Below, one piece after another: positions 1 through 64,000 of a DNA stretch of 64,000 nucleotides (its first letter is position 1; every line of letters begins with the position of its first letter). The DNA comes from Natronomonas gomsonensis (GTDB taxonomy: Archaea > Halobacteriota > Halobacteria > Halobacteriales > Haloarculaceae): contig NZ_CP101323.1 in NCBI RefSeq assembly GCF_024300825.1, positions 2,232,001 through 2,296,000 of the forward strand, written 5' to 3'. The notes beneath the pieces are model-generated. The model made no database searches, had not been told where the DNA came from, and saw only the letters and a program-made list of their open reading frames with translations. A program made the position numbers and the translations under genes.

Positions 1-1
1 G

Positions 2-118
2 CCGGTCAACCGCGTCACCGGCTTCGACGTTCCCTATCCCCTGTACGCGCTGGAGGACTACTACATGCCCGAGGACACACGCATCGAGGACGCCATCCGA
101 GAGACCTACGAGTTCTGA
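2..118 (+). CDS. 2-oxoacid dehydrogenase E1 beta subunit, C-terminal fragment
   Basis: Only the last 38 codons lie in the window; the reading frame is open from base 2 and stops with TGA. The residues, including RVTGFDVPYPLYALEDYYMP and an acidic tail, match the end of the transketolase C-terminal domain of pyruvate/branched-chain 2-oxoacid dehydrogenase beta subunits. It ends one base before the ATG of the E2 gene, so the two are surely cotranscribed. E1 decarboxylates the 2-oxoacid with thiamine diphosphate and acylates the E2 lipoyl group. The true substrate of haloarchaeal complexes cannot be told from this fragment. Confidence 0.85.
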   Translation, partial: PVNRVTGFDVPYPLYALEDYYMPEDTRIEDAIRETYEF

Positions 119-119
119 T

Positions 120-1682
120 ATGGTACGCGAGTTCAAACTGCCCGACGTCGGTGAGGGACTGACCGAAGCGGAAATCGTCAACTGGCTCGTCGAAGTCGGG
201 GACACGGTACGAGAGGACCAGCCGGTCGCGGAAGTCGAGACGGACAAAGCCGTCGTCGAGGTTCCGTCGCCAGTCAACGGCACCGTCCGAGAGATACTGG
301 CTGAGGAAGGCGAGATGGTGCCCGTCGGCGAGGTCATCATCACCTTCGACGTAGAGGGCGAGCCAGTCGAGGAACCGGCGGAAACGGAGACAGACGCCGA
401 GGACGAACCCGAGCCGGCGGTCACTCCCGTCGACGAGGACGGAAGCGAGGCCCAAGCCGAGACGGAGGCCGAACCGAGCGCGAAGGGTGGCCGCGTCTTC
501 GCCGCCCCATCCGCACGTCGGTTGGCGCGGGAACTCGATGTCGACATCGCTGCGGTCGCCGGCAGCGGCCCGGGCGGCCGCGTCACCGAGTCGGACGTTC
601 GAGCGGCCGCCGAAGGCGGGGCGGAAGCCGAATCCGAGTCCGAGCCCGAACCGTCGTCGACGGCGTCCACAGATGGCGTGCAGTCGGCGACCCGCCGAGT
701 GAGCGACGATGACGGTGGGGAAGCCGCCAAACCGGCGACGACGAGCGCCGAGGCGGCCGACCGCGAGCGAACGCTGGCCGCGCCGGCGACGCGAAAGCTC
801 GCCGAGGAGAAGGGCGTCGACCTCGACAGCGTGCCGACCGAGGAGACACGTGACGGCGAGGCGTTCGTCACGCCCGAGGCGGTCGAAGCCTACGCCGAGG
901 CCCAGCAGGCCGCCCAACAGGCCGATGCCGAGGCGGTGTCGGCGGGTGCCGGAGGCGACGGCGAGACGGTCGTGGCACCCTCCGGCGAGGACGAGCGCAT
1001 CCCCTACCGGGGCATCCGGCGGACCATCGGCAAGCAGATGGAGCGCTCGAAGTTCACGGCGCCGCACGTCACCCACCACGACGAGGTGGACGTGACGCGG
1101 CTGGTCGAGACCCGCGGCAACCTCAAGGCCGAAGCCGAGGAACGCGGGACGAAACTGTCGTACATGCCGTTCGTGATGAAGGCCGTCGTCGCCGGCCTCA
1201 AGCAACACCCGATGTTGAACGCCCAACTGGACGAGGACAACGAGGAAATCGTCGTCCGCGGCGACTACAACATCGGTATCGCCACCGCGACCGACGCCGG
1301 CCTGATGGTCCCGGTCGTCAAGGGCGTCGACCGCAAGGGGATGTTGGACATCGCCGAGGAGATGAACGAACTCGTCGGGAAGGCCCGAGAGCGCTCCATC
1401 GCCCGCGAAGAGATGCAGGGCGGGACGTTCTCGATTACGAACTTCGGGGCCATCGGCGGGGAGTACGCCACGCCAATCATCAACTACCCCGAGTCGGCCA
1501 TCCTCGGATTGGGCGCCATCAAGGACAAGCCACGCGTAATCGATGGTGAGGTCGTCCCCCGGAAGGTGATGACGCTGTCTCTATCCATCGACCACCGGGT
1601 CATCGACGGCGCCGAGGCCGCCCAGTTCGTCAACACCGTCAAGGAGTACCTCGAGACGCCCGAGTTGCTGCTGTTAGAGTGA
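120..1682 (+). CDS. Dihydrolipoamide acyltransferase (E2) of a 2-oxoacid dehydrogenase complex
   Basis: 520 residues. An N-terminal lipoyl domain (about 1-78) carries the lipoylation lysine K43 in ETDKAVVEVPSP. An acidic Ala/Pro/Glu linker follows, then a peripheral-subunit-binding domain (about 127-163, APSARRLARELDVD) and a second similar segment (about 218-262, APATRKLAEEKGVD). The acyltransferase domain (about 290-520) has the catalytic H492-x3-D496-G motif (DHRVIDG). E2 transfers the acyl group from E1 to CoA and forms the core of the complex. It follows E1 beta directly. The dihydrolipoamide dehydrogenase gene often placed next is absent; pcn follows with its own promoter. Confidence 0.93.
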   Translation: MVREFKLPDVGEGLTEAEIVNWLVEVGDTVREDQPVAEVETDKAVVEVPSPVNGTVREILAEEGEMVPVGEVIITFDVEGEPVEEPAETETDAEDEPEPAVTPVDEDGSEAQAETEAEPSAKGGRVFAAPSARRLARELDVDIAAVAGSGPGGRVTESDVRAAAEGGAEAESESEPEPSSTASTDGVQSATRRVSDDDGGEAAKPATTSAEAADRERTLAAPATRKLAEEKGVDLDSVPTEETRDGEAFVTPEAVEAYAEAQQAAQQADAEAVSAGAGGDGETVVAPSGEDERIPYRGIRRTIGKQMERSKFTAPHVTHHDEVDVTRLVETRGNLKAEAEERGTKLSYMPFVMKAVVAGLKQHPMLNAQLDEDNEEIVVRGDYNIGIATATDAGLMVPVVKGVDRKGMLDIAEEMNELVGKARERSIAREEMQGGTFSITNFGAIGGEYATPIINYPESAILGLGAIKDKPRVIDGEVVPRKVMTLSLSIDHRVIDGAEAAQFVNTVKEYLETPELLLLE

Positions 1683-1709
1683 GTTTCGCGCTCGCGCGCG
1701 AGCAGAGTG

Positions 1710-1717
1710 TTTTTTAG
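1710..1717 (+). promoter_or_regulatory. TATA box of pcn
   Basis: TTTTTTAG, centred about 28 nt before the pcn ATG, is the spacing expected of a leaderless haloarchaeal transcript. It sits in an otherwise GC-rich 59-nt gap after the E2 gene, which argues that pcn is transcribed separately from the dehydrogenase operon. Confidence 0.6.
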
Positions 1718-1741
1718 GGGTCGGGAAGAACGTGGGCGTAT

Positions 1742-2485
1742 ATGTTCAAGGCTATCGTGAGCGCGGACACGCTCGGGGATGCGCTCGATTCCGTGAGCGT
1801 GCTTGTCGACGAGTGCAAAATCCGCCTCGACGAGGAGGGCCTCACGATTCGCGCGGTGGACCCGGCGAACGTCGGGATGGTCGACCTCGAACTCTCCGAG
1901 ACTGCGTTCGAATCCTACGAGACCGACGGCGGCGTCATCGGCGTCAACCTCGACCGACTGGAGGACATCGTCGGGATGGCCGACTCCGGCCAGCTCGTCC
2001 ACCTCGAATTGGACGAGGAGACCCGGAAACTCCACATCCAGTTGGACGGCCTAGAGTACACGCTGGCGCTTATCGACCCCGACTCCATCCGCCAGGAGCC
2101 GGACCTACCGGACCTCGATTTGGCGGCCGAAATCGTCATCGAGGGGAAGGACATCGCCCGTTCGGTGAAGGCCGCCGACATGGTGAGCGACCACATCGCG
2201 TTGGGCGTCGACGCCGACGCCGAGGAGTTCTTCGTCGAAGCCGAGGGCGACACCGACGACGTGCATCTCGAATTGGGCCGGGAGGACCTCATCGACCTCA
2301 CGGCCGGGGAGGCCCGCTCGCTGTTCTCGCTTGACTATCTGAAGGACATGAACAAGGCCATCCCGAAGGACGCCGAGGTGACGATGGAACTCGGCGAGGA
2401 GTTCCCCGTCAAGATGCACTTCGACTTCGCCGAGGGCGACGGCCACGTCACATTCATGCTCGCACCGCGCATCCAAAGCGAGTAA
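1742..2485 (+). CDS. pcn: DNA polymerase sliding clamp PCNA
   Basis: 247 residues, the usual archaeal PCNA length. Two topologically similar clamp domains are recognisable: the first has [20 protein letters not shown], the second the segment [19 protein letters not shown]. The C-terminal stretch [12 protein letters not shown] is typical of haloarchaeal clamps. The protein forms a homotrimeric ring that tethers PolB/PolD, Fen1, ligase and other PIP-box proteins to DNA. It is loaded by RFC, two small subunits of which are encoded at 13985-17050 and 20236-21234. Start chosen at the ATG 25-31 nt after the TATA box. Confidence 0.97.
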
Positions 2486-2561
2486 CGCCGCTGTTTTCGC
2501 AGATTCCGGTAACGACCGCCGCGAGGCCGAGACTCGATACGGTCCGACCCCTATAGGGGGT

Positions 2562-2798
2562 ATGGACGACCGCACCAAACACCGCCTGCTGGCCGTCGGG
2601 TCGCTTCTCGGCGCAATCGCACACGTTGTCGCACCGCGAGCGCTGTTGGGGGGCGTCGAGTGGTGGTACAACGAAGGACTGAAAGCCGACTTCGAGTCGA
2701 CCGATGCGACCGTCGCTCGGGTCAGGTGGCTGGCGGTGCCGAACGCACTCGCCGCCATCTATTTCTGGAAGCGGGCGGCCGACTCGGATTCGACGTAG
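2562..2798 (+). CDS. Small haloarchaeal membrane protein, unknown function
   Basis: 78 residues. Two hydrophobic segments (about 8-28, LLAVGSLLGAIAHVVAPRAL, and about 53-68, VRWLAVPNALAAIYFW) suggest two membrane helices around a short soluble loop. The acid-poor core and acidic termini fit a haloarchaeal membrane protein. Its 3' end overlaps by 40 bp the 3' end of the convergent gene on the other strand. A palindrome, CCCCTATAGGGG, ends three bases before the ATG. I recognise no named family. Confidence 0.7.
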   Translation: MDDRTKHRLLAVGSLLGAIAHVVAPRALLGGVEWWYNEGLKADFESTDATVARVRWLAVPNALAAIYFWKRAADSDST

Positions 2799-3223
2799 TC
2801 GACGGCCGCTTCGGGGCTCTCGACGGCCTCGAACCCGACGAGGTCGATGGCGTGCGTATCCAGCCCCGCTATCGGGCGGTCGAAGACGAGGGCGTGACCC
2901 AACTCCGAGAGCGTCCCCGCGGCGCCGTCGATGGCGACGACCGACTCGCCGTTCATGGCGACCAGCGGATTTCGGGCGTGACCCAACCCCGTCGCGATGG
3001 GCGTCGTCACCCACTCGTTGGCCGCCTCGCGGTCCTCGCTGGGGAGGATGCCGATAGTGTCGGCGTCGTGTTCCCGTGCGCCGCGACAGGCGGCTTCCAT
3101 CACACCACCGAGGCCCCCGCAGACCACGGTGTGACCGCGCTCGCCGAGCAGGCGGCCGACCTCCCGCGCTTGTTCGTAGGTTTCGGTATCGATGCTGGAG
3201 CCGCCGATGACGGAGACGCGCAT
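2759..3223 (-). CDS. TIGR00725-family nucleotide-binding protein (LOG/lysine-decarboxylase-like fold)
   Basis: About 154 residues starting MRVSVIGGSS. An upstream in-frame ATG at 3301 would add 26 non-acidic residues and is not preferred. The Rossmann-like pattern (VSVIGGSSID, HTVVCGGLGGVMEAACRGA, GAAGTLSELGHAL) matches the TIGR00725 family, related to the LOG cytokinin-activating phosphoribohydrolases and Smf/DprA-type folds. The GGxGGVME and GAAGTLSE motifs correspond to the PGGxGTxxE region that binds a nucleotide phosphate. The substrate is unknown. Confidence 0.8.
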   Translation of the reverse strand: MRVSVIGGSSIDTETYEQAREVGRLLGERGHTVVCGGLGGVMEAACRGAREHDADTIGILPSEDREAANEWVTTPIATGLGHARNPLVAMNGESVVAIDGAAGTLSELGHALVFDRPIAGLDTHAIDLVGFEAVESPEAAVDYVESESAARFQK

Positions 3224-3283
3224 CACCGGAGACGGGGCGGGGAGCGACAGAAGAGTTTCGACGGCCGGCGGTTGGCGAGCGCA

Positions 3284-3430
3284 GAGCATCCGCGCGAGCA
3301 AAGCGAGCGCGGTTCACCGGTGACGAGGCCGAAGGCCGAGTCACCGGGTCATTTTTCCCCAAGTTTTTGCGCGGGGGGGTTCCCGCAGCGAGCGCAGCGA
3401 GCGAGGAAACCCCCTCGCGTAAAAAGTGGG
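3284..3430. repeat. Dispersed multi-hairpin intergenic element, copy 1
   Basis: Lies between the SDR stop and the start of the TIGR00725 gene. It begins with AGCATCCGCGCGAGC, then a small hairpin (CGCGC/GCGCG), then GGTTCAC, a second GGTGAC/GTCACC hairpin, the block ATTTTTCCCCAAGTTTTTGC, a long GC hairpin (about 3370-3385 with 3403-3419) and AAAAAGTGG. The same order of blocks recurs at 28419-28569 and 47098-47316. Confidence 0.6.
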
Positions 3431-3435
3431 TGTTG

Positions 3436-4176
3436 TTACCACTCCATGCCGCCGTTGACGGCGAGGATTTGGCCGGTCATGTAGCCGGCGTCCTCACTGG
3501 CGACGAAGCGGACGATGCCCGCCACGTCCTCCGGCGTCGCAAACCGGTCGAGGGGAATCCGCTGGAGGATTTTCTCTTGGACCCGTTCGGGGACCGTCTC
3601 TAACATGTCCGTCTTCACGAATCCGGGGGCGACGCAGTTCGCCGTCGACCCGGTGGACGCCAATTCGAGCGCGAGCGTCCGGGTGAAGCCGAACAGCCCC
3701 GATTTCGTCGTCGCGTAGTTCGCCTGCCCGTAGTTGCCCTGCTGGCCAACCACCGACGAAATGTTGATCAGCCGGCCGTCCTCCGCCGACTTGATGTCAT
3801 CAAACAGACAGTGGGTGCAGTTGAACACCCCGCCTAAATTCACGTCGAGGACCCGCTGCCAGTCGTCCCGCGTCATGTTTTCGAACTTCTTGTCGACGGT
3901 GATGCCGGCGTTGTTCACGAGAACATCGACCGAGCCGAAGGTGTCGTGAACCTCCGAACACATCGCTTCGACCTCGTCGTAATCGGCGACGTTTCCCTGT
4001 ACCGCGATGGCGGTACCACCTTCGTCCTCGATGGCGTCGACGACGCTCTCGGCTTCATCCACCGAAGAGCGGTAGTTCACCACGACATCGGCACCGTTCC
4101 GTCCGAGTTCTTCGGCGACCGCGCGGCCGATACCACGGGAGGAACCGGTTACGAGACAGGTCTGGTCGTCGAGCAT
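3436..4176 (-). CDS. phaB: SDR-family 3-oxoacyl / acetoacetyl-CoA reductase (PhaB/FabG type)
   Basis: 246 residues. The NADP(H) motif TGSSRGIG (10-17), the NNAG motif, the catalytic Ser in NISSVVGQQG and the Y-x3-K dyad in YATTKSG define a classical short-chain dehydrogenase of the FabG/PhaB group. The C-terminus GYMTGQILAVNGGMEW is typical. Haloarchaea lack bacterial-type fatty acid synthesis, so the likely role is reduction of acetoacetyl-CoA to 3-hydroxybutyryl-CoA for polyhydroxyalkanoate made by the PhaEC synthase at 59.8-61.8 kb. That link is inferred; the gene is not in the PHA locus. Confidence 0.82.
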   Translation of the reverse strand: MLDDQTCLVTGSSRGIGRAVAEELGRNGADVVVNYRSSVDEAESVVDAIEDEGGTAIAVQGNVADYDEVEAMCSEVHDTFGSVDVLVNNAGITVDKKFENMTRDDWQRVLDVNLGGVFNCTHCLFDDIKSAEDGRLINISSVVGQQGNYGQANYATTKSGLFGFTRTLALELASTGSTANCVAPGFVKTDMLETVPERVQEKILQRIPLDRFATPEDVAGIVRFVASEDAGYMTGQILAVNGGMEW

Positions 4177-4261
4177 GGGCTAACGAACGCACGGCGTGCT
4201 AAAAGAGTTGCCGACCGTCCGGACGGTGACCGGCGGAGGGACGGAAGTGTGAGACGGGGAG

Positions 4262-4423
4262 TTACTCGAGGGCGTCCTCTATCTGCCCCTCGATATCCTC
4301 GAGCGCGTCGGAGTCGGAGAGTTCCTCCATCCGCTCGCGGAGGTGCCGTTCACAGAGGCCGACCTTGATGTGGTCTTTCTCGACAGCGACGGCGGCCTCC
4401 TCATCACAGTAGTGACACTGCAT
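4262..4423 (-). CDS. Small zinc-finger protein (CxxC...CxxH)
   Basis: 53 residues starting MQCHYCDEEAAVAVEKDH. An in-frame ATG at 4468 would add 15 residues and overlap the next gene, so it is less likely. Cys3/Cys6 and a later C-E-R-H (LCERHLRER) form a plausible single zinc site like the small haloarchaeal CxxC proteins; the C-terminal half is an acidic helix. It lies just downstream of the PHP gene on the same strand. Function unknown; nucleic-acid or protein binding is the usual guess for such microproteins. Confidence 0.7.
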   Translation of the reverse strand: MQCHYCDEEAAVAVEKDHIKVGLCERHLRERMEELSDSDALEDIEGQIEDALE

Positions 4424-4464
4424 ACCCGTGGGTACGTGACCGAGCGGTTTGAACCCAGCGCTCG

Positions 4465-5235
4465 TCACAGCGCCGCACGGAAACGGCGGTAGTCCTCACG
4501 GTCCAATCCCGCCTTCCCGAGCGTCTCCTCGTGAGCGTCGCTGCCGCCGGTAGAAAGGAGGTCGTAGGTCCCGATGGCTCGGTCCAGCGGGCGGGGGTCG
4601 ACCTCACGACCGTAGGGATAGAACCGTTCGACTGCATCGAGTTCCGAACAGAGTTCGATTGCGGCCTCGGGGTCGTCGTACCGATAGGGGTGTGCGAGGC
4701 CGACGACGCCGCAGGCGTCCTCAAGGACCGACCGCCCCCTCTCGAAGGAGGGGATATCGCGGGCGACATAACAGGGGCCGTCGTCGCCGATGAGTTCCTC
4801 GAACACCTCGCCGTACTCGTAGTCGGTGACCTCGGCGACGGCGCGGGCGATGTGGGGTCGGCCGAGTCCCTCTCGCGGTTCCACGGGTAACTCGACGCCG
4901 AGGCGCTCTTCGATGGCGTCGATTATCCGTCGGCCGCGCTCGATGCGGTCGGTCTGGAGCGACTCGACGAGCGCGTCGAGGTCGTCCGTGCGTTCGACGC
5001 CGTAACCGAGCAAATCGACCCGTTCGGCGTCGGTTTCGACTCGCAATTCGATGCCGCTGACGACCGTGACGCCGTCGAGGTGTGCGACGGGCGTCGATAG
5101 CTCGGGGTGGGTCCGGTCGTGGTCGGTGACGGCGACGACATCGACACCTGCTCGCTTTGCGGCGTCGGGCAGCGTCGACAGCGTCAGCGTCCCGTCGGAG
5201 TTCGTCGTGTGTACGTGGAGGTCCGCAACGACCAT
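4465..5235 (-). CDS. PHP-domain metal-dependent phosphoesterase
   Basis: 256 residues. PHP motifs are all present: DLHVHT with H7 and H9, VTDHD with D38/H39, GLAHPYRYDD in the second half and GGSDAHE near the C-terminus. These residues bind two or three divalent metals in PHP phosphoesterases (the YciV/RNase AM and histidinol-phosphatase-like family). The length fits a stand-alone TrpH-like enzyme. The substrate is likely a phosphomonoester or a short nucleotide but cannot be assigned from sequence. Confidence 0.87.
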   Translation of the reverse strand: MVVADLHVHTTNSDGTLTLSTLPDAAKRAGVDVVAVTDHDRTHPELSTPVAHLDGVTVVSGIELRVETDAERVDLLGYGVERTDDLDALVESLQTDRIERGRRIIDAIEERLGVELPVEPREGLGRPHIARAVAEVTDYEYGEVFEELIGDDGPCYVARDIPSFERGRSVLEDACGVVGLAHPYRYDDPEAAIELCSELDAVERFYPYGREVDPRPLDRAIGTYDLLSTGGSDAHEETLGKAGLDREDYRRFRAAL

Positions 5236-5336
5236 ACCTGAAGGCGGGACGCGACGGTCAAAGCACCCTCGCTTCCGTCGCCCGGGTGCTCGCTAGATGA
5301 CCTTATATCCGGGGGAGGATATTATAGCCAACATTC

Positions 5337-5651
5337 ATGAAGGATTGGGAGAGAGGGGTACACATGCAACTGCTCGCGAACGTCGACGACCGAATCGATG
5401 CCCACACGTATCCCGCGACCGCGACGGAACTCATCGAGGAGTACGGCGAGCTCGAACTGGAGGTCCCCAACGGCGAGGAGACGTTCGGTGAGGCCTTGGA
5501 GCGTCTCGGCGAGACGACCTTCGAGGACGCCGACGACGCCCGACTGGCGGCCTACTCGGCGGTGTCGAAGAATGCCATCGGCCGGGAGAACTACTCCGAC
5601 CGCGATGCGCCCTCCATCGGCGAGAACGGTCCCGAACAGGTCTCGTTTTAG
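5337..5651 (+). CDS. DUF5789-like haloarchaeal protein
   Basis: 104 residues from ATG 5337, or 95 from ATG 5364 (MQLLANVDDRID). A TTATAT box about 33 nt before the first ATG supports a leaderless long form; a GGAGAG/GGGG purine stretch before the second supports the short form. The pattern ATATELIEEYGELELEVPNG...ETFGEALERLG and ARLAAYSAVSKNAIGRENYSDRD resembles the small haloarchaeal DUF5789 proteins. It is acidic, soluble, and has no predicted membrane segment. Function unknown. Confidence 0.7.
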   Translation: MKDWERGVHMQLLANVDDRIDAHTYPATATELIEEYGELELEVPNGEETFGEALERLGETTFEDADDARLAAYSAVSKNAIGRENYSDRDAPSIGENGPEQVSF

Positions 5652-7030
5652 GTCTCCTCGCGGAAGGTCCGTTCCCGCCGTTCGACGTTCACCGAGACGG
5701 GAAGACACGTCTCACAGAAGTCGACACCGAACGCCGACAGCGTGACGCTCCCGTACACCGCTTTCGGACGGTCCGCGGCCTCGCGTGCGGCTTCGATGTG
5801 CGATTGGGCCTCGAGTACCTGATACTGTTTGAGGTCCTCTATCGGTTCCTCCGAGAAGTCGATGAGGCCGAGTCGTTCGAGGTTCTTGAGGTACACCGGC
5901 GTTCGGTCCGGGTACCGACAGCCGGCGTCGCTGCCTATCATCGTCAGGTTCTCCGCGATGAGTGTCGATTTAAACGGGATGAGCTTCTTGTCGCGGACGT
6001 TCATCGTCGCCTGCGTCCCATCCTCTGCGAGCAGCCGCAGGATGCGAGCCTCGTCGGCGGCCAGTTGTTCGAGGACCGAGGGAAAGGCGGGGTGAATCGT
6101 CTCGTCGCGGCCGACTTCCGCGGACTTCGAGAGGAGCCGGTCGCCGCGTTCCCGGAGCGTCTCCGACGTTATCGGTCGGCTGTCGATGAGGTCGTCCTCG
6201 TGGGCTTCGAGCCAGTCGGCCTGTTCGTCGCCGATGTCGACGCCCGCCCGCTGGAGTTCGTCGAGCGCGATGGCGCGGCTCTCGGTGAGGAGGCGGGCCG
6301 GCGACTCGGCGTTGGCCGCCGCATACGCCATCCGCGTGCCGGTTCGGACACCGGACTCAACCGAGTACCCCGTCGCTCGTTGTGTCATCGCGGCACCGAT
6401 GCGCGCGATACGGAACATGTCGTATGTGTCGTCGGTCTCGGCGATATCCTCGGACGGAGTCCCAGCCATGCCGGGGATGGGGAACAGCCCGCCGATGCCG
6501 CCCGAGGTTGGGTCGGTGAGGTCGACGATGGCGTCTTCAAGCCCCGCACGGAACCGTTCGACGTCCTCGGGTTCGATGGCCGTCGGGTCGGCGAGTCCCT
6601 CGCCGACCACGTCGAATAGCTCTTCGAGGCTCTCGGAGTCGGCCGTCGTCGTGCCCGCGACGGCTTCCTCCAGGACGGACAACAGCCCGTCGACATCCAC
6701 GTCGTCGAGGTCGTCGGGGGCGACGATGGTCTCTTCGAGAATCGACACCAACTCCGCGAACGTCTCGGGGTTCGTCTCGGAGGGGCTGGCGACGGCGTTT
6801 TCCAGCACCGAGAGGAGTCGGCGGAGTTGCCGGCCCTCGAGGGCGTCTTCGGCGGTGGCCTCCTCTAAAAGCGAGAAGACGCGTTCGACCTCGCGGGGAG
6901 CCATGTCGCCCTCCTCGACAGCGTCGACCTCGACGTTCTCGGTGCCGCCGAGTGGGTCCTCGGCGTCGGTTGTGCCCTCGTCGCCCGTTGGCTCGTCGTT
7001 GGGCGTGTCCTCGGGTGCGTCGTCGCTCAT
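5648..7030 (-). CDS. DUF4393 (Abi-alpha-like) domain protein with N-terminal helical repeats
   Basis: 460 residues; the ATG overlaps the stop of the upstream DUF445 gene by four bases. An acidic disordered N-terminus (1-45) is followed by about four units with an L-x2-L-L-E-E-A pattern (FSLLEEATAED, LLSVLENAVAS, LVSILEETIVA, LLSVLEEAVAG), then a Gly/Pro segment. The C-terminal half (about 290-430) holds AADEARILRLLAEDG, KSTLIAENLTMIG and YLKNLERLGLIDF, which resemble the DUF4393/Abi-alpha family and a winged-helix-like fold. Homologues are sometimes linked to abortive infection, but nothing else here is a defence gene. Confidence 0.72.
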   Translation of the reverse strand: MSDDAPEDTPNDEPTGDEGTTDAEDPLGGTENVEVDAVEEGDMAPREVERVFSLLEEATAEDALEGRQLRRLLSVLENAVASPSETNPETFAELVSILEETIVAPDDLDDVDVDGLLSVLEEAVAGTTTADSESLEELFDVVGEGLADPTAIEPEDVERFRAGLEDAIVDLTDPTSGGIGGLFPIPGMAGTPSEDIAETDDTYDMFRIARIGAAMTQRATGYSVESGVRTGTRMAYAAANAESPARLLTESRAIALDELQRAGVDIGDEQADWLEAHEDDLIDSRPITSETLRERGDRLLSKSAEVGRDETIHPAFPSVLEQLAADEARILRLLAEDGTQATMNVRDKKLIPFKSTLIAENLTMIGSDAGCRYPDRTPVYLKNLERLGLIDFSEEPIEDLKQYQVLEAQSHIEAAREAADRPKAVYGSVTLSAFGVDFCETCLPVSVNVERRERTFREET

Positions 7031-8334
7031 ACGGCGGTCACCACCAGCAGTTGGAACCAGCCGGCGACGAACCCGAGTACCGCACCGAGGACGATGAGCA
7101 TCCACTCGTCTTCGATGAAGGCAGGCCGGAGCAGTTGGACGAAGTTCGCCGGCGTGAGGCCTCGGATGCGCTCGCATATCAGTCGTCGAATCGACTCGCT
7201 GCGCTCGGCGTTGAACTCGGGGTCCGACAGCGGCGATATCGTCCGGTCGACGCTCTCTTCGGCGAACCGCTCCCGGACGCGCTCGTACTCGTCGCTCCCA
7301 GTCGTCATGCGGACGAGCGGGCCGGCGAGACCGACGGCGCGGTCGACTTCGGGTCGGATTGCGTCTCGAATCATCTTTCGTGTGCGGTCCGATTGGCTTC
7401 CGTACATGAGGTTTTCGGCGACGTTGGAAATCGTGACGATTTCGTCGGCGACGATTTCGGCGTACTTTTCGGCGGCTTCCGGTTGGCGTTTGATGAACAG
7501 TCCTTGCAGTCGAAGCGGGCCGAGACGGCGCTCCTCGATGGGGAGGAAGATGATTTTCAGGGCAATCCAGTTGGTCATGTAACCGACGGCGACGCCCGCC
7601 ATCGGGAGCACCCACCACCGGTCGATGTAGAGGAAAAGCGGGATGGTGAACACGCCGAGGAACGTGCCGAGGAGGAACCCGGAGTTGACGATGAACTTCA
7701 GTTCGCGGTTGCCGACTTCGAGGAACAGTCGGTTGAGCAACTCGGGGTTCTCGTCGAGGTGGTTCGTTATCATGAGGTTGATGTCGAGCAGTTCGTCGAT
7801 GTTATCGCCGATTTGTTCGGTAATCTCGTCGGCGATGCGGGGTAGTTGCGCCTGAACGCGGGCGTGTACCAGTTCTCGAACCGGCTGTGGGGTGTCGTTC
7901 CACAGCGCCGGGTGCTCCTCGCGGAGCGTCTCGTCGGTGAGTCGGCGGATTTCGTCCTCGGAGTTGGTGACGATGTGGGTGGCGATTTCCTCGGGGTCGA
8001 ACTCCTCGTAGAACTCCCGTTCAGTCGCGATTCGAGCGATGCCCTTCTCGGCGGCGATGGTGCCCATCCGGGCGGACCGAGAGGGGATGATGCCCTGCCA
8101 ACCGACCAGCCCCTCCATCACGCCGGGAATCTGCTGGAGTTTCCGCGGCAGACTCGGTGCGATACTCTTCAGCCCAGGGAGTCGAAAGCCCACGAACTCG
8201 ACGGGGTGAAACAGCATTCGGATGGCGACCCAGTTGGTTCCGTAGCCGATAATTCCGGTGATGAAAGGGATAAGAACCAATCGCCACTGGAGGCCGTACG
8301 GAAGTCCCGGGAGGAAATCGACGAGGGATATCAC
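7027..8334 (-). CDS. DUF445 family membrane protein
   Basis: About 435 residues from GTG 8334. An in-frame ATG at 8385 would add 17 Arg/His-rich residues that look unlike a membrane-protein start. The N-terminal helix has the family signature GIIGYGTNWVAIRMLFHPVEF. A second copy, AVGYMTNWIALKIIFLPIEE, lies mid-protein, and a hydrophobic helix ends the protein (LIVLGAVLGFVAGWFQLLVV). The duplicated YxTNWxAxxx(L/I)F motif is diagnostic of DUF445 (YjiN/UPF0754-like). Function is unknown. The four-base overlap with the DUF4393 gene implies co-translation and perhaps a membrane complex. Confidence 0.87.
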   Translation of the reverse strand: MISLVDFLPGLPYGLQWRLVLIPFITGIIGYGTNWVAIRMLFHPVEFVGFRLPGLKSIAPSLPRKLQQIPGVMEGLVGWQGIIPSRSARMGTIAAEKGIARIATEREFYEEFDPEEIATHIVTNSEDEIRRLTDETLREEHPALWNDTPQPVRELVHARVQAQLPRIADEITEQIGDNIDELLDINLMITNHLDENPELLNRLFLEVGNRELKFIVNSGFLLGTFLGVFTIPLFLYIDRWWVLPMAGVAVGYMTNWIALKIIFLPIEERRLGPLRLQGLFIKRQPEAAEKYAEIVADEIVTISNVAENLMYGSQSDRTRKMIRDAIRPEVDRAVGLAGPLVRMTTGSDEYERVRERFAEESVDRTISPLSDPEFNAERSESIRRLICERIRGLTPANFVQLLRPAFIEDEWMLIVLGAVLGFVAGWFQLLVVTAV

Positions 8335-8592
8335 GCTTGGGTCTCCGTGGTGAAACTGACAGCGAGACCGTCCACGCTCCGGCACCGCACTGCGGAGCGA
8401 CGAACCGACGCGTCCGAGCGAGTGACGGCGTTTCGGGACGTCTCGCTTCCTGTCACGTTTTTGTATTTTCGTAATGGAACTTTAATCTACACGTCTCGGG
8501 TCGCCACCGTCGAACGCCGGCCGGCGACCCTCGTCTGCGGCAATTAGGTTCTTAGTGCCATTCTATGGTAACAGATGTAGTCTAGTGCCAAG

Positions 8593-8602
8593 TTTTAAGT
8601 TA
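8593..8602 (+). promoter_or_regulatory. TATA-like element upstream of the coiled-coil gene
   Basis: TTTTAAGTTA lies in the AT-rich part of the intergenic region. It predicts transcription start near 8625 and hence a 5' leader of about 140 nt, unusually long for a haloarchaeon, before the ATG at 8763. Confidence 0.45.
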
Positions 8603-8693
8603 TTGGTTCACGAACATGCGAACGGGTGGTGCAACGAACGGACGGTTCGCCGGCGGCGAACCCGGTCTCCGACCGGGCCGTCGTTCCCCATCG

Positions 8694-8723
8694 GCGGCCG
8701 GCCTCGTCCCATCGGCCGGCCGC
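8694..8723 (+). repeat. Perfect 10-bp inverted repeat in the leader of the coiled-coil gene
   Basis: GCGGCCGGCC (8694-8703) and GGCCGGCCGC (8714-8723) are exact reverse complements around a 10-nt loop. A second hairpin, CCCGGT/ACCGGG with a 5-nt loop, lies at 8661-8677. Both sit 40-100 nt before the start codon, so they could affect translation or transcript stability. Confidence 0.6.
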
Positions 8724-8762
8724 GCTCGGCACCGTCCGCTCGTCCCATACCGGAATCCAACT

Positions 8763-9428
8763 ATGACTGACGACAACTCACCGATTGCCACGCTGTTCCA
8801 GCTACAACGCGACACGATTAGACAGACCGAAGACGTCATCGAGGACGTCATGACCCTGCCACGGGAGATGAGCGACACCGTCTACGGCGGCGTCGACACC
8901 CAACGCGACATCCAACGGCAGGCGCTCCGACTCTCCCGGCAGTCGGTGCACACGTCGCTGGACGCCGCCGAGTCCGTCTCGGGCGGCTCCTCGACGCTCG
9001 AGGACCTCCGTGAATCCGTCGACGAGACGTTCGACACCCTCGAAGAGCAGTCCGACGAGGCCTACGACACCCTCGACGAGGAGTACGACTCCGTCGGCGA
9101 GAGCTACGACGAGTTCAGCGAGGACGCCCTCGAAAATCTCAGCACGCAGCTGGATTTCCTCATCGAACTCAACGAGGACCTCGAAGGGCAACTCGTCGAT
9201 GCCGTCGAGGAGTTCACCGACCAACTCGAAGAGCTACAGGACCAACTCGACGAGCAGGCCGACGACGCCCAAGAGCGCGTCTCCGAGCAGGCCGACGACC
9301 TCGCCGACCGCTTCGAGGACCAACTCGAACAACTCTCCGAGCAGTTCGAAGAGCAGGCCGACCGATTCAACGAACTCGAGGACCGCCTCGAAGACGTCGG
9401 TGGCACTGACGACGAAGACGACGAGTAA
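8763..9428 (+). CDS. Acidic coiled-coil protein, phasin-like
   Basis: 221 residues. The N-terminal 70 residues (TLFQLQRDTIRQTEDVIEDV and DTQRDIQRQALRLSRQ) read like a phasin: amphipathic helices rich in Gln and spaced hydrophobics, with no Cys. Residues about 80-215 are a highly charged helical rod with repeated units such as YDTLDEEYDSV, QLEELQDQLDEQADD and QLEQLSEQFEEQADR. The protein is soluble and very acidic. A role on PHA granules or another surface is inferred only from composition; a structural coiled-coil protein is equally possible. Confidence 0.75.
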   Translation: MTDDNSPIATLFQLQRDTIRQTEDVIEDVMTLPREMSDTVYGGVDTQRDIQRQALRLSRQSVHTSLDAAESVSGGSSTLEDLRESVDETFDTLEEQSDEAYDTLDEEYDSVGESYDEFSEDALENLSTQLDFLIELNEDLEGQLVDAVEEFTDQLEELQDQLDEQADDAQERVSEQADDLADRFEDQLEQLSEQFEEQADRFNELEDRLEDVGGTDDEDDE

Positions 9429-9512
9429 CGTAGCGACGCGACCGTCCGTCGTCCACGTTCCGTTTTTCCCTCTTTCGGCCGAACCAGCGACCGCGCCGAA
9501 AACGAACCGTCC

Positions 9513-12314
9513 TCAGGCCTCCCGCAGTTGCCGTAACACGTCGGGCGCCTCGTCTAAGGCGTCATCAAGCGCCTCGACGTCGGGGCCGCCGCCCTGTGCG
9601 AAGTCCGGCGGGCCGCCGCCGCCCCCGCCGACCTTCGCGGCGAGTTCACCGACGACCGACCCCGCGTTGAGGTCGACGCCGTCGGGTACCGCGACGACGA
9701 ACGTCGCACCGTCGAGGCCGCTGCCGATGACGGCGACTTTGCCCTCGTCGGCGAGGGCGTTGGCCGTCGCCCGGAGTTCGTCCATGTCGGCGTCGACCCG
9801 CTGGACGACCGCCGTCGCGTCGTCGAGGTCGACCTCGGTGGCGTCGTCGCCGCCGCCCTGTGCGCGGACCTCGGCGAGTTGCTCTTTGAGGTCCTCGATT
9901 TGTTTGCCCCGCTCCTTCCACTCCGAGAAGAACCGCGTTGCGGTGTCGGGGACCTCCTGTGGCGAGACGTCGAAGGTGTCGGCCGCCTCGTAGAGGGCGT
10001 CTTCGGTCCGCTGTGTGGCCTCGATGGCGGCGTCGCCCGCCGCGAACGTCAGCCGCTCGACGCCGTCCTGAACCCGCTCCGTCGAGAGGATTTTGATGGT
10101 GCCGATGTCGCCGGTTCGGGTGACGTGGGTGCCCGCACAGGCCTGTACGTCCTCTGCGACTCGAATGAGCCGGAGATTCTGTCCCGGCGGAATGCCGCCC
10201 TGATACAGGTCGAAGCCGTGTTCCTCCTCGGCTTCGTGGCGGTCGGGCCACTCCTGTTTCACCGCGACGTTGTCGGTGACGAGGTCGTTTGCGACCCGCT
10301 CGATGCGTTTGACCTCCTCGCGGCTGATGCGCTCGTAGTGACGGATGTCGAACCGCGAGGATTCGGTGCCTTTCTGGGCGCCGGCCTGCCGGACGTGCTC
10401 GCCGAGGACCTCCCGGGCCGCGTAGCCGACGATGTGAGTCGCGGTGTGGTGTTGCATCAGCCGCTTGCGCCGGGTCGCATCGATTTGTCCACGGACGAAC
10501 TCGCCTTTGCCCGGACTCTCGTCAGTGCGATGGAGGACGACGCCGTCGACCTCCTGGACATCGGTGACCTCGACGGTCACCTCGTCGGTGGCGAGCGTCC
10601 CCGTGTCCGCGGGTTGGCCGCCGCCTTCGGGGTAGAACATCGTCTGGTCGAGGGCCACGTCGTATCGAGTCTCGCCATCGACCTCCCGTTCGATGACATC
10701 GAGGACGACCGCCTCGAAGTCGGTCCGTTCGGGGTCCTCGTAGTACAGTTTCTCCGTGTCGGGAAGGTCGGCGATGCGGTCGTCGTCGGTTTCGGCGCCC
10801 TCCTCTTCTTCGAAGGCCTCCTCGCCGCCGTGGCGTGCCGCGACCAGCGAGTAGAAGTCGTCGGGAATCTCCACGTCCGCGCCGTGGTCGGCGGCGATGT
10901 CCTCGACCATATCCGGCTGGATGCCGTGGGAGTCGTACAACTCGAGCACTTCTTCGAGAGGAATCGGCTCGCCCTTCGCCGCGTAGTCGCTGGCGAGGCG
11001 TTCGACCTGTCGGCCGCCGCGTTCGAGCGTCTCGCGGTACTTCTCGACCTCCGTCCGGACGATGTCGCGGACGGTGTCTCGGTTCTCGTAGCCGAGTCGG
11101 TCGGCCTGCATGTCGACGAGTTCGTCAAGCGGCGCGTCGACGCCGGCGGTGTCACACAGCCGCTTGGTCCGGCGCAACACCATCCGGGCGAGATACCCCG
11201 TGCCGACGTTCGAGGGGACGATGCCGTCGCCGAACATGTAGGCGAGCGTCCGGCAGTGGTCGGCGATGGCGTAGATGTCCTCAAGCGGTTCGACGAGTTC
11301 ACGCAGCCGACTCGTCGACACGTCGAGTTTGTCGGCGATGTTGTCGCGGGCCGCCTCCACGTCGTCGACGTCGTCGATGTCGAGTTGCCCCGACAGTCGG
11401 GCCGCGCGGTTGACAAGTGCTTCCTCGTCGTCGGTGTATTCGAGGCCGGCGTTGTCCTTCAGGAACGAAATCATCTCGGGGTAGACGGCTTCGTACACCG
11501 TCGGGGTCCCCTGGGACATCCAGGTCCACCGCTCTAACCCGTAGCCGGTGTCGACGATGTAGGTGTCCATATACGAGTAGGTGTTCCCGTCTTTGAGTTC
11601 GTACTCGCCGTCGGGGTCCTGCTCCATGCACATGAAAACGAGGGTGGCGAGTTCCAGCCCCCGGTAGATGACCTCGATAGCGGGGCCGGCGTTGCCGCCG
11701 CCGACCCACGGGTCCTCGATGTAGGTTACGTCCTCGATGTCGGCGCCCAACTCCTCCAACAGCGTATCACAGTACTCGACGGTTTCGTCCTTCCAGTACA
11801 CCTCGCCCTCGTAGGCGTACTGGCCGGGGTCCTCGAGGTCCTCGCGGGCGTTGAACGCGTGGTGGGCCATCATTTCGAAGGCCATCGTGTGCCGGCCCGT
11901 CTTGCCGACGTTGTCGATGTCCTGCATTCGGATGCAGGGCTGGCTCACGGTCAGCGGGTTCGCCGGCGGCGGCGTCTTCCCGGAGGTGACCAACGGCTGG
12001 AAGTCGTAAATCGAGGCCTGCGTCAACAGCACGTCGTCGCGCCAGCGGTTCGCCGCGACCGGGTAGGGGTCGATGCGCTCGTGGCCGTGCTCCTCGAAAA
12101 ACGAGAGGAACGCCTCGCGCATCTCCTCTAAACTGTACTCCTCGTCGAATCCCGGTGCGTCGATGAACTCGTAGTCGGCACACGGCGGCTCCCCACACAG
12201 TTGTCGGTCCTCGTCGCGGGTCCAGAAGTGTGACCCACACGACGGGCACTCCTTCCGTACGAACCCCTCGTCGTGGAAATACTCGAGCTGATACTCCTCG
12301 TCGAGGTCACTCAT
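9513..12314 (-). CDS. alaS: Alanyl-tRNA synthetase (archaeal type)
   Basis: 933 residues. The N-terminus carries an archaeal-type zinc-binding segment ([10 protein letters not shown]...LCGEPPC). The class II catalytic core follows ([31 protein letters not shown]). The editing domain has the zinc-binding HHTATH motif and C-x3-H in VQACAGTHV. The C-terminal C-Ala part has the glycine-rich [15 protein letters not shown] element typical of AlaRS. The enzyme charges tRNA-Ala and clears Ser/Gly-tRNA-Ala. It is separated from the divergent HPP gene by 166 bp. Confidence 0.97.
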
Positions 12315-12480
12315 TACTCCTGTTTGGCCCGTCGGCGGCTAAAGGGTTTTCGAGGCGCTCTGACCGCCCGAATCGGGCGCGAACCGGATCGAAAACCCCG
12401 TTTCCACGGCTTCGGCCTCGGCGACGCCGAGCGGTCCGTGAGCGAAACGGCCAAGCCGCCGGCGACGCTCGACCACAGGT

Positions 12481-13944
12481 ATGCGCGATTGGTTCGGCGT
12501 CGGAACGCGAATGTTCATCGGGAGTCTCCGCCAGCGGGTTCGCGTCGCCCGCCGGCGTCTCGAAGAGACCTCGACGCTCATTCACGTCTCGATACTCCTC
12601 TTCGTTCCCGCGCTCATCGCGCTGATGACGTATCTCTCGAACCGCTCGAGTTACGTCTCCTTCTTCATCCTGCCGCCGCTGGCGGCGGGCACCTACGCGC
12701 TGTTTGCCAACCCCGAAAGCAAGTACGCCTCGCCGGTCCGGTTCGTCGCCGGCCTTTCGGTCGGCGCCATCTGTTCGTGGGTTGCCATGGAAGTCGCCAT
12801 CCGGTTCGTCTATCCCGGATTGCCACCGAACGCAATCGAGGTCGACGCCGCCATGACAGCCTTCGCAGTGTTCCTCGCGGGACTCGTCACATGGGTACTC
12901 GACATCGAGGAGGCTGCGGCCTTCTCGATGGCGCTTCTCGGATTGCTGGTCGACCCCACGCGCCGGCTGTCGTTCGTCGTGAGCGTCTTCGTCTCCTCGG
13001 GCATCGTCGCCGTCGGCTTCGCCGTCTGGCGGGACCTGTTCTACGAGCAGCGGGCGCGCTATCTGTACGAATCCATCGAGGGCGACGACCACGTCCTCGT
13101 CCCGATTCGGGGTGAGTTCGCCGAGGCGACGGCCATGCTCGGCGCGCGTCTCGCCGCCGACCACGACGCCGGGAAAGTCGTGCTACTGGATATCGTCGAA
13201 GAGAGCCCGGAAACCGCACGGGACGGCGGCCGACCCCCCGGGGTCGTCGCCGACGGCGGCGATGCAGTGAAGGGTCAACCGGATGCCGACACCGAGGGCG
13301 ACGACGGGATGGACCCGACGACGGCAGCGGCGGTGTCCGAACTCGAGTCGCTGGCGTCGCGAATCGAGACCAATCTCGGGGTGCCCTGTCAAATCGTCGT
13401 CGCGGCAGCGGGCCCCTCTCGGGCCGAAACCGTCCGACAGGTCGCCAGCGAAGCCAGTTGTGACCTCATCGTCGCCCCCTACGAAACCGACGACAGCGAG
13501 GTGACGCCGTTCATCAAGCGACTCCTCGAAGCGAACCGGGACGTGTTGATACACCGCTCCTGTGACGGCAGACAGCGCTGGCGACGCATCATGGTCCCGG
13601 TTCGGCAGGCGGGAGACACCGCACACAACATGATAGACTTCGCACTCAGGCTGGCGGGACCGATAGGGCACGTGAGCATCGCCCACTGCATCGACTCCGA
13701 AAAGCAGCGCCGGAACGCGACCCAGATGCTCGCCAACCTCGCGGAGACCATCGACGGAACCGTCGAAACGCGCGTTCCGAACGCCTCGATTCACGACTTC
13801 CTCCTGCGCTCGGCACCGGAAAACGACCTCATCGTCATCGGCTCCAGCGGTGACCGAAGCGTCGCTTCCCGACTCGTGTCACCGCCGACGTTCAAACAGA
13901 TAGACGACCTCGAAACCGACGTCGCCATCGTCGACCGCCACTGA
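12481..13944 (+). CDS. HPP-family membrane protein fused to UspA-like domains
   Basis: 487 residues. The N-terminal third (about 30-190) has five or so hydrophobic helices and the HPP-family pattern (SSYVSFFILPPLAAGTYALF, NPESKYASPVRFVAGLSVGA, DIEEAAAFSMALLGLL). Residues about 205-345 and 360-487 look like two universal stress protein domains (DHVLVPIRGE; RRIMVPVRQAGDT; DLIVIGSSGDRS). HPP proteins are proposed transporters (nitrite transport in chloroplasts). The cytosolic Usp pair may bind ATP and gate or sense. Substrate unknown. Confidence 0.82.
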   Translation: MRDWFGVGTRMFIGSLRQRVRVARRRLEETSTLIHVSILLFVPALIALMTYLSNRSSYVSFFILPPLAAGTYALFANPESKYASPVRFVAGLSVGAICSWVAMEVAIRFVYPGLPPNAIEVDAAMTAFAVFLAGLVTWVLDIEEAAAFSMALLGLLVDPTRRLSFVVSVFVSSGIVAVGFAVWRDLFYEQRARYLYESIEGDDHVLVPIRGEFAEATAMLGARLAADHDAGKVVLLDIVEESPETARDGGRPPGVVADGGDAVKGQPDADTEGDDGMDPTTAAAVSELESLASRIETNLGVPCQIVVAAAGPSRAETVRQVASEASCDLIVAPYETDDSEVTPFIKRLLEANRDVLIHRSCDGRQRWRRIMVPVRQAGDTAHNMIDFALRLAGPIGHVSIAHCIDSEKQRRNATQMLANLAETIDGTVETRVPNASIHDFLLRSAPENDLIVIGSSGDRSVASRLVSPPTFKQIDDLETDVAIVDRH

Positions 13945-13984
13945 GAAACTGCGTCCGCCTCACCTGCACCGAGGTGAAGCCCGT

Positions 13985-16900
13985 CTACTCCTCGCTCAAC
14001 GACAGCGACGCCAACAGCGCCTCTAGCTGTATCTGCTCGTTTGCGCCCGCCGTGATTCGGTAGTCGGCCTCGCCGACCCGCTCCATCAGCCGAACCGCCT
14101 GTCGCTCCTCGAGGTCGAACTCCCACACCGAGCGGTGCATCTGGTCGATGATGTCGCCGCCGGCGATGCCAGCCTCGGTGAGCAGCGAATCGAGGTCCGC
14201 CCGGGCCGCCGTAAAGTCGCCGTCCAACGCTTTCGTCACCATCTCGCGAATCTCCTCGGGACGGGCCGTCGAGGTGATTGCGTAGACGGCCTCCTCGTCG
14301 ACGGTTTCGCCCATCACCGCGGCGGCCTGCAGGCCGTTGATGGCCTTCCGCATGTCGCCGTCCGCCGAGTACACCAACGCATCGACGCCGTCGTCGGTCA
14401 ACTCGATGCCCTCGGCGTCGGCGATGATTCGGATTTGCTCCTCGACGGCCTCGTCGCCGAGCGGCGAGAACCGGAAGACGGCACACCGCGATTGGATGGG
14501 GTCGATGATTTGGCTGGAGTAGTTACACGAGAGGATAAAGCGCGTGTTGTCGGAGAACTGCTCCATCGTCCGGCGGAGCGCCGACTGGGCGTCGCTGGTG
14601 AGGGCGTCTGCCTCATCGAGGAATATAATGCGGTGGTCGTAGCCGCCGAAGGAGGCACGGGCGAAGGACTTGATTCGGTCTCGAACCACGTCGATACCCC
14701 GCTGGTCGGAGGCGTTCAACTCGAGGAAGTTCTCCCGCCAGTCGTCGCCGTAGATTTCCTTGGCGATAGCGACGGCAGAGGTGGTGTTGTGCATCACGCT
14801 CGGAACGGCCCCGGCGATGTAGTTTCGCGTCTCCGGGACCGTCAAGTCGTACACTCGCTGTGGCTCTTCGACGGTTTCGATTGAGTCGACCTCGTCGAAG
14901 TAAAGGTCACCGCGGGCGAGCGTATCGAGCGTTCGAAGCGCTTCGAGGACTTCCTCGGAGAGCATCTCCGCCGCGGTTTCCCGGATTCGTTCTGCGACCG
15001 TCCGGAACCGGGGCGTCGTCGACAGCGCATGGTCGTCGTTCTCCAAGAGATTGATTACGTCAGTTCCGCGGAGTTCCGTCCCCTCGGCGATGTGGTTGTA
15101 GGGAACGCCGAGTCCTTCGATAGCCGCCTGTAGGGCTGTTTGAACGGCAGACGTATCGGGCGTTACTTCGACTTCGCCGGTTGATTCGAGAAGCACTGTC
15201 GTACGCTGTCGTTCCGGTGTTCGTCGACCGTCGGAATACTCCAACAACCGGTCGGACCTGACGCCGGTTTCGGCACTGAGTTCCCGACGGGTTTCGATAG
15301 GCTCCAATCGGTCCCGTGAGGCGACCCACGTCGCCGGTAGTGCCTCGATTCGTTCGATGTCTGCTTCGAGACTCTGAACGCTTTCGAGGGCTTCCTGTGC
15401 CGTTTCGAGTCGTTCAGCAGCTGCATCGAGTACGCGCCCAATGTCTTCGAGGTGATTTTCCCGTCCGGGCGAATTCGGGTTTAGCGTCCCCGTCACCAGT
15501 TCGTCTTTCGGCAGATACAACGCCGAACAAAGGTCGTCAACCGCGGATTGAGCAGGTATCGTATCGTGGTTCGGATTCGGCTCTCGGTTGGCATTCGTCG
15601 ACAGTCGCCCGGATTTCGTCGACATCGAGAAGCCGATACGGTCCTCGAATCGAGACAGTGCCGATGCGCTCGAAACGTAGAGGGTATGATACGCTCGCTT
15701 CTCTCCAGAACCGTTCGTCGCCGCCTTTCGCTCGGTCTTCCGCCGGGTCGGAACCCCTTCACCACTCAGCAGATACGACAGTAAGGTGATGATATCCCCG
15801 TCCTTCTGTGTGAGTTCCACCATCCCCTTCTCGGTCACGTGGCCTTCTGCGTCGAACATCGCCTGGAGGAATGCTCGTCTGCTGTCGGCCGGGGCGCGGA
15901 CGAGTCGGGAGCCGACTGTCTCGCTATCGTCGAAAACCGAGAAGCACTGTCTCAAGTAGTGAACGACCGTTTTGTTATCGACACTTCGATAAGAGACTCC
16001 TTTTTGTTCGCCCGTCTTCGGGTCGATACCGAACGACAACCGGGACGCTTCAGTGAATGCATCAAGAAGACCGGCGTCGTCGTTGTAGAACTTGATTCGG
16101 GAACCGTCGATACGGGCTTCCGCCAGTGCTAGCCCGACGAAACGAGCCAGTTTAGTGGTCAGTTCCCACGGCGGTTTGGCCGGCTCGGAGCGTCGGTTGT
16201 TCGGAGAGACGTACTGAATCGCCTCGATGTGGTTCCGAAGCGTCGACCGGGAAACATCGAGCGAACGAAGATGAGAGAGTGAACACACCGTCGACAGTGA
16301 CTCGAAGTCAATATCGGCCGCCTGCCGACGATATGCTTGGACGGTTTTTTTCGGTGTATTCACCGTTGCTGCGATTTCGTCGTCCGTCAACCCGGAACGG
16401 ATTCCCTCGAACACCTCTCGTTTGAGTCCGACGTGGTCTTCGACCACCGAGATACCGTGTTCGGAGGCGAACGACTCGGACACGTGGACGAAAATCCGGT
16501 CACCGTCGAGTTCGTCAATCCAGTCGATGTCTCCCTCGCCGTGGGGGAGTGGCGTCGTTTCGGGGCGTGCGATGCGGTCGCCCGATTCCAATTGTTCCGC
16601 TCGTGTCCACGAGAGGCCATCGGAGCCGACAGTCAGGAGACGATGTTCCGGCGTCACGGTCACCTCATTGCCATCTCGCGTGGCGACTCGAACGAGGTCG
16701 TCAGCCTCCTTGCCGAAGACGTGAGACGGGGAGACGAACTCGAAGCCGCGGCTCTCGTCGTACGTCGCCACTTCGAGGTCCTCGGACGGTGCTTCGAATC
16801 CATCTTCGTCCCCGACCACCGCTCCCATCTGCTCGACGCCTCGATTCGTCAAAACGGGCGTCTCGCCGGTGACGCACTTCCCGGTTCCCGCTGGGCCTGC

Positions 16901-17050
16901 AAACAGTAGATGCGGCAGTTCCTCCTGTGCGATGTACTGCTTCAACCGTTGTGTGATGCCCTCGTGACCGACGACCTCCTCCAGCGTCTGGGGGCGGTAC
17001 TTTTCAATCCAAATCTCCCGCCCGCGGTCCTCGGCGGCAGCCTCGCTCAT
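13985..17050 (-). CDS. rfcS: Replication factor C small subunit, intein-containing precursor
   Basis: 1021-residue precursor. Residues 1-58 and 756-1021 splice to a 324-residue RFC small subunit, the normal archaeal length. The N-extein ends with the Walker A motif GPAGTGK; the C-extein resumes [13 protein letters not shown] and carries Walker B LDEADAL, sensor 1 SCNYSSQII and the SRC motif [10 protein letters not shown] opens the PCNA ring at primer ends using ATP. The insertion directly after the P-loop lysine means the protein cannot bind ATP until the intein leaves. Confidence 0.96.
14786..16876 (-). mobile_element. Intein with LAGLIDADG-type homing endonuclease, in rfcS
   Basis: 697 residues from Cys59 to His-Asn before Thr756. 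Splicing blocks are visible: A ([13 protein letters not shown]), B ([14 protein letters not shown] with T-x2-H), F ([16 protein letters not shown]) and G (VPSVMHN). The endonuclease part has two dodecapeptide motifs, [11 protein letters not shown] (about 16108-16146) and LQAMFDAEG (about 15842-15868). The first has Glu in place of the usual Asp and Ala for Gly, so cutting activity is uncertain. A helix-turn-helix-like segment ([20 protein letters not shown]) sits before it. The DNA is less GC-rich than flanking rfcS, consistent with acquired origin. Confidence 0.93.
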
Positions 17051-17131
17051 GGCAGATGAGAGACTCCGGCCGAGTATAAACCCCCCGAGACGGGCGGAAA
17101 GCGTTTAGGTGAACCCGCTGATTGGTCGGCC

Positions 17132-18163
17132 ATGCGCCGTTCGTTCGCCCTCCTGTTCGCGCTCGTCCTCGCGGTCGCCCTGCTCCCCGGAATCGCCGCA
17201 GCCGACACCCGCGTCGGCGGGTCGGTCGTCGTCGACGGCGACCAGACCGGCGATGTGTCGGCGGCCGGTGGAACGGTCGTCGTCACCGGCACCGTCGACG
17301 GCGACCTCCGAGCGTACGGCGGCGACGTTCGTATCGCCGAGGGCGCCGAAGTGACGGGTATCGTCCGCGTCTACGGCGGCGACGTGTACGTCAACGGCAC
17401 CGTCGGTGGCAACGCCCTCGCCTACGCCGGCAGCGCCACGTTAGGCGAGACGGGGAGCGTCGACCGCTCGTTCGGTGCCGTCGCCGGCGACGTGACCATC
17501 GCGGGCACCGTCGGCGGCGACGCCAACGTCTTCGCCGGTCGAACTACGCTCGCCGAAACCGCCGTCGTCGAGGGCGGCCTGACGTACGGTGGCGAACTCG
17601 TCGACGAGGGCGGAACCGTCGAGGGAATCACACAGGGAACGAGCGACCTCGCGCTGGTGCCGCCGCTGGACCCGCTGTTTTCGATTTTCGGCGTGTTCAT
17701 GTTCGTCGGCGATTTGCTGTTGGGGGCCCTTCTCGTGTACGCCGCGCCGAAGTTCGCCGACGCCGCCGCGCTGACCGCCCGGAGCGAACCATTCCGGACG
17801 GCGGGAACGGGACTGCTGGCGCTCGTCGGGACCGCCCTCGCCGTCGTCGTACTTGCGGTGACGCTGGTCGGCCTGCCGCTGGCCGTCGCGTTGCTCGCCA
17901 TGGCGCTCGTCGTCGCATGGGTCGCCGCCGTCTACGGACAGTACGCCGTCGGCGCGTGGGCGCTGTCCTACACCGACTACGACAACCGCTATCTCGCCGT
18001 CGGAATCGGCGTCGTCGCAGTTACCGTCCTCGGACTGCTGCCGTACGTCGGCGCGCTGCTCCGGGCGGTCGTCTTCCTGCTCGGAGCGGGCGTCGTCGCC
18101 CTCGGCGCGCGCCGAATCTACGAACTCGTCTCGCGGAACCGCGGCGGCCTCGCGGAGATATAG
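17132..18163 (+). CDS. Exported bactofilin-like (polymer-forming) membrane protein
   Basis: 343 residues. A Sec-type signal peptide (MRRSFALLFALVLAVALLPGIAAAD) is followed by about 130 residues of short beta-strand repeats with the GDV/VxG(T/G)VxGD pattern (TVVVTGTVDGDLRAYGGDVR, GDVYVNGTVGGNALAYAG), the right-handed beta-helix signature of bactofilin/DUF583 proteins. The C-terminal half (about 175-330) has four or five membrane helices. The beta-helix would face outside. Such proteins may scaffold envelope structures; the function in haloarchaea is not established. Confidence 0.8.
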   Translation: MRRSFALLFALVLAVALLPGIAAADTRVGGSVVVDGDQTGDVSAAGGTVVVTGTVDGDLRAYGGDVRIAEGAEVTGIVRVYGGDVYVNGTVGGNALAYAGSATLGETGSVDRSFGAVAGDVTIAGTVGGDANVFAGRTTLAETAVVEGGLTYGGELVDEGGTVEGITQGTSDLALVPPLDPLFSIFGVFMFVGDLLLGALLVYAAPKFADAAALTARSEPFRTAGTGLLALVGTALAVVVLAVTLVGLPLAVALLAMALVVAWVAAVYGQYAVGAWALSYTDYDNRYLAVGIGVVAVTVLGLLPYVGALLRAVVFLLGAGVVALGARRIYELVSRNRGGLAEI

Positions 18164-18200
18164 CGGCACGCTGAAACCGCCTCGGCGCGTCCCTTGGCCC

Positions 18201-18401
18201 ATGCGCGTGACCTGTGAGGTCGTCGGCGAAGGGAGCCACGACCTCGACCTCCCGGCCGATGCAACCTACGGCGACGTGCTGGAATCGGTCGGCCTCTCGA
18301 CGCACGAGGCTTCGGTCCTGGTCGACGGCAGCCCGGTTCCCGAAGACCGGACGGTCGATTCCGACCACGTTCGCGTCCTGCGGCTAATAAAGGGCGGATG
18401 A
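18201..18401 (+). CDS. samp2: Ubiquitin-like small archaeal modifier protein SAMP2
   Basis: 66 residues with a beta-grasp pattern and the diglycine C-terminus (VLRLIKGG) needed for adenylation and conjugation. The middle segment VLVDGSPVPEDRTV and the LIKGG tail fit SAMP2 of Haloferax volcanii as I recall it, which is attached to target lysines by the E1-like UbaA and also supplies sulfur for tRNA thiolation. Its TGA overlaps the start of the GNAT gene by four bases. Confidence 0.88.
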   Translation: MRVTCEVVGEGSHDLDLPADATYGDVLESVGLSTHEASVLVDGSPVPEDRTVDSDHVRVLRLIKGG

Positions 18402-18745
18402 GAGTCGAGGAAGCGACACCCGGCGCCGAGACCGCGGTTCGAGCCATCTGCAACGCCGCGATGCTGGAACTCGACGAGGCGGTGCTGGCGGAGGCGGCGG
18501 TGCTCGTCGCCCGCGAAGACGACCGCGTGCTCGGCGCGCTCGTCCTCAACGGAACCGAAATCGACGCGGTCGCGGTCCGTCCCGGCCGCCGCGGCAGCGG
18601 TATCGGCTCGGCGCTCGTCGAAGCGGCGGCCGACCAGCGACCGGAACTGACCGCCGAATTCGACCTCGGCGTTCGCCCGTTCTACGAGTCGCTTGGCTTC
18701 GACATCGACTGCGACGGCGGGCGGTGTCGCGGGTATCTCAGATGA
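18398..18745 (+). CDS. GNAT-family N-acetyltransferase
   Basis: 115 residues. The acetyl-CoA-binding motif A is clear (IDAVAVRPGRRGSGIGSALV, the R-x2-G-x-G/A pattern), and a tyrosine near the end (FYESLGFDI) is placed as the catalytic acid in GNATs. It is short for a GNAT, about one minimal domain. It starts inside the stop of samp2 (ATGA overlap), so the two are translationally coupled. Whether it acts on SAMP2, its targets or something unrelated is unknown. Its 3' end overlaps the convergent phosphohexomutase by 8 bp. Confidence 0.82.
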   Translation: MRVEEATPGAETAVRAICNAAMLELDEAVLAEAAVLVAREDDRVLGALVLNGTEIDAVAVRPGRRGSGIGSALVEAAADQRPELTAEFDLGVRPFYESLGFDIDCDGGRCRGYLR

Positions 18746-20123
18746 GCGGCCGGACCAGTTCCGCGCCCGATTCGAGCAGTTCCTCGACGCGGTCCCTGTC
18801 GCCGGCCTCGGCGTAGACGCGGAGTTTCGGCTCCGTCCCGCTGGGGCGGACGAGCAGCCACGACCCGTCTTCGAGCACGAGTTTGAAGCCGTCGGCGGTG
18901 CCGACCGACTCGACGGCCGTCCCGGCCACGCTGTCGGGAATCGATCCGTCCAACTCGTCGAGGACGGCGGTCTTGCGCTCGTCGGGGCAGTCGACGCTGA
19001 TGCGGTCCTGAACGATGTCGCCGTGTTCGGCGCGGAGGCGGTCGAGGCGGTCGTCTAGCGACTCCTCGGCGTGGGCGGCCGCCACCAACAGGGCGACGAG
19101 GACGCCGTCTTTGTTGCGGAGGTGGCCACGGACGCCGAAGCCGCCCGACTCCTCGCCGCCGACCAGGGCGTCGAACTCGCCCATCGCCTCGGCGACCCAC
19201 TTGAACCCGACCGGCGTCTCCCGAACCGATTGGCCGTGGGCCTCGGCGACCCGGTCGACGAGGAACGTCGTCGAGACGGTTCGGACGGCGTCGCCATCGT
19301 CGGTTTCGAGCAAATAGTCGTACAGCGCGACGAACAGCCAGTTGGGGTCGACGTAGCCGCGGTCGGGCGTGACGACGCCGATACGGTCGGAGTCGCCGTC
19401 GTTGGCGACCCCGAGGTTGGCCTCGCCGTCGGTGACCCGGGTTTCGAGGTCGCGGAGGCGGGCCGCAGAGGGCTCCGGCGGCGACCCACCGAACTCTGGG
19501 TCGGCGTCGTTTCGGAGTCGGAGGACCTCGGCGCCGGCCCGCTCCAGCAGTTCGTCGGTGACGCCCCGGCCGCTGCCGTGCATGGCGTCGTGGGCGACGG
19601 TGACCCCCGAGCAGTCGGCCGAGCGGCCGTTCTTGCCTGCGAACGCCAGCGCGTGGTCGAGATACGGGTCGATGAAGTCGGATTCTTCGATGTGGCCCCA
19701 CTCGGATTCGGGAAGCGGGTCGGGCACCCGGAGGTTGTCGGCCAGCCAGTCGGTCACTCCCGGTAGGGCCGGCGCGCCATCGTCGGGAACGAACTTGATG
19801 CCGTTGTACTCTGGGGGGTTGTGGCTGGCGGTGACCTGCAGGGCGCCGTCTAACTGGCGGTCGAGGACGGTCCAGGCGACGACCGGCGTCGGCGTGTCGC
19901 GGTCGGGGATATATGCGTCGACGCCGTTGACACAGAGGACGCGACACAACTCCTCGGCGGCGTCTCGAGAGCCTTCTCGCGGGTCGTAGCCGACGGCGAC
20001 GGCGGGGTCGGCCGACCCCTCTCGTACGTAGTCGGCGACGGCTTGGCCCACGGCCCGGATGCGGGGCGTCGTGAACTCCTCGACGGTCGTCCGCCAGCCG
20101 TCGGTTCCGAACTCGATGTCCAT
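18738..20123 (-). CDS. Phosphoglucomutase/phosphomannomutase family protein
   Basis: 461 residues starting MDIEFGTDGWR, the usual N-terminus of the family; longer in-frame starts add a Ser/Arg-rich stretch and are rejected. The phosphoserine loop VTASHNPPEYNGIKF, the metal-binding GDSDRIGV, the sugar-binding GGEESGGFG and the C-terminal phosphate-binding VRPSGTEPKLRVY are all present. It interconverts hexose 1- and 6-phosphates (glucose, mannose or glucosamine), feeding nucleotide sugars for glycosylation of surface proteins. Substrate not resolvable. Confidence 0.93.
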   Translation of the reverse strand: MDIEFGTDGWRTTVEEFTTPRIRAVGQAVADYVREGSADPAVAVGYDPREGSRDAAEELCRVLCVNGVDAYIPDRDTPTPVVAWTVLDRQLDGALQVTASHNPPEYNGIKFVPDDGAPALPGVTDWLADNLRVPDPLPESEWGHIEESDFIDPYLDHALAFAGKNGRSADCSGVTVAHDAMHGSGRGVTDELLERAGAEVLRLRNDADPEFGGSPPEPSAARLRDLETRVTDGEANLGVANDGDSDRIGVVTPDRGYVDPNWLFVALYDYLLETDDGDAVRTVSTTFLVDRVAEAHGQSVRETPVGFKWVAEAMGEFDALVGGEESGGFGVRGHLRNKDGVLVALLVAAAHAEESLDDRLDRLRAEHGDIVQDRISVDCPDERKTAVLDELDGSIPDSVAGTAVESVGTADGFKLVLEDGSWLLVRPSGTEPKLRVYAEAGDRDRVEELLESGAELVRPLI

Positions 20124-20235
20124 GTCGTCGCGTCGACGCCCCAACGCAAAAACCCCGGCGTCGGCGGGACGGAGAGGGAGCGACTGCGGCGTCGAGAGAG
20201 GAGGGCTTTTGCCGGGGCGGGTCCGAACGAGAAGT

Positions 20236-21234
20236 ATGGACGCGCCGCTGTGGACCGACGAACACGCGCCCACCGTCGACGAGTTACCGCAGGCCGAGGT
20301 GCGGGACCACCTCGAACGCGTGACCGAGGAACCGATGAACCTCGTCGTCTACGGTCCACGCGGCGCCGGCAAGACCGCCGCCGTCCGCGCACTCGCCGAG
20401 GACACCCACGAAGACCCCGACAACGACTTCGTCGAAATCAACGTCGCGGACTTCTTCGGCCGGACGAAAAAGGAAATCAAGAACGACCCCCGGTTCGGCC
20501 ACTTCCTCGACGGCCGCTCGCGGCTGTCGAAACGAGACATGATAAGCCGCGTACTGAAGGAGCAGGCCGCCTATCAGCCGGTTTCGGGTGAGTTCCGGAC
20601 CATCCTCCTGGACAACGCCGAGGCGATACGCGAGGACTTCCAGCAGTCGCTGCGGCGGATAATGGAACAGCACTACGAGGCGACGCAGTTCGTCATCGCC
20701 ACCCGCCAACCGTCGAAACTCATCCCGCCAATCGAGTCGCGGTGTTTCCCGATTCCAATGCGTTCGCCGACCCACGACGAGACGGTCGAGGTGTTGGAAC
20801 GCATCGTCGACCGAGAGGGCGTCGACTACGACGCCGACGGCATCGAGTACGTCGCGGGCTACGGCGACGGCGACCTCCGGAAGGCCATCCTCGGCGCTCA
20901 GACGACCTACGAGGCCGAAGACGAGGTGACGATGCAGGCTGCCTACGACGCGTTGGGCGACGTGGGAATGCGCGAGGAGTTGACTGACATCCTCGCCGAC
21001 GCCGATGCCGGGGAGTTCGAGGACGCCCGCAAGGGGTTGGACGAACTGCTGTACGACGAGGGGTTCGACGGCGAGGAGGTCCTCAGGGAGTTCCTCGCCG
21101 CCGCCCGGAGTCGCTACGAGGGCCGACAGTCGGCCCGCGTCCACGAACTCGCGGGCGAAATCGACCTCGAAATGTCCGAGGGGAACGCCGATAGGGTCCA
21201 CCTCGGGCGATTGCTCGCCGAGTTGGGACGGTAG
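20236..21234 (+). CDS. rfcC: Second RFC small-subunit-like clamp loader ATPase
   Basis: 332 residues, start ATG 20236. AAA+ fold with Walker A YGPRGAGKT. Walker B reads ILLDNAEAI instead of the usual LDEAD, and sensor 1 reads IATRQPSKLI where RFC small subunits have SCNYSSQII. The arginine-finger ESRC motif is retained (PPIESRCF). Haloarchaea carry a divergent second small RFC subunit, so this probably joins the rfcS product and a large subunit (not here) in the clamp loader. It may bind ATP with little hydrolysis. Followed two bases later by a phosphatase gene. Confidence 0.88.
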   Translation: MDAPLWTDEHAPTVDELPQAEVRDHLERVTEEPMNLVVYGPRGAGKTAAVRALAEDTHEDPDNDFVEINVADFFGRTKKEIKNDPRFGHFLDGRSRLSKRDMISRVLKEQAAYQPVSGEFRTILLDNAEAIREDFQQSLRRIMEQHYEATQFVIATRQPSKLIPPIESRCFPIPMRSPTHDETVEVLERIVDREGVDYDADGIEYVAGYGDGDLRKAILGAQTTYEAEDEVTMQAAYDALGDVGMREELTDILADADAGEFEDARKGLDELLYDEGFDGEEVLREFLAAARSRYEGRQSARVHELAGEIDLEMSEGNADRVHLGRLLAELGR

Positions 21235-21236
21235 CG

Positions 21237-21716
21237 ATGCCCAACTTCGCGCCCGTCGCACCCGAAACGCCGGTGTACGGCATCTGCCGACCGGGCCATC
21301 TCGGCGGCGGACTCGACGACTGGGCGGCCACGCTGGACAGTGCTGGCGTCAGCAGTGTGCTCTGCCTGCTCTCCTCGGCGGAGGCGACCCGATGGGGCCT
21401 CCCCGACGCCTACGCCGACCGCTTCGAGACGGCCCACGTCCCGATTCGCGAACGACACCTCCCGGATGAATCGACGCTCCGGTCGGCGCTGGGGGCGATT
21501 CGAGACGCAGACGACGCCGGCGAGACTGTCGCCGTTCACTGCAACGCCGGTCTCGGACGCACCGGCGTCGTCGCCGCGGCGTGGCTCACTCAGGAGTGCG
21601 GCTACGACCCCCACGAAGCCGTCGAAACCGTCCGCGAGGCCGGCCGAGCGCCGCGGGAAGCAGTTCGCTGTGGCAACGCGACCGAGGCGGAACTGCTCGA
21701 ATTGCTCGCCCCGTAA
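21237..21716 (+). CDS. Dual-specificity (tyrosine-type) protein phosphatase
   Basis: 159 residues. The signature C102-x5-R108 loop (HCNAGLGRTGVVAAAWL) is intact, and an upstream aspartate-containing segment (ERHLPDESTL) could give the general acid. The fold is that of small DSP/cyclin-dependent-kinase-inhibitor-3-like phosphatases. It begins two bases after the RFC stop codon, so it is cotranscribed. Substrate unknown; such enzymes may act on phosphotyrosine, phosphoserine or small phosphates. Confidence 0.88.
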   Translation: MPNFAPVAPETPVYGICRPGHLGGGLDDWAATLDSAGVSSVLCLLSSAEATRWGLPDAYADRFETAHVPIRERHLPDESTLRSALGAIRDADDAGETVAVHCNAGLGRTGVVAAAWLTQECGYDPHEAVETVREAGRAPREAVRCGNATEAELLELLAP

Positions 21717-21768
21717 GCGCTCACACCCAAGCGAACGGTTTTTGGGCGAACCAACCCGACGCTACTGC

Positions 21769-23343
21769 ATGACAGACGACGACGCCCACGAGGAAGCGAC
21801 GCCCCCACGGACGGACGGCGGGGCGACAGGTGCCGACGAGACGGCCCTCGACCCGTGGGGGTCCTCGACCGTCGACGACTACCGGAACCTCTTCGAGGAG
21901 TTCGGCATCGAGGAGTTCGACGACGTGCTGCCGGAGGTGCCGAACCCCCACTACCTGATGCGTCGGGGCGTCATCTTCGGCCACCGCGACTACCGACCGG
22001 TCGCCGAGGCGATGGTCAACGACGAACCCTTCGCCGCGCTGTCGGGATTCATGCCGACCGGCGACCCCCACATCGGCCACAAACTCGTCTTCGACGAGAT
22101 AATCTGGCACCAACAGCAGGGCGGCGACGCCTACGGCCTCATCGCCGACCTCGAAGCCCACTCCGCCCGCGGGATTCCGTGGGACGAAATCGACGAACAC
22201 GCCGAGAGCTACCTGCTGTCGCTGCTCGCGTTGGGCTTCGACCCCGAGGAGGGCGAACTGTACCGCCAATCGGAAAACGAGGAACTGCGCAACCTCGCCT
22301 TCGAACTCGGCTCGAAGGCCCGGTTCGCGGAGTTCGAAGGCATCTACGGCTTCGACGGCGAGACCTCGGTGTCCCACATGCAGTCGGTCGTCACCCAGAT
22401 GGCCGACATCCTCTATCCGCAACTGGAGGAGCCGAAACCGACCGTCATCCCCGTCGGCCCCGACCAGGACCCCCACGTTCGACTGGCGCGTGACCTCGCG
22501 ACCCGGATGCGCTTCTTCAAGGTGAGCGAAGCCTACGCCAGTTTCGAGTTGGAAGACGACGAGCGCGCGCTGGTCGCGGAGGCCTACGAGGCGCTGACTG
22601 GCGAACGTGGCGGCGGCCACGCCGACGACCCCGACGCCGATGTTCGCTGTGTCGAGGCCGCCGAGTGGCTCGAAGCCGAGGCGCCCGACTCGACGGCGCT
22701 GTGGGACACCGTCGAGACGCTGAAGGCCGGCGGGAAAGAGCCACTCCGCCCCCGGGTTCGGTTCTTCGACCGCAACGCGACCGACGACGCCTTCGAGGCG
22801 CTTATCGAGGCCATCGACGGCGAAAAGCGCGTCTACGAGGGCCACATCGACAGTTTCGACCTCGACCGCGAGGAGGCCGAGGAACTCGCCCGCGAAATCG
22901 AAGTCGACAACGGCGGCTACGGCTTCGTCCCGCCGTCGTCCATCTATCACCGCTTCATGACCGGCCTCACGGGCGGAAAGATGTCCTCGTCGGACCCCGC
23001 ATCCCACATCAGCCTACTCGACGACCCCGAGGACGGCTACGACAAGGTGAAGGCGGCGACGACCGGCGGCCGCGAAACCGCCGAAAAGCAGCGCGAGTTG
23101 GGCGGGAAGGCCGACGAGTGTCCCGTCTACGAGTTGTACGCCTACCTGCTCGCAAACGACGACGACGAACTCGCCACCGAGGTGTACGAGGAGTGCGTCG
23201 GCGGCGAACGGCTCTGTGGCGGCTGTAAGGAGCAGGCTGCCGAGTTGATGGAGGCGTTCCTCGAAGACCACCAAGAGAAACGCGAGGAGGCAAAGGAACT
23301 GCTGGCGGACCTCGACATCGAGTTGGAGAGCAGCAGGAAGTAG
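21769..23343 (+). CDS. trpS: Tryptophanyl-tRNA synthetase
   Basis: 524 residues from MTDDDAHEEATPP; an acidic tail of about 35 residues precedes the conserved part. Class I motifs: HIGH as DPHIGHK and KMSKS as GGKMSSSD. Long insertions between the Rossmann halves (ADDPDADVRCVEAAEWLEAE) are a feature of haloarchaeal TrpRS. The C-terminal region has a Cys group (ECVGGERLCGGCKEQ). The enzyme attaches Trp to tRNA-Trp. Followed by uvrC with a 54-bp gap on the same strand. Confidence 0.95.
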   Translation: MTDDDAHEEATPPRTDGGATGADETALDPWGSSTVDDYRNLFEEFGIEEFDDVLPEVPNPHYLMRRGVIFGHRDYRPVAEAMVNDEPFAALSGFMPTGDPHIGHKLVFDEIIWHQQQGGDAYGLIADLEAHSARGIPWDEIDEHAESYLLSLLALGFDPEEGELYRQSENEELRNLAFELGSKARFAEFEGIYGFDGETSVSHMQSVVTQMADILYPQLEEPKPTVIPVGPDQDPHVRLARDLATRMRFFKVSEAYASFELEDDERALVAEAYEALTGERGGGHADDPDADVRCVEAAEWLEAEAPDSTALWDTVETLKAGGKEPLRPRVRFFDRNATDDAFEALIEAIDGEKRVYEGHIDSFDLDREEAEELAREIEVDNGGYGFVPPSSIYHRFMTGLTGGKMSSSDPASHISLLDDPEDGYDKVKAATTGGRETAEKQRELGGKADECPVYELYAYLLANDDDELATEVYEECVGGERLCGGCKEQAAELMEAFLEDHQEKREEAKELLADLDIELESSRK

Positions 23344-23397
23344 TCGAGAGAAGTTCCCTAACGTCATTCTGATACCGCTCGGTGCCCAACGGCGGGT

Positions 23398-25128
23398 ATG
23401 GACGCGGCCGCGGTGCGTGAGCGCGCCGGTGAATTACCCCGAGAGCCCGGGGTGTATCTCTTCGAAGCCGGCGAGTCGGTGCTGTACGTCGGCAAGGCGG
23501 TCGATTTGCGGAGTCGAGTTCGTTCCTACGCCGACCCCCGCGGCGAACGTATCCGACGGATGGTCGACGCCGCCGAAGGCGTCGACTTCGCGGTCACCGA
23601 CACCGAGACCCAGGCGCTGCTGTTGGAGGCGAACCTCATCAAGCGCCACCAGCCGCGGTACAACGTCCGCCTGAAGGACGACAAATCCTATCCGCTGGTG
23701 CAGTTGACCGACCACGCGTTCCCGCGCATCGAAGTGACACGCGACCCCGACGACGGCGCGACCGTCTTCGGGCCGTTCACGAACAAGGGCCGCGTCGAGA
23801 CGGTGCTGAAGGCCCTCCGGGAGACCTACGGCCTTCGGGGGTGTTCGGACCACAAGTACGCCGGCCGCGAGCGGCCCTGTCTCGACTACGAGATGGGACT
23901 GTGTACGGCGCCCTGTACCGACGAGATATCTGCGGAAGACTACGCCGCTGACACCGAATCAGTCGTCCGGTTCCTCGAAGGCGAGACGGGCGTCCTCGCC
24001 GAACCGCTTCGTCGTGAGATGGAGGCCGCCGCCGAAGCGGAAGCCTTCGAGCGGGCCGCGGCGCTCCGGGACAAACTCGACGCCGTCGAGGCGTTCCACG
24101 AGGGCGGCGGCGACGCGGTGACGACTCGCGACGAACGTGTCGTCGACGTCCTCGGCGTGGCAGTCGAGGGCGAGCGGGCGACCGTCGCCCGCCTCCACAG
24201 CGAAGACGGCAAGCTAGTCGACCGAACGCGCCACCGCGTCGACGCCCCGGAGGACGAAGACCGCATTGCAGCGGTGCTTTCGGCGTTCGTCCCGCAGTTC
24301 TACGCCGACCGGCCGCTGCCCGACGTGCTGTTGTTGCCCGAACGACACGGCGATTCGGACCTCGACCGCTGGCTGGACGCGGAGGGCGTCTCGGTCCGGG
24401 TTCCGGGGGCGGGCCGGGAGGCGACGCTCGTGGAGTTGGCGCTGAAGAACGCCCGCCGGAAGGCGGGTGAAGTCGACGCCGCGAGCGCACTCTCCCGCCG
24501 ACTCGGCATCGACCGCCCGGAACGCATCGAAGGGTTCGACGTGAGCCACGCCCACGGAAAGGCCGTCGTCGGCAGCGACGTGACGTTCGTCGAGGGGTCG
24601 CCGGAGAAGGCCGACTACCGCCGGAAGAAACTCGAGGAAACCAACGACGACTACGCGAACATGCGCGAACTGGTGCAGTGGCGAGCCGAACGGGCCGTCG
24701 AGGGACGTGACGACCGCCCGGACCCCGAGTTGCTCCTCATCGACGGCGGCGATGGGCAACTCGGTGCGGCACGGGACGCCCTCTCGGAGACGGGTTGGGA
24801 CGTGCCCGCCGTCGCCCTCGCCAAGGAGGAGGAACTCGTGGTGACGGCGGACGGCGTCGAAGACTGGGACGACGATGACCCCGCGTTGCACCTGCTCCAG
24901 CGCATCCGCGACGAAGCCCACCGGTTCGCCGTCCAATACCACCAGACCGTCCGCGACGAGGTATCGACGCCGCTGGACGAGGTGCCCGGCGTCGGCCCCG
25001 AGTTGCGGAAGCGACTGCTCCGACGCTTCGGGAGCGTCGGCGGCATCCGGGCGGCCTCCCGAACCGAACTGGCGAACGTCGACGGCGTCGGCGAGGCGAC
25101 CGCCGCGGCAATCGACCGCGCACTGTGA
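23398..25128 (+). CDS. uvrC: Excinuclease ABC subunit C
   Basis: 576 residues. The N-terminal GIY-YIG nuclease domain ([20 protein letters not shown]) makes the 3' incision. The Cys group [20 protein letters not shown] is a UvrC hallmark. A UVR motif (about 200-230) binds UvrB. The RNase H-like domain ([31 protein letters not shown]) makes the 5' incision, and the C-terminal helix-hairpin-helix ([19 protein letters not shown]) contacts DNA. It acts with UvrA and UvrB, encoded elsewhere. Confidence 0.96.
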
Positions 25129-25185
25129 CGGCGATTGGGTCCGAACGGCTCCAAAGCTTATTCCCTTGCGTTCTGAACGGCCCGC

Positions 25186-25848
25186 ATGGCACTCGTAGAC
25201 ATCGGCCTGTTGCTCGTCGGTCTCGTGTTGGTGTTCTTCGGCGCGGCGCTTTCGGTGTACGCCGTCTCGTTGCTCGGCTTCCTCATCGGGGCCGGCGGCG
25301 GCTACGTCCTCGCCCCCACCGTCCTCGGCGCCTTCGGCGCGCAGGGACTCGTCGGCTTCGCGGTGGCGGTCATCGTCGGCGGCCTCCTCGGTGCGGCGCT
25401 GTCCTACGTCGCGTTGTCGTTCGCGACGGCCATCCCGTCGTTCGTCGTCGGCGCCTACATCGGTCTGTACGTTATCACGCCGGTGTTCACCGAGGGCGGC
25501 CTGATTCGGTATCTCGTCGCCGTCGTCGCCGGCATCGCCGGCGCCGTCCTCGGGTTCACGCTGACGAAGTTCGCGCTCGTGTTCATCACCTCCTTCGTCG
25601 GCGCGGCGCTGGCCTCCGGCGCGGTGACCGTGGCGAACCTGACTGCGGCACGCGATGCGTTCTCGCCGGAGCCGATTCTCTTCGACCCGCTGGCGACGAC
25701 GCCCCTCGTCGGCTTCGAGGTGCCGCTGTTCGGCGTTCTGTTCGTCCTCGGCATCCTCTCGCAGGTGGGACTGTTCCAACTCGGGTGGGTCGCCAAGATA
25801 GCGACGGTCCTCCCGGGCGTCGGGAGCGTCGTCGGCGACGACGAGTAG
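25186..25848 (+). CDS. Polytopic membrane protein, DUF4203/TMEM198-like
   Basis: 220 residues with about seven hydrophobic Gly/Ala/Val-rich segments (LLLVGLVLVFFGAALSVYAV, LVGFAVAVIVGGLLGAALSY, YLVAVVAGIAGAVLGFTLTK). The spacing and glycine content fit DUF4203/TMEM198-type membrane proteins. No transport motif or catalytic residue is visible. An Asp/Glu-only tail (VVGDDE) ends it. It stands alone between uvrC and the reductase gene. Confidence 0.72.
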   Translation: MALVDIGLLLVGLVLVFFGAALSVYAVSLLGFLIGAGGGYVLAPTVLGAFGAQGLVGFAVAVIVGGLLGAALSYVALSFATAIPSFVVGAYIGLYVITPVFTEGGLIRYLVAVVAGIAGAVLGFTLTKFALVFITSFVGAALASGAVTVANLTAARDAFSPEPILFDPLATTPLVGFEVPLFGVLFVLGILSQVGLFQLGWVAKIATVLPGVGSVVGDDE

Positions 25849-25893
25849 CACCGTCCCGGAGGGTATTTCCTCGCGGAACCCCCTCTCGAAGAC

Positions 25894-27048
25894 ATGTACG
25901 ATTTCGTCGTCGTCGGTGCCGGCCCCGCAGGGTCGCGGTTCGCCCGCTCGGCCGCCGAGTCCGGCCACGACGTGTTGGTGCTCGAGTCCGGCGAAATCGG
26001 GCGACCGCTGGCCTGTTCGGGCCACGTGAGTCTCGACATCTGGGACTTTCTCCCCGGCGAGGACGACCGACGGGAGTCCTCGGAATCGCGAGCGGTAAAC
26101 GACGAGCGAAGCGAAGCGAGCGCCGCGAGCGCCCACGATGACCTCTTCCAGAACGACATCTACGGGGCGCGGTTTCATCTCGGCGGCGCCGACAGCGAGG
26201 CCCACACCTTCTACAAGGACGAACCGGTGTCGAACGCCATCGACCGAGTCGGGCTGGACAAGACGCTCGCCGAATGCGCCGAGCAGGCAGGCGCCGAAGT
26301 CCGGGACGGCTACACCGTCACCGATGTCGAGGAGCAACCGGGGCGTGTCGAAGTGACCGCGAAAGGACCGGACGGCGTCGAATCCTTCGAGTGTCGCATC
26401 GTCGCCGGCGCCGACGGCCCTCGCTCGCGAGTCCGTCAGGAGGTCGGCCTGCCGGAACCCGAGGAACTGCTCCACGGCGTGTTGGGCTTCGATTTCGAAC
26501 CCGACGACGCGGACTACGTCGACGTCCACCTCACCGTCCCGCGGTTCTTCGCGTGGCGGATTCCCCGCGGCGAGGCCGGCGTCGAGTACGGACTGGCCGT
26601 CTCGCCGGGCGACGACGCCCCCGGACGCTTCGAGGAACTGCTTGAGGACTACGGCGTCGAGTTGGACGAACGCTGTTCGGGCGCCATCCCAATCGGACCG
26701 CCCGAGCGGACGGTCGGCAAGCGGAGTTTCCTGGTCGGCGACGCCGCCGCCCAGACGAAACCGTTCACTGGCGGCGGCATCATCTACGGAATGCGCGCCG
26801 CCGACATCGCCGCCCGCGAAATCGACCCCGAACAGCCCGCGACGCTGGAGAGCTACGAGACGGCCTGGCGCGAGGAGTTGGCCGGCGACCAACGTCTCGG
26901 GAAACTGATTCGGGCGGGCTACTCGATGCCGAAGCCGGTGCAGAAAGCGGGGATGAAGGCGTTCTCCGGTGAAATCGGGGTCCACATGGACCGACCGACA
27001 TCGCTGTTTTCGAAGGCACAACTCCGCGCGCTGCTTTCGTGGAACTAA
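25894..27048 (+). CDS. Geranylgeranyl reductase family flavoprotein
   Basis: 384 residues. The FAD-binding GAGPAG motif opens the protein (FVVVGAGPAGSRFA), and the second FAD motif GDAAAQTKPFTGGGIIYGM is characteristic of archaeal geranylgeranyl/digeranylgeranylglycerophospholipid reductases, which saturate the isoprenoid chains of membrane lipids. CSGHVSL sits in the place of the family's substrate-site Cys motif. Residues about 57-80 are an unusual Ser/Glu/Arg stretch encoded by GAGC-type repeats that looks inserted. Several paralogues exist in haloarchaea, so the exact substrate is open. Confidence 0.85.
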   Translation: MYDFVVVGAGPAGSRFARSAAESGHDVLVLESGEIGRPLACSGHVSLDIWDFLPGEDDRRESSESRAVNDERSEASAASAHDDLFQNDIYGARFHLGGADSEAHTFYKDEPVSNAIDRVGLDKTLAECAEQAGAEVRDGYTVTDVEEQPGRVEVTAKGPDGVESFECRIVAGADGPRSRVRQEVGLPEPEELLHGVLGFDFEPDDADYVDVHLTVPRFFAWRIPRGEAGVEYGLAVSPGDDAPGRFEELLEDYGVELDERCSGAIPIGPPERTVGKRSFLVGDAAAQTKPFTGGGIIYGMRAADIAAREIDPEQPATLESYETAWREELAGDQRLGKLIRAGYSMPKPVQKAGMKAFSGEIGVHMDRPTSLFSKAQLRALLSWN

Positions 27049-27073
27049 TCCCCGACGACGACCTACGACGGCT

Positions 27074-27658
27074 ATGACCACGACCGACGGCACCTCCCCG
27101 CGGACCGAGGGGCCGTTCCGCCTGCTGCCGGGACGAACCGACGACGAGTGGCTGTTGCTCGACGCCGAGTCGGCGGACCCGACGTACGTTCCTCGCGAGG
27201 CGCTGCCCGACGACGCCGTCGTCGGCAACTGCATCGACGCCGACATCTCCTGGGACGGCGAAGACCCGGTCGTCGAGTCGGCGACAATCGAGACGACAAC
27301 GACCGTCGAGTTCGTCCGGACGGAGGCGGTCATCTTCGAGGCCGCCCAGAACTGTTTCGAGGCGGCCCGCGCCGAGGGCGAGGCGATGAACTCGCGAGTC
27401 ACCTACAACACGGACAACGAGGCAAACGGCGTCCTCTACACCTTCGCCGAGCAGGCCGGCAGTCGCGACCTCTTCGAGGAGTTCCGTGACGGCCTGAAGC
27501 CGCTGGAGCCGCTTATCGCCCGCGCGGCCCAACCGGAGGAAGTCGACCCGCCGTTTTCGGTGTTCGTCATCGACCCCGAGGAGCCGTTCGTCGTCGTCTA
27601 CATCGTCCTCGACCCCGACGGGTTGCTGGACGAGACGGTCCGAGATACGTACCTCTAG
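27074..27658 (+). CDS. Conserved haloarchaeal protein, unknown function
   Basis: 194 residues, acidic and soluble, starting MTTTDGTSPRTEGPFRLLPG. It has no metal-binding motif or membrane segment; the hydrophobic C-terminal strands (PPFSVFVIDPEEPFVVVYIVL) suggest an alpha/beta fold. It resembles uncharacterised haloarchaea-only proteins (possibly the DUF6663 group; low certainty). It lies 25 bp after the flavoprotein on the same strand, and its stop overlaps the stop of the convergent DUF1028 gene. Confidence 0.65.
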   Translation: MTTTDGTSPRTEGPFRLLPGRTDDEWLLLDAESADPTYVPREALPDDAVVGNCIDADISWDGEDPVVESATIETTTTVEFVRTEAVIFEAAQNCFEAARAEGEAMNSRVTYNTDNEANGVLYTFAEQAGSRDLFEEFRDGLKPLEPLIARAAQPEEVDPPFSVFVIDPEEPFVVVYIVLDPDGLLDETVRDTYL

Positions 27659-28350
27659 AGGTCGTCGTCCTCGTAGGCTTCCTCGTAGCGCTCCATCGCG
27701 TCTTCGTGGCCCCGGACGGCCGTCTCGTAGGTCGCTTTCAGGTCCTCGATTGGCGTCTCCGTCGCGTCGACCCGGAGGTTCTCGTAGGCCGGTTCGATGG
27801 CCCGTTCTTCGGTGGTTTCGACGAGCAGCGCGGCGCTCTGGACCGGCAGGTCCTCGCGTTTGTCGCCGCCTTCCTCGTGGCCCGCTTCCAGCGCGTCAAT
27901 GAGTCGCTTGGCAAGCGGTTCCCCTCGGTCACTGTTTTCGTAGGTGTCGGCGACGGCATCGATGACTGCCTCGCCAGTCAGGAGGTTTCCGGCGACGGTG
28001 TACTCGTTTCCATCGTGATGTCCGAACCACGGCTTGCACTCCTCGCCGGAGAAGACGAACGACCCCTCTCGGTCGACGCCGTGGAGTTGGCGGTTCTCGG
28101 CGCCGTCGTCGGCGTTGAGAAGCGACTGCAGGGCATCCTCGACGGCCAGTCCGTCGTCGATGTACTCGATTCCCTTCTCACCCAACTCGACGTTGACGAG
28201 GCTCTGGGTGGCGACGGCGCCGTTCTCGCTGGCGAAGGGACACAGCGTGCCGACGCCCGCGAGTCGGGTCGTCACCGCAACGCCGAAGCGGTGCTGTTCG
28301 GTGCCGTCGTCGCCTTCGTATTTCTCGTGGACGCAGATGCTGAAAGTCAT
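27655..28350 (-). CDS. DUF1028 family protein (Ntn-hydrolase-like)
   Basis: 231 residues starting MTFSICVHEKYEG; a further upstream ATG (28377) adds a basic nine-residue stretch and is disfavoured. The conserved pattern VAVTTRLAGVGTLCPFASENGAVATQSLVN and GVDREGSFVFSGEECKPW matches DUF1028, a family predicted to have an Ntn-hydrolase fold. The C-terminal third is a charged helix. Substrate unknown. It is divergent from sepF across a region containing a dispersed hairpin element. Confidence 0.82.
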   Translation of the reverse strand: MTFSICVHEKYEGDDGTEQHRFGVAVTTRLAGVGTLCPFASENGAVATQSLVNVELGEKGIEYIDDGLAVEDALQSLLNADDGAENRQLHGVDREGSFVFSGEECKPWFGHHDGNEYTVAGNLLTGEAVIDAVADTYENSDRGEPLAKRLIDALEAGHEEGGDKREDLPVQSAALLVETTEERAIEPAYENLRVDATETPIEDLKATYETAVRGHEDAMERYEEAYEDDDL

Positions 28351-28418
28351 ACGTCGGCGAACGGCCGACAGCGACAAAAATGGAGACCACGAGGGCGGTG
28401 CTGCCGGGAGAGTTTCAT

Positions 28419-28569
28419 GAGCATCCGCGAGCGCCCGGAAGGCGCGAGCGGTTCACGCCGCGCGAACGGAGTGAGCGCGGCGGCAAGGCGGGTGACCACC
28501 GGGAACCCGCCGCCGCTTTTTCATCGAAGTTTTTCCCGGCGGGCCTGCGGCCCGCCGTGGAAAAAGTTC
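28419..28569. repeat. Dispersed multi-hairpin intergenic element, copy 2
   Basis: Starts GAGCATCCGCGAGC, followed by a hairpin (GCGCC/GGCGC), CGAGCGGTTCAC, further GC hairpins, CTTTTTCATCGAAGTTTTTC, the strong hairpin GGCGGGC/GCCCGCC, and GGAAAAAGTTC. Block order equals copies 1 and 3. It fills most of the gap between the divergent DUF1028 and sepF genes. Confidence 0.6.
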
Positions 28570-28610
28570 GGAGGGTAAAACCTATGCCGCCAGCCACCAC
28601 TGTCGGTCGT

Positions 28611-28964
28611 ATGGGCATCATGAGCAAGATTCTCGGCGGGAACTCCCACAACGCCGAGGACTACGTCGAACTCGACATCGACGACTTCGACGCCGACGCG
28701 GGCGACGCGACGGTGAAAGTACATTTCGCTGAAATCAGCGACAAAAACGACATCATCGACATCAAAGACGCCGTCTACGACGGCGACATCGTCATCGCCG
28801 ACATCATCCGGCACACGACGACCGACCGGACGATGGAGCACATCTCCGACGAACTGAAGCAGGTCGCCCACGAGGTGGGCGGCGACATCGTCCAGAAGGA
28901 GGACGACCAAATCGTCATCACGCCGGGCGGCGTCGGTATCTCGCGGGCGAAACTGGGCCGGTAA
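28611..28964 (+). CDS. sepF: Cell division protein SepF
   Basis: 117 residues. The N-terminal MGIMSKILGG is the amphipathic membrane-binding helix, and the C-terminal SepF domain is complete (VKVHFAEISDKNDIIDIKDA, DGDIVIADIIRHT, IVQKEDDQIVITPGGVGISR). In haloarchaea SepF anchors FtsZ1/FtsZ2 to the membrane at midcell. An in-frame ATG at 28584 exists, but the start at 28611 gives the conserved membrane helix at the N-terminus. Confidence 0.93.
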   Translation: MGIMSKILGGNSHNAEDYVELDIDDFDADAGDATVKVHFAEISDKNDIIDIKDAVYDGDIVIADIIRHTTTDRTMEHISDELKQVAHEVGGDIVQKEDDQIVITPGGVGISRAKLGR

Positions 28965-30902
28965 TCAGGCGTCAGCGCCGACGAGTAGTACTGTCTTTTC
29001 AGTCCCCGAGAGCGTCCGCCACTCCTCGCCGTCGTCGCTGACTTCGACCGGGCCGAACGTGTAGACGTTCGTCTGGTCGACGCCCGACGGCGCGCGGGCG
29101 ATGTAGCCGCGGTCGTCGTTTTTCACCGCTCCGTTGAACTCGATGTAGTTCTCGCTCGTCTCGGGTGGGGCAGTCCGCGTGTAGGGGTGGTCGGCCTCCG
29201 CGACGATCCAACCGTCGGGGACTCGGTCACGAACGAAGGCCGGCCCGCCCTCGACGGTCAGTTCGTGGCGGTCGTGTGACCCGCCGGTGAACACCGACCC
29301 GCCGTTGGAGCGCGTCACGCCGACCTCGCTGCCGCCGTCGTCGTCGCCACCGTCGCCGCCGTCGCTCCCTCGAATCGGGAGCGTCAGCGTCGATTCCGCG
29401 TGGTCGACGACGACACCAGTTCCCGCGCGGGCAGAGGTGAAGCCGGCGTCCGTCGAAGCCAGCGCGAGTCGGAGCGTGTCGCCCGCTTCGAGGTGCCGTT
29501 GGGTACCGACGAGTTCGAACTCGACGGTCTGCGATTCGCCGGGCGTGCCCTCGATTGCGACCGGTGCGACCTGATTGTTGAGTAGCGTCGCCTCCCCGTC
29601 GGAGACGTGATACAGTTTCCCGAAGAGGAACGCCCGCGCGCCGACGAGCGTCACCGAAAGCGACACCTCGGGCGTGCCGAGCAGTTCGATGTCGTCGCCG
29701 ACCGCGAGGTCGAACTCCGCGACGGAGACGGGCGCGGCGTCGGTGTTTTCGGGGCTGAAGTGACTCGTCGACGTGGGTGCGACGCTGTTGATGACCGGAC
29801 TCTGACCCTCGCCGGCGATGTCGGAAAGCGACGCCTCGAGTTCGTCGGCGTCGCTCGGCGGGAAGCCGTCGGCCTCCCGGAACTCGCCGTTCTGGATGTC
29901 CCAGTAGGTCAGCGGCGCGATACCGGAGTCGCCGCTGTCACGGAGATGTTGGTCGAACCACGACAGCGCCATCGACTCGATTTCGTTCACCTGTTCGTCG
30001 GGTTCGACCGTCTCCGTCCCGGTGTGGCCGCCGTTGAACAGCACGAACCGCGAATCGACGCCATCCTCGCGGAGCGTCTCGACGATGCGGTGGCCCTCGT
30101 TCGGCGTAAAGAGGGTGTCGGGCAACCCCTGTACGACGAGTGCGGGCGTGTCGATGCGGTCGGCTTTCGAGACCGTCGAACGAACTTTCAGGAACGATTC
30201 GCCCTCCGGCGGCAGACGGTTCTGGGCGACGGTCTTCGTGTACACCTCGTGGAGTCGCGGGGAGACGCCGCGCTGGAGGTTCTCTTGGTCGGGGTTCTGG
30301 ACGCCGCGAGCGGCGGCGATGCCGGCGCCGTACAAAAGCGTCGTCCAGCCGAGTTTCGGGACGCCGTTGGGCACCAGCGAAAACGAGAGGTCGTGCCACG
30401 GGACGACGGGGACGAGCGCGTCGATGCGGTCGTCGACCGCCGCGGCGTTGAGTTGGATGCCGCCGGCGTAGGAAGCACCGAGCATCCCGATTTTCGGCTC
30501 GCCGTCGGCGGCGTTGTCGATGCGGGCGTCCTCACGGAGGAAGTCGATGAGTGCCGATACGTCGGCGACCTCCTTCGGCCCCGAGAGGCCGACTTCGGCC
30601 GTCGAATCGCCGAACCCGCGCTGGTCGAAGGCGACGAGCGCGTAGCCGTGGTCGGTCACCAGCGGGCCGTACCCCTCGACGCTGGATTTCGAACCGCCCC
30701 ACCCGTGAGTCGCGAGAATGGCCGCGTCGGCGCCACCGTCGGGGACGAACAGGGTCGCGGGTATCTCGACGCCGTCGAACGATTCGACGCGGTGTTGTTC
30801 TCTGGTGTAGCCGTCTTCCGTCGCCGCAGCGGCCGTTCCGGTCCCGAGCAGCGAGGCGAGGCCGATACTTCCGGCGGCCGTCACGAACTCCCGTCTATCC
30901 AT
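28965..30902 (-). CDS. Tat-exported alpha/beta hydrolase (S15/CocE X-Pro dipeptidyl-peptidase-like)
   Basis: 645 residues. The N-terminus MDRREFVTAAGSIGLASLLG carries a twin-arginine signal with an Ala-rich cleavage region. The hydrolase domain has the oxyanion HGWGGSKS segment and the nucleophile in LGASYAGG; Asp and His follow (PDTLFTPNEG, FNGGHTGTE). A jelly-roll PepX-C-type domain follows (about 370-530), then an extra C-terminal domain of about 100 residues after a Gly/Asp linker. Probably secreted or membrane-bound; peptidase versus esterase activity cannot be told. Confidence 0.83.
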   Translation of the reverse strand: MDRREFVTAAGSIGLASLLGTGTAAAATEDGYTREQHRVESFDGVEIPATLFVPDGGADAAILATHGWGGSKSSVEGYGPLVTDHGYALVAFDQRGFGDSTAEVGLSGPKEVADVSALIDFLREDARIDNAADGEPKIGMLGASYAGGIQLNAAAVDDRIDALVPVVPWHDLSFSLVPNGVPKLGWTTLLYGAGIAAARGVQNPDQENLQRGVSPRLHEVYTKTVAQNRLPPEGESFLKVRSTVSKADRIDTPALVVQGLPDTLFTPNEGHRIVETLREDGVDSRFVLFNGGHTGTETVEPDEQVNEIESMALSWFDQHLRDSGDSGIAPLTYWDIQNGEFREADGFPPSDADELEASLSDIAGEGQSPVINSVAPTSTSHFSPENTDAAPVSVAEFDLAVGDDIELLGTPEVSLSVTLVGARAFLFGKLYHVSDGEATLLNNQVAPVAIEGTPGESQTVEFELVGTQRHLEAGDTLRLALASTDAGFTSARAGTGVVVDHAESTLTLPIRGSDGGDGGDDDGGSEVGVTRSNGGSVFTGGSHDRHELTVEGGPAFVRDRVPDGWIVAEADHPYTRTAPPETSENYIEFNGAVKNDDRGYIARAPSGVDQTNVYTFGPVEVSDDGEEWRTLSGTEKTVLLVGADA

Positions 30903-31033
30903 ACGCGTTCGTTGCGAGTTCGTCGGATAGGTTCGTCGCCGACAATGCAGGGTGGTTTAAATTCCGCGCCGGTCGGTGACACGCCGCGTCCGGCTTCAGC
31001 ACCCTTAACCGGCCGAAGCGGTCCCTTCCCCAT

Positions 31034-31984
31034 ATGGAACCCGCGATACGCACCGACGACCTCAGGAAGTCCTACGGGGACGTCGTGGCCCTCGATGGAC
31101 TGACCTTCGAGGTCGATGAAGGGGAGTTCTTCGGCTTGCTCGGGCCGAACGGCGCCGGCAAGACGACGTTCATCAACGTCCTCGTCGGCCTCGTTCGGAA
31201 GGACGGCGGCACCGCCGAGGTGTTCGGTTTCGACGTCGAAACCGAGTATCAGGAGGCACGGGACCGCATCGGCCTCGCCCCACAGGAGTTCAACGTCGAC
31301 CGGTTCTTCCCCATTCACGAGGTGTTGGAGCACAAGGCCGGCTACCACGGCGTGCCGAGCGACGAGGCCGAACGCCGTGCCGCGGAGGCGTTGAAAACGG
31401 TCGGTATTTACGACAAGCGCGACACGCGCTTCGATTGGCTCTCCGGCGGCATGAAGCGCCGCTTCCTGTTGGCGCGGGCGCTCGTGACGAACCCGGACCT
31501 ACTCATTCTGGACGAACCAACGGCGGGCGTCGACGTGCAGTTGCGGCGTGACCTCTGGGGCGTCATCGAACGACTCAACGCCGAGGGGACGACGATTCTG
31601 TTGACGACCCACTACATCGAGGAGGCCGAACGACTGTGTGACCGCGTCGCAATAGTCGATTCGGGACGCGTCGTCGAGGTGGCGACGCCCGACGACCTCC
31701 GGTCCCGCGGCACCGACCAACTGTATCTCACCTTCGAGAAGTCGCCCGACGCCGTTCCCGATATCGACCTCGACGGAATCGTCGAGGCGCGAATCGACGG
31801 CGACTCGCTCGTCGTCACCGCACAGGGCGGCAGTCGCCTCGCGCCCTCGCTGCTCCGGGAGTTGGAGTACGAGGGCTACGAGGTGACGAACCTCGACATC
31901 CGGCGAGCCTCCCTAGAGGAGGTGTTCGTCGACATGACCAGAACCGACGAGGAGGCCGAACAACTGGGGGCGATTCACCAGTGA
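31034..31984 (+). CDS. ABC-2 type transporter ATP-binding protein
   Basis: 316 residues. Walker A GPNGAGKTTF, signature LSGGMKRRFLLARAL, Walker B LLILDEPTAGVD and the switch His in TTHYIEEAERL are intact. The C-terminal extension of about 85 residues (DLRSRGTDQLYLTFEKS...EVFVDMTRTDEE) is typical of DrrA/NodI-type exporters. It energises the permease encoded by the next gene, which starts inside its stop codon. A CTTAAC box about 30 nt before the ATG is a likely promoter. Confidence 0.93.
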   Translation: MEPAIRTDDLRKSYGDVVALDGLTFEVDEGEFFGLLGPNGAGKTTFINVLVGLVRKDGGTAEVFGFDVETEYQEARDRIGLAPQEFNVDRFFPIHEVLEHKAGYHGVPSDEAERRAAEALKTVGIYDKRDTRFDWLSGGMKRRFLLARALVTNPDLLILDEPTAGVDVQLRRDLWGVIERLNAEGTTILLTTHYIEEAERLCDRVAIVDSGRVVEVATPDDLRSRGTDQLYLTFEKSPDAVPDIDLDGIVEARIDGDSLVVTAQGGSRLAPSLLRELEYEGYEVTNLDIRRASLEEVFVDMTRTDEEAEQLGAIHQ

Positions 31985-32751
31985 GTTCGACGTTCGGCGT
32001 CGGCTTCCGGGCGCTGTTGAAGCGGGAAATCCTCCGGTTCGTCCGCCGGCCCAAGAACACGTTCCTCCCGCCGGCGATTACGAACGTGCTGTACTTCGCC
32101 GTCTTCGGCGTCGTGTTGGGCCAGCGCATCGAGGACATCGCCGGCTTCGACTACATCGTGTTCATTCTGCCCGGACTGGTCGTGTTGGGGGCTATCTCCA
32201 ACGCCTTCGAGAACTCCTCGTTCTCCATCTTCCACGGCAGATGGAACGATTACATCCACGAGACGCTCACCTCGCCGCTGTCGTATTCGTCGATGGTGTT
32301 GGCGTACATCCTCGCCGCCGCGCTTCGGGGGCTTGTCGTCGGCGCCATCATCGTCGCTATCGGGCTGTTGTTCACGCCCGTACCGCTCGAAGAGCCGCTG
32401 TTCCTAGTGGCGTTCATGCTCGTCATCCCGACGCTGTTCGCCGCCTTGGGCGTCGTCGGCGGCCTGCTGGCCGAGGACTTCGACCACCTGACGGTGATGA
32501 ACCAGTTCATCCTCCGGCCGCTGGTGTTCTTCGGGGCGGTGTTTTACTCGCTGGACATCCTCCCGCCGCTGTACCGGACGCTGTCCCTTCTCAATCCGAT
32601 GGTGTATATGGTCAACGGCGTTCGTTACGGCTTTCTCGGCTTCCAAGAGGTCGACCCGATACTGTCCCTCGGCGTGTTGAGCGGACTGACCGCGGGCGTC
32701 GTCGCCCTCGACGTGTACCTGTTCAAACGCGGCTACGGCCTCATCGACTAG
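31981..32751 (+). CDS. ABC-2 type transporter permease
   Basis: 256 residues from GTG 31981, overlapping the ATPase stop by four bases. Six hydrophobic segments and the ABC-2 signature region (RPLVFFGAVFYSLDILPPLYRTLSLLNPMVYMVNGVRYGFLG, about 175-220) identify the permease. With the upstream ATPase it forms an exporter for an unknown lipid, polysaccharide or drug. It converges with the TrmB-like regulator gene. Confidence 0.92.
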   Translation: MSSTFGVGFRALLKREILRFVRRPKNTFLPPAITNVLYFAVFGVVLGQRIEDIAGFDYIVFILPGLVVLGAISNAFENSSFSIFHGRWNDYIHETLTSPLSYSSMVLAYILAAALRGLVVGAIIVAIGLLFTPVPLEEPLFLVAFMLVIPTLFAALGVVGGLLAEDFDHLTVMNQFILRPLVFFGAVFYSLDILPPLYRTLSLLNPMVYMVNGVRYGFLGFQEVDPILSLGVLSGLTAGVVALDVYLFKRGYGLID

Positions 32752-33131
32752 CCGCCATTGGGGAAGTCGTCGATTCGGTCGTGGACGTAGGCGGCCCACT
32801 CGTCGAGCGTCCGATGCATCAACTCACGGGCCTCGTCGGGCGGCGTCGCCCGGTACTGGTAGACGTGGCCGCCCGAATCGAGCAGTCGGCGGCGGCGGTC
32901 GGCGAGGTCCTTCTCCATGAGCGTCGATAGCCCGCGATTGACGTTGCTGCGGTCGCGGTCGACGGCATCGGCCAGTTCGGCGACTGTGCTGTCGGGGGCG
33001 TCGAGCAGTTCGAGATACAGTCTCGCCTCGTGGTCCTGTACGCCGAAGACACACCGGAGCACCTCCTGAAAGCCCGGTTCGGAATCGAGCATCAAATCGC
33101 GGAACCGCGAAGGGTCCGGGTCGGGGTCCAT
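32748..33131 (-). CDS. TrmB/ArsR-like winged-helix transcriptional regulator
   Basis: 127 residues from ATG 33131, which lies about 30 nt after a TTTATCG box (leaderless). The middle (HEARLYLELLDAPDSTVAELADAVDRDRSNVNRGLSTLMEKDL) is a classical winged helix-turn-helix of the TrmB/MarR/ArsR type, followed by a beta wing (DSGGHVYQYRATPP) and a C-terminal helix for dimerisation. A DUF-type partner domain is absent. The target genes are unknown; it lies convergent to the ABC exporter. Confidence 0.83.
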   Translation of the reverse strand: MDPDPDPSRFRDLMLDSEPGFQEVLRCVFGVQDHEARLYLELLDAPDSTVAELADAVDRDRSNVNRGLSTLMEKDLADRRRRLLDSGGHVYQYRATPPDEARELMHRTLDEWAAYVHDRIDDFPNGG

Positions 33132-33203
33132 GCCCACGGATGGGGAACGCTGGGCGATAAAGCCACCCGATACTGGACGGTAACCCGATTTCCGATCGCC
33201 CAG

Positions 33204-34097
33204 TCAGTCCAAGAGGTACGTCAACAGCCCCTTCTGGGCGTGCAGTCGGTTCTCGGCTTGGTCCCAGACGATGGCCCGGTCGCTCTCCATGACGGCGTCG
33301 GTAATCTCCTCGCCGCGGTGGGCGGGCAGACAGTGCATCACTTCCTGGTCGTCGAGTAACGCCTCGTTGACCTGAAAGCCCGCCCGCGAGAACGCTTCGA
33401 GTTTCTCGGCGCGTTCGGACTCCTCGCCCATGCTCACCCACACGTCGGTGTAGACGATGTCGGAACCGTCGACGGCCGCTTGTGGGTCCGCGACGATTTC
33501 GGGGGCGCTGCCGAGTTCCTCGGCGCGTTCCAACACGGCGTCGTCGACACCGTATCCCTCCGGCGTCGCGACGACCAAATCGAGGCCGACGATGGCCGCG
33601 CCCAACACGAACGACTGACAGACGTTGTTGCCGTCGCCGACCCACGCGACTCGGGCGTCGAAACCGTCGAAGCGCTCCCGAATCGTCAGCAAGTCGGCGA
33701 GCGTCTGACAGGGGTGGGCGTCGTCCGTGAGGCCGTTGACGACGGGTACCTCGGCGTACTCGCCCAACTCGACCACGTCGGCGTGGTCGAAGACCCGGGC
33801 CATGATGACATCGACGTACCGCGACAGCGCACGTGCGGTGTCCTTGACAGGTTCGCCGTGGCCCAGGTGGATGTCGTCGGGACCGAGGAAGATGGCGTGG
33901 CCGCCGAGTTGTGTCGCACCCGTCTCGAAGGACACCCGAGTTCGGGTCGAGGGCTTCTCGAATATCATGCCGAGCGTTTGGCCGTCCATGCCGTCTGCGG
34001 TCTTTCCGCGGGCGGTCCGCTCTTTGAGGTCGGTCGCCCGCGTCAACACGTCGTCTATCTCCTCGCGCGTGAGGTCGTCGATGTTCAGGAAGTTCAT
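33204..34097 (-). CDS. argF: Ornithine carbamoyltransferase
   Basis: 297 residues. The carbamoyl-phosphate site STRTRVSF, the HPCQTLADL motif and the ornithine-side HCLPAHRG motif (EVMHCLPAHRG) are all present. Converts ornithine plus carbamoyl phosphate to citrulline. Last gene of the lysW-argF operon; its ATG overlaps the argE stop by four bases. Confidence 0.96.
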   Translation of the reverse strand: MNFLNIDDLTREEIDDVLTRATDLKERTARGKTADGMDGQTLGMIFEKPSTRTRVSFETGATQLGGHAIFLGPDDIHLGHGEPVKDTARALSRYVDVIMARVFDHADVVELGEYAEVPVVNGLTDDAHPCQTLADLLTIRERFDGFDARVAWVGDGNNVCQSFVLGAAIVGLDLVVATPEGYGVDDAVLERAEELGSAPEIVADPQAAVDGSDIVYTDVWVSMGEESERAEKLEAFSRAGFQVNEALLDDQEVMHCLPAHRGEEITDAVMESDRAIVWDQAENRLHAQKGLLTYLLD

Positions 34098-35143
34098 TGC
34101 AGGTCCTCCGCGACGGCCTCCAGTATCGCCGTCGCACGGTCGAGTTCGCGTAACTCGAGATGTTCGTCGGGCGCGTGGTCGAGGTCCGAATCGCCGGGAC
34201 CGTACGTCGCCATCGGGCAGTCCCACGCCCCGGCGAAGATGTTCATGTCGGCGGTGCCGGTCTTCCGGAGCAGGCGGGGGTCGCCGCCGGCATCGCGGAT
34301 GGCGACGCGGAAGGCCCGACCCACTTCGGTCCGGGGACTCTGCATCGTCGGTTCGACCGCGTCCTTCCAGTTGACGGTGCCGGCGCCCGACAGTTCGGCG
34401 TCGGCCAACTCCCGGACCTCGTCGGTCGAGTACGACGGCGGGACGCGCAGTTGGGCGTCCAGCGTCGTCTCGACGGCCAGTCCGTCCTGGCTGGTGCCGC
34501 CTTCGATTTCCACCGGCTTGGGCGTCACGCGCTCGAAGACGGGGTCGTACTCGTCATCGCCGCCGAAGATGTCCTCGACGGCCGACCACCACGCGATGGC
34601 GTCCTGAATCGCGTTGTTCTCCGGGCGGGAGGTGTGGCCCGATTCGGAGGTGGCGACGTAGGTGCCCTGCAGGATGCCGCGATACCCCAGCGTGATGCCG
34701 TCCCAACCGGAGGGTTCGCCGTTGACGACCGCCTCGGGCGCCTCGCGCTCGGCGATGAGATGGCGGGCGCCGCGGGAGTCGACTTCCTCGCCGACGACGC
34801 CGACGAAGGAGACGCCGGTCCGCACCGCCGCAACCGCGAGCGCGACGAGCGGCCCCTTCGCGTCGACGGAGCCGCGACCCCACAACTCGGGGCCGTTCTC
34901 GCCGTCCTCGACACGGACGGGAATGTCGCCCGGTACCGTGTCGATGTGGGACGTATAGAGGACGCTGTCGTCGGCCGGCGCGCGAACGTTGCCGACCTCG
35001 TCGATGAACACGTCTCGGCCGTGGTCTTCGAAGAACGCCGCGAGCGCCTCGGCACACTCCGCTTCCTCGGGCGTCGGCGAGGGGATGGAGACGAGCGTCT
35101 CCAAGAGGTCGCGTGCCTCCTCGTCGGGAGTGGCGTCGCTCAT
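34094..35143 (-). CDS. argE: [LysW]-ornithine/lysine hydrolase (M20 peptidase family)
   Basis: 349 residues. M20 metallopeptidase motifs: YTSHIDTVP (metal His/Asp), GRGSVDAKGPLVAL (bridging Asp) and VVGEEVDSRGARH (Glu-Glu catalytic pair). The gene order shows that it releases ornithine (or lysine) from the LysW carrier protein rather than from an N-acetyl group. Overlaps argD by four bases. ArgE/LysK of haloarchaea may be bifunctional; no alpha-aminoadipate-specific genes are in the window. Confidence 0.92.
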   Translation of the reverse strand: MSDATPDEEARDLLETLVSIPSPTPEEAECAEALAAFFEDHGRDVFIDEVGNVRAPADDSVLYTSHIDTVPGDIPVRVEDGENGPELWGRGSVDAKGPLVALAVAAVRTGVSFVGVVGEEVDSRGARHLIAEREAPEAVVNGEPSGWDGITLGYRGILQGTYVATSESGHTSRPENNAIQDAIAWWSAVEDIFGGDDEYDPVFERVTPKPVEIEGGTSQDGLAVETTLDAQLRVPPSYSTDEVRELADAELSGAGTVNWKDAVEPTMQSPRTEVGRAFRVAIRDAGGDPRLLRKTGTADMNIFAGAWDCPMATYGPGDSDLDHAPDEHLELRELDRATAILEAVAEDLQ

Positions 35144-36267
35144 GCGATGATGTCCTCCAGCGCCTCGACCACCCTGTCGGCGTGTTCGCGTTCGATGGTC
35201 AGCGGCGGCAGGAGACGGACGACGCTGCGGCCGGCCGGCAACGCGAGGATGCTGTGGTCCAGCGCGAGGTCGCGCAGGATGGGGTTGGCCCCCCGTTTCA
35301 CCTCGACGCCGACCATCAGGCCGTTGCCGCGGACCTCCCGAACCTCCTCACCGATTGCGGCGTCGAGTTCGTCGGTGAGGTACGAACCGATTTCGGCGGC
35401 GTGAGCGGGGATGTCCTCGCCTTCGATGACGTCGAGGGTGGCACCCGCCGCCGCCGACACCACCGGGCCGCCGGAGAACGTCGATCCGTGGTTGCCGCAG
35501 TCCTCGGCAATCCAGTCGCGGACGAGCGTCGCGCCGATGGGGAGACCGCTGCCGAGGCCTTTCGCCGTCGTCACCACGTCGGGGACGACGCCGTGGTCGT
35601 CGGCGGCCCACAGCGACCCGGTCCGGCCGAGACCGGTCTGAATCTCGTCGAGAATCATCGCCGCGCCGGCCGCCTCGGTTTCCGCTCGAATCGTCTCCAA
35701 GTACGTCGTCGAGGCGGGGTTGATTCCGCCTTCGCCCTGCAGCGGTTCGACGATGACCGCCGCGGTTTCCTCGTCGATGGCCTCGGCCATTGCCTCGCCG
35801 TCCCCGTAGGGGACGAACTCGAAGTCGCCGGCCAGCGGGCCGAAGCCGTCTTTGTACTCGTCTTTCCACGTCGCGGCGAGCGAGCCCATCGTCCGGCCGT
35901 GAAAGCCCTGCATCGTCGCGATGATTTTCGAGCGACCGGTGGCGTGTCGGGAAAACTTCAGTGCGGCCTCGTTGGCCTCGGTCCCCGAGTTACAGAGCCA
36001 CACGTTGTCGATGTCGCCCGGCGCGATCTCCGCGAGCCGTTCGTATAGCGCCGTTCGCGGGGCGTTGGGATAGGAAGCCTGTACGTACATCAGCCGCTCT
36101 ATCTGGTCGGTCGCGGCCTCGACGACGTCCGGGTGGCAGTGGCCGACCGGCGTACAGGCGTAACTCGCGCCGAAGTCCAGGTACTCGGTTCCGTTCGTGT
36201 CGTAGAGGTGGACCCCCTCGCCACGGTCGATTTCGATGGGTTTCTCGGAGAAGACGAATCCGCTCAT
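35140..36267 (-). CDS. argD: [LysW]-aminoadipate/glutamate semialdehyde aminotransferase
   Basis: 375 residues, class III PLP-dependent aminotransferase. The Schiff-base lysine lies in TTAKGLGSGLPIGAT; the substrate and cofactor segments CNSGTEANEAALKF, GFHGRTMGSLAAT and LDEIQTGLGRTG are complete. It transaminates the LysW-linked semialdehyde to LysW-ornithine. A 15-bp gap separates it from argB upstream; argE starts within its stop. Confidence 0.95.
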   Translation of the reverse strand: MSGFVFSEKPIEIDRGEGVHLYDTNGTEYLDFGASYACTPVGHCHPDVVEAATDQIERLMYVQASYPNAPRTALYERLAEIAPGDIDNVWLCNSGTEANEAALKFSRHATGRSKIIATMQGFHGRTMGSLAATWKDEYKDGFGPLAGDFEFVPYGDGEAMAEAIDEETAAVIVEPLQGEGGINPASTTYLETIRAETEAAGAAMILDEIQTGLGRTGSLWAADDHGVVPDVVTTAKGLGSGLPIGATLVRDWIAEDCGNHGSTFSGGPVVSAAAGATLDVIEGEDIPAHAAEIGSYLTDELDAAIGEEVREVRGNGLMVGVEVKRGANPILRDLALDHSILALPAGRSVVRLLPPLTIEREHADRVVEALEDIIA

Positions 36268-36282
36268 AGTTCTAATCAGGTG

Positions 36283-37104
36283 TCATTCCAGCGCGCTCGG
36301 ATAGACGTGCGTGCCGCCCCCCGAAAGCGCCGACTGGATGGGGTTGTCGGCGTTGGCGCTGGCGACGACGACTTCGCTCGCGCCGCCCTCCAACGCCTCC
36401 GTCGCCGCCATGACCTTCCGGCCCATGAACCCCTCGGCGGCGGCTTTCAGTTCCTCGTACTCGTCGGGCGTCTCGACGGACTCGATGAGCGTCGAGGCGT
36501 CCTCGGGATCGCGGTACACGCCCTCCACGTCGGTCAGCGAGACGAGCGTCCCGCCGAGGTCAGCGGCGACCGCAGCAGAGGCGCGGTCGGCGTCGGTGTT
36601 GACCGCGACGCCGTCGTCGGCTAACATCGGCGGCGAAGCCACCGGCGTGTAGCCGTCCGACAGAAGCGTCTCCAAGAGGTCACCGTTGACTTCCTCGATT
36701 TTCCCGGAGTGGTCGCCGCGACGAATCTTCTTCTTGCCGTCCTCGACGACTCGGACGGCTGACTTCCGGGGACCGTACAACAGTTTGCCGTCGACTCCGG
36801 AGAGGCCGACCGCGTCGACGCCGTGGTTCTGCAGGCCGGTGACGAGGTCGGTGTTGACGAGACCAGACATCGCCATCTTGAACACGTCCATCGTCTCCTC
36901 GTCGGTGAAGCGGCCGACGACGCCCGACGGGGTTTCGACGTACTCGGGGTCGATGCCCATCTTTTCGAGGGCGTCGTCGACGGCCGTCGACCCGCCGTGG
37001 ACGACCGCCACGTCAGTGCCGTCTTCGCGGACGGCGGCGATGTCGGCGAGTGCACCCTCCGGTTCGACGGCACGGGCGCCCCCGATTTTGACGACGACGG
37101 TCAT
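36283..37104 (-). CDS. argB: [LysW]-glutamate/aminoadipate kinase
   Basis: 273 residues, amino-acid kinase fold. The N-terminal MTVVVKIGGARAVEPEG contains the phosphate-binding Lys/Gly-Gly, with a second Gly-rich VVHGGSTAV loop; later elements NTDADRASAAVAADLGG and LTDVEGVYRDPED bind nucleotide. It phosphorylates the gamma-carboxyl of the LysW-bound glutamate. Start overlaps the argC stop by four bases. Confidence 0.94.
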   Translation of the reverse strand: MTVVVKIGGARAVEPEGALADIAAVREDGTDVAVVHGGSTAVDDALEKMGIDPEYVETPSGVVGRFTDEETMDVFKMAMSGLVNTDLVTGLQNHGVDAVGLSGVDGKLLYGPRKSAVRVVEDGKKKIRRGDHSGKIEEVNGDLLETLLSDGYTPVASPPMLADDGVAVNTDADRASAAVAADLGGTLVSLTDVEGVYRDPEDASTLIESVETPDEYEELKAAAEGFMGRKVMAATEALEGGASEVVVASANADNPIQSALSGGGTHVYPSALE

Positions 37105-38138
37105 GGCGCTCCCACGGGGTGGAACCCGGTGAACTCCAGTCCGGCCGTCTCATCGAGTCCGAGGGCGATGTTGGCCGCGTGGACCGCCTGTCCCGCGGAG
37201 CCTTTCATCATGTTGTCGATGGCCGAGAAGACGACGAGGCGTTTGTTCCGGGGGTCGACCTCGAAGCCGACCTCCGCGAAGTTCGAGCCCGCAACCGCCT
37301 TGGGTTCGGGGTATCGGTACACTCCGGAGCCGCCGGCGACCAGCCGGACGAACGGTTCGTCCTCGTAACTACCTCGGTAGGCTTGCCAAAGGTCGCCTTT
37401 CGAGACCGGCCCGTTGGGGTAGACGTGACAGGTCGCGGAGGCACCGCGAGTCATGTCGACCGCGTGGGCGGTAAAGGAGACCTGTGTGCCGAGGTACTCC
37501 TCGATTTCGGCCTCGTGTCGGTGGCCCGTCGGAGCGTAGGGCCGAACGACGCCGGAGCGTTCGGCATGCGAGGATGCCTCCCCGCCGCCGGCACCACCTT
37601 CCGAGGAGCCGACCTTCACGTCGACGACGACCTGCTCGTCACCCGAAAGGATGTCCGCGTCGAAAAGCGGCTTGAGGCCGAGAATTGCGGCCGTCGCGTT
37701 ACAGCCACCGGAGGCGATGAGGTCCGCGCCGGCGAGGTTCTCGCGGTTGAGTTCCGGCAGCGCGTATTCGGACTCCGAAAGCAACTCTGGGCGGTCGTGG
37801 CCGTCGTACCACTCGTCGTACTGTTCCTCGCGGTTCAGTCGGAAGTCCGCACTCAAGTCGACGACGGTGTCGGCGGCCTCACGAAAGGCGTCGATGTGGT
37901 CCATCGTGACGCCGTGGGGCGTACACGCGAAGAGCACGTCGACAGAGTCGAGGTCCTCAGGGCTGGAAAACCGGAGACTCATCCCCCGGAGGTTCGGGTG
38001 GACCGAACCGACGGTCTTGTTCTCGTAACTCCGAGAGGTGGCTTGAGCCACCTCGAATTCGGGGTGGCCGTCGAGGAGTCGAAGGAGTTCGCCGCCGGTG
38101 AAGCCACTGGCCCCAACGACCGAGGCGGTGTAGCTCAT
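37101..38138 (-). CDS. argC: [LysW]-glutamyl/aminoadipyl phosphate reductase
   Basis: 345 residues. Rossmann motif VVGASGFTGGELLRLL at the N-terminus and the catalytic cysteine in ASGGCNATAAILGL identify the semialdehyde dehydrogenase family. An acid-poor insertion with GSSEGGAGGGEASSHAERSG is typical of the LysY/ArgC branch. It reduces the LysW-bound acyl phosphate to the semialdehyde with NADPH. Overlaps argX by four bases. Confidence 0.94.
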   Translation of the reverse strand: MSYTASVVGASGFTGGELLRLLDGHPEFEVAQATSRSYENKTVGSVHPNLRGMSLRFSSPEDLDSVDVLFACTPHGVTMDHIDAFREAADTVVDLSADFRLNREEQYDEWYDGHDRPELLSESEYALPELNRENLAGADLIASGGCNATAAILGLKPLFDADILSGDEQVVVDVKVGSSEGGAGGGEASSHAERSGVVRPYAPTGHRHEAEIEEYLGTQVSFTAHAVDMTRGASATCHVYPNGPVSKGDLWQAYRGSYEDEPFVRLVAGGSGVYRYPEPKAVAGSNFAEVGFEVDPRNKRLVVFSAIDNMMKGSAGQAVHAANIALGLDETAGLEFTGFHPVGAP

Positions 38139-38998
38139 GCGGTCACCTCGACGCCCTGTACCTTCGCCTCCAGCCAGTCGACGACCGTTCCGGGCACGTC
38201 CACGTCGCTGACCTCGTTGAGCGCCTTGAACTCGACGGTGTGGTTGACCTCGTGGACGGTGTAGGAGTCACCGGTCTCCATGAGGTCGACGCCAAGCAAG
38301 CCGCCGCCGACGGCATCCGAGGCGCGTTCGACGAGGTCCGCCATCTCCTCGGTGACCTCGATGGGTTCGGTCTCGGCACCGCGGGCGGCGTTGGTGAGCC
38401 AGTGGTCCGAGGAGCGAGCCATCGCCGCGACGGGTTCGCCGTCGGTGGCGACGACGCGGATGTCACGGCCCGGCTTCTCGACGAACTCCTGGATGTAGAA
38501 CACCTTGTGCTCGTAGTGGCCGAGTGTCTCTTTGTGTTCGAGGATGGCCTCGGCGGCGTCGCGGGAGTCGATTTTCGCCATCAGCCGACCCCACGATCCG
38601 ACGACGGGTTTCAGCACGCAGGGATAGCCGAAGTGCTCGATTGACTCCATTGCGGACTCCTTGGTGAACGCCACCTCGGTGGCGGGCGTCGGCACGTCCG
38701 CGTTCGCGAGGACGAGGCTGTTCCGTGCTTTGTCGGCGCAGATAGCCGCCGTCTCCGGTTCGTTGACGACCGGAATCCCGTAGGAATCGACGAATCGGGT
38801 GATGTAGCGCGACCGGCTGGTCGCGAGACAGCGGTCGACCACGATGTCGACATCGTCGAAGACCTCCGGAACGTCGTGGACGCTGAAACGCTCCTTTCGG
38901 ACGTCGATTTTCGTCACGTCGTGGCCACGGTCGCGAAGCTCGCTGAGCAGGAGCTTCTCGTCGCGACGGATACGCGAGTAGAGGATACCTACGTTCAT
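38135..38998 (-). CDS. argX: Glutamate--LysW ligase ArgX (ATP-grasp)
   Basis: 287 residues, ATP-grasp fold of the RimK/LysX group (MNVGILYSRIRRDEKLLLSE; YPCVLKPVVGSWGRLMAKI; VFYIQEFVEKPGRDIRVVAT; LLGVDLMETGDSYTVHEVNH). It joins the amino group of glutamate (or aminoadipate) to the C-terminal Glu of LysW, protecting it. Known substrate-specificity residues of ArgX versus LysX cannot be judged by eye. 51 bp downstream of lysW. Confidence 0.93.
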   Translation of the reverse strand: MNVGILYSRIRRDEKLLLSELRDRGHDVTKIDVRKERFSVHDVPEVFDDVDIVVDRCLATSRSRYITRFVDSYGIPVVNEPETAAICADKARNSLVLANADVPTPATEVAFTKESAMESIEHFGYPCVLKPVVGSWGRLMAKIDSRDAAEAILEHKETLGHYEHKVFYIQEFVEKPGRDIRVVATDGEPVAAMARSSDHWLTNAARGAETEPIEVTEEMADLVERASDAVGGGLLGVDLMETGDSYTVHEVNHTVEFKALNEVSDVDVPGTVVDWLEAKVQGVEVTA

Positions 38999-39049
38999 TT
39001 GTGGGTTCCCTCGGTGTTCGCGCGGCTGGCTACGCCGACGTACATCGCC

Positions 39050-39214
39050 TTACTCCCCCCAGTCCTCTTCCAGTTCGGGTGCCGTCTCCAGCTCGACGGG
39101 GTCGTCACCGACCACTTCGAGTTCGGCACCGCAGGTCGCACAGTCGACGATTTCTCCGACTTCGAGGTCGTCGTGCAGGTCCAGTTCGGCCCCGCACTCG
39201 GGACATTCTGCCAT
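39050..39214 (-). CDS. lysW: Amino-group carrier protein LysW
   Basis: 54 residues. The zinc ribbon has two CxxC pairs (AECPECGAEL and VDCATCGAEL), and the protein ends EEDWGE. The C-terminal Glu is the residue to which ArgX attaches glutamate, and the EDWGE ending is the LysW hallmark. The gene starts the lysW-argX-argC-argB-argD-argE-argF operon, with a leaderless promoter (TTTAAG 28-33 nt before ATG). Acidic surface residues bind the operon's enzymes. Confidence 0.95.
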   Translation of the reverse strand: MAECPECGAELDLHDDLEVGEIVDCATCGAELEVVGDDPVELETAPELEEDWGE

Positions 39215-39241
39215 TGTGCCCGATACTCGTCGCTATATTCA

Positions 39242-39248
39242 CTTAAAG
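39242..39248 (-). promoter_or_regulatory. TATA box of the lysW-argF operon
   Basis: On the minus strand CTTTAAG lies 28-34 nt before the lysW ATG, fitting a leaderless transcript. A GCATA/TATGC hairpin (39279-39296) sits a further 30 nt upstream. Confidence 0.6.
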
Positions 39249-39355
39249 GCTTCGAACTTGTCAGTATAGTATAACAACGCATACCGGCCGCTATGCGGGA
39301 AAATGAGGCGTTTGAAGCGTTCGAGTGACGTTGCGTGTCAGTTTTGTGGTAGTAT

Positions 39356-39371
39356 GTCCCCGGCCGGGGAC
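39356..39371. repeat. Perfect 16-bp palindrome between argH and lysW
   Basis: GTCCCCGGCCGGGGAC is fully self-complementary. It lies 37 bp beyond the argH stop in the gap before the lysW promoter. With no T tract on the minus strand, it is either an mRNA 3'-end hairpin for argGH or a binding site; which one cannot be told. Confidence 0.5.
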
Positions 39372-39407
39372 GGCGGGGGTCGACGCGGAGGGACGGACCG
39401 CCGTCGT

Positions 39408-40862
39408 TCAGACACGGCGGTTCACCTCCTCGCGGCGCCATTCGGCTGCCTCGGCCACCGCTTCCCGGCGGGCCTCCAGCGCCTCGTCGTCGACCTCGAC
39501 GGCCGTCACCGCCCGGTCAAGCGCGCCGGATACCGCTTCGGGTGCCGGGCCGCCGAAGGAGTCACGAGAGACGACGCTTTCCTCGGGGTCGAGTGCGGCC
39601 TCGACCGCATCACGGTCGGCGCGCGCCTCAAGCGGTTCGCCGAGCACTTCCTGTGCGGCAGCATCGAGTGCCTCGTAATCGGACCCGGATTCGGCGGCGA
39701 GCGCCACCATCTCGTGGGCGGTCCGGAACGGTACGCCGGCCATCGCCAGCAGGTCGGCGACGCCGGTGGCCGTCGAAAATCCCTCCCCGGCGGCCGTCGC
39801 CAGCGTCTCTGCGGGCCACTCGGCGGTCGCAACCGCGCCGGCGGCCACCTCGGTTGCCTCCCTAACGGCGTCGACGGCATCGAAGGCGTGGTTGTGCGCC
39901 CGCTGGAGGTCTCGGTTGTACGCACGCGGCAACCCCTTCAGTATCGTCAGCAGGGCGTTCAGCCCCGCCGAGGCGTCGCCGGACGCTCCCCGAACCAACT
40001 CCATCGTATCCGGGTTCTTCTTTTGGGGCATAATCGAGGACGTCGAGGAGTAGTCGTCCGAGAGCTCGACGAACCCCTTGTTGGAGAACACGACGAGGTC
40101 CTCGGCGAGGCCGGACAGCGTCGTCGACAGCGCCGCGACGGCCGCCGTCGTCTCCACGAGGAAGTCCCGCGCGGAAGCGGCGTCCATCGAGTTTTCGAGG
40201 ACCGACTCGAAGCCGAGCAACTCGGCGACCCGCTCGCGGTCGATATCGAAGGGCGTCCCCGCGAAGGCAGCCGCCCCAAGCGGCGAGCGGTCGATGCGGT
40301 CGTAGGCGTCGAGCAGTCGCTCGGTGTCGCGGGCCAGCGCCGATTCGTAGGACAGCAGGTAGTGACCGACCGTCGTCGGTTGGGCCGGTTGGAGATGCGT
40401 AAAGCCGGGCATCACCGTCTCGGTGTGTTCGGTGGCGAGTTCGGTCAACACCTCGCGGGTCTCGATGACCGTCTTGACGGTCGCCAGCACGTCCTCGCGC
40501 AGGCGATAGCGGATGCAGGTCGCCACTTCGTCGTTTCGCGAGCGGGCGGTGTGCATCCGGCCGCCGCGCTCGCCGACGTGCTCGATGACGGCCGTCTCGA
40601 TTGCGGCGTGGACGTCCTCGCCGTCGGGGAGGGCGTCGTGGCCCGCCGCCTCCACGTCGTCGAGCGCTTCGAGGATGGCCGCGGCGTCGTCGCCGTCGAT
40701 GATACCCTGTTCGTCGAGCATCACGACGTGGGCGCGGTCGACGGCGAGGTCCGCCTCGAAGATGCGTTCGTCGGCCGCGAGACTCGAGAGGAACCCGCGG
40801 GCGGGGCCGCCGCTGAAACGCTCGCGGCGAACGACATCGTCGCTACCTTCCTCTTCGCTCAT
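39408..40862 (-). CDS. argH: Argininosuccinate lyase
   Basis: 484 residues. The fumarase/ASL signature SSIMPQKKNPD and the flanking TRSRNDEVAT and HLQPAQPTTVGHYL segments are intact. It cleaves argininosuccinate to arginine and fumarate. Start lies four bases after the argG stop, so argG and argH form one transcript, separate from lysW-argF. Confidence 0.96.
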   Translation of the reverse strand: MSEEEGSDDVVRRERFSGGPARGFLSSLAADERIFEADLAVDRAHVVMLDEQGIIDGDDAAAILEALDDVEAAGHDALPDGEDVHAAIETAVIEHVGERGGRMHTARSRNDEVATCIRYRLREDVLATVKTVIETREVLTELATEHTETVMPGFTHLQPAQPTTVGHYLLSYESALARDTERLLDAYDRIDRSPLGAAAFAGTPFDIDRERVAELLGFESVLENSMDAASARDFLVETTAAVAALSTTLSGLAEDLVVFSNKGFVELSDDYSSTSSIMPQKKNPDTMELVRGASGDASAGLNALLTILKGLPRAYNRDLQRAHNHAFDAVDAVREATEVAAGAVATAEWPAETLATAAGEGFSTATGVADLLAMAGVPFRTAHEMVALAAESGSDYEALDAAAQEVLGEPLEARADRDAVEAALDPEESVVSRDSFGGPAPEAVSGALDRAVTAVEVDDEALEARREAVAEAAEWRREEVNRRV

Positions 40863-40866
40863 GTGG

Positions 40867-42069
40867 CTATTCCTCTTTTTGACTGTCGATGACGCGGTTT
40901 GCCAGACGCTCCTGGAAGCCGTGGTACTTCGCGACGCCGGTGGCGTCGTCCTGTTCGATGCCGCCGATGACGTCCTCGGTGTTGAACGAGGCCGCTTCCG
41001 CGGAGTAGACGGCGAACTGCGAGGACCGGCCGACCGGACGGGCCTGACCGCCTTCGAGGCGAATCGTCACGCTGCCGGTGACGCGGGTCTGGGTCTCCTC
41101 GATGAAGCCCTCCAGTGCACCGACCAGCGGCGCGTTCACGAGGCCCTGATACCCCTTCTCGGACCACTCGTGGTCGATTTGCTTCTTGAAGGAGCGTTCT
41201 TCCTTCGTGAGGACGAGGTCCTCCAGCGCCTGGTGGGCGTTGAGCAGCACCGTCGCCGCAGGGTGTTCGTAGTTCTCGCGGACCTTCAGGCCGAGCATGC
41301 GGTCCTCCATGATGTCGGAGCGGCCGACGCCGTAGTCGCCTGCGAGGTCGTTGAGCGTCTGGGTGAGTTCGACCGGTTCCATCGCCTCGCCGTCGAGGCT
41401 GACGGGATAGCCGTTCTCGAAGCCGATTTCGAGTTCGCGCGTCTCGCCCGTGGGCGCGGTCGTCCACTCGTAGATGTCCTCCGGCGGGACGTAGCTCGGC
41501 TCTTCGAGTTCCGACCCCTCGATGGAGCGACTCCAGAGGTTCGTGTCGATGCTGTATTTGCCCTCGTCGCCGCCCTCGACGGGCAGGTCGCGTTCGGCGG
41601 CGTACTCCTGTTCGAACTCCCGTGTCAGGCCGAGTTCACGGACCGGCGCGATGACCTCCATGTCGGAGTCACGCCAGACGGCCTCGAAGCGGAGTTGGTC
41701 GTTGCCCTTCCCGGTACAGCCGTGTGCGAGGCCGGTACAGCCCTGCTCTTCGGCGACTTCGAGAATCGCCGTCGCGATGACCGGACGGGCGAGTGCGGTG
41801 CCGAGCGGGTAGCCTTGGTAGGAGGCGTTGGCGCGGACGGCGTCGAAACAGAGGTCGGCGAACTCGTCTTTCGCGTCGACGACGTAGTGTTCGAGGTTCA
41901 GCGCTTCGGCGGTCTCTTCGGCCTCGGCGAACTCGGCTTCGGGTTGGCCGACGTCGACGGTGACGCCGATGACCTCGTCGTAGCCGTATTCTTCCTTGAG
42001 CAGCGGGACACAGACTGTCGTGTCGAGCCCACCGGAGAAGGCGAGCGCGACGCGTTCGTTGTCGGACAT
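40867..42069 (-). CDS. argG: Argininosuccinate synthase
   Basis: 400 residues. The N-terminal PP-loop VALAFSGGLDTTVCVPLL binds ATP, and the citrulline/aspartate-binding segments (GCTGKGNDQLRFE, LARPVIATAI, DIMEDRMLG) are conserved. It joins citrulline and aspartate. The ATG lies 88 nt after a short upstream ORF and about 190 nt after a strong TATA box at 42264-42270, so its mRNA probably has a structured leader. Confidence 0.96.
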   Translation of the reverse strand: MSDNERVALAFSGGLDTTVCVPLLKEEYGYDEVIGVTVDVGQPEAEFAEAEETAEALNLEHYVVDAKDEFADLCFDAVRANASYQGYPLGTALARPVIATAILEVAEEQGCTGLAHGCTGKGNDQLRFEAVWRDSDMEVIAPVRELGLTREFEQEYAAERDLPVEGGDEGKYSIDTNLWSRSIEGSELEEPSYVPPEDIYEWTTAPTGETRELEIGFENGYPVSLDGEAMEPVELTQTLNDLAGDYGVGRSDIMEDRMLGLKVRENYEHPAATVLLNAHQALEDLVLTKEERSFKKQIDHEWSEKGYQGLVNAPLVGALEGFIEETQTRVTGSVTIRLEGGQARPVGRSSQFAVYSAEAASFNTEDVIGGIEQDDATGVAKYHGFQERLANRVIDSQKEE

Positions 42070-42092
42070 TGGTGTGGTGTTTTGGATGACGG

Positions 42093-42109
42093 ACCGTCAA
42101 CCGGACGGT
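42093..42109 (-). repeat. Hairpin between the short leader ORF and argG
   Basis: ACCGTC (42093-42098) and GACGGT (42104-42109) pair around a 5-nt loop, 24-40 nt before the argG ATG. In the + direction it is followed by TTTT; in the argG direction it lies in the 5' leader. Confidence 0.5.
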
Positions 42110-42157
42110 TTTCGTTGAAAGCGAGGCGAGCGCGACTGGAGTGAGTACTATTCGGGC

Positions 42158-42238
42158 CTAACGGCCCGGTCGCGGTCGCCGAAGAATGGAGTACCCACCG
42201 GTGAGCACGGACGCGCTGAAGCGGTGGGTCTGCGTCAT
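42158..42238 (-). CDS. Putative arginine-rich leader peptide of argG
   Basis: A 26-codon ORF whose ATG lies 25-31 nt after the TATA box TTTAATA, exactly leaderless spacing. It starts MTQTHRF and ends RRPRPGR; five of 26 residues are Arg, four of them in the last seven, encoded CGG, CGA, CGA and CGT. An 8-bp hairpin (42193-42200 with 42222-42229) lies within the ORF and another (GGGCC/GGCCC, 42154-42167) overlaps its stop. argG starts 88 nt later. The layout resembles bacterial amino-acid attenuators. GC-rich DNA yields Arg codons by chance, so coding is unproven. Confidence 0.45.
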   Translation of the reverse strand: MTQTHRFSASVLTGGYSILRRPRPGR

Positions 42239-42263
42239 GTATCTCGTTCTATTCTCAGAGCGG

Positions 42264-42270
42264 TATTAAA
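42264..42270 (-). promoter_or_regulatory. TATA box upstream of the argG leader
   Basis: TTTAATA on the minus strand, with a purine-rich BRE-like AAGCG just before it. It predicts initiation at the ATG of the short ORF at 42238 and a leader of about 170 nt before argG. No gene on the plus strand could use the reverse reading. Confidence 0.65.
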
Positions 42271-42276
42271 CGCTTG

Positions 42277-42292
42277 TGGAACGGCCGTTCCA
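42277..42292. promoter_or_regulatory. 16-bp palindromic operator candidate
   Basis: TGGAACGGCCGTTCCA is perfectly self-complementary and ends six bases upstream of the argG-leader TATA box, the position where archaeal activators or repressors bind. The bound regulator, if any, is unknown; an Lrp- or arginine-responsive factor is one guess. Confidence 0.5.
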
Positions 42293-42338
42293 TGGCAGGC
42301 AATAGCGTGGCGTACGCCACCGAGACCGTCAGTCAGGG

Positions 42339-43097
42339 TCATCCCCGGCGTCGTCGAATCGCCAAGAGCGCGACGGCGAGGGGGACGAGCGCGACGAGGA
42401 GTGCCCGGGCGGCGGTTCCGAACCCGGATGGCTGTTCGCTTGGGCCGGCCGCAGTCGTCTCTACCATTGCGTCGGTGGGCGTCTCCGTACTCGGGTTCGT
42501 GAACTCCGCGTAGAACCGCGAGAAGTTCGAGGTGCCGGGGTTCCACAGCGCGCTGTTGCGCTGGACGCGAAGCGGGCTGGGGGCTAACTGTCCGCGAACG
42601 TACCCTTCGGGACCGTGCATCGCGACCCGGCGACGGTCCTGGTCGAAGGGGTCGTAACTGCTTCGGAACGGTTCGGCGACGATGACCCGGTTGGACTCGG
42701 CGTAGGAGAAGTTCTCCCACGTCGCGTGGACTTCGAGTCGTCCGTACCCCTCGCCATCCATCTCGTAGGTCTCGACGCTGACGTTGTGAACCCGCATGTC
42801 ACGGCCCGAGGCCGCACTGCCGTTTTCGGCCATCGACCGGAACTGCGCCGCAATCTCGTCTCGCCACTGCTGTCTCGCGGTTTCGTTCTCCGCGAACCCC
42901 TCGTACAGTTGCCGCTCCTCGTCGTCGTCGAGGTCGTAGGAGGAGACGTGATGTACCGACGCATCACCGTCGGCGTGCAGTTCGATGCCGATGAGGTTCC
43001 GGTCGGGTTCCTCGTGGGCGGCCGCGCCGACGCCGGCGCCGACCGCGACGGCGAGACAGCAGAACACAGCCACGGCGACCGCGAGCGTTCCTCGCAT
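42339..43097 (-). CDS. Exported membrane-anchored haloarchaeal surface protein, unknown function
   Basis: 252 residues from MRGTLAVAVAVFCCLAVAVG; an upstream ATG at 43178 would add a stretch that is not signal-like. A Sec signal peptide (about 1-27) precedes an extracellular domain of about 190 residues with several N-glycosylation sequons (ENETA, ENGS, HNVS, ENFS), then a C-terminal helix (AARALLVALVPLAVALLAI) and RRRRG stop-transfer tail. The pattern fits the DUF7345-type haloarchaeal surface proteins; this assignment is tentative. Confidence 0.75.
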   Translation of the reverse strand: MRGTLAVAVAVFCCLAVAVGAGVGAAAHEEPDRNLIGIELHADGDASVHHVSSYDLDDDEERQLYEGFAENETARQQWRDEIAAQFRSMAENGSAASGRDMRVHNVSVETYEMDGEGYGRLEVHATWENFSYAESNRVIVAEPFRSSYDPFDQDRRRVAMHGPEGYVRGQLAPSPLRVQRNSALWNPGTSNFSRFYAEFTNPSTETPTDAMVETTAAGPSEQPSGFGTAARALLVALVPLAVALLAIRRRRG

Positions 43098-43192
43098 CGA
43101 CCGTTGGTCTGTGACCCGGTGGCAAATCGGTTTCGCCTCGTGGTCGAAAAACGGCCACAGCGCTTTTGCACGCACCACGCGCAGTCGAACGT

Positions 43193-43378
43193 ATGCTCCC
43201 CGACAGAGCCGGCATGGACGTAGAGGACCTGTTGAAGATTATTCTCGTGCTCATCATCGTCTGGATTGCCGTCGACATCGTCCTCGACGTCCTGCAGTTC
43301 GCCTTCGGCGGCCTCAGCTCCGTCGTCGGGGTTCTCATCGTCGTGCTCATCGTCGCGTACTTCCTCGACTACATCTGA
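43193..43378 (+). CDS. Small two-helix membrane protein, unknown function
   Basis: 61 residues from ATG 43193 (MLPDRAGMDVEDLLK), or 54 from ATG 43214. Two hydrophobic segments (LLKIILVLIIVWIAVDIVLDVL and VVGVLIVVLIVAYFLDYI) make it almost entirely membrane-embedded. Similar micro-membrane proteins occur widely in haloarchaea. It lies divergent from the surface protein gene with only 95 bp between starts. Confidence 0.7.
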   Translation: MLPDRAGMDVEDLLKIILVLIIVWIAVDIVLDVLQFAFGGLSSVVGVLIVVLIVAYFLDYI

Positions 43379-43429
43379 CGGCGCGACCGTTCCACAGCGC
43401 CTATACCGTTTTCCCGCCGAGTACCGCCA

Positions 43430-43912
43430 GTGTACAGCCTGAACGTTCCCGTCCCCGGCGAGGTGTCGAAACTCGCCCGCGGCCTCGCGTCGGAGTGTCT
43501 CACCGCGACACCGCGGGACCGTCACACGCTTGTGGCGAAGCGGCTCGGCGACAGCGACCCCGCGTCGCTCGGCCGCGACGTTCGGCAGGCGTTGACCGGT
43601 CTCGACCCGTTCACCGTCGAAATCTCGGGAGTCAGCGTGTTTCGAAATCCACCGACCGGCCGCGGGCCGGTCGCTTACCTCCGCGTGGAATCGCCCCAAC
43701 TGGAACGCCTTCACGCCGTTTTGTGTGACCGTTTTTCCCCCATCGACGGCATCGAGGGCGACGACTACATCCCCCACGTCACGGTCGCCCGCGGCGGCGA
43801 TGCCGACCGCGTCGCCGGCAGCGACGTGAGCGCCGAGTGGACCGTCGATTCGCTCGTCGTCTGGGCCGCCGACTACGGCGAGCCGGTCGAACGCGTCTCG
43901 CTGCCCGCCTGA
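43430..43912 (+). CDS. 2H phosphoesterase (2'-5' RNA ligase/LigT-like) family protein
   Basis: 160 residues from GTG 43430, giving MYSLNVPVPGEV. The second H-x-T motif is plain (IPHVTVARGG). The first reads RHTLVAKRLG, where His and Thr are adjacent rather than spaced by one residue, a variation seen in haloarchaeal members of the family as I remember it. 2H enzymes act on 2',3'-cyclic phosphates or 2'-5' linkages of RNA. The substrate here is unknown. Confidence 0.75.
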   Translation: MYSLNVPVPGEVSKLARGLASECLTATPRDRHTLVAKRLGDSDPASLGRDVRQALTGLDPFTVEISGVSVFRNPPTGRGPVAYLRVESPQLERLHAVLCDRFSPIDGIEGDDYIPHVTVARGGDADRVAGSDVSAEWTVDSLVVWAADYGEPVERVSLPA

Positions 43913-43913
43913 C

Positions 43914-44627
43914 TCAGAAGAAATAGAACGACGCGAACACGCCGAGGACGATGAACAGGACCGTCAGTCCGATTGGGTTGAACAGATAGCGCAGCGGCGT
44001 GTCGTAGACGAACCGCTCGAAGGCCGTCTCCGGCGGCCGCAGCGCCCGAACCGGACGGGAGGCGAGCAGCGCCGGCCGCACCGGCGCATCGCTGGACCGC
44101 CTTTTCAATGACTCGGCGTCAAGTTCGCCGGCCACCTCGAAGTTCTCGGGGTCGTAGCCCGCCGCCAACAGCGCTCCAGCGCACGGTTTACACAGGACGT
44201 AGTTGCTGCCGTCCTCTTGGTACGCCGCGAGGTTCATCGCCGAGTCGGCGAGGTGTTGACACCGCTGACAGACGTGCTGGCGGTCGCTCCGCATCGTCGC
44301 CACCGAGTCGGGCGCCTCGGGGACGGGAAACATCGGCGCATCCTTCCGTACCTCACGGTAGGCCGGGTCGTCGGAGTGCAGCGTCGCGTGACAGGGCCGA
44401 CACAGCGTCACGGCGTTGTCGAGGTCGTCCAGCGACGGCGAGCCGTGTGCTGCGACGTGGGCCTCCAGTCGTCGCTCCGGTTGGCCGCGGTCGGCCTGCC
44501 GATAGCCACACCGCTGGCAGGTGTAGTCGTCTCGCTCCAGTGTCTCCTCACGGAGGAGGTCCCAGCGGGGCCCCTCGCCGTCCCGCGTTCGGCGCTTCTC
44601 GGCGCGTGGTTCCCAGTCGACGCTCAT
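43914..44627 (-). CDS. HNH nuclease-like protein with C-terminal membrane helix
   Basis: 237 residues. The HNH domain (about 25-85) has the zinc pairs CQRCGY and CRPCH, with LEAHVAAH supplying the first His and LDNAVTLC the Asn. A second CxxC zinc site follows (VCQRCQH...LCKPCAG). The C-terminus (YLFNPIGLTVLFIVLGVFASFYFF) is a membrane helix, unusual for an HNH enzyme. Its start overlaps by four bases the stop of the XPD-like helicase gene. Confidence 0.82.
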   Translation of the reverse strand: MSVDWEPRAEKRRTRDGEGPRWDLLREETLERDDYTCQRCGYRQADRGQPERRLEAHVAAHGSPSLDDLDNAVTLCRPCHATLHSDDPAYREVRKDAPMFPVPEAPDSVATMRSDRQHVCQRCQHLADSAMNLAAYQEDGSNYVLCKPCAGALLAAGYDPENFEVAGELDAESLKRRSSDAPVRPALLASRPVRALRPPETAFERFVYDTPLRYLFNPIGLTVLFIVLGVFASFYFF

Positions 44628-46795
44628 GGCGTCGGCGGGTCACCTCCCCACGAGTCCATGTCGGTGTAGAAGTTCAGCATGGCGAATTTCAGTTTCTCCG
44701 GTGCGATGTCGATGTGTTCGCTGCGCTCCTCCGCCGGGAACGACGAGTAGACGCTGTAATCGCCCAACTCGGCGTGGTTCGACCCCATGTATCGCTCGTC
44801 GATGAGTACCCGAGCGCCGAAATCCTCCGGCGACCGGATGACCCGGCCGAGCGCCTGCCGGGTCTTCCGAACCGTCGGGATTTCGACGGCGTAGCGCCAC
44901 CCGGCATCGTCGTCTCCGTCCTCCCCGAAGGCGCCAGCGTAGGCGCGCTGGACGGCCTCCATCCGGTCGTCGAGGTGTGGATACGGGACACCGACGACGA
45001 CGACGGACCGGGCGTCGTCGTCGTCGAAGCTGACGCCCTCGGCGAGGGTCCCCCACAGGGAAGTGAACAACACGGCGTCGTCGTCGGCGACGAACTCCTG
45101 TCGCAGTTCTTCGGCCCGTTTCCCGGGTTCGTCGAGATACGGCGTCGAATCGCCCGAAAACCGGTGGTAGTAGCGTTCGGCCTCGGCGTAACTCGGGAAG
45201 AAAGCCAGCGTGTTACCGGGCGTAAACCGGACGGCGTCCTCGATGGTCTCCCCGACCGTCTCCTGAACCGCTGGGTCGTCGCGTTTGCTCGCGAACAGCG
45301 CCGGCGTCTCGACGGCGTAGGTGCGGCGGCGCTCCTCCGGGAACTGCTCGCCGTAGGCCATCGTCAGCGGTTCCTCGAGGCCGAGTACGTCCTCGGTCAC
45401 GTCGAAGGGCCGCAGCGTCGCACTCATCAGGATGGTCGAATGCAGTTCCTCGAACAGCGGTTCGGTCACCTGCCGCGGCAGACAGGTGTACAGTTCCGCC
45501 CGGCCGACGACGCCCGTCTCCGTCCGGCGAACGCCCAACACGGGATACTGGCCGGGGGCGACGCTCGACTCCATCCACTCCTCGATGAACGCCGCGGCGG
45601 TCAGGGTCGGACACTCCTTTCTGGTCGTCGTCTCACCGTCCTTGTAGGCCTGCTCGTAGCGTCGGTCCAACTCCTCGCCCAGCGCCAGCGCCTCCTCGAG
45701 GTCGGTGTCGAACCCCTGTCCGGTGTAGGCCTGCAGGAACGCCACCGACAGTTCGTCGCGGCCCTCCTCGCGGTCGATAGAGACGTCGTCCCACTCCTCG
45801 TCGACGGCCTCGCGTTCCCCGAAGCCGAAGGAGTCCTCGTAGGTGTCGACCAGCGCCGTCCGGAACGCGCCGACGACGTTGGCCGCCGATTCGGCGCGGG
45901 CGTCGTCGCACTCGTCGAGTTCGTCCAGTGCGCCATCGAGCGTTCGCTCGGCGAGCGTCCGCGTGGCGTGGTCACGCGCCGCATCGGCGACGTTGTGGGC
46001 CTCGTCGAAGACGACGATGATGTCCTCGGGGTCCCGACCCAACCACCGGAAGAACTGCTCGCGAATCATCGAATCGAGCAAGTGGTGGTAGTTGCAGACG
46101 ACCAAATCGACGCCCTCCATCCCGTCTTTCAGGAGTTCGTACCCACAGAGGTTCGCCTCGTGGGCGTACTCGTAGATGTCGTCGGGCGTGCGAACGTCCT
46201 CGTAGAGCCACGAATAGAACTCGTCGGTGTCGCCGGTGAGGTTGTTGTAGTAACGGTCACAGATGTTCCGTTCCTCTTGGAGGGCTTCGATGCTCGTCTC
46301 CAGGTCGTCGAGTTCCTCCATCACGGCACCGCGGGCCTCTGCGGCCTCGCCGTTGCCGTCCTTGCTCGCATCGAGCAGTTCGCTCTCACGCTGTTCTAGC
46401 TCCGCGATATCCTGCTGTTTGTCGACCAACTCCCGGGTCGTATCCCGCAGGGCCTGACACTCCTCGTAGCCCACGTCGATGTGGCACATCGACGCCTTCC
46501 CGCGGAAGACGACCGAGCGAATCGGCTCCTGGGCGTTGATGGCGCGGGCCTCCTCGATGAACTGCCGGGTCTGTTGGTGGACGTTCGTCGTGATGACGAC
46601 CGTCTTCCCCGCGGCGCGGCCGTATTCGAGGGCGGGCACGAGCGAGGCGAGCGTCTTGCCCGTCCCGCAGGCGCCCTCGAACAGCACGTCGCGCTGTTCG
46701 ACGAGCGCCTCGCGTATGCGACCCATCGCGTCATCCTGATGGTCGTACGGCTCGTCGTAGGGGAAGAACCGCTCGTAGCCGGCCGACTCTGACAC
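44624..46795 (-). CDS. XPD/Rad3-family Fe-S DNA helicase
   Basis: 723 residues from GTG 46795. Walker A GACGTGKTL and DEAH box VFDEAHNVADAARDH are separated by four cysteines (C104, C113, C179, C217) placed as in the XPD 4Fe-4S domain. Motif VI is QALGRVIRSPEDFG. These features give a 5'-3' superfamily 2 helicase. Archaea use XPD-like helicases in DNA repair; the exact role here (repair, or DinG-like R-loop removal) is not settled. A charged coiled-coil insertion (about 120-175) lies between the second and third cysteines. Confidence 0.92.
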   Translation of the reverse strand: MSESAGYERFFPYDEPYDHQDDAMGRIREALVEQRDVLFEGACGTGKTLASLVPALEYGRAAGKTVVITTNVHQQTRQFIEEARAINAQEPIRSVVFRGKASMCHIDVGYEECQALRDTTRELVDKQQDIAELEQRESELLDASKDGNGEAAEARGAVMEELDDLETSIEALQEERNICDRYYNNLTGDTDEFYSWLYEDVRTPDDIYEYAHEANLCGYELLKDGMEGVDLVVCNYHHLLDSMIREQFFRWLGRDPEDIIVVFDEAHNVADAARDHATRTLAERTLDGALDELDECDDARAESAANVVGAFRTALVDTYEDSFGFGEREAVDEEWDDVSIDREEGRDELSVAFLQAYTGQGFDTDLEEALALGEELDRRYEQAYKDGETTTRKECPTLTAAAFIEEWMESSVAPGQYPVLGVRRTETGVVGRAELYTCLPRQVTEPLFEELHSTILMSATLRPFDVTEDVLGLEEPLTMAYGEQFPEERRRTYAVETPALFASKRDDPAVQETVGETIEDAVRFTPGNTLAFFPSYAEAERYYHRFSGDSTPYLDEPGKRAEELRQEFVADDDAVLFTSLWGTLAEGVSFDDDDARSVVVVGVPYPHLDDRMEAVQRAYAGAFGEDGDDDAGWRYAVEIPTVRKTRQALGRVIRSPEDFGARVLIDERYMGSNHAELGDYSVYSSFPAEERSEHIDIAPEKLKFAMLNFYTDMDSWGGDPPTP

Positions 46796-46821
46796 ACCAA
46801 CTACTCAGGCTTGTTCGAATA

Positions 46822-46866
46822 GAAACTTTTTGCACGGCGAGCCAGAGGCTCGCCGGCAAAAACTTT
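46822..46866. repeat. Terminal hairpin of the dispersed element (partial copy)
   Basis: GAAACTTTTTGC, then GGCGAGCC/GGCTCGCC, then GCAAAAACTTTC. T-rich and A-rich flanks pair to lengthen the stem, as in the 3' parts of the three full copies. It lies upstream of the XPD-like gene. Confidence 0.55.
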
Positions 46867-47097
46867 CATAAAAAGACACTTCGACTCTCCCTTCGGTCGA
46901 GTCTCGGTCCCGCGCTCGCTCCGCTCGCGCGGTGTGGTTCGAAAGACGCCACAGGCCTTTCGTTATGCGAAAAGAGCGCTTCGCGCTCTTTTCAGCAAAC
47001 CGCTCCCGCCTCAAACGCTCGCGGACACTCAACCACTATTTTATCAAATTAACCCACGCAAAATTCTCCTACAGCAACCTACGCAAGAATTTGTGGC

Positions 47098-47316
47098 AGC
47101 ATCCGCCGAGCGGGGCGTTCTTCGAACGCCCCCGAGGCGGTTCTCCCGCGCGACCGAAGGGAGCGCGGGTAGTGACGAGTGACCATAGGGAACGAGTCGC
47201 TATGTTTCACGGCGCCAAAGGCGCCGTTCAACAGTCCGAGGCGGCTTCGCCGCCTCGCTATTTTTCCCCAAGTTTTTGCCGCGAGGCGCGCAGCGCCGAG
47301 CGTGCAAAAAGTGGTA
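47098..47316. repeat. Dispersed multi-hairpin intergenic element, copy 3 (longest)
   Basis: Begins AGCATCCGCCGAGC, then a hairpin (GGGGCGTTC/GAACGCCCC) followed by GGTTCTC, several more hairpins, and ATTTTTCCCCAAGTTTTTGC, a GC hairpin and GCAAAAAGTGG. It is longer than copies 1 and 2 by extra stem-loops. It abuts the SecG stop codon. Confidence 0.6.
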
Positions 47317-47317
47317 G

Positions 47318-47479
47318 TTAGGCGAGTGCGTTCAACATCAACACGAGGACGCCCAACAGGACGCCGAAGGCGACGACCGTTCGGGGGTCCATCGTGGGCG
47401 TACTGGAATCCTCGCTATCGAAGTACCGGACGAGTCCGGCACTGGACATCAGCCCGCCGGAGTTCTGGCCGCTGCTCAT
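47318..47479 (-). CDS. secG: Preprotein translocase subunit Sec61-beta (SecG)
   Basis: 53 residues: [20 protein letters not shown], an acidic linker and one C-terminal membrane helix ([20 protein letters not shown]). The [14 protein letters not shown](D) pattern is the hallmark of archaeal Sec61-beta, the small non-essential-type subunit of the SecYEG translocon. A CTTAGGG box lies about 28 nt before the ATG. Confidence 0.93.
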
Positions 47480-47585
47480 ACCCGTCAGTTCGGGGCGGCG
47501 ACCCTAAGCGTTTCGGCCCAGCGTCGCCCCACTGAGGGCCGGTTGGGAAACCCTTATGCGCGCGGCTGAAATACGTCCGATAGTC

Positions 47586-47852
47586 ATGCCCGTCACCCTC
47601 AAGGACTTCTACGCGGACTGGTGCGGCCCGTGCAAAACACAGGACCCGATTCTCGACGAACTCGAAGAGGACTACCCTGACGTGGCCTTCGAGAAGGTCA
47701 ACGTCGACGAAGAGCAGGACGTGGCAAACGAGTACCAAGTGCGCTCGCTGCCGACGCTCATCGTCGAGAACGACGACGGCATCGTCGAGCGGTTCGTCGG
47801 CGTCACCCAGCGTGACGACATCGAGAGCGCCCTCGGCAAAGCCGGCGCCTGA
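47586..47852 (+). CDS. Short thioredoxin family protein
   Basis: 88 residues from MPVTLKDFYADWCGPCK. An upstream ATG (47556) would add ten residues unlike the family. The redox motif WCGPC and the cis-proline segment VRSLPTLIVEN are present. It lacks the first strand and helix of classical thioredoxins, as in other short haloarchaeal thioredoxins. It reduces protein disulfides in the cytosol, probably with a thioredoxin reductase encoded elsewhere. Confidence 0.9.
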   Translation: MPVTLKDFYADWCGPCKTQDPILDELEEDYPDVAFEKVNVDEEQDVANEYQVRSLPTLIVENDDGIVERFVGVTQRDDIESALGKAGA

Positions 47853-47873
47853 ATTTTTCGCCGTTTTTCCGTT

Positions 47874-48542
47874 TTAGTACCGCTCTTCCAGCCACTCGAC
47901 CACGTCGCTGATTTCCTGTGGCGTCGTCCCGTGGCCGACGCCGTACTGTTCGAAGCGTACGTCGGCACCGCCCTCCGCGAGCAGTTCGGCGGCGTGCTCG
48001 GCGCGCTCGGGCGGAATCACTTGGTCCATCGCGCCACAGCCGACGAACACCGGCTTGCCGTCGGCGCTGTCGACCTCCTCGGCGTGGGAGTCGGCGAGAT
48101 AGCCGTTCAGCGCGACGACCCACCGATAGGATTCGGGCCGTTCGAGCAGCGCCGAGATGCTGGTGATGGCGCCCTGACTGAAGCCGAGTAAGCCGACCCG
48201 GTCGGGGTCGATGTCGTAGGTGTCGACGGCCGACTCGACGAACTCGTGGACTACGTCGAGACTGCGACGGAACCCCTCGGGATCGGGTTGACTCGAGTGG
48301 AGACCACCGCCGGAGAGGTCGAGGTCGTACCAGGTGAAACTGTTCGGCCCGCCCATCTCCTGTGGCGCGCGAACGCTGAGGACGTGCAGTTCCTCGGGCA
48401 GTTGTGCGGCAATGGGAAGCAGGTCGCGTTCGTTCGTCCCGCGGCCGTGAATCAACACGACAGCGGGGGCGTTCTCCGTGACGGTTCCCGGGCGGCTGAC
48501 GTGGACCAACGGCAGGTCCTCGGTCGAGTCGTCGGTGGCCAT
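47874..48542 (-). CDS. Phospholipase/carboxylesterase family hydrolase
   Basis: 222 residues, alpha/beta hydrolase. Oxyanion segment VVLIHGRGTNERDLLPIA, nucleophile GFSQGAITS, acid in CGAMDQVIPP and the His in GVGHGTTPQE match the lysophospholipase/carboxylesterase family. Cytosolic, no signal peptide. Substrate probably a small or acyl ester. Confidence 0.88.
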   Translation of the reverse strand: MATDDSTEDLPLVHVSRPGTVTENAPAVVLIHGRGTNERDLLPIAAQLPEELHVLSVRAPQEMGGPNSFTWYDLDLSGGGLHSSQPDPEGFRRSLDVVHEFVESAVDTYDIDPDRVGLLGFSQGAITSISALLERPESYRWVVALNGYLADSHAEEVDSADGKPVFVGCGAMDQVIPPERAEHAAELLAEGGADVRFEQYGVGHGTTPQEISDVVEWLEERY

Positions 48543-48627
48543 ACCCGGGGTACGTCACTGTCGGTCAAAAGCGACCGGTAACGGTCGTTCCACGACACCA
48601 CGAACCGTGAGAGGCACTACCACAGAG

Positions 48628-48633
48628 TTTATT
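48628..48633 (+). promoter_or_regulatory. TATA box of the zinc-finger microprotein gene
   Basis: TTTATT is 27-32 nt before the ATG at 48660, matching leaderless transcription and supporting that start. Confidence 0.55.
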
Positions 48634-48659
48634 GCTGATGTGGTCGTATCCGAACCCGT

Positions 48660-48833
48660 ATGGCCACTTCGAACGACGAACTTTTCGACGAATTCCTCTC
48701 GGACCGTGGACACGAGACCGAAACCGACGCCCGGAGTTGGGAGCAGGACTATAACAAGAAACGCTGTCCCGACTGCGGGGGGCTTCACGGCCTCGACGCC
48801 GCTTCGTGTACCGTCTGCGGCTGGCAGCCCTGA
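48660..48833 (+). CDS. Zinc-finger microprotein (HVO_0416-like)
   Basis: 57 residues. The N-terminal half is acidic (NDELFDEFLSDRGHETETDA); the C-terminus has two CxxC pairs (KKRCPDCGGLHGL and ASCTVCGWQP), a compact zinc ribbon. The NKK-C-P-x-CGGLH...CTVCGW pattern resembles the HVO_0416 family of Haloferax. Function unknown; related zinc-finger microproteins affect stress fitness and biofilm. It precedes a UvrD-like helicase gene on the same strand. Confidence 0.8.
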   Translation: MATSNDELFDEFLSDRGHETETDARSWEQDYNKKRCPDCGGLHGLDAASCTVCGWQP

Positions 48834-48905
48834 CGGCTCTTCTCGCCGTTTCCGTGTTCGTCTGAAGCCACGTCGCTTATACCGGAGCGTAGCGTTAGAC
48901 GGGTA

Positions 48906-50750
48906 ATGGCTGACTCCACCCACGTGACTCGACTCTTCGGTGGTCCCGGGAGTGGGAAGACCACGGCCCTGCTGGACCGCGTCGACGAGATGCTCGACGA
49001 GGGGGTCGCGGTCAACGACATTCTCGTCGTCTCCTACACCCGTGCGGCCGCCCAAGAGGTCCGTGAACGACTCGCCGAACGACTCGACTGTACGCCGAAG
49101 TCCCTGCGGGGGAACGTCTGTACGATGCACGCGAAGGCGTACGAGCTGCTGAACCTCTCACGGGGCGACGTGGTCGGCGAGAAGCACAAAGAAGCGTTCT
49201 GTGAGGAGTATGGACTGGATTTCGAAGACGAGTACAAGTCCTCGCGTCGGCGCTCGGCGCGGTCGACGACGCTCGGCAACAAGATTATTGCCACCTCCCA
49301 GTGGCTCCAGCGAACCGAACGCGACGTGGCCGACTGGTACGACGTCCCGTTCCAGTGGGACGAGGAGGAGGTCCGCCTCCCGCCGGAGGTCGACGACAAC
49401 GCCCAGACGGGCAACAAGTACACCCCGACGTGGCCCTCTTCCGACGACCGCATCGACATTCCCGAGGCCATCCGGGGATGGCGCGCCTACAAGGGCGAGG
49501 AGGGCGTCGTCGGCTTCGCCGACATGCTCGAACGCGTCCAGCAGCGCTCGCTGTTGCCGAACGTCGAGCACCTCGTCATCGACGAGTTTCAGGACATCAC
49601 GACGCTGCAGTACGGCGTCTACGAGGAGTGGAAACCGCACATGGAGAGCGTGTTAATCGCCGGTGACGACGACCAAGTCGTCTACGCGTGGCAGGGCGCC
49701 GACCCCAACCTCCTGTTGGACGAGGAGGTCGACGACGACATCGTCTTGCCGAACTCCTATCGACTCCCCTCGAAGATTCTCAACGTCGTCAACACCCAGA
49801 TTAGCCACATCGAGAAGCGACAGGACAAGGACCTCAAGCCGCGCAAGCAGGGCGGGTCCGTCGAGGCCGTCCGGTCGCCGTCGATGCTGGACCTCGTCCG
49901 CAACGTCCGCGGCACCCTCGAACAGGACACCGAGGGCACCGTGATGGTGCTGTTCCGCGCGCGCTATCAGATGTTCCAGTTCATGGACGAGTTCATCGAC
50001 GATGGCATGCCGTTTACGTCGTTGACCGACCAGCGGATGTGGACCGACCGCCTGCGCGATTACGTCGACGCCATCGAATCGCTCGATTCGGGCGAGGCCA
50101 TCAACGGTCTGCAGGCCCAGCGACTCGGCGAGATGCTCGCCGACAGTGCCTTCGGCACCGGCGACCGCGACGACTACTTCGAGGCCTTCGACGCACTCGA
50201 AGAGGAGGCTGGCGTCGACGACCTCACCGAGATGACGGTCGACCCCGGCTTCGTCGACGACCACGCCCCCTTCGCCCCCGGTCCGGCCTCCGCCGCCGAC
50301 ATGCTCACCAAGGTGTCGAACTTCCAGGAGCGGTCGGTGAAGGCGTACTTCAACGGTGACTACCGCGGAATGGACCCCACCCGACTCCGCCTCGGAACCA
50401 TCCACTCCGCGAAGGGCCGTGAGGCCGACCACGTCTTCGTCGCGACGGACCTCACCGAGAAAGTCGTCGAGCAGATGGCGGCCTCCGTCGAGGACCCCAC
50501 GGACGTACCCGGCGTCACCGAGTTCACCAAACGGACGGACCCGGTGCCGACGCTGACGGACAACGAACGGCGCGTCTTCTACGTCGGGATGTCCCGCGCC
50601 CGCGAGCGTCTTGTCCTCCTAGAGAACCTCGTCGACGGCGCGCCGACGCTGCCCATCGATGTGCTGTTGCACAACGAGCCGGTCGAGATGACGCTGGCCG
50701 AACTCATCGAGGACGCACAGGAAGCCGGCGTCGAAGCAACGGCCGACTGA
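48906..50750 (+). CDS. UvrD/PcrA/Rep-family superfamily 1 helicase
   Basis: 614 residues. Walker A GGPGSGKTTALLDRVDE, motif Ia SYTRAAAQEV, Walker B IDEFQDITTLQYGVYEEW, motif III DDDQVVYAWQGADP, motif V LRLGTIHSAKGREADHVF and motif VI YVGMSRARERLVLL are all visible, giving a 3'-5' SF1A helicase. A TTATACC box about 30 nt before the ATG supports this start. Roles in archaea include repair and replication restart. Confidence 0.94.
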   Translation: MADSTHVTRLFGGPGSGKTTALLDRVDEMLDEGVAVNDILVVSYTRAAAQEVRERLAERLDCTPKSLRGNVCTMHAKAYELLNLSRGDVVGEKHKEAFCEEYGLDFEDEYKSSRRRSARSTTLGNKIIATSQWLQRTERDVADWYDVPFQWDEEEVRLPPEVDDNAQTGNKYTPTWPSSDDRIDIPEAIRGWRAYKGEEGVVGFADMLERVQQRSLLPNVEHLVIDEFQDITTLQYGVYEEWKPHMESVLIAGDDDQVVYAWQGADPNLLLDEEVDDDIVLPNSYRLPSKILNVVNTQISHIEKRQDKDLKPRKQGGSVEAVRSPSMLDLVRNVRGTLEQDTEGTVMVLFRARYQMFQFMDEFIDDGMPFTSLTDQRMWTDRLRDYVDAIESLDSGEAINGLQAQRLGEMLADSAFGTGDRDDYFEAFDALEEEAGVDDLTEMTVDPGFVDDHAPFAPGPASAADMLTKVSNFQERSVKAYFNGDYRGMDPTRLRLGTIHSAKGREADHVFVATDLTEKVVEQMAASVEDPTDVPGVTEFTKRTDPVPTLTDNERRVFYVGMSRARERLVLLENLVDGAPTLPIDVLLHNEPVEMTLAELIEDAQEAGVEATAD

Positions 50751-50766
50751 CGCTCAGTCGAGGGCG

Positions 50767-50997
50767 TCACTCACCGCTGCGGATGTTTTTCAGCCGTTTC
50801 ACCCGACCGACGGTCCGGTCCGCGAGTCGGAGGTAGACGTACTCGCTGACGACCACGAGACCGACGGCGGCCGCGAGGAAGAACGCTCCAATCACGTATC
50901 GGCCCTCGACGACGTTGAGAACGCCGACGAGCGCGACGGGGCCGGCGACGACGAGCGTCGCGATGAGTTGCAACGAGCGAACGATGCCGAACGCCAT
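50767..50997 (-). CDS. Small membrane protein, tandem paralogue 2
   Basis: 76 residues with two hydrophobic segments (LIATLVVAGPVALVGVLNVV, YVIGAFFLAAAVGLVVVSEY) and a basic end (GRVKRLKNIRSGE). It overlaps by one base the upstream gene, which encodes a similar 76-residue protein. Looks like a haloarchaeal DUF7533-type protein; function unknown. Confidence 0.7.
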   Translation of the reverse strand: MAFGIVRSLQLIATLVVAGPVALVGVLNVVEGRYVIGAFFLAAAVGLVVVSEYVYLRLADRTVGRVKRLKNIRSGE

Positions 50998-51227
50998 CAG
51001 TCGGTGTCCTCCTCGGGGTCGGCAGGGACCCGACCCAGCAGTTTGTCAGCGACGGTTCCCGAGAGACTCGGTCGGAAGTACATCCCGGCGACGAGCCCGA
51101 CGGCGACGGCGAGAAAGCCGACACCGAGAGCCGTCCGGCCGCCAGCGAGGAACTCGGCACCGAGGAGGCCGATTGGCGCGGCCAGCGCCACCGTTCCGAA
51201 CAGCCCGATGGTGTCGAGGAGGTTCAT
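50997..51227 (-). CDS. Small membrane protein, tandem paralogue 1
   Basis: 76 residues from MNLLDTIGLFGTVALAAPIG. A long in-frame extension from 51425 is rejected: it would overlap ribE and is charged and repetitive. Two membrane segments match the spacing of the downstream paralogue (G-x-FLA-AVGLV in both). The acidic C-terminus (VPADPEEDTD) contrasts with the basic one of the partner. Confidence 0.7.
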   Translation of the reverse strand: MNLLDTIGLFGTVALAAPIGLLGAEFLAGGRTALGVGFLAVAVGLVAGMYFRPSLSGTVADKLLGRVPADPEEDTD

Positions 51228-51317
51228 TACCGGCCGGTAGGCGGGAGACGCCCAAAAGCCCGCCGCCTCGCGGCCGGATTCCGAGACGCTTTCACACCCG
51301 CCAGCCCTAGCGGAGGT

Positions 51318-51908
51318 ATGTTCACCGGCATCGTCGAGGAGACGGGCGAAGTCGTCGCAATCGAGGACGGTCCCGAGGGGCGTCGCATCCGCGTGTCGGC
51401 GTCGTTCCCTGCGGACCTCGAACACGGACAGAGCGTCGCCGTCAGCGGGGCGTGTCTCACGGTCGAAGACGCCGACACCGAGAGCTTCGAGCTGTTCTGC
51501 TCGGAGGAGACGCTCGACCGGACGTATCTAGACGAAATCGAGGTCGGCGATTCGCTCAATCTCGAACGTGCGCTGCCGGCCGACGGGCGCTTCGACGGCC
51601 ACTTCGTCCAGGGCCACGTCGACGGCGTCGGCGAGGTGACCGAAATCGAGCAGTTGGGAGATGACTGGACGTTCGGGTTCTCGTTGCCCGAACACCTCGG
51701 TCGGTACGTCGTCGAGAAGGGCTCTATCTCCGTCGACGGGATTTCGCTCACGGTCGCGGACCTCCGGGACGACGAGTTCACCGTCGCCATCATCCCGGCG
51801 ACCTACGAGTTGACGACGCTCGCCGAGAAGTCCGTCGGCGACCCCGTCCACCTCGAAGTCGACGTGGTCGCGAAGTACGTCGAGAGCCTGACCGAGGGGT
51901 ACCGATAG
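51318..51908 (+). CDS. ribE: Riboflavin synthase, alpha chain
   Basis: 196 residues with two lumazine-binding barrels: MFTGIVEETGEV (N-terminal) and FDGHFVQGHVDGVGEV with ISVDGISLTV. Cys in VSGACLTVED and the pair of similar domains define the trimeric enzyme that dismutates 6,7-dimethyl-8-ribityllumazine to riboflavin. No other riboflavin gene is nearby. Confidence 0.95.
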   Translation: MFTGIVEETGEVVAIEDGPEGRRIRVSASFPADLEHGQSVAVSGACLTVEDADTESFELFCSEETLDRTYLDEIEVGDSLNLERALPADGRFDGHFVQGHVDGVGEVTEIEQLGDDWTFGFSLPEHLGRYVVEKGSISVDGISLTVADLRDDEFTVAIIPATYELTTLAEKSVGDPVHLEVDVVAKYVESLTEGYR

Positions 51909-51916
51909 CCGGCCCG

Positions 51917-53203
51917 TCAGGAGCGGCGGTGGAGTTCGAGTGCCGCGAGGAACGCGACGAGCGAAACGGCGGCCGCCAGCCCGAACGCCATCCGATAGCC
52001 GAACTCCGAGTAGACGCGGGCGCCGCCGATGGTGTCGCCGGTCCAGTAGGTGTCCAGCGCCAGCCCCATCAGCGTCGGGAGGACGGCCGCTCCGGTGAAC
52101 GCCATCGTGTTGACCGTCCCCGTCGAGACACCGGAGGCGGCGGCGTCGTGACGTTCCTTGACGACTGCGTAGGTGAGCGCGTAACCGCCCGCGAGCGCCC
52201 CCGCGGCGAAGAAGACGACGGCGACGACGGCCATCGGCGGCCGACCGGTGACCGAGAGGACGGCGAAGGAAGCGGTGTAGAGGCCCATCCCGACGACGAC
52301 GAGTCCAGTCCGGGAGCCGAGGCGGTCCGAAACCGCACCGATGGTCGGCGGACCGAGGAGCAACCCGGCGCTGCCGAGCAGCGTGAACGTCGAGGCGAAC
52401 GTCACGCTCACGCCGTAGGTCTGGACGAGATACGGAATGCCCCACAGGCCGAAGACGGTGATGTTGATGCCCGTGCCGGCAAACAGCACGATTCCGCAAA
52501 GCCACGTTTCGGCCTCTGCGAGGACGCGCCGGGCGTTCGAGAGGACGGCACGGAGCGACGGCGCTCCGGGTGTTTCGGCGCCGGCCATCGGCTCGAACCC
52601 CGCATCCGATGGCGAGTCACGGGCGAGGAGATACGCCGTGGCCGCGAGCGCGAGACCGAGCACGGAGAGGCCGATGAGCGTCTCACGCCAGCCAGCGGTC
52701 GCGACCGCGACCGCGAGCGGCGTCGTCGCCAACACCCCACCGAACCCGGCGACGGCCAGCGTCAGCCCGCTCATGCGTGCGAACTCGGATGGGCGGAACC
52801 AGTTCGCACAGAACCGCAAGATAGCGATGAACAGGACGCTACCGCCGAATCCGATGAGTGCCCGGCCGGCGAAGGCCGCGACGTAGGAGTCGGCGAAGGC
52901 GAAGGCGAACCCTCCGAGGCTCATCACGACCGCCCCGACGGCCACCGTCCGGCGGGAACCGAGTCGGTCGGCGAAAACCCCCGCTGGCAACTGCATCGCC
53001 GCGTACACGTAGAAGAACGACGCGTGGAGCGTCCCGAGTTGTGTGCCGGTCACCGAGAACGCTCGCGTCAACTCGTCGGCCAACACGGCCGTCGAGAGCC
53101 GATAGACAGACACCAGGGCGTACGTCGCCGCGAGCGCGCCGAAGGCCAGCCAGCGGCGCCGCTCGGGGTCGGCCCACAGCCGTCGGAGGCGTCCGTCCGT
53201 CAC
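51917..53203 (-). CDS. Major facilitator superfamily transporter
   Basis: 428 residues from GTG 53203; longer reading frames add a Ser/Arg-rich segment and are rejected. About 12 hydrophobic helices with MFS motif A-like loops (FADRLGSRRTVAVGAVVMSL and VSDRLGSRTGLVVVGMGL). The two halves have six helices each around a short loop (SDAGFEPMAGAETPG). It resembles nitrate/oxalate or multidrug members; substrate unknown. Confidence 0.87.
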   Translation of the reverse strand: MTDGRLRRLWADPERRRWLAFGALAATYALVSVYRLSTAVLADELTRAFSVTGTQLGTLHASFFYVYAAMQLPAGVFADRLGSRRTVAVGAVVMSLGGFAFAFADSYVAAFAGRALIGFGGSVLFIAILRFCANWFRPSEFARMSGLTLAVAGFGGVLATTPLAVAVATAGWRETLIGLSVLGLALAATAYLLARDSPSDAGFEPMAGAETPGAPSLRAVLSNARRVLAEAETWLCGIVLFAGTGINITVFGLWGIPYLVQTYGVSVTFASTFTLLGSAGLLLGPPTIGAVSDRLGSRTGLVVVGMGLYTASFAVLSVTGRPPMAVVAVVFFAAGALAGGYALTYAVVKERHDAAASGVSTGTVNTMAFTGAAVLPTLMGLALDTYWTGDTIGGARVYSEFGYRMAFGLAAAVSLVAFLAALELHRRS

Positions 53204-53464
53204 TATCGGAAGTCGGAGGGTTCGGTTCAAAGACGTGTCGAACCGTCCGCGGGTTTGCCGTCGACCGGTCCGCTGCTGCTCGCGGCGCTGTACCGTCGGT
53301 TGTGACGGCGCGGTCGCAGTCGGCCTCGAATTCCGGTTCATCGAGGCGCTGGCTCGATGGCAGCGCGACGATGACGGGGACGGCAGCCGATTCATCGCGG
53401 AGTTGTCGAGAACTAGCAGGAAAGACAAGAGTTAATCGGCCCCCGCGCCCGTATACAGACGAGC

Positions 53465-54379
53465 ATGACAAAGGTTAGCGTTATCGGAGCGGCAGGGACC
53501 GTCGGTGCCGCTGCGGGGTACAACATCGCGCTGCGCGACATCGTGGACGAACTGGTTTTCGTCGACATCCCGGACCAGCGGGAGACCACCATCGGGCAGG
53601 CCGCCGACACGAACCACGGCATCGCCTACGACTCCAACACGACCGTCGTACAGGGCGAGTACGAGGACACCGCGGGTTCGGACGTGGTCGTCATCACGGC
53701 GGGCATCCCGCGCCAGCCGGGGCAGACCCGGATCGACCTCGCGGGTGACAACGCCCCCATCATGGAGGACATCGGGTCGTCGCTCGACGAGTACAACGAC
53801 GACTACGTCTCGATTACGACGTCGAACCCGGTTGACCTGCTGAACCGGCACCTCTACGAGACGGGCGACCGCGACCGCCACGAGGTCATCGGCTTCGGCG
53901 GCCGACTCGATTCGGCGCGGTTCCGCTACGTCCTCAGCGAACGCTTCGATGCGCCCGTCCAGAACGTCGAGGCAACCATCCTCGGCGAACACGGCGACGC
54001 ACAGGTGCCCGTCTTCTCGAAGGTCCGCGTCGACGGCGAGGACCCCGAGTTCTCCGGCGACGAGAAGGAGGAGATTCTCGAAGACCTCCAGCAGTCGGCG
54101 ATGGACGTCATCGAGCGGAAAGGCGCGACCCAGTGGGGTCCGGCGACGGGCGTCGCTCACATGGTCGAGGCAGTCCTCAACGACACCGGCGAGGTCCTGC
54201 CGGGGTCGCTCGCGTTGGACGGCGAGTTCGGCTACGACGACACCGCCTTCGGCGTCCCGGTCAAACTCGGTTCGAACGGCATCGAGGAGGTCGTCGAGTG
54301 GGACCTCGACGACTACGAAACCGAACTGATGGACGAGGCCGCCGAAAAACTCTCCGAACAGTACGATAAAATCGCCTAA
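53465..54379 (+). CDS. mdh: Malate dehydrogenase (LDH-like)
   Basis: 304 residues. The NAD motif [13 protein letters not shown], the specificity loop IPRQPGQTR (Arg selecting malate), NPVDLLNR and the catalytic His in [13 protein letters not shown] match the haloarchaeal tetrameric MDH. It interconverts malate and oxaloacetate in the citric acid cycle. Start and GAGTTAATC box about 30 nt upstream agree with a leaderless mRNA. Confidence 0.96.
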
Positions 54380-54489
54380 CGGTCGTCTTCAGGGCCACAG
54401 GGCCCGTATTCCTCGGGTAGCCGCTCACCGGTGAGCGACGCCCACTCACACAGTCGGTCGGACTCCCGCTGGTCGCTACGTGCGGTCAT
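54376..54489 (-). CDS. Possible 37-residue microprotein
   Basis: A short [23 protein letters not shown]..., with two Cys, one Trp and an acidic end (GPEDDR). It overlaps the mdh stop codon by two bases in a convergent arrangement, and a TATTAAGG-like box lies about 40 nt before its ATG. The composition is plausible for a haloarchaeal microprotein, but no family is recognised, so it may be noise. Confidence 0.4.
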
Positions 54490-54580
54490 GGTACACCCTC
54501 ACGTGGAGTGACTTCATCGACCGCCTTAATGGTTCGGGCGTACGTGTTCGGACCGGAACCGTTCGGGCGAACGTGTTCGG

Positions 54581-54823
54581 TCAGATTATCTGCTCGCCGT
54601 CGTCGTCGTACACCTCGATGGCGTCGACGGGGCAGGCCCGCGCCGCAAACTTCGCGTCGAGTTCGGCGTCCTCGGGGATTTCCCGCTCGAAGACGTCCGC
54701 CTCTACCTCCTCGGCGTCGGCCAGTACGGCTTTCCCCGCGTCTTCGTCCTTCTCGAAGGCGTCCCACTCGGCGACACACTGGAACATCCCGATGCAGGTG
54801 TCGCGGTCGTATCTGATTTTCAT
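54581..54823 (-). CDS. Small ferredoxin with three cysteines
   Basis: 80 residues starting MKIRYDRDTC. Cluster ligands are C10, C16 and C64-Pro. The central Cys of the usual C-x2-C-x2-C motif is replaced by Met (C-I-G-M-F-Q-C), so it probably carries a 3Fe-4S cluster. The acidic middle (about 22-60) is a haloarchaeal feature. An electron carrier for an oxidoreductase not identified here. It is divergent from the Hel308 gene. Confidence 0.83.
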   Translation of the reverse strand: MKIRYDRDTCIGMFQCVAEWDAFEKDEDAGKAVLADAEEVEADVFEREIPEDAELDAKFAARACPVDAIEVYDDDGEQII

Positions 54824-54895
54824 ACCTGCGCTTCGGCCGAGGGCATCAAAGGCGTGACGGGAACGGAGGCCACCGGGATGGCGACGAAAAGTGGG

Positions 54896-54902
54896 TTTAA
54901 AA
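54896..54902 (+). promoter_or_regulatory. TATA box of hel308
   Basis: TTTAAAA lies 25-31 nt before the ATG at 54927, the expected leaderless spacing, and supports that start over the in-frame ATG at 54891. Confidence 0.6.
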
Positions 54903-54926
54903 GCCGTGACGAACAATCGAGGGGTA

Positions 54927-57188
54927 ATGGACGTTTCCGAGGTCTCCGGCGTGCCGCCGTGGTTCGCCGACCACCTCCGCGAGGAGGGCATCGAATCGCT
55001 GTATCCGCCACAGGCCGAGGCCGTCGAGGCGGGCGTCGCCGACGGCGAGAGCCTCGTCGCCTCCGTGCCGACGGCCAGCGGCAAGACGCTCATCGCGCAG
55101 TTGGCGATGCTGTCTGCGGTCTCCCGCGGCGGAAAGGCACTGTACATCGTGCCGTTGCGGGCGCTGGCCAGCGAGAAGCGCGAGGAGTTCGCCGCCTTCG
55201 AGCAGTTCGGCGTCTCCATCGGCGTCTCGACGGGGAACTACGAGGACGACGGCGAGTGGCTCGCAGAGAAGGACATCATCGTCGCCACAAGCGAGAAGGT
55301 CGACTCGCTGGTCCGGAACGGCGCGCCGTGGATAGGCGACCTCGACTGCGTCGTCGCCGACGAGGTGCATCTCGTCGACGACCCGAACCGGGGGCCGACG
55401 CTCGAAGTGACGCTTGCGAAACTCCGGCGGGTGAACCCGAACCTGCAGGTCGTCGCGCTGTCGGCGACGGTCGGCAACGCCGAGGCGATGGCCGAGTGGC
55501 TCGACGCCGCGTTGGTCGACTCGGAGTGGCGACCCATCGACCTTCGGAAGGGGGTCCACTACGGGCAGGCGCTGCATTTCGACGACGGCAGCCAACAGGA
55601 ACTCCGGGTGAAATCCTCCGAGAAACCGACCGAAGCCATCGTCCGCGATACGCTCTCGGATGGGGGGTCGACGCTCGTCTTCGTCAACTCCAGACGGAAC
55701 GCCGAGGGCGCCGCCAAACGGCTGGCGAACACGACGACGGGGTGGCTCGACGACGAAGAGAAAGCGCAACTCGCCGAGATAGCCGAGGAGTTACGCGGCG
55801 TCTCGGATACCGAAACCAGCGACGACCTCGCCGACTGCGTCGAGAAGGGCGCGGCGTTTCACCACGCTGGCTGTGCGAGCGAACACCGCTCGCTCGTCGA
55901 GGACGCCTTCCGCGAGCGACTCATCAAGGTGGTTTCGGCGACGCCGACGCTGGCGGCGGGCGTGAACACCCCCTCCCGGCGCGTGGTGGTCCGCGACTGG
56001 CGACGCTACTCCGGGGAGGCCGGCGGGATGCAGCCGCTGTCGGTGCTGGAGGTCCACCAGATGATGGGCCGGGCCGGCCGTCCCGGCAGGGACCCCTACG
56101 GCGAGGCGCTGTTGCTCGCGAACAGCCACGACGAACTCGACGAACTGTTCGAACGGTACGTGTGGGCCGACCCCGAGGCCGTCGAGTCGAAACTGGCCCG
56201 CGAGCCGTCGATGCGGACCCACCTGCTGGCGACGGTCGCCTCCGGGTTCGCCGACTCACGGGAGGCGCTTTTGGAGTTCCTCGACCAGACGCTGTATGCG
56301 ACCCAGTACCGACAGGGCAGCGACGGCACCGACAACCTCGAACGGGTCGTCGATTCGACGCTAGAGTACCTGCGAGCGAACGACTTCATCGAGGACGACG
56401 GCGAACGGCTACAGGCGACGAACCTCGGCCACACCGTCTCGCGGCTGTATCTCGACCCGATGAGCGCCGCCGAAATCATCGATGGACTACAGGCGGCATC
56501 GAATCCCACGGCGTTGGGGCTGTTCCACCTCGTCTCCCGGACGCCCGACATGTACGAACTGTACCTCCGCTCGGGCGACCGCGAGGAGTACACGATGTTG
56601 GCCTACGAGCGCGAATCGGAGTTCTGTGGCAACCTTCCGAGCGAGTTCGAAGAGGAGCGCTTCGACGACTGGCTGTCGGCGCTGAAGACGGCCCGGATGC
56701 TCGAAGACTGGGCCGGCGAGGTCGACGAAGACGAGATAACCGAGCGCTACGGCGTCGGGCCGGGCGACATCCGCGGGAAAGTCGATACCGCCGAGTGGCT
56801 GCTCGGCGCGGCGGAGTCGCTGGCGAGCGAACTCGACCTCGCGACGGTGCCGGCGGTTCGGGAAGCGAGAAAACGCGTCCAACACGGCGTCGGCGAGGAA
56901 CTCATCGACCTCGCGGGCGTCCGCGGTGTCGGCCGGAAGCGCGCTCGCCGTCTGTTCGACGCCGGCATCGAGACCCGCGCGGACCTCCGGGAGGCGGAGA
57001 AATCGGTCGTCCTCGGGGCGCTCCGCGGCCGGGAGAAAACCGCGGAAAACGTCCTCGAAGCGGCGGGCCATCAGTCGCCGTCGATGGACGGCGTTCGGCC
57101 GGACGAGGAGGCCCGCCCCGAAGCGGAACCGACCGATGCCGCAGGGAACGACGACGGCGAGGGGCAGTCGAGCCTCGGTGATTTCTGA
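54927..57188 (+). CDS. hel308: ATP-dependent DNA helicase Hel308
   Basis: 753 residues starting [19 protein letters not shown]2 motifs: Q motif ([12 protein letters not shown]), Walker [16 protein letters not shown] box [17 protein letters not shown], motif IVa [12 protein letters not shown] and motif [18 protein letters not shown]. The C-terminal ratchet and helix-hairpin-helix ([20 protein letters not shown]) complete the Hel308 architecture. It acts on replication forks and recombination intermediates. Its stop shares a base with the ATG of the KEOPS gene. Confidence 0.96.
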
Positions 57189-57706
57189 TGGAGGTAATCG
57201 AAGGGGTCGTCGAAGTCGGCACCGAGCGGTTCTCGGATGTCGGGGCGTTCGTCGATGCGCTTGGCGATGTTTCCGATGACAACGGCGTGACCGTCCAGGC
57301 CTTCGACGCCCGGTACGTCGTCTCCCGACGACACCTCGAACGGGCCGTCGAGTTGGCCGACCGCGAGCGCGACCGCGGCGAAGCCATCGCCCGCGACAGG
57401 AGCGTCGAGATACTGCTGTATGCGGCCGGCCGCCGCCAGATTAACCGGGCGCTGGAACTCGGCATCGGCGAGGGTGAGACGCCAGTCGTCGTCCTCGTGG
57501 ACGACGAATCCGGCGACGCCGATGCGGAAGCGGCGGCCGCTGACGCGGTGGCCTCCTTCGTCGACCCGGCGGAGACGCTCGGACGCTACGAAGAAGACCG
57601 CGTGCGGGAGTTCTACGACATCGGCGCGGCCGAGTTGGACGCGACCGACGCCGGACTGGAAGCGCTGGTCCTCGAACGGGTCGCGCTGCTCGTCGTCGAG
57701 CGGTAA
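57188..57706 (+). CDS. cgi121: KEOPS complex subunit Cgi121
   Basis: 172 residues. The conserved VQAFDARYVVSRRHLERAVELA and SVEILLYAAGRRQINRALELGI segments match Cgi121/TPRKB, the KEOPS subunit that binds tRNA and helps Bud32/Kae1 make threonylcarbamoyladenosine at tRNA position 37. Overlap with hel308 is a recurring archaeal arrangement, suggesting co-expression rather than shared function. Confidence 0.9.
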   Translation: MEVIEGVVEVGTERFSDVGAFVDALGDVSDDNGVTVQAFDARYVVSRRHLERAVELADRERDRGEAIARDRSVEILLYAAGRRQINRALELGIGEGETPVVVLVDDESGDADAEAAAADAVASFVDPAETLGRYEEDRVREFYDIGAAELDATDAGLEALVLERVALLVVER

Positions 57707-57791
57707 GACCGTCTTACTGTCAGTTATAAGCGTTCTATCCACGAAGTGCCGCGATGGACAACGGTATGCGTTTGGGGGCGACAGGATAGGT

Positions 57792-58649
57792 ATGGAGTCG
57801 ACGAGCGTCGCCTCACGACGGGTCCGGGTCGAGACGACCGACGGACGCGGCGGACGCGACGAGACGGACATGCGGTATCTGGTCTCCGGGACGGGCCCGC
57901 CCGTGGTGTTGCTCCACGGCATCGGTCTGGATTCGGCGACGGTTTCCTGGCGCCACCTGATTCCCGAGTTGGCGGCCGAGCGGACGGTGTACGCCCCCGA
58001 CTTGCCCGGCCACGCCGAGAGCGGCCGGCCGAGCGTCCGCTATACGACCGGTTACTTCCGGAGCGTGCTCGAATCGTTCCTCGAGAAGCTCGGATTGGAG
58101 ACAGCACCGCTTGTCGGCATCTCGATGGGCGGCTGTCTCGCGCTGGGTCACGCCCTCGACAACCCAGTCGAGCGGCTCGTGTTGGTCGACAGCTACGGGC
58201 TGGGAACGGATGCCCCGTGGCGGCCGGCAGCGACGGCGATGTTGGGCGTTCCCGGTGCATACTCCGGGTGGTGGGCGACCATCGGATCCAATCGAGCGAC
58301 GGTTCGGAGTCACCTGGAAACGTTGACCGACGGCTCACCCACCGACAGCCACGTCGAGGACGTGTATCGGGCGGTACAGGACGCCGCTGTCGGCCGAACC
58401 GTCTCGAGTTGGCAGCGCAGCGAGTTCCGCTACGGTGGGTTGGAGACCTGTTATCTCGACCGACTCGACGAACTGACCGCCGAGACGCTGTTGGTTCACG
58501 GCACCGAGGACCCCCTGTTGCCGGCGTCGTGGTCCGAACGGGCGGCCGAGCGGACCGGCGCGTCGCTTGAGTTGATGGAGAACTGCGGTCACTGGCCCTC
58601 TCGGGAAGCCCCCGAGCGGTTCAACGAGACGGTCCGTGCGTTCCTCTAA
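57792..58649 (+). CDS. Alpha/beta hydrolase
   Basis: 285 residues. Oxyanion motif VVLLHGIGLDSATVSW, nucleophile elbow LVGISMGGCLALGHAL, acid VHGTEDPLLPASW and catalytic His ENCGHWPSREAPERF. Similar to haloalkane-dehalogenase/esterase-type hydrolases; could be a PHA-related depolymerase given its place beside the PHA locus, but that is only position-based. Confidence 0.85.
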   Translation: MESTSVASRRVRVETTDGRGGRDETDMRYLVSGTGPPVVLLHGIGLDSATVSWRHLIPELAAERTVYAPDLPGHAESGRPSVRYTTGYFRSVLESFLEKLGLETAPLVGISMGGCLALGHALDNPVERLVLVDSYGLGTDAPWRPAATAMLGVPGAYSGWWATIGSNRATVRSHLETLTDGSPTDSHVEDVYRAVQDAAVGRTVSSWQRSEFRYGGLETCYLDRLDELTAETLLVHGTEDPLLPASWSERAAERTGASLELMENCGHWPSREAPERFNETVRAFL

Positions 58650-59239
58650 TCTTCGATGAGGACGACGGCTTCGCCGTCGATGACGAGGTCAGTGTCGGTT
58701 TCGACGGTGGTGCGGAGTCGGTAACGACCGCCGCCGAGGTCCTCGACGATTTCGACCTCGGCGGTGACGCGGTCGTCGATGCGAACGGGCGCGCGGAATT
58801 CGAGGTCCTGTGAGAGGTAGACGACGCCGCCCGGCAGACGGGCGAGTGCAGCGCTGATGAGTCCCGCCGCGAGCGTTCCGTGGACGATACGGCCGCTGAA
58901 GCGGGTGTCTTCAGCCCACTCCTCGTCGAGGTGGAGGGGGTTCGTGTCGCCCGATGCGAGGGCGAAGCGCTCTACGTCCTCCTCCGAGAGGGTCTTGCTG
59001 AAGCGGACAGCGTCCCCGACGGAGAGTTGACCGTCGACATCGAGTTGTGTCTCCCAGCCGGGGAGGTCACCCGCGGGTTCGACGCGACGTTCGGTCGCAC
59101 TCTCGGCGTGGTCGCCGTCGGTGCCGGGAGCGGCGAAGGCATCCATCGCGGCCCGGTTGGCCTCCATGACGCTGTCGAACATCCTCGAAGACGTCTCGGT
59201 CCACACGTCGAACAGCGTCGGATACGAGCTGTTGCTCAT
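58646..59239 (-). CDS. maoC: MaoC-type enoyl-CoA hydratase with phasin-like N-terminus (PHA locus)
   Basis: 197 residues. The C-terminal domain (about 70-197) has the hydratase 2 motif ALASGDTNPLHLDEEWAEDTRF with Asp and His catalytic residues and FSGRIVHGTLAAG. The first 40 residues, with LFDVWTETSSRMFDSVMEAN, form an amphipathic helix like phasins. (R)-specific hydratases supply (R)-3-hydroxyacyl-CoA to PHA synthase. Divergent from phaR; a TTTAGTA box at 59264-59270 (minus) gives leaderless spacing. A longer reading frame from 59482 lacks such a signal. Confidence 0.82.
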   Translation of the reverse strand: MSNSSYPTLFDVWTETSSRMFDSVMEANRAAMDAFAAPGTDGDHAESATERRVEPAGDLPGWETQLDVDGQLSVGDAVRFSKTLSEEDVERFALASGDTNPLHLDEEWAEDTRFSGRIVHGTLAAGLISAALARLPGGVVYLSQDLEFRAPVRIDDRVTAEVEIVEDLGGGRYRLRTTVETDTDLVIDGEAVVLIED

Positions 59240-59263
59240 CTTATGGCCTCTAGGGGATTGTCG

Positions 59264-59270
59264 TACTAAA
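59264..59270 (-). promoter_or_regulatory. TATA box of maoC
   Basis: TTTAGTA on the minus strand, 25-31 nt before the maoC ATG. It lies next to a TCAGTACC unit; a second copy of this unit (+ strand GGTACTGA) is at 59307-59314, 35 bp away. Confidence 0.6.
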
Positions 59271-59340
59271 GGGTACTGACCATATCGGCCGTGAATGACA
59301 ACAAATGGTACTGATTGACTACGAGTGGTAATTCTCGGAA

Positions 59341-59347
59341 TATTTAT
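59341..59347 (+). promoter_or_regulatory. TATA box of the phaR promoter
   Basis: TATTTAT lies 31-37 nt before the phaR ATG. The inverted repeat CGGGT-AGAA-ACCCG (59348-59361) starts right after it and spans the expected start-site region. Confidence 0.6.
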
Positions 59348-59361
59348 CGGGTAGAAACCCG
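59348..59361 (+). promoter_or_regulatory. Inverted repeat, candidate PhaR operator
   Basis: CGGGT and ACCCG pair exactly around AGAA. Its place between TATA box and start codon suits a repressor site. In Haloferax mediterranei PhaR represses its own phaRP promoter through a cis element; whether that element resembles this one I cannot say from sequence alone. Confidence 0.45.
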
Positions 59362-59377
59362 TAGCGTCGGGTATCCG

Positions 59378-59722
59378 ATGTCCGACGACAACAACTCCGT
59401 CACCTGGGGACCGAACCTTCTGAAGGCGGTTCAGGAGGTCTCCGAGCAAGCCACCAAACAGCAGCAGGAAGCGCTCCAGCAACTGCTCTCGCGGGCCGGT
59501 GCTGCTCCCGGTGCGGCCGGCGGCGCCGACTCCCCCGACCTCGGCGACATCTCCGAGCAGCTCGGAAAGATGACCCAGATGGGGACGTTCAAGACCCGCG
59601 TCCAGAGCGGCGGCCGTATCTCGATTCCCGACGCCGAACGGGAAGCCCTCGATATCGAAGAGGGCGACATCGTCCAGACAGTCGTCGTCCCAGTCAAGCG
59701 GAACCGCGACGACGACGAGTAG
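59378..59722 (+). CDS. phaR: PhaR-like AbrB-domain regulator/granule-associated protein
   Basis: 114 residues. The first 55 residues, with LKAVQEVSEQATKQQQEALQ, form an amphipathic Gln-rich helix like granule-associated proteins. The C-terminal 45 residues (FKTRVQSGGRISIPDAEREALDIEEGDIVQTVVVPV) are an AbrB-type swapped-hairpin domain. This matches PhaR of Haloferax, a granule-bound regulator. No separate phaP lies before phaE; this protein or the 8763 protein may fill that role. Confidence 0.8.
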   Translation: MSDDNNSVTWGPNLLKAVQEVSEQATKQQQEALQQLLSRAGAAPGAAGGADSPDLGDISEQLGKMTQMGTFKTRVQSGGRISIPDAEREALDIEEGDIVQTVVVPVKRNRDDDE

Positions 59723-59744
59723 CTAGGCATTTCAAGCGACCGTC

Positions 59745-59750
59745 TTTTAC
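59745..59750 (+). promoter_or_regulatory. TATA-like element of phaE
   Basis: TTTTAC lies 24-29 nt before the phaE ATG, so phaEC may have its own transcript besides read-through from phaR. Confidence 0.45.
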
Positions 59751-59773
59751 CGGTAGCCTTCGTATATCGAGCT

Positions 59774-60319
59774 ATGAGCGACAGTAGCGAGAACCCGAAC
59801 CAGCAGTGGACGAAGCTCGTCGAGAACATGAACGACGCCGTCGCGGAGTCGATGGAGCAGAACATGAAGGCCTCCTCGGCGTTCATGGAATCGTGGAGCG
59901 ACGCGATGGAGGAGTCGATGCCCGAACAGGGGGAGATGGCCGAGGCGATGGAGGGGTACAACGACGCCTACGAGGTGTGGCTCGACGCCGCCGAACAGAT
60001 GTTTGAGCGGACGAATGACGCCGCCGAGGGCGAAGACGTCGCGATGTCGGAGTTCCGCGACATCTGGCTGCAGAGCGCCAACGAGGCGTTCAAGCAAGTG
60101 ATGAGCACGTCGGCGTACGCCGCCGCCAACGGCCAACTCGTCAGCGCGATGATGGACCTCCAAGAGCAGACCGACGAGATTAGCGAGGATACCCTCGAAC
60201 AACTCGGCATGCCGACCGGCTCGGACATCGAGGAGGTCGGCGAACGACTCGTCGAACTCGAACGCCGACAGCACCGCGTCGAAAAGAAACTCGACCGCGT
60301 CATCGAGGCACTCGAATGA
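59774..60319 (+). CDS. phaE: Class III PHA synthase subunit PhaE
   Basis: 181 residues, the short haloarchaeal form (bacterial PhaE is about twice as long). Mostly helical and acidic ([39 protein letters not shown]), with a C-terminal coiled coil ([23 protein letters not shown]). PhaE activates PhaC in the polymerase complex on the granule. Its stop overlaps the phaC ATG by four bases. Confidence 0.88.
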
Positions 60320-61776
60320 GCTCGAACGACCCCTTCTCCTTTGCGTTGAACGCCCAACGGGAGTTCTTGGATTCGGCCGTCGAGGCCGCCGAGAAATCGA
60401 CCGTCGCGGCCGACCAGATGGAGAAAATCGAGGACGTCGACGTGGGGCAGACGCCGAGTGAGGTCGTCTACACGGAGAACAAACTGGAGTTGCTCCACTA
60501 CGAGTCGATGACCGACGAGCAACACAAGACGCCCATCCTCATCGTCTACGCGCTCATCAACAAGCCGTTCATCCTCGATTTACAGCCCGACCGCAGCGTC
60601 GTCCGGCGACTGCTGGAGGCGGGCCACGACGTGTACCTCGTCGACTGGAACGAGCCCTCGAAACTCGACCAGCACCTCACGCTGGACGACTACGTCAACC
60701 GCTACATCGACAACTGCGTCGACGTGGTCAGAGAGCGCTCCGGACAGGACAGCATCAACATCCTCGGCTACTGCATGGGCGGGACGATGACCGCGATGTA
60801 CACCGCCCTCCACGGGGAGAAAGTCCGGACGCTGGGGCTGATGGCCGCCGGGCTCTGCTTCGACGACACCGGCGGCGTCCTCGAGTTGTGGGGCGACGAC
60901 GAGTACTACGACCCACGTGATGTCGTCGACGTCTTCGGCAACGTCCCCGCGGAGATGCTCGACGTCGGCTTCGCGCTGATGGACCCCGTCGCCAACTACG
61001 TCTCGAAGTACGTCCGACTGTACGACAACATCGAGAACGACGACTTCGTCGAGAACTTCGCCCGGATGGAGCGGTGGCTCGGCGAGGGCATCGACCTCGC
61101 CGGCGAGGCGTACATCCAGTTCCTCGAGGACATCTACCAGGAGAACAAACTGTACAACAACGAACTGTACCTGAACGGGACACACGTCGACATCACCGAC
61201 ATCGACGTTCCCATCCTCCAGATAACCGGCGAGTACGACCACCTCATCCCCTCGGAGTCGAGCAAGCCGTTCAACGAGGTCGTCGGCAGCACGGACACCG
61301 AGGTCATCGAGTATCCGACCGGTCACATCGGACTCGCGGTGTCGGGGTCGAGTCACCGCGACGTCTGGCCCCGCGTCGCCGAGTGGTACATCGAGAAGTC
61401 CACCGACGACCCCGAACACCTCGATGAGGTCGAGACGGCCGTCGAGGAGGCGACCGACCAAATCGGCATCGAGGAAATCGACGTGGACGTCGAAACCGAC
61501 GAGGAGGCAGTCGAAGCCGAAGCAGGTGCCATCGAGGAGGCCGTCGCCGAGGAGGCCGACGAGGAAATCGAGGCCGAAGCGGTCGACCCCGCCGGTACCG
61601 AGGGTTCGGACCTCGAAGAGCTCGAAGGAATCGGCCCGACGTACGCCGAGCGACTGCGAGAGGCCGGCATCCGAACCATCGCCGAACTCGCCGAGGCCGA
61701 CGCCGAGGCCGTCGCCGAGGCCGCGGAAGTCGGGACTGCACGCGCAGAAGACTGGATTCAGCAGGCGACGAACTGA
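60316..61776 (+). CDS. phaC: Class III PHA synthase subunit PhaC with C-terminal helix-hairpin-helix
   Basis: 486 residues. The nucleophile is C153 in the lipase-like box GYCMGG; Asp lies in [10 protein letters not shown] and His in [12 protein letters not shown]. The substrate-loop W and [10 protein letters not shown] regions match archaeal PhaC. After the catalytic domain (to about 370) comes an acidic linker, then residues about 434-486 form a helix-hairpin-helix ([20 protein letters not shown]). It polymerises (R)-3-hydroxyacyl-CoA. Length above that of bacterial PhaC (about 360) is due to this tail. Confidence 0.94.
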
Positions 61777-61810
61777 TTCGGCGGCAACGAACCGATTCGT
61801 CAGCGACGGG

Positions 61811-62626
61811 CTACGCCGCGGTCGGTTGGCCGCCGCCGGCCGGTCGTGCCGGCGGGGCCGTCGGTTCCGGTGGCGTGGGCGGATTCGACGCCGCAACGGC
61901 GGTGTCCGCTGGCGCGGTCATCCCCGAGAACTGCAGACGGACATAACCGAGATACGGGATGCGGACCTCGGCCGTGCCGATTATCCACTCGGGTTTGACG
62001 ACCGTCGAGACGCCCATTATCTGGTCGTAGTTGGGGTTGGCATCGCCCAGCGTGACGAATCCGGCGTGTGGGGCCGGACAGGTCCGGACCTGATTGCAGC
62101 TGACGGAGCCGCTGACCTGTGGGTCAGTCCGTTGGACCCAGTTCTCGCCGGCTTCGACCCACAGCATCGACCGGTGTATCACCGGCGTCTCCGTCGGGTC
62201 GCCGTTCGGCATGAACACGATTACGTCGCCGTATCCGTTGAACTCGGTGTGTCCCACCTCGCGTGCGGTCTCGGCCGGAATCACCCCCGTCGACTTCCCC
62301 TCGTGGACGGGCGCTTCCTCGGGGACGAACCGCTCGTTGTCGACGATGAACACGAGGTCGCCTTTCTCCATGTTGGGAACCATGCTGCCCGATTCGATGG
62401 CGACCATCGGTGGCCAGATGCCGCTGATGGCGAAGAGAATCAGGCCGATGGCCAGCACGGCCGCGACGCTCGTCACCACGTCCCGCATGTACAGAACGAC
62501 CTCCTTGTCTGTCGTCCAGAACCACTTGAACCAGCCGACCACGCCGGATGGTCGTTCCTCCCTCGGGGCGTCGCCGGCGTCGGACGGTTCGTTCGGCGGA
62601 CCGGAACCGTCCTCTCGGTCGGTCAT
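61811..62626 (-). CDS. sec11: Signal peptidase I (archaeal Sec11)
   Basis: 271 residues starting MTDREDGSGPPNEP. One N-terminal membrane helix (VVTSVAAVLAIGLILFAISG), then the nucleophile in IESGSMVPNM and the archaeal/eukaryotic-type His base in PVIHRSML. GNPNYDQIMGV-type box III is seen as GDANPNYDQ. C-terminal Pro/Ala-rich tail. It cleaves Sec signal peptides outside the membrane. It is divergent from polD1, as in the oriC1 region of Haloferax volcanii (orc1-sec11-polD1). Confidence 0.93.
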   Translation of the reverse strand: MTDREDGSGPPNEPSDAGDAPREERPSGVVGWFKWFWTTDKEVVLYMRDVVTSVAAVLAIGLILFAISGIWPPMVAIESGSMVPNMEKGDLVFIVDNERFVPEEAPVHEGKSTGVIPAETAREVGHTEFNGYGDVIVFMPNGDPTETPVIHRSMLWVEAGENWVQRTDPQVSGSVSCNQVRTCPAPHAGFVTLGDANPNYDQIMGVSTVVKPEWIIGTAEVRIPYLGYVRLQFSGMTAPADTAVAASNPPTPPEPTAPPARPAGGGQPTAA

Positions 62627-62704
62627 TGCAACCCCGTAGCGGCCCGGTCCGTTTGAACGTTCTGGGTCCGCTACGCTTTTGCCCGCCGACAGCAACCTCC
62701 GTCT

Positions 62705-64000
62705 GTGCCAAACGAGGAACCGGCGCGTCTCGCCACCGAACTCGCCAGCCACGGCTACACCGCCGACCGCGAGGCGATTACGCTGCTCGCCCGCGCGGAG
62801 AACCCCGCGGAGGCGCTGTTGGTGGCTGTCGAGGCTACGCCCGACAACGCGCTGAAACTCTCGGCGGCCGACGTTCGTGACGCCCTCGACGGCACGCCAC
62901 GCGCCCGCCGAGACCCGATTTCGGGAAGCGACGGGAACACGGCGGCCGAATCGACGGCGGCCGACGGCGTGACGGACACCACAGCGACCGACCCGGGTGA
63001 AGCGGCCACATCGGGGACCGCAGCGACTTCCGAAGCGTCGCCGACGCCGAAAACGGGAACTGAGCGGTCGGCGGAAGACCCCTCTGTTTCAACTGGAACT
63101 CGCCAGTCCGAATCGAGCGGTTCGGGAGGTGCGTCTCCAGTTGAAACGAAGGGGTCTTCGAGCGGGCGAGACACCGACCCTTCGCTGCGCTCGCTGGAAA
63201 TCGGCAACGACATGACCGGCCACTCGACCGGAACCGGCGAGTACGAGGACTTCGTGGCGACGTTTCGGGACCGCTACGACCGGCTTTCGGGGAAACTGAA
63301 GGGTCGGGTCAACCACCGCAACGCGACGGCGCTGCAGGCAAGCCCCGGCGGTGGCGACGCCGGCATGGTCGGGATGGTCTCGGACGTCCGCTCGACCGCA
63401 AACGGCCACTGGATTATCGAGTTAGAGGACACGACGGGCGTGTTCCCCTGTCTCGTGATGAAGGACAAGGACATCGCCGCCCTCGTCGAGGAGTTGCTGT
63501 TCGACGAGGTCATCGCCGTCGACGGGACGCTCTCTGACGACGGGAGCATCATGTTCGTCGACAGCCTCCACTTCCCGGACGTCCCCCGGACGTACAAGCC
63601 ATCGACGGCGGACCGCCACGTTCAGGCCGCGCTCATCAGCGACGTCCACGTCGGCAGCGAGGAGTTCATGGTCGACGCCTGGCAGCGGTTCACCTCGTGG
63701 CTCCACACCGAGGAGGCAGAGAACATCGAGTATCTGCTGTTGGCCGGTGATATGGTCGAGGGCGTCGGCGTCTACCCCGACCAAGACGACGAACTCGACA
63801 TCGTCGACATCTTCGACCAGTACGAGGCGTTCTCGGAGCACCTCAAGGAAGTTCCCGGCGACATGGAAATCGTCATGATACCCGGCAACCACGACGCGGT
63901 CCGGCTCGCGGAGCCGCAACCCGGCTTCGACGAGGAGTTGCGCGACATCATGACGGCCCACGACGCCCGCATCGTCTCGAACCCGGCGATGGTCTCCGTC
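62705..64000 (+). CDS. polD1: DNA polymerase D small (exonuclease) subunit DP1, 5' part
   Basis: GTG 62705; 432 codons lie in the window and the frame is open at the end. An N-terminal helical domain (about 1-65) is followed by an acidic low-complexity linker (about 66-180), an OB-fold domain (about 190-300) and the calcineurin-like phosphoesterase domain. The metal-binding motifs SDVHVGS, LLLAGDMVEGVGVYP and PGNHDAVRL are present, so the proofreading 3'-5' exonuclease is intact as far as seen. DP1 pairs with DP2 at the replication fork. The linker-coding part hosts two inverted origin-like repeats. Confidence 0.95.
   Translation, partial: MPNEEPARLATELASHGYTADREAITLLARAENPAEALLVAVEATPDNALKLSAADVRDALDGTPRARRDPISGSDGNTAAESTAADGVTDTTATDPGEAATSGTAATSEASPTPKTGTERSAEDPSVSTGTRQSESSGSGGASPVETKGSSSGRDTDPSLRSLEIGNDMTGHSTGTGEYEDFVATFRDRYDRLSGKLKGRVNHRNATALQASPGGGDAGMVGMVSDVRSTANGHWIIELEDTTGVFPCLVMKDKDIAALVEELLFDEVIAVDGTLSDDGSIMFVDSLHFPDVPRTYKPSTADRHVQAALISDVHVGSEEFMVDAWQRFTSWLHTEEAENIEYLLLAGDMVEGVGVYPDQDDELDIVDIFDQYEAFSEHLKEVPGDMEIVMIPGNHDAVRLAEPQPGFDEELRDIMTAHDARIVSNPAMVSV
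63074..63159. repeat. Inverted repeat resembling two origin recognition boxes, inside polD1
   Basis: Arms at 63074-63097 and 63136-63159 are reverse complements at 22 of 24 positions around a 38-bp centre. The right arm contains CCAGTTGAAACGAAGGGGTC, very close to archaeal ORB elements (a CCAGTGGAAAC-type dyad half followed by a G run); the left arm is the same in reverse. The centre is GC-rich, not an unwinding element. The encoded stretch is a variable Ser/Gly/Glu linker. Confidence 0.6.

Follow-up and report, generated by a model that had tools for sequence, protein, structure and literature searches.

Attenuation by leader peptides, a textbook mechanism of bacteria, relies on tight coupling between translation and transcription. 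In the his, trp, leu, pheA and pheST attenuators of Enterobacteria, a short promoter-proximal ORF bearing a run of cognate codons precedes biosynthesis or tRNA-synthetase genes, hairpins overlap these codons and the body of the peptide is not conserved. The leader described here, which precedes argG in Natronomonas gomsonensis and other haloarchaea, resembles them in all these traits. It differs from them in having an archaeal promoter, a leaderless start and no Shine-Dalgarno sequence, in lacking a U-tract terminator and a demonstrated antiterminator, in an arginine signal with strong use of CGA, and in the presence of a second promoter in several lineages. The fungal arginine attenuator peptide (the CPA1/arg-2 uORF) is likewise an arginine-related uORF located before an arginine biosynthesis gene. 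It is a conserved nascent peptide that senses free arginine, whereas the body of the haloarchaeal peptide varies and the Arg codons alone are kept. Amino-acid feedback in archaea is also represented by the TrpY-type control of trp genes, which differs from the present case in being exerted by a DNA-binding repressor.

The window, i.e., the whole stretch of N. gomsonensis DNA that was analysed, is 64,000 nucleotides long, and the features of the arginine locus within it are listed in Table 1. The distance from the first T of TTTAATA to the ATG at 42238 is 32 nt, corresponding to a leaderless spacing, and four Arg codons (CGG, CGA, CGA, and CGT) are found among the last seven of the 26-codon leader ORF. 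In the structure predicted for the window and for the genus, the run of Arg codons forms the 5' arm of stem 2, which encloses the stop-codon hairpin. The leader RNA extends to 42070, and argG starts at 42069. The short T-run might act as a weak termination site, an inference that remains no more than a possibility. An earlier note, made from the sequence alone, had proposed an arginine attenuation leader at this position. Its TATA box, its leaderless-spaced 26-codon ORF and its four Arg in the last seven codons held and were correctly located, as did its hairpin inside the ORF and its second one over the stop. The note had missed the pairing of the Arg codons with a downstream arm, the third hairpin and the continuation of the leader RNA as far as argG. 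In addition, a perfect 16-bp palindrome, TGGAACGGCCGTTCCA, is present at about 42277-42292, immediately 5' of the TATA box of the arg promoter; it was discarded, as most Natronomonas do not conserve it.

Table 1. Features of the arginine leader and of the arginine genes in the N. gomsonensis window.
Feature	Positions	Strand	Remarks
TATA box TTTAATA	42264-42270	minus	Only promoter seen upstream of argG
Arg leader peptide ORF	42158-42238	minus	26 codons, leaderless start; translation MTQTHRFSASVLTGGYSILRRPRPGR, then stop
Control codons CGG CGA CCG CGA CCG GGC CGT	42161-42181	minus	R R P R P G R
Hairpin 1, CCCACCG/CGGTGGG	42194-42228	minus	Inside leader ORF
Stop-codon hairpin (hairpin 2), CGGGCC-GTTA-GGCCCG	42153-42168	minus	CGGGCCGTTAGGCCCG; overlaps leader stop
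Composite stem 2	42126-42179	minus	GCGACCGCGAC (42179-42169) pairs with GTCGCGCTCGC (42136-42126)
Short T-run GCTTTCAACG	42113-42122	minus	Just 3' of stem 2
Hairpin 3, ACCGTCCGGTTGACGGT	42093-42109	minus	23 nt upstream of argG
argG, argininosuccinate synthase	40867-42069	minus	NCBIfam equivalog match; first gene after leader
argH, argininosuccinate lyase	39408-40862	minus	NCBIfam match
Remaining arginine cluster: lysW/argW (39050-39214), argX, argC, argB, argD, argE, argF	33204-39214	minus	

Within the cluster, reading of the sequence revealed TTTAAG, a promoter-like motif, some 33 nt upstream of where lysW starts (39214-39250, minus strand). It is possible that lysW-argXCBDEF is also transcribed separately from this internal leaderless promoter. 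Therefore, by position, only argG and argH rely on the promoter of the leader alone.

It must be noted that a single genome provides evidence for the Arg leader that is barely above chance. A TATA-plus-start rule, applied to the window and to the other loci, yielded 88 short ORFs, of which 15 (about 1 in 6) carried four or more Arg within the final 12 residues; in the window alone, two of ten such ORFs were equally Arg-rich, one of them being the Arg leader itself. The earlier note had rightly warned that GC-rich frames often contain Arg by chance, a caution that weighs on the single-genome case. It is because of its conservation that the Arg leader stands far above chance.

The Arg leader precedes argG in all 17 Natronomonas genomes and, in the class Halobacteria, at 78 of the 79 argG loci for which upstream sequence was available, a count for which mis-called starts were corrected by eye. 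The sole exception is a Haloarcula locus in which argG lies directly behind another gene. In 30 further argG loci of the phylum, the leader was present at the seven haloarchaeal ones (this genome counted) and was not found at the 23 belonging to non-haloarchaeal archaea. Arg-run ORFs with TATA spacing were identified before argG in Halorubrum, Haloferax, Halobellus, Halogranum, Halogeometricum, Halobaculum, Natrialba, Natronococcus, Halorientalis, Halosimplex, Halobacterium, and others. The distance from TATA to start ranged from 26 to 35 nt in 89 leaders, which include near-duplicate loci of the same species, and was mostly 31-32 nt. The length of the leader varied from 23 to 53 codons and its location was always upstream of argG. 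When the region from TATA to argG was aligned for the 17 Natronomonas genomes, the TATA box, the start, the Arg codons, the GGGCC hairpin, the GTCGCG arm and the CCGTCCGG hairpin were invariant or nearly so. The ORF and its conservation are thus shown. The earlier note had named the absence of a conserved frame among relatives as what would refute a leader peptide; this test was passed class-wide, the Arg codons being retained and the other residues free to vary.

The codons of the leader have a marked preference. CGA accounted for 452 of the 740 Arg codons of the 89 leaders (61%). At these loci, the argG genes themselves use CGA for only 19 of 1553 Arg codons (1.2%), and eight arg genes of this genome together use it for 18 of 162 (11%). 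In general, starvation should be felt most sharply at codons that minor tRNAs decode. The CGA counts in the three frames over the leaders were 452, 52, and 86, with the leader frame the highest. In an unbiased frame test, the Arg-rich ORF was not chosen beforehand; whichever ATG (or GTG) came first behind the TATA set the frame, and that frame was the richest in CGA in 73 of 79 leaders. In the listed exceptions, the leader frame continues to hold the Arg run, and one of them is due to an extra ATG just upstream. On the argG tree, the ORF underwent at least 39 changes in length, with the Arg run remaining in the frame of the start codon. As a control, the distance from the leader stop to argG was unphased (28/30/21). 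Nor does the GGGCC hairpin keep a fixed phase with the start codon; only the Arg run does so. The frame and the enrichment in Arg and CGA are direct observations.

On the argG tree, the Arg codons stayed fixed as Arg and changed mainly at the third position, i.e., synonymously, while the remaining leader codons varied at all three positions. Except for Arg and a few Gly, Leu, and Pro positions, the body of the peptide is not conserved even inside the genus, and in Natronomonas C-terminal frame shifts are tolerated, the peptide ending in PGR or in AGRPE before the stop. Named Natronomonas loci have 98-99% of the ArgG residues in common with the window, in agreement with its origin in this genus. 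A codon-position test over the whole ORF gave no third-position excess (59/58/50); therefore, no selection is claimed on the peptide itself, but only on its Arg codons. Kept Arg codons and a free body are what a codon sensor of arginyl-tRNA would need, and not what a functional peptide would, an inference that we consider strong.

The RNA of the leader, from its expected start to argG, folded at -67.7 kcal/mol, compared with -48.3 +/- 3.9 kcal/mol for shuffled sequences (z = -5.0; 0 of 200 shuffles). Within the genus, three of the seven pairs of hairpin 1 and two of the six pairs of hairpin 3 have changed on both sides. In relatives, the ACCGTC/GACGGT of hairpin 3 is replaced by ACCGCC/GGCGGT. 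The four-helix structure pairs in 98.1% of the cells, and the both-side changes exceeded those of all 500 shuffles (0/500). The pairing as a prediction and the covariation of these two hairpins are thus shown. The stop-codon hairpin is invariant in the 17 Natronomonas genomes and was found in nearly all lineages. Because stem 2 does not vary in the genus, covariation there is neutral, neither for nor against it; in Haloglomus-like genomes its 3' arm differs in sequence with complementarity kept, and in Halorubrum the Arg run pairs about as strongly. When all lineages are taken together, complementarity between the Arg run and downstream sequence was only weakly above that of shuffles (mean z -0.6), and the claim of complementarity is restricted to Natronomonas, its relatives and Halorubrum.

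With respect to how transcription might end in this leader, a U-tract terminator was looked for and none is present. A TTTC motif lies 20-75 nt past the leader stop in 43 of 79 leaders, with 27 +/- 3.6 expected, which is a weak enrichment, and G is scarce in the 22 nt that follow the stop-codon hairpin (12% vs. 26% further on). In H. volcanii, T-stretches are the best transcription enders, and a hairpin motif still gave 59% termination in vivo (PMC7237163). FttA favours U-rich RNA and has been proposed as a competitor of the ribosome on the elongation complex (PMC11616081). A trp-type alternative pairing, between the 3' arm of stem 2 and CAACGAYGAC before hairpin 3, was also considered and rejected, its duplex energy being no better than that of shuffled sequences. 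In consequence, of the claim in the earlier note, the part concerning an arginine-responsive leader peptide is well supported by conservation, in the absence of arginine-response data, while attenuation in the strict sense of terminator versus antiterminator is not shown, given that there is no U-tract terminator and that a trp-style pairing is unsupported.

Leaders of the same kind were found before genes of two other amino acids. Leaderless ORFs, mostly ending in GFGFFFA(R/A) and the stop, precede pheS at 30 of 43 haloarchaeal loci, with 95 TTC and 17 TTT as their Phe codons, and one of them is present in this genome, near 2,494,000, outside the window. In E. coli the Phe leader also sits before pheS. 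The Phe leader is absent from some Natronomonas that have another gene upstream of pheS. With or without it, a conserved CGAGTCGGAACCGCTAAC occurs some 30-50 nt before pheS, perhaps as an atypical proximal promoter. For tryptophan, an ORF with W-x-W, usually encoded as CGC TGG CGC TGG, precedes the second TrpRS, often plasmid-borne in haloarchaea, at 12 of 13 loci; in many of them WRW (TGG CGC TGG) lies between the inverted arms TCCGCTCCC and GGGAGCGGA. Differential RNA-seq start sites in H. volcanii had previously revealed 16 uORFs in long 5'UTRs, including, with leaderless starts, one of 26 aa before pheS and one of 23 aa before a plasmid-borne trpS (PMC4983044, Table 2). The relevant section of that paper does not remark on the codons of these two uORFs, does not propose attenuation and does not list argG. 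The tie between the H. volcanii HVO_A0127 uORF and the Trp leaders rests on Haloferax relatives, the Trp leaders of H. mediterranei and H. larsenii being 23 aa long with WRW.

Other genes served as controls. A TATA-spaced cognate leader was found at none of 20 argS and none of 19 pheA loci, and no TATA-spaced leader with cognate codons was found at trpC and hisG (both by reading) or at the main trpS. As an observation apart, Natronomonas trpC has a leaderless promoter with a conserved GTTARTGTACAG and no leader peptide, and a conserved GTTARTGTACAGTA, reminiscent of a TrpY-type operator, lies directly before its leaderless start; the motif upstream of trpC is one that we take to be linked to TrpY. 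Given three cognate pairings (Arg, Phe, and Trp), coincidence is very unlikely, which supports the codon-sensing reading of the Arg case.

The Arg leader is likely to be a ribosome-stalling control of argGH by the supply of arginyl-tRNA, in which translation of the ORF, stalling, sensing of charged tRNA and the step controlled are all inferred. Three of the features expected of an attenuator are present, namely a short promoter-proximal ORF before cognate genes, cognate codons conserved in frame, and a predicted structure over the control codons. In this view, the mRNA from the arg promoter would have its 5' end at or near the start codon of the 26-codon peptide, and a ribosome would initiate at once on this leaderless message and reach, at the end of the peptide, the run of mostly rare CGA codons. 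With plentiful arginyl-tRNA, it would clear the Arg run, finish at the stop codon and leave, so that the freed Arg-codon RNA could pair with its downstream partner and enclose the stop-codon hairpin. Stem 2 thus formed would prevent most expression of argG and argH, either by transcription ending near the short T-run or, together with hairpin 3, by a block of argG translation. When arginyl-tRNA is short, a ribosome stalled on the CGA codons would cover the 5' arm of stem 2 and argGH would be expressed. That a stalled ribosome disables stem 2 is plausible and unproven, and translational control through hairpin 3 is just as possible.

Besides the missing U-tract terminator, the unsupported antiterminator pairing, the invariance of stem 2 in the genus and the weak complementarity over all lineages, two further points speak against this proposal. 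The argG gene is missing from the H. volcanii list of uORFs (PMC4983044); it must be considered that this list was obtained from cells in complex medium and comprises only peptides of low pI, and that the pI of the Arg leader peptide is 12. The other point is that, in many Haloferacales and Natrialbales, argG has a second TATA some 31 nt upstream, directly in front of the gene, which would bypass the leader. Therefore, argG can also be made there from a leaderless transcript, and we infer that in lineages with two promoters the leader would supply a regulated share on top of the output of the second one. In Natronomonas, no second promoter is visible between the leader and argG. In the Haloferacales other than Halorubrum, a conserved CTATAGGCATCTCT followed by a T-rich stretch was also observed between the leader and argG.

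Among other explanations, a structured cis-regulatory RNA (a riboswitch or a protein site) in which the ORF is incidental would account for the strong folding, the covarying hairpins 1 and 3 and the nearly invariant GGGCC hairpin. However, it does not account for the concentration of CGA in the frame of the start codon over many ORF lengths, for an Arg residue retained through synonymous change, for the retained leaderless spacing between TATA and start, or for Phe and Trp leaders bearing their own cognate codons; in addition, the window has no match to any Rfam family. We consider this alternative unlikely. Still less probable is a nascent-peptide arrest like that of the fungal arginine attenuator peptide, in which arginine and the peptide would stall the ribosome at the stop and shut off argG. 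It is favoured by a short ORF before an arginine gene and by a stop codon within a hairpin, but a residue-specific arrest peptide should be conserved, and here the body is not, even in the genus, with the C-terminal frame shifts described above being tolerated.

About as remote as the latter is the possibility that the ORF, driven by a promoter of its own, encodes a small Arg-rich protein that acts in trans and adjoins argG only by position. The second leaderless argG promoter of Haloferacales and Natrialbales is in its favour, and such a role was suggested for similar uORFs by the authors of PMC4983044. Against it, the non-Arg residues are free, the ORF, whatever its length within the range given above, is always found before argG, and Natronomonas has no other visible promoter for this gene. 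Lastly, the ORF might be Arg-rich by chance, as part of an intergenic region of high GC content. This view gains some support from such ORFs not being rare in one genome (15/88), but it is refuted by promoter spacing, frame and CGA run all being conserved across the class, and can be practically ruled out.

Control by ribosome stalling on Arg codons remains the preferred reading. No earlier description of archaeal leader peptides, attenuation or arginine uORFs was found in the open-access literature searched, subscription papers being outside its scope. The type of mechanism is known from bacteria; its archaeal, leaderless and CGA-based form, and the Phe and Trp counterparts, appear to be new. 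The preference for CGA offers a sharp prediction of which arginine tRNA would be the sensor. In a bolder reading, which we also hold to be likely, haloarchaea would have a class-wide system in which leaderless mRNAs carry codon-based leader peptides. Its cognate members would number at least three (Arg/argGH, Phe/pheS, and Trp/second TrpRS), and it would constitute an archaeal amino-acid attenuation without Shine-Dalgarno initiation and probably without terminators of the bacterial type.
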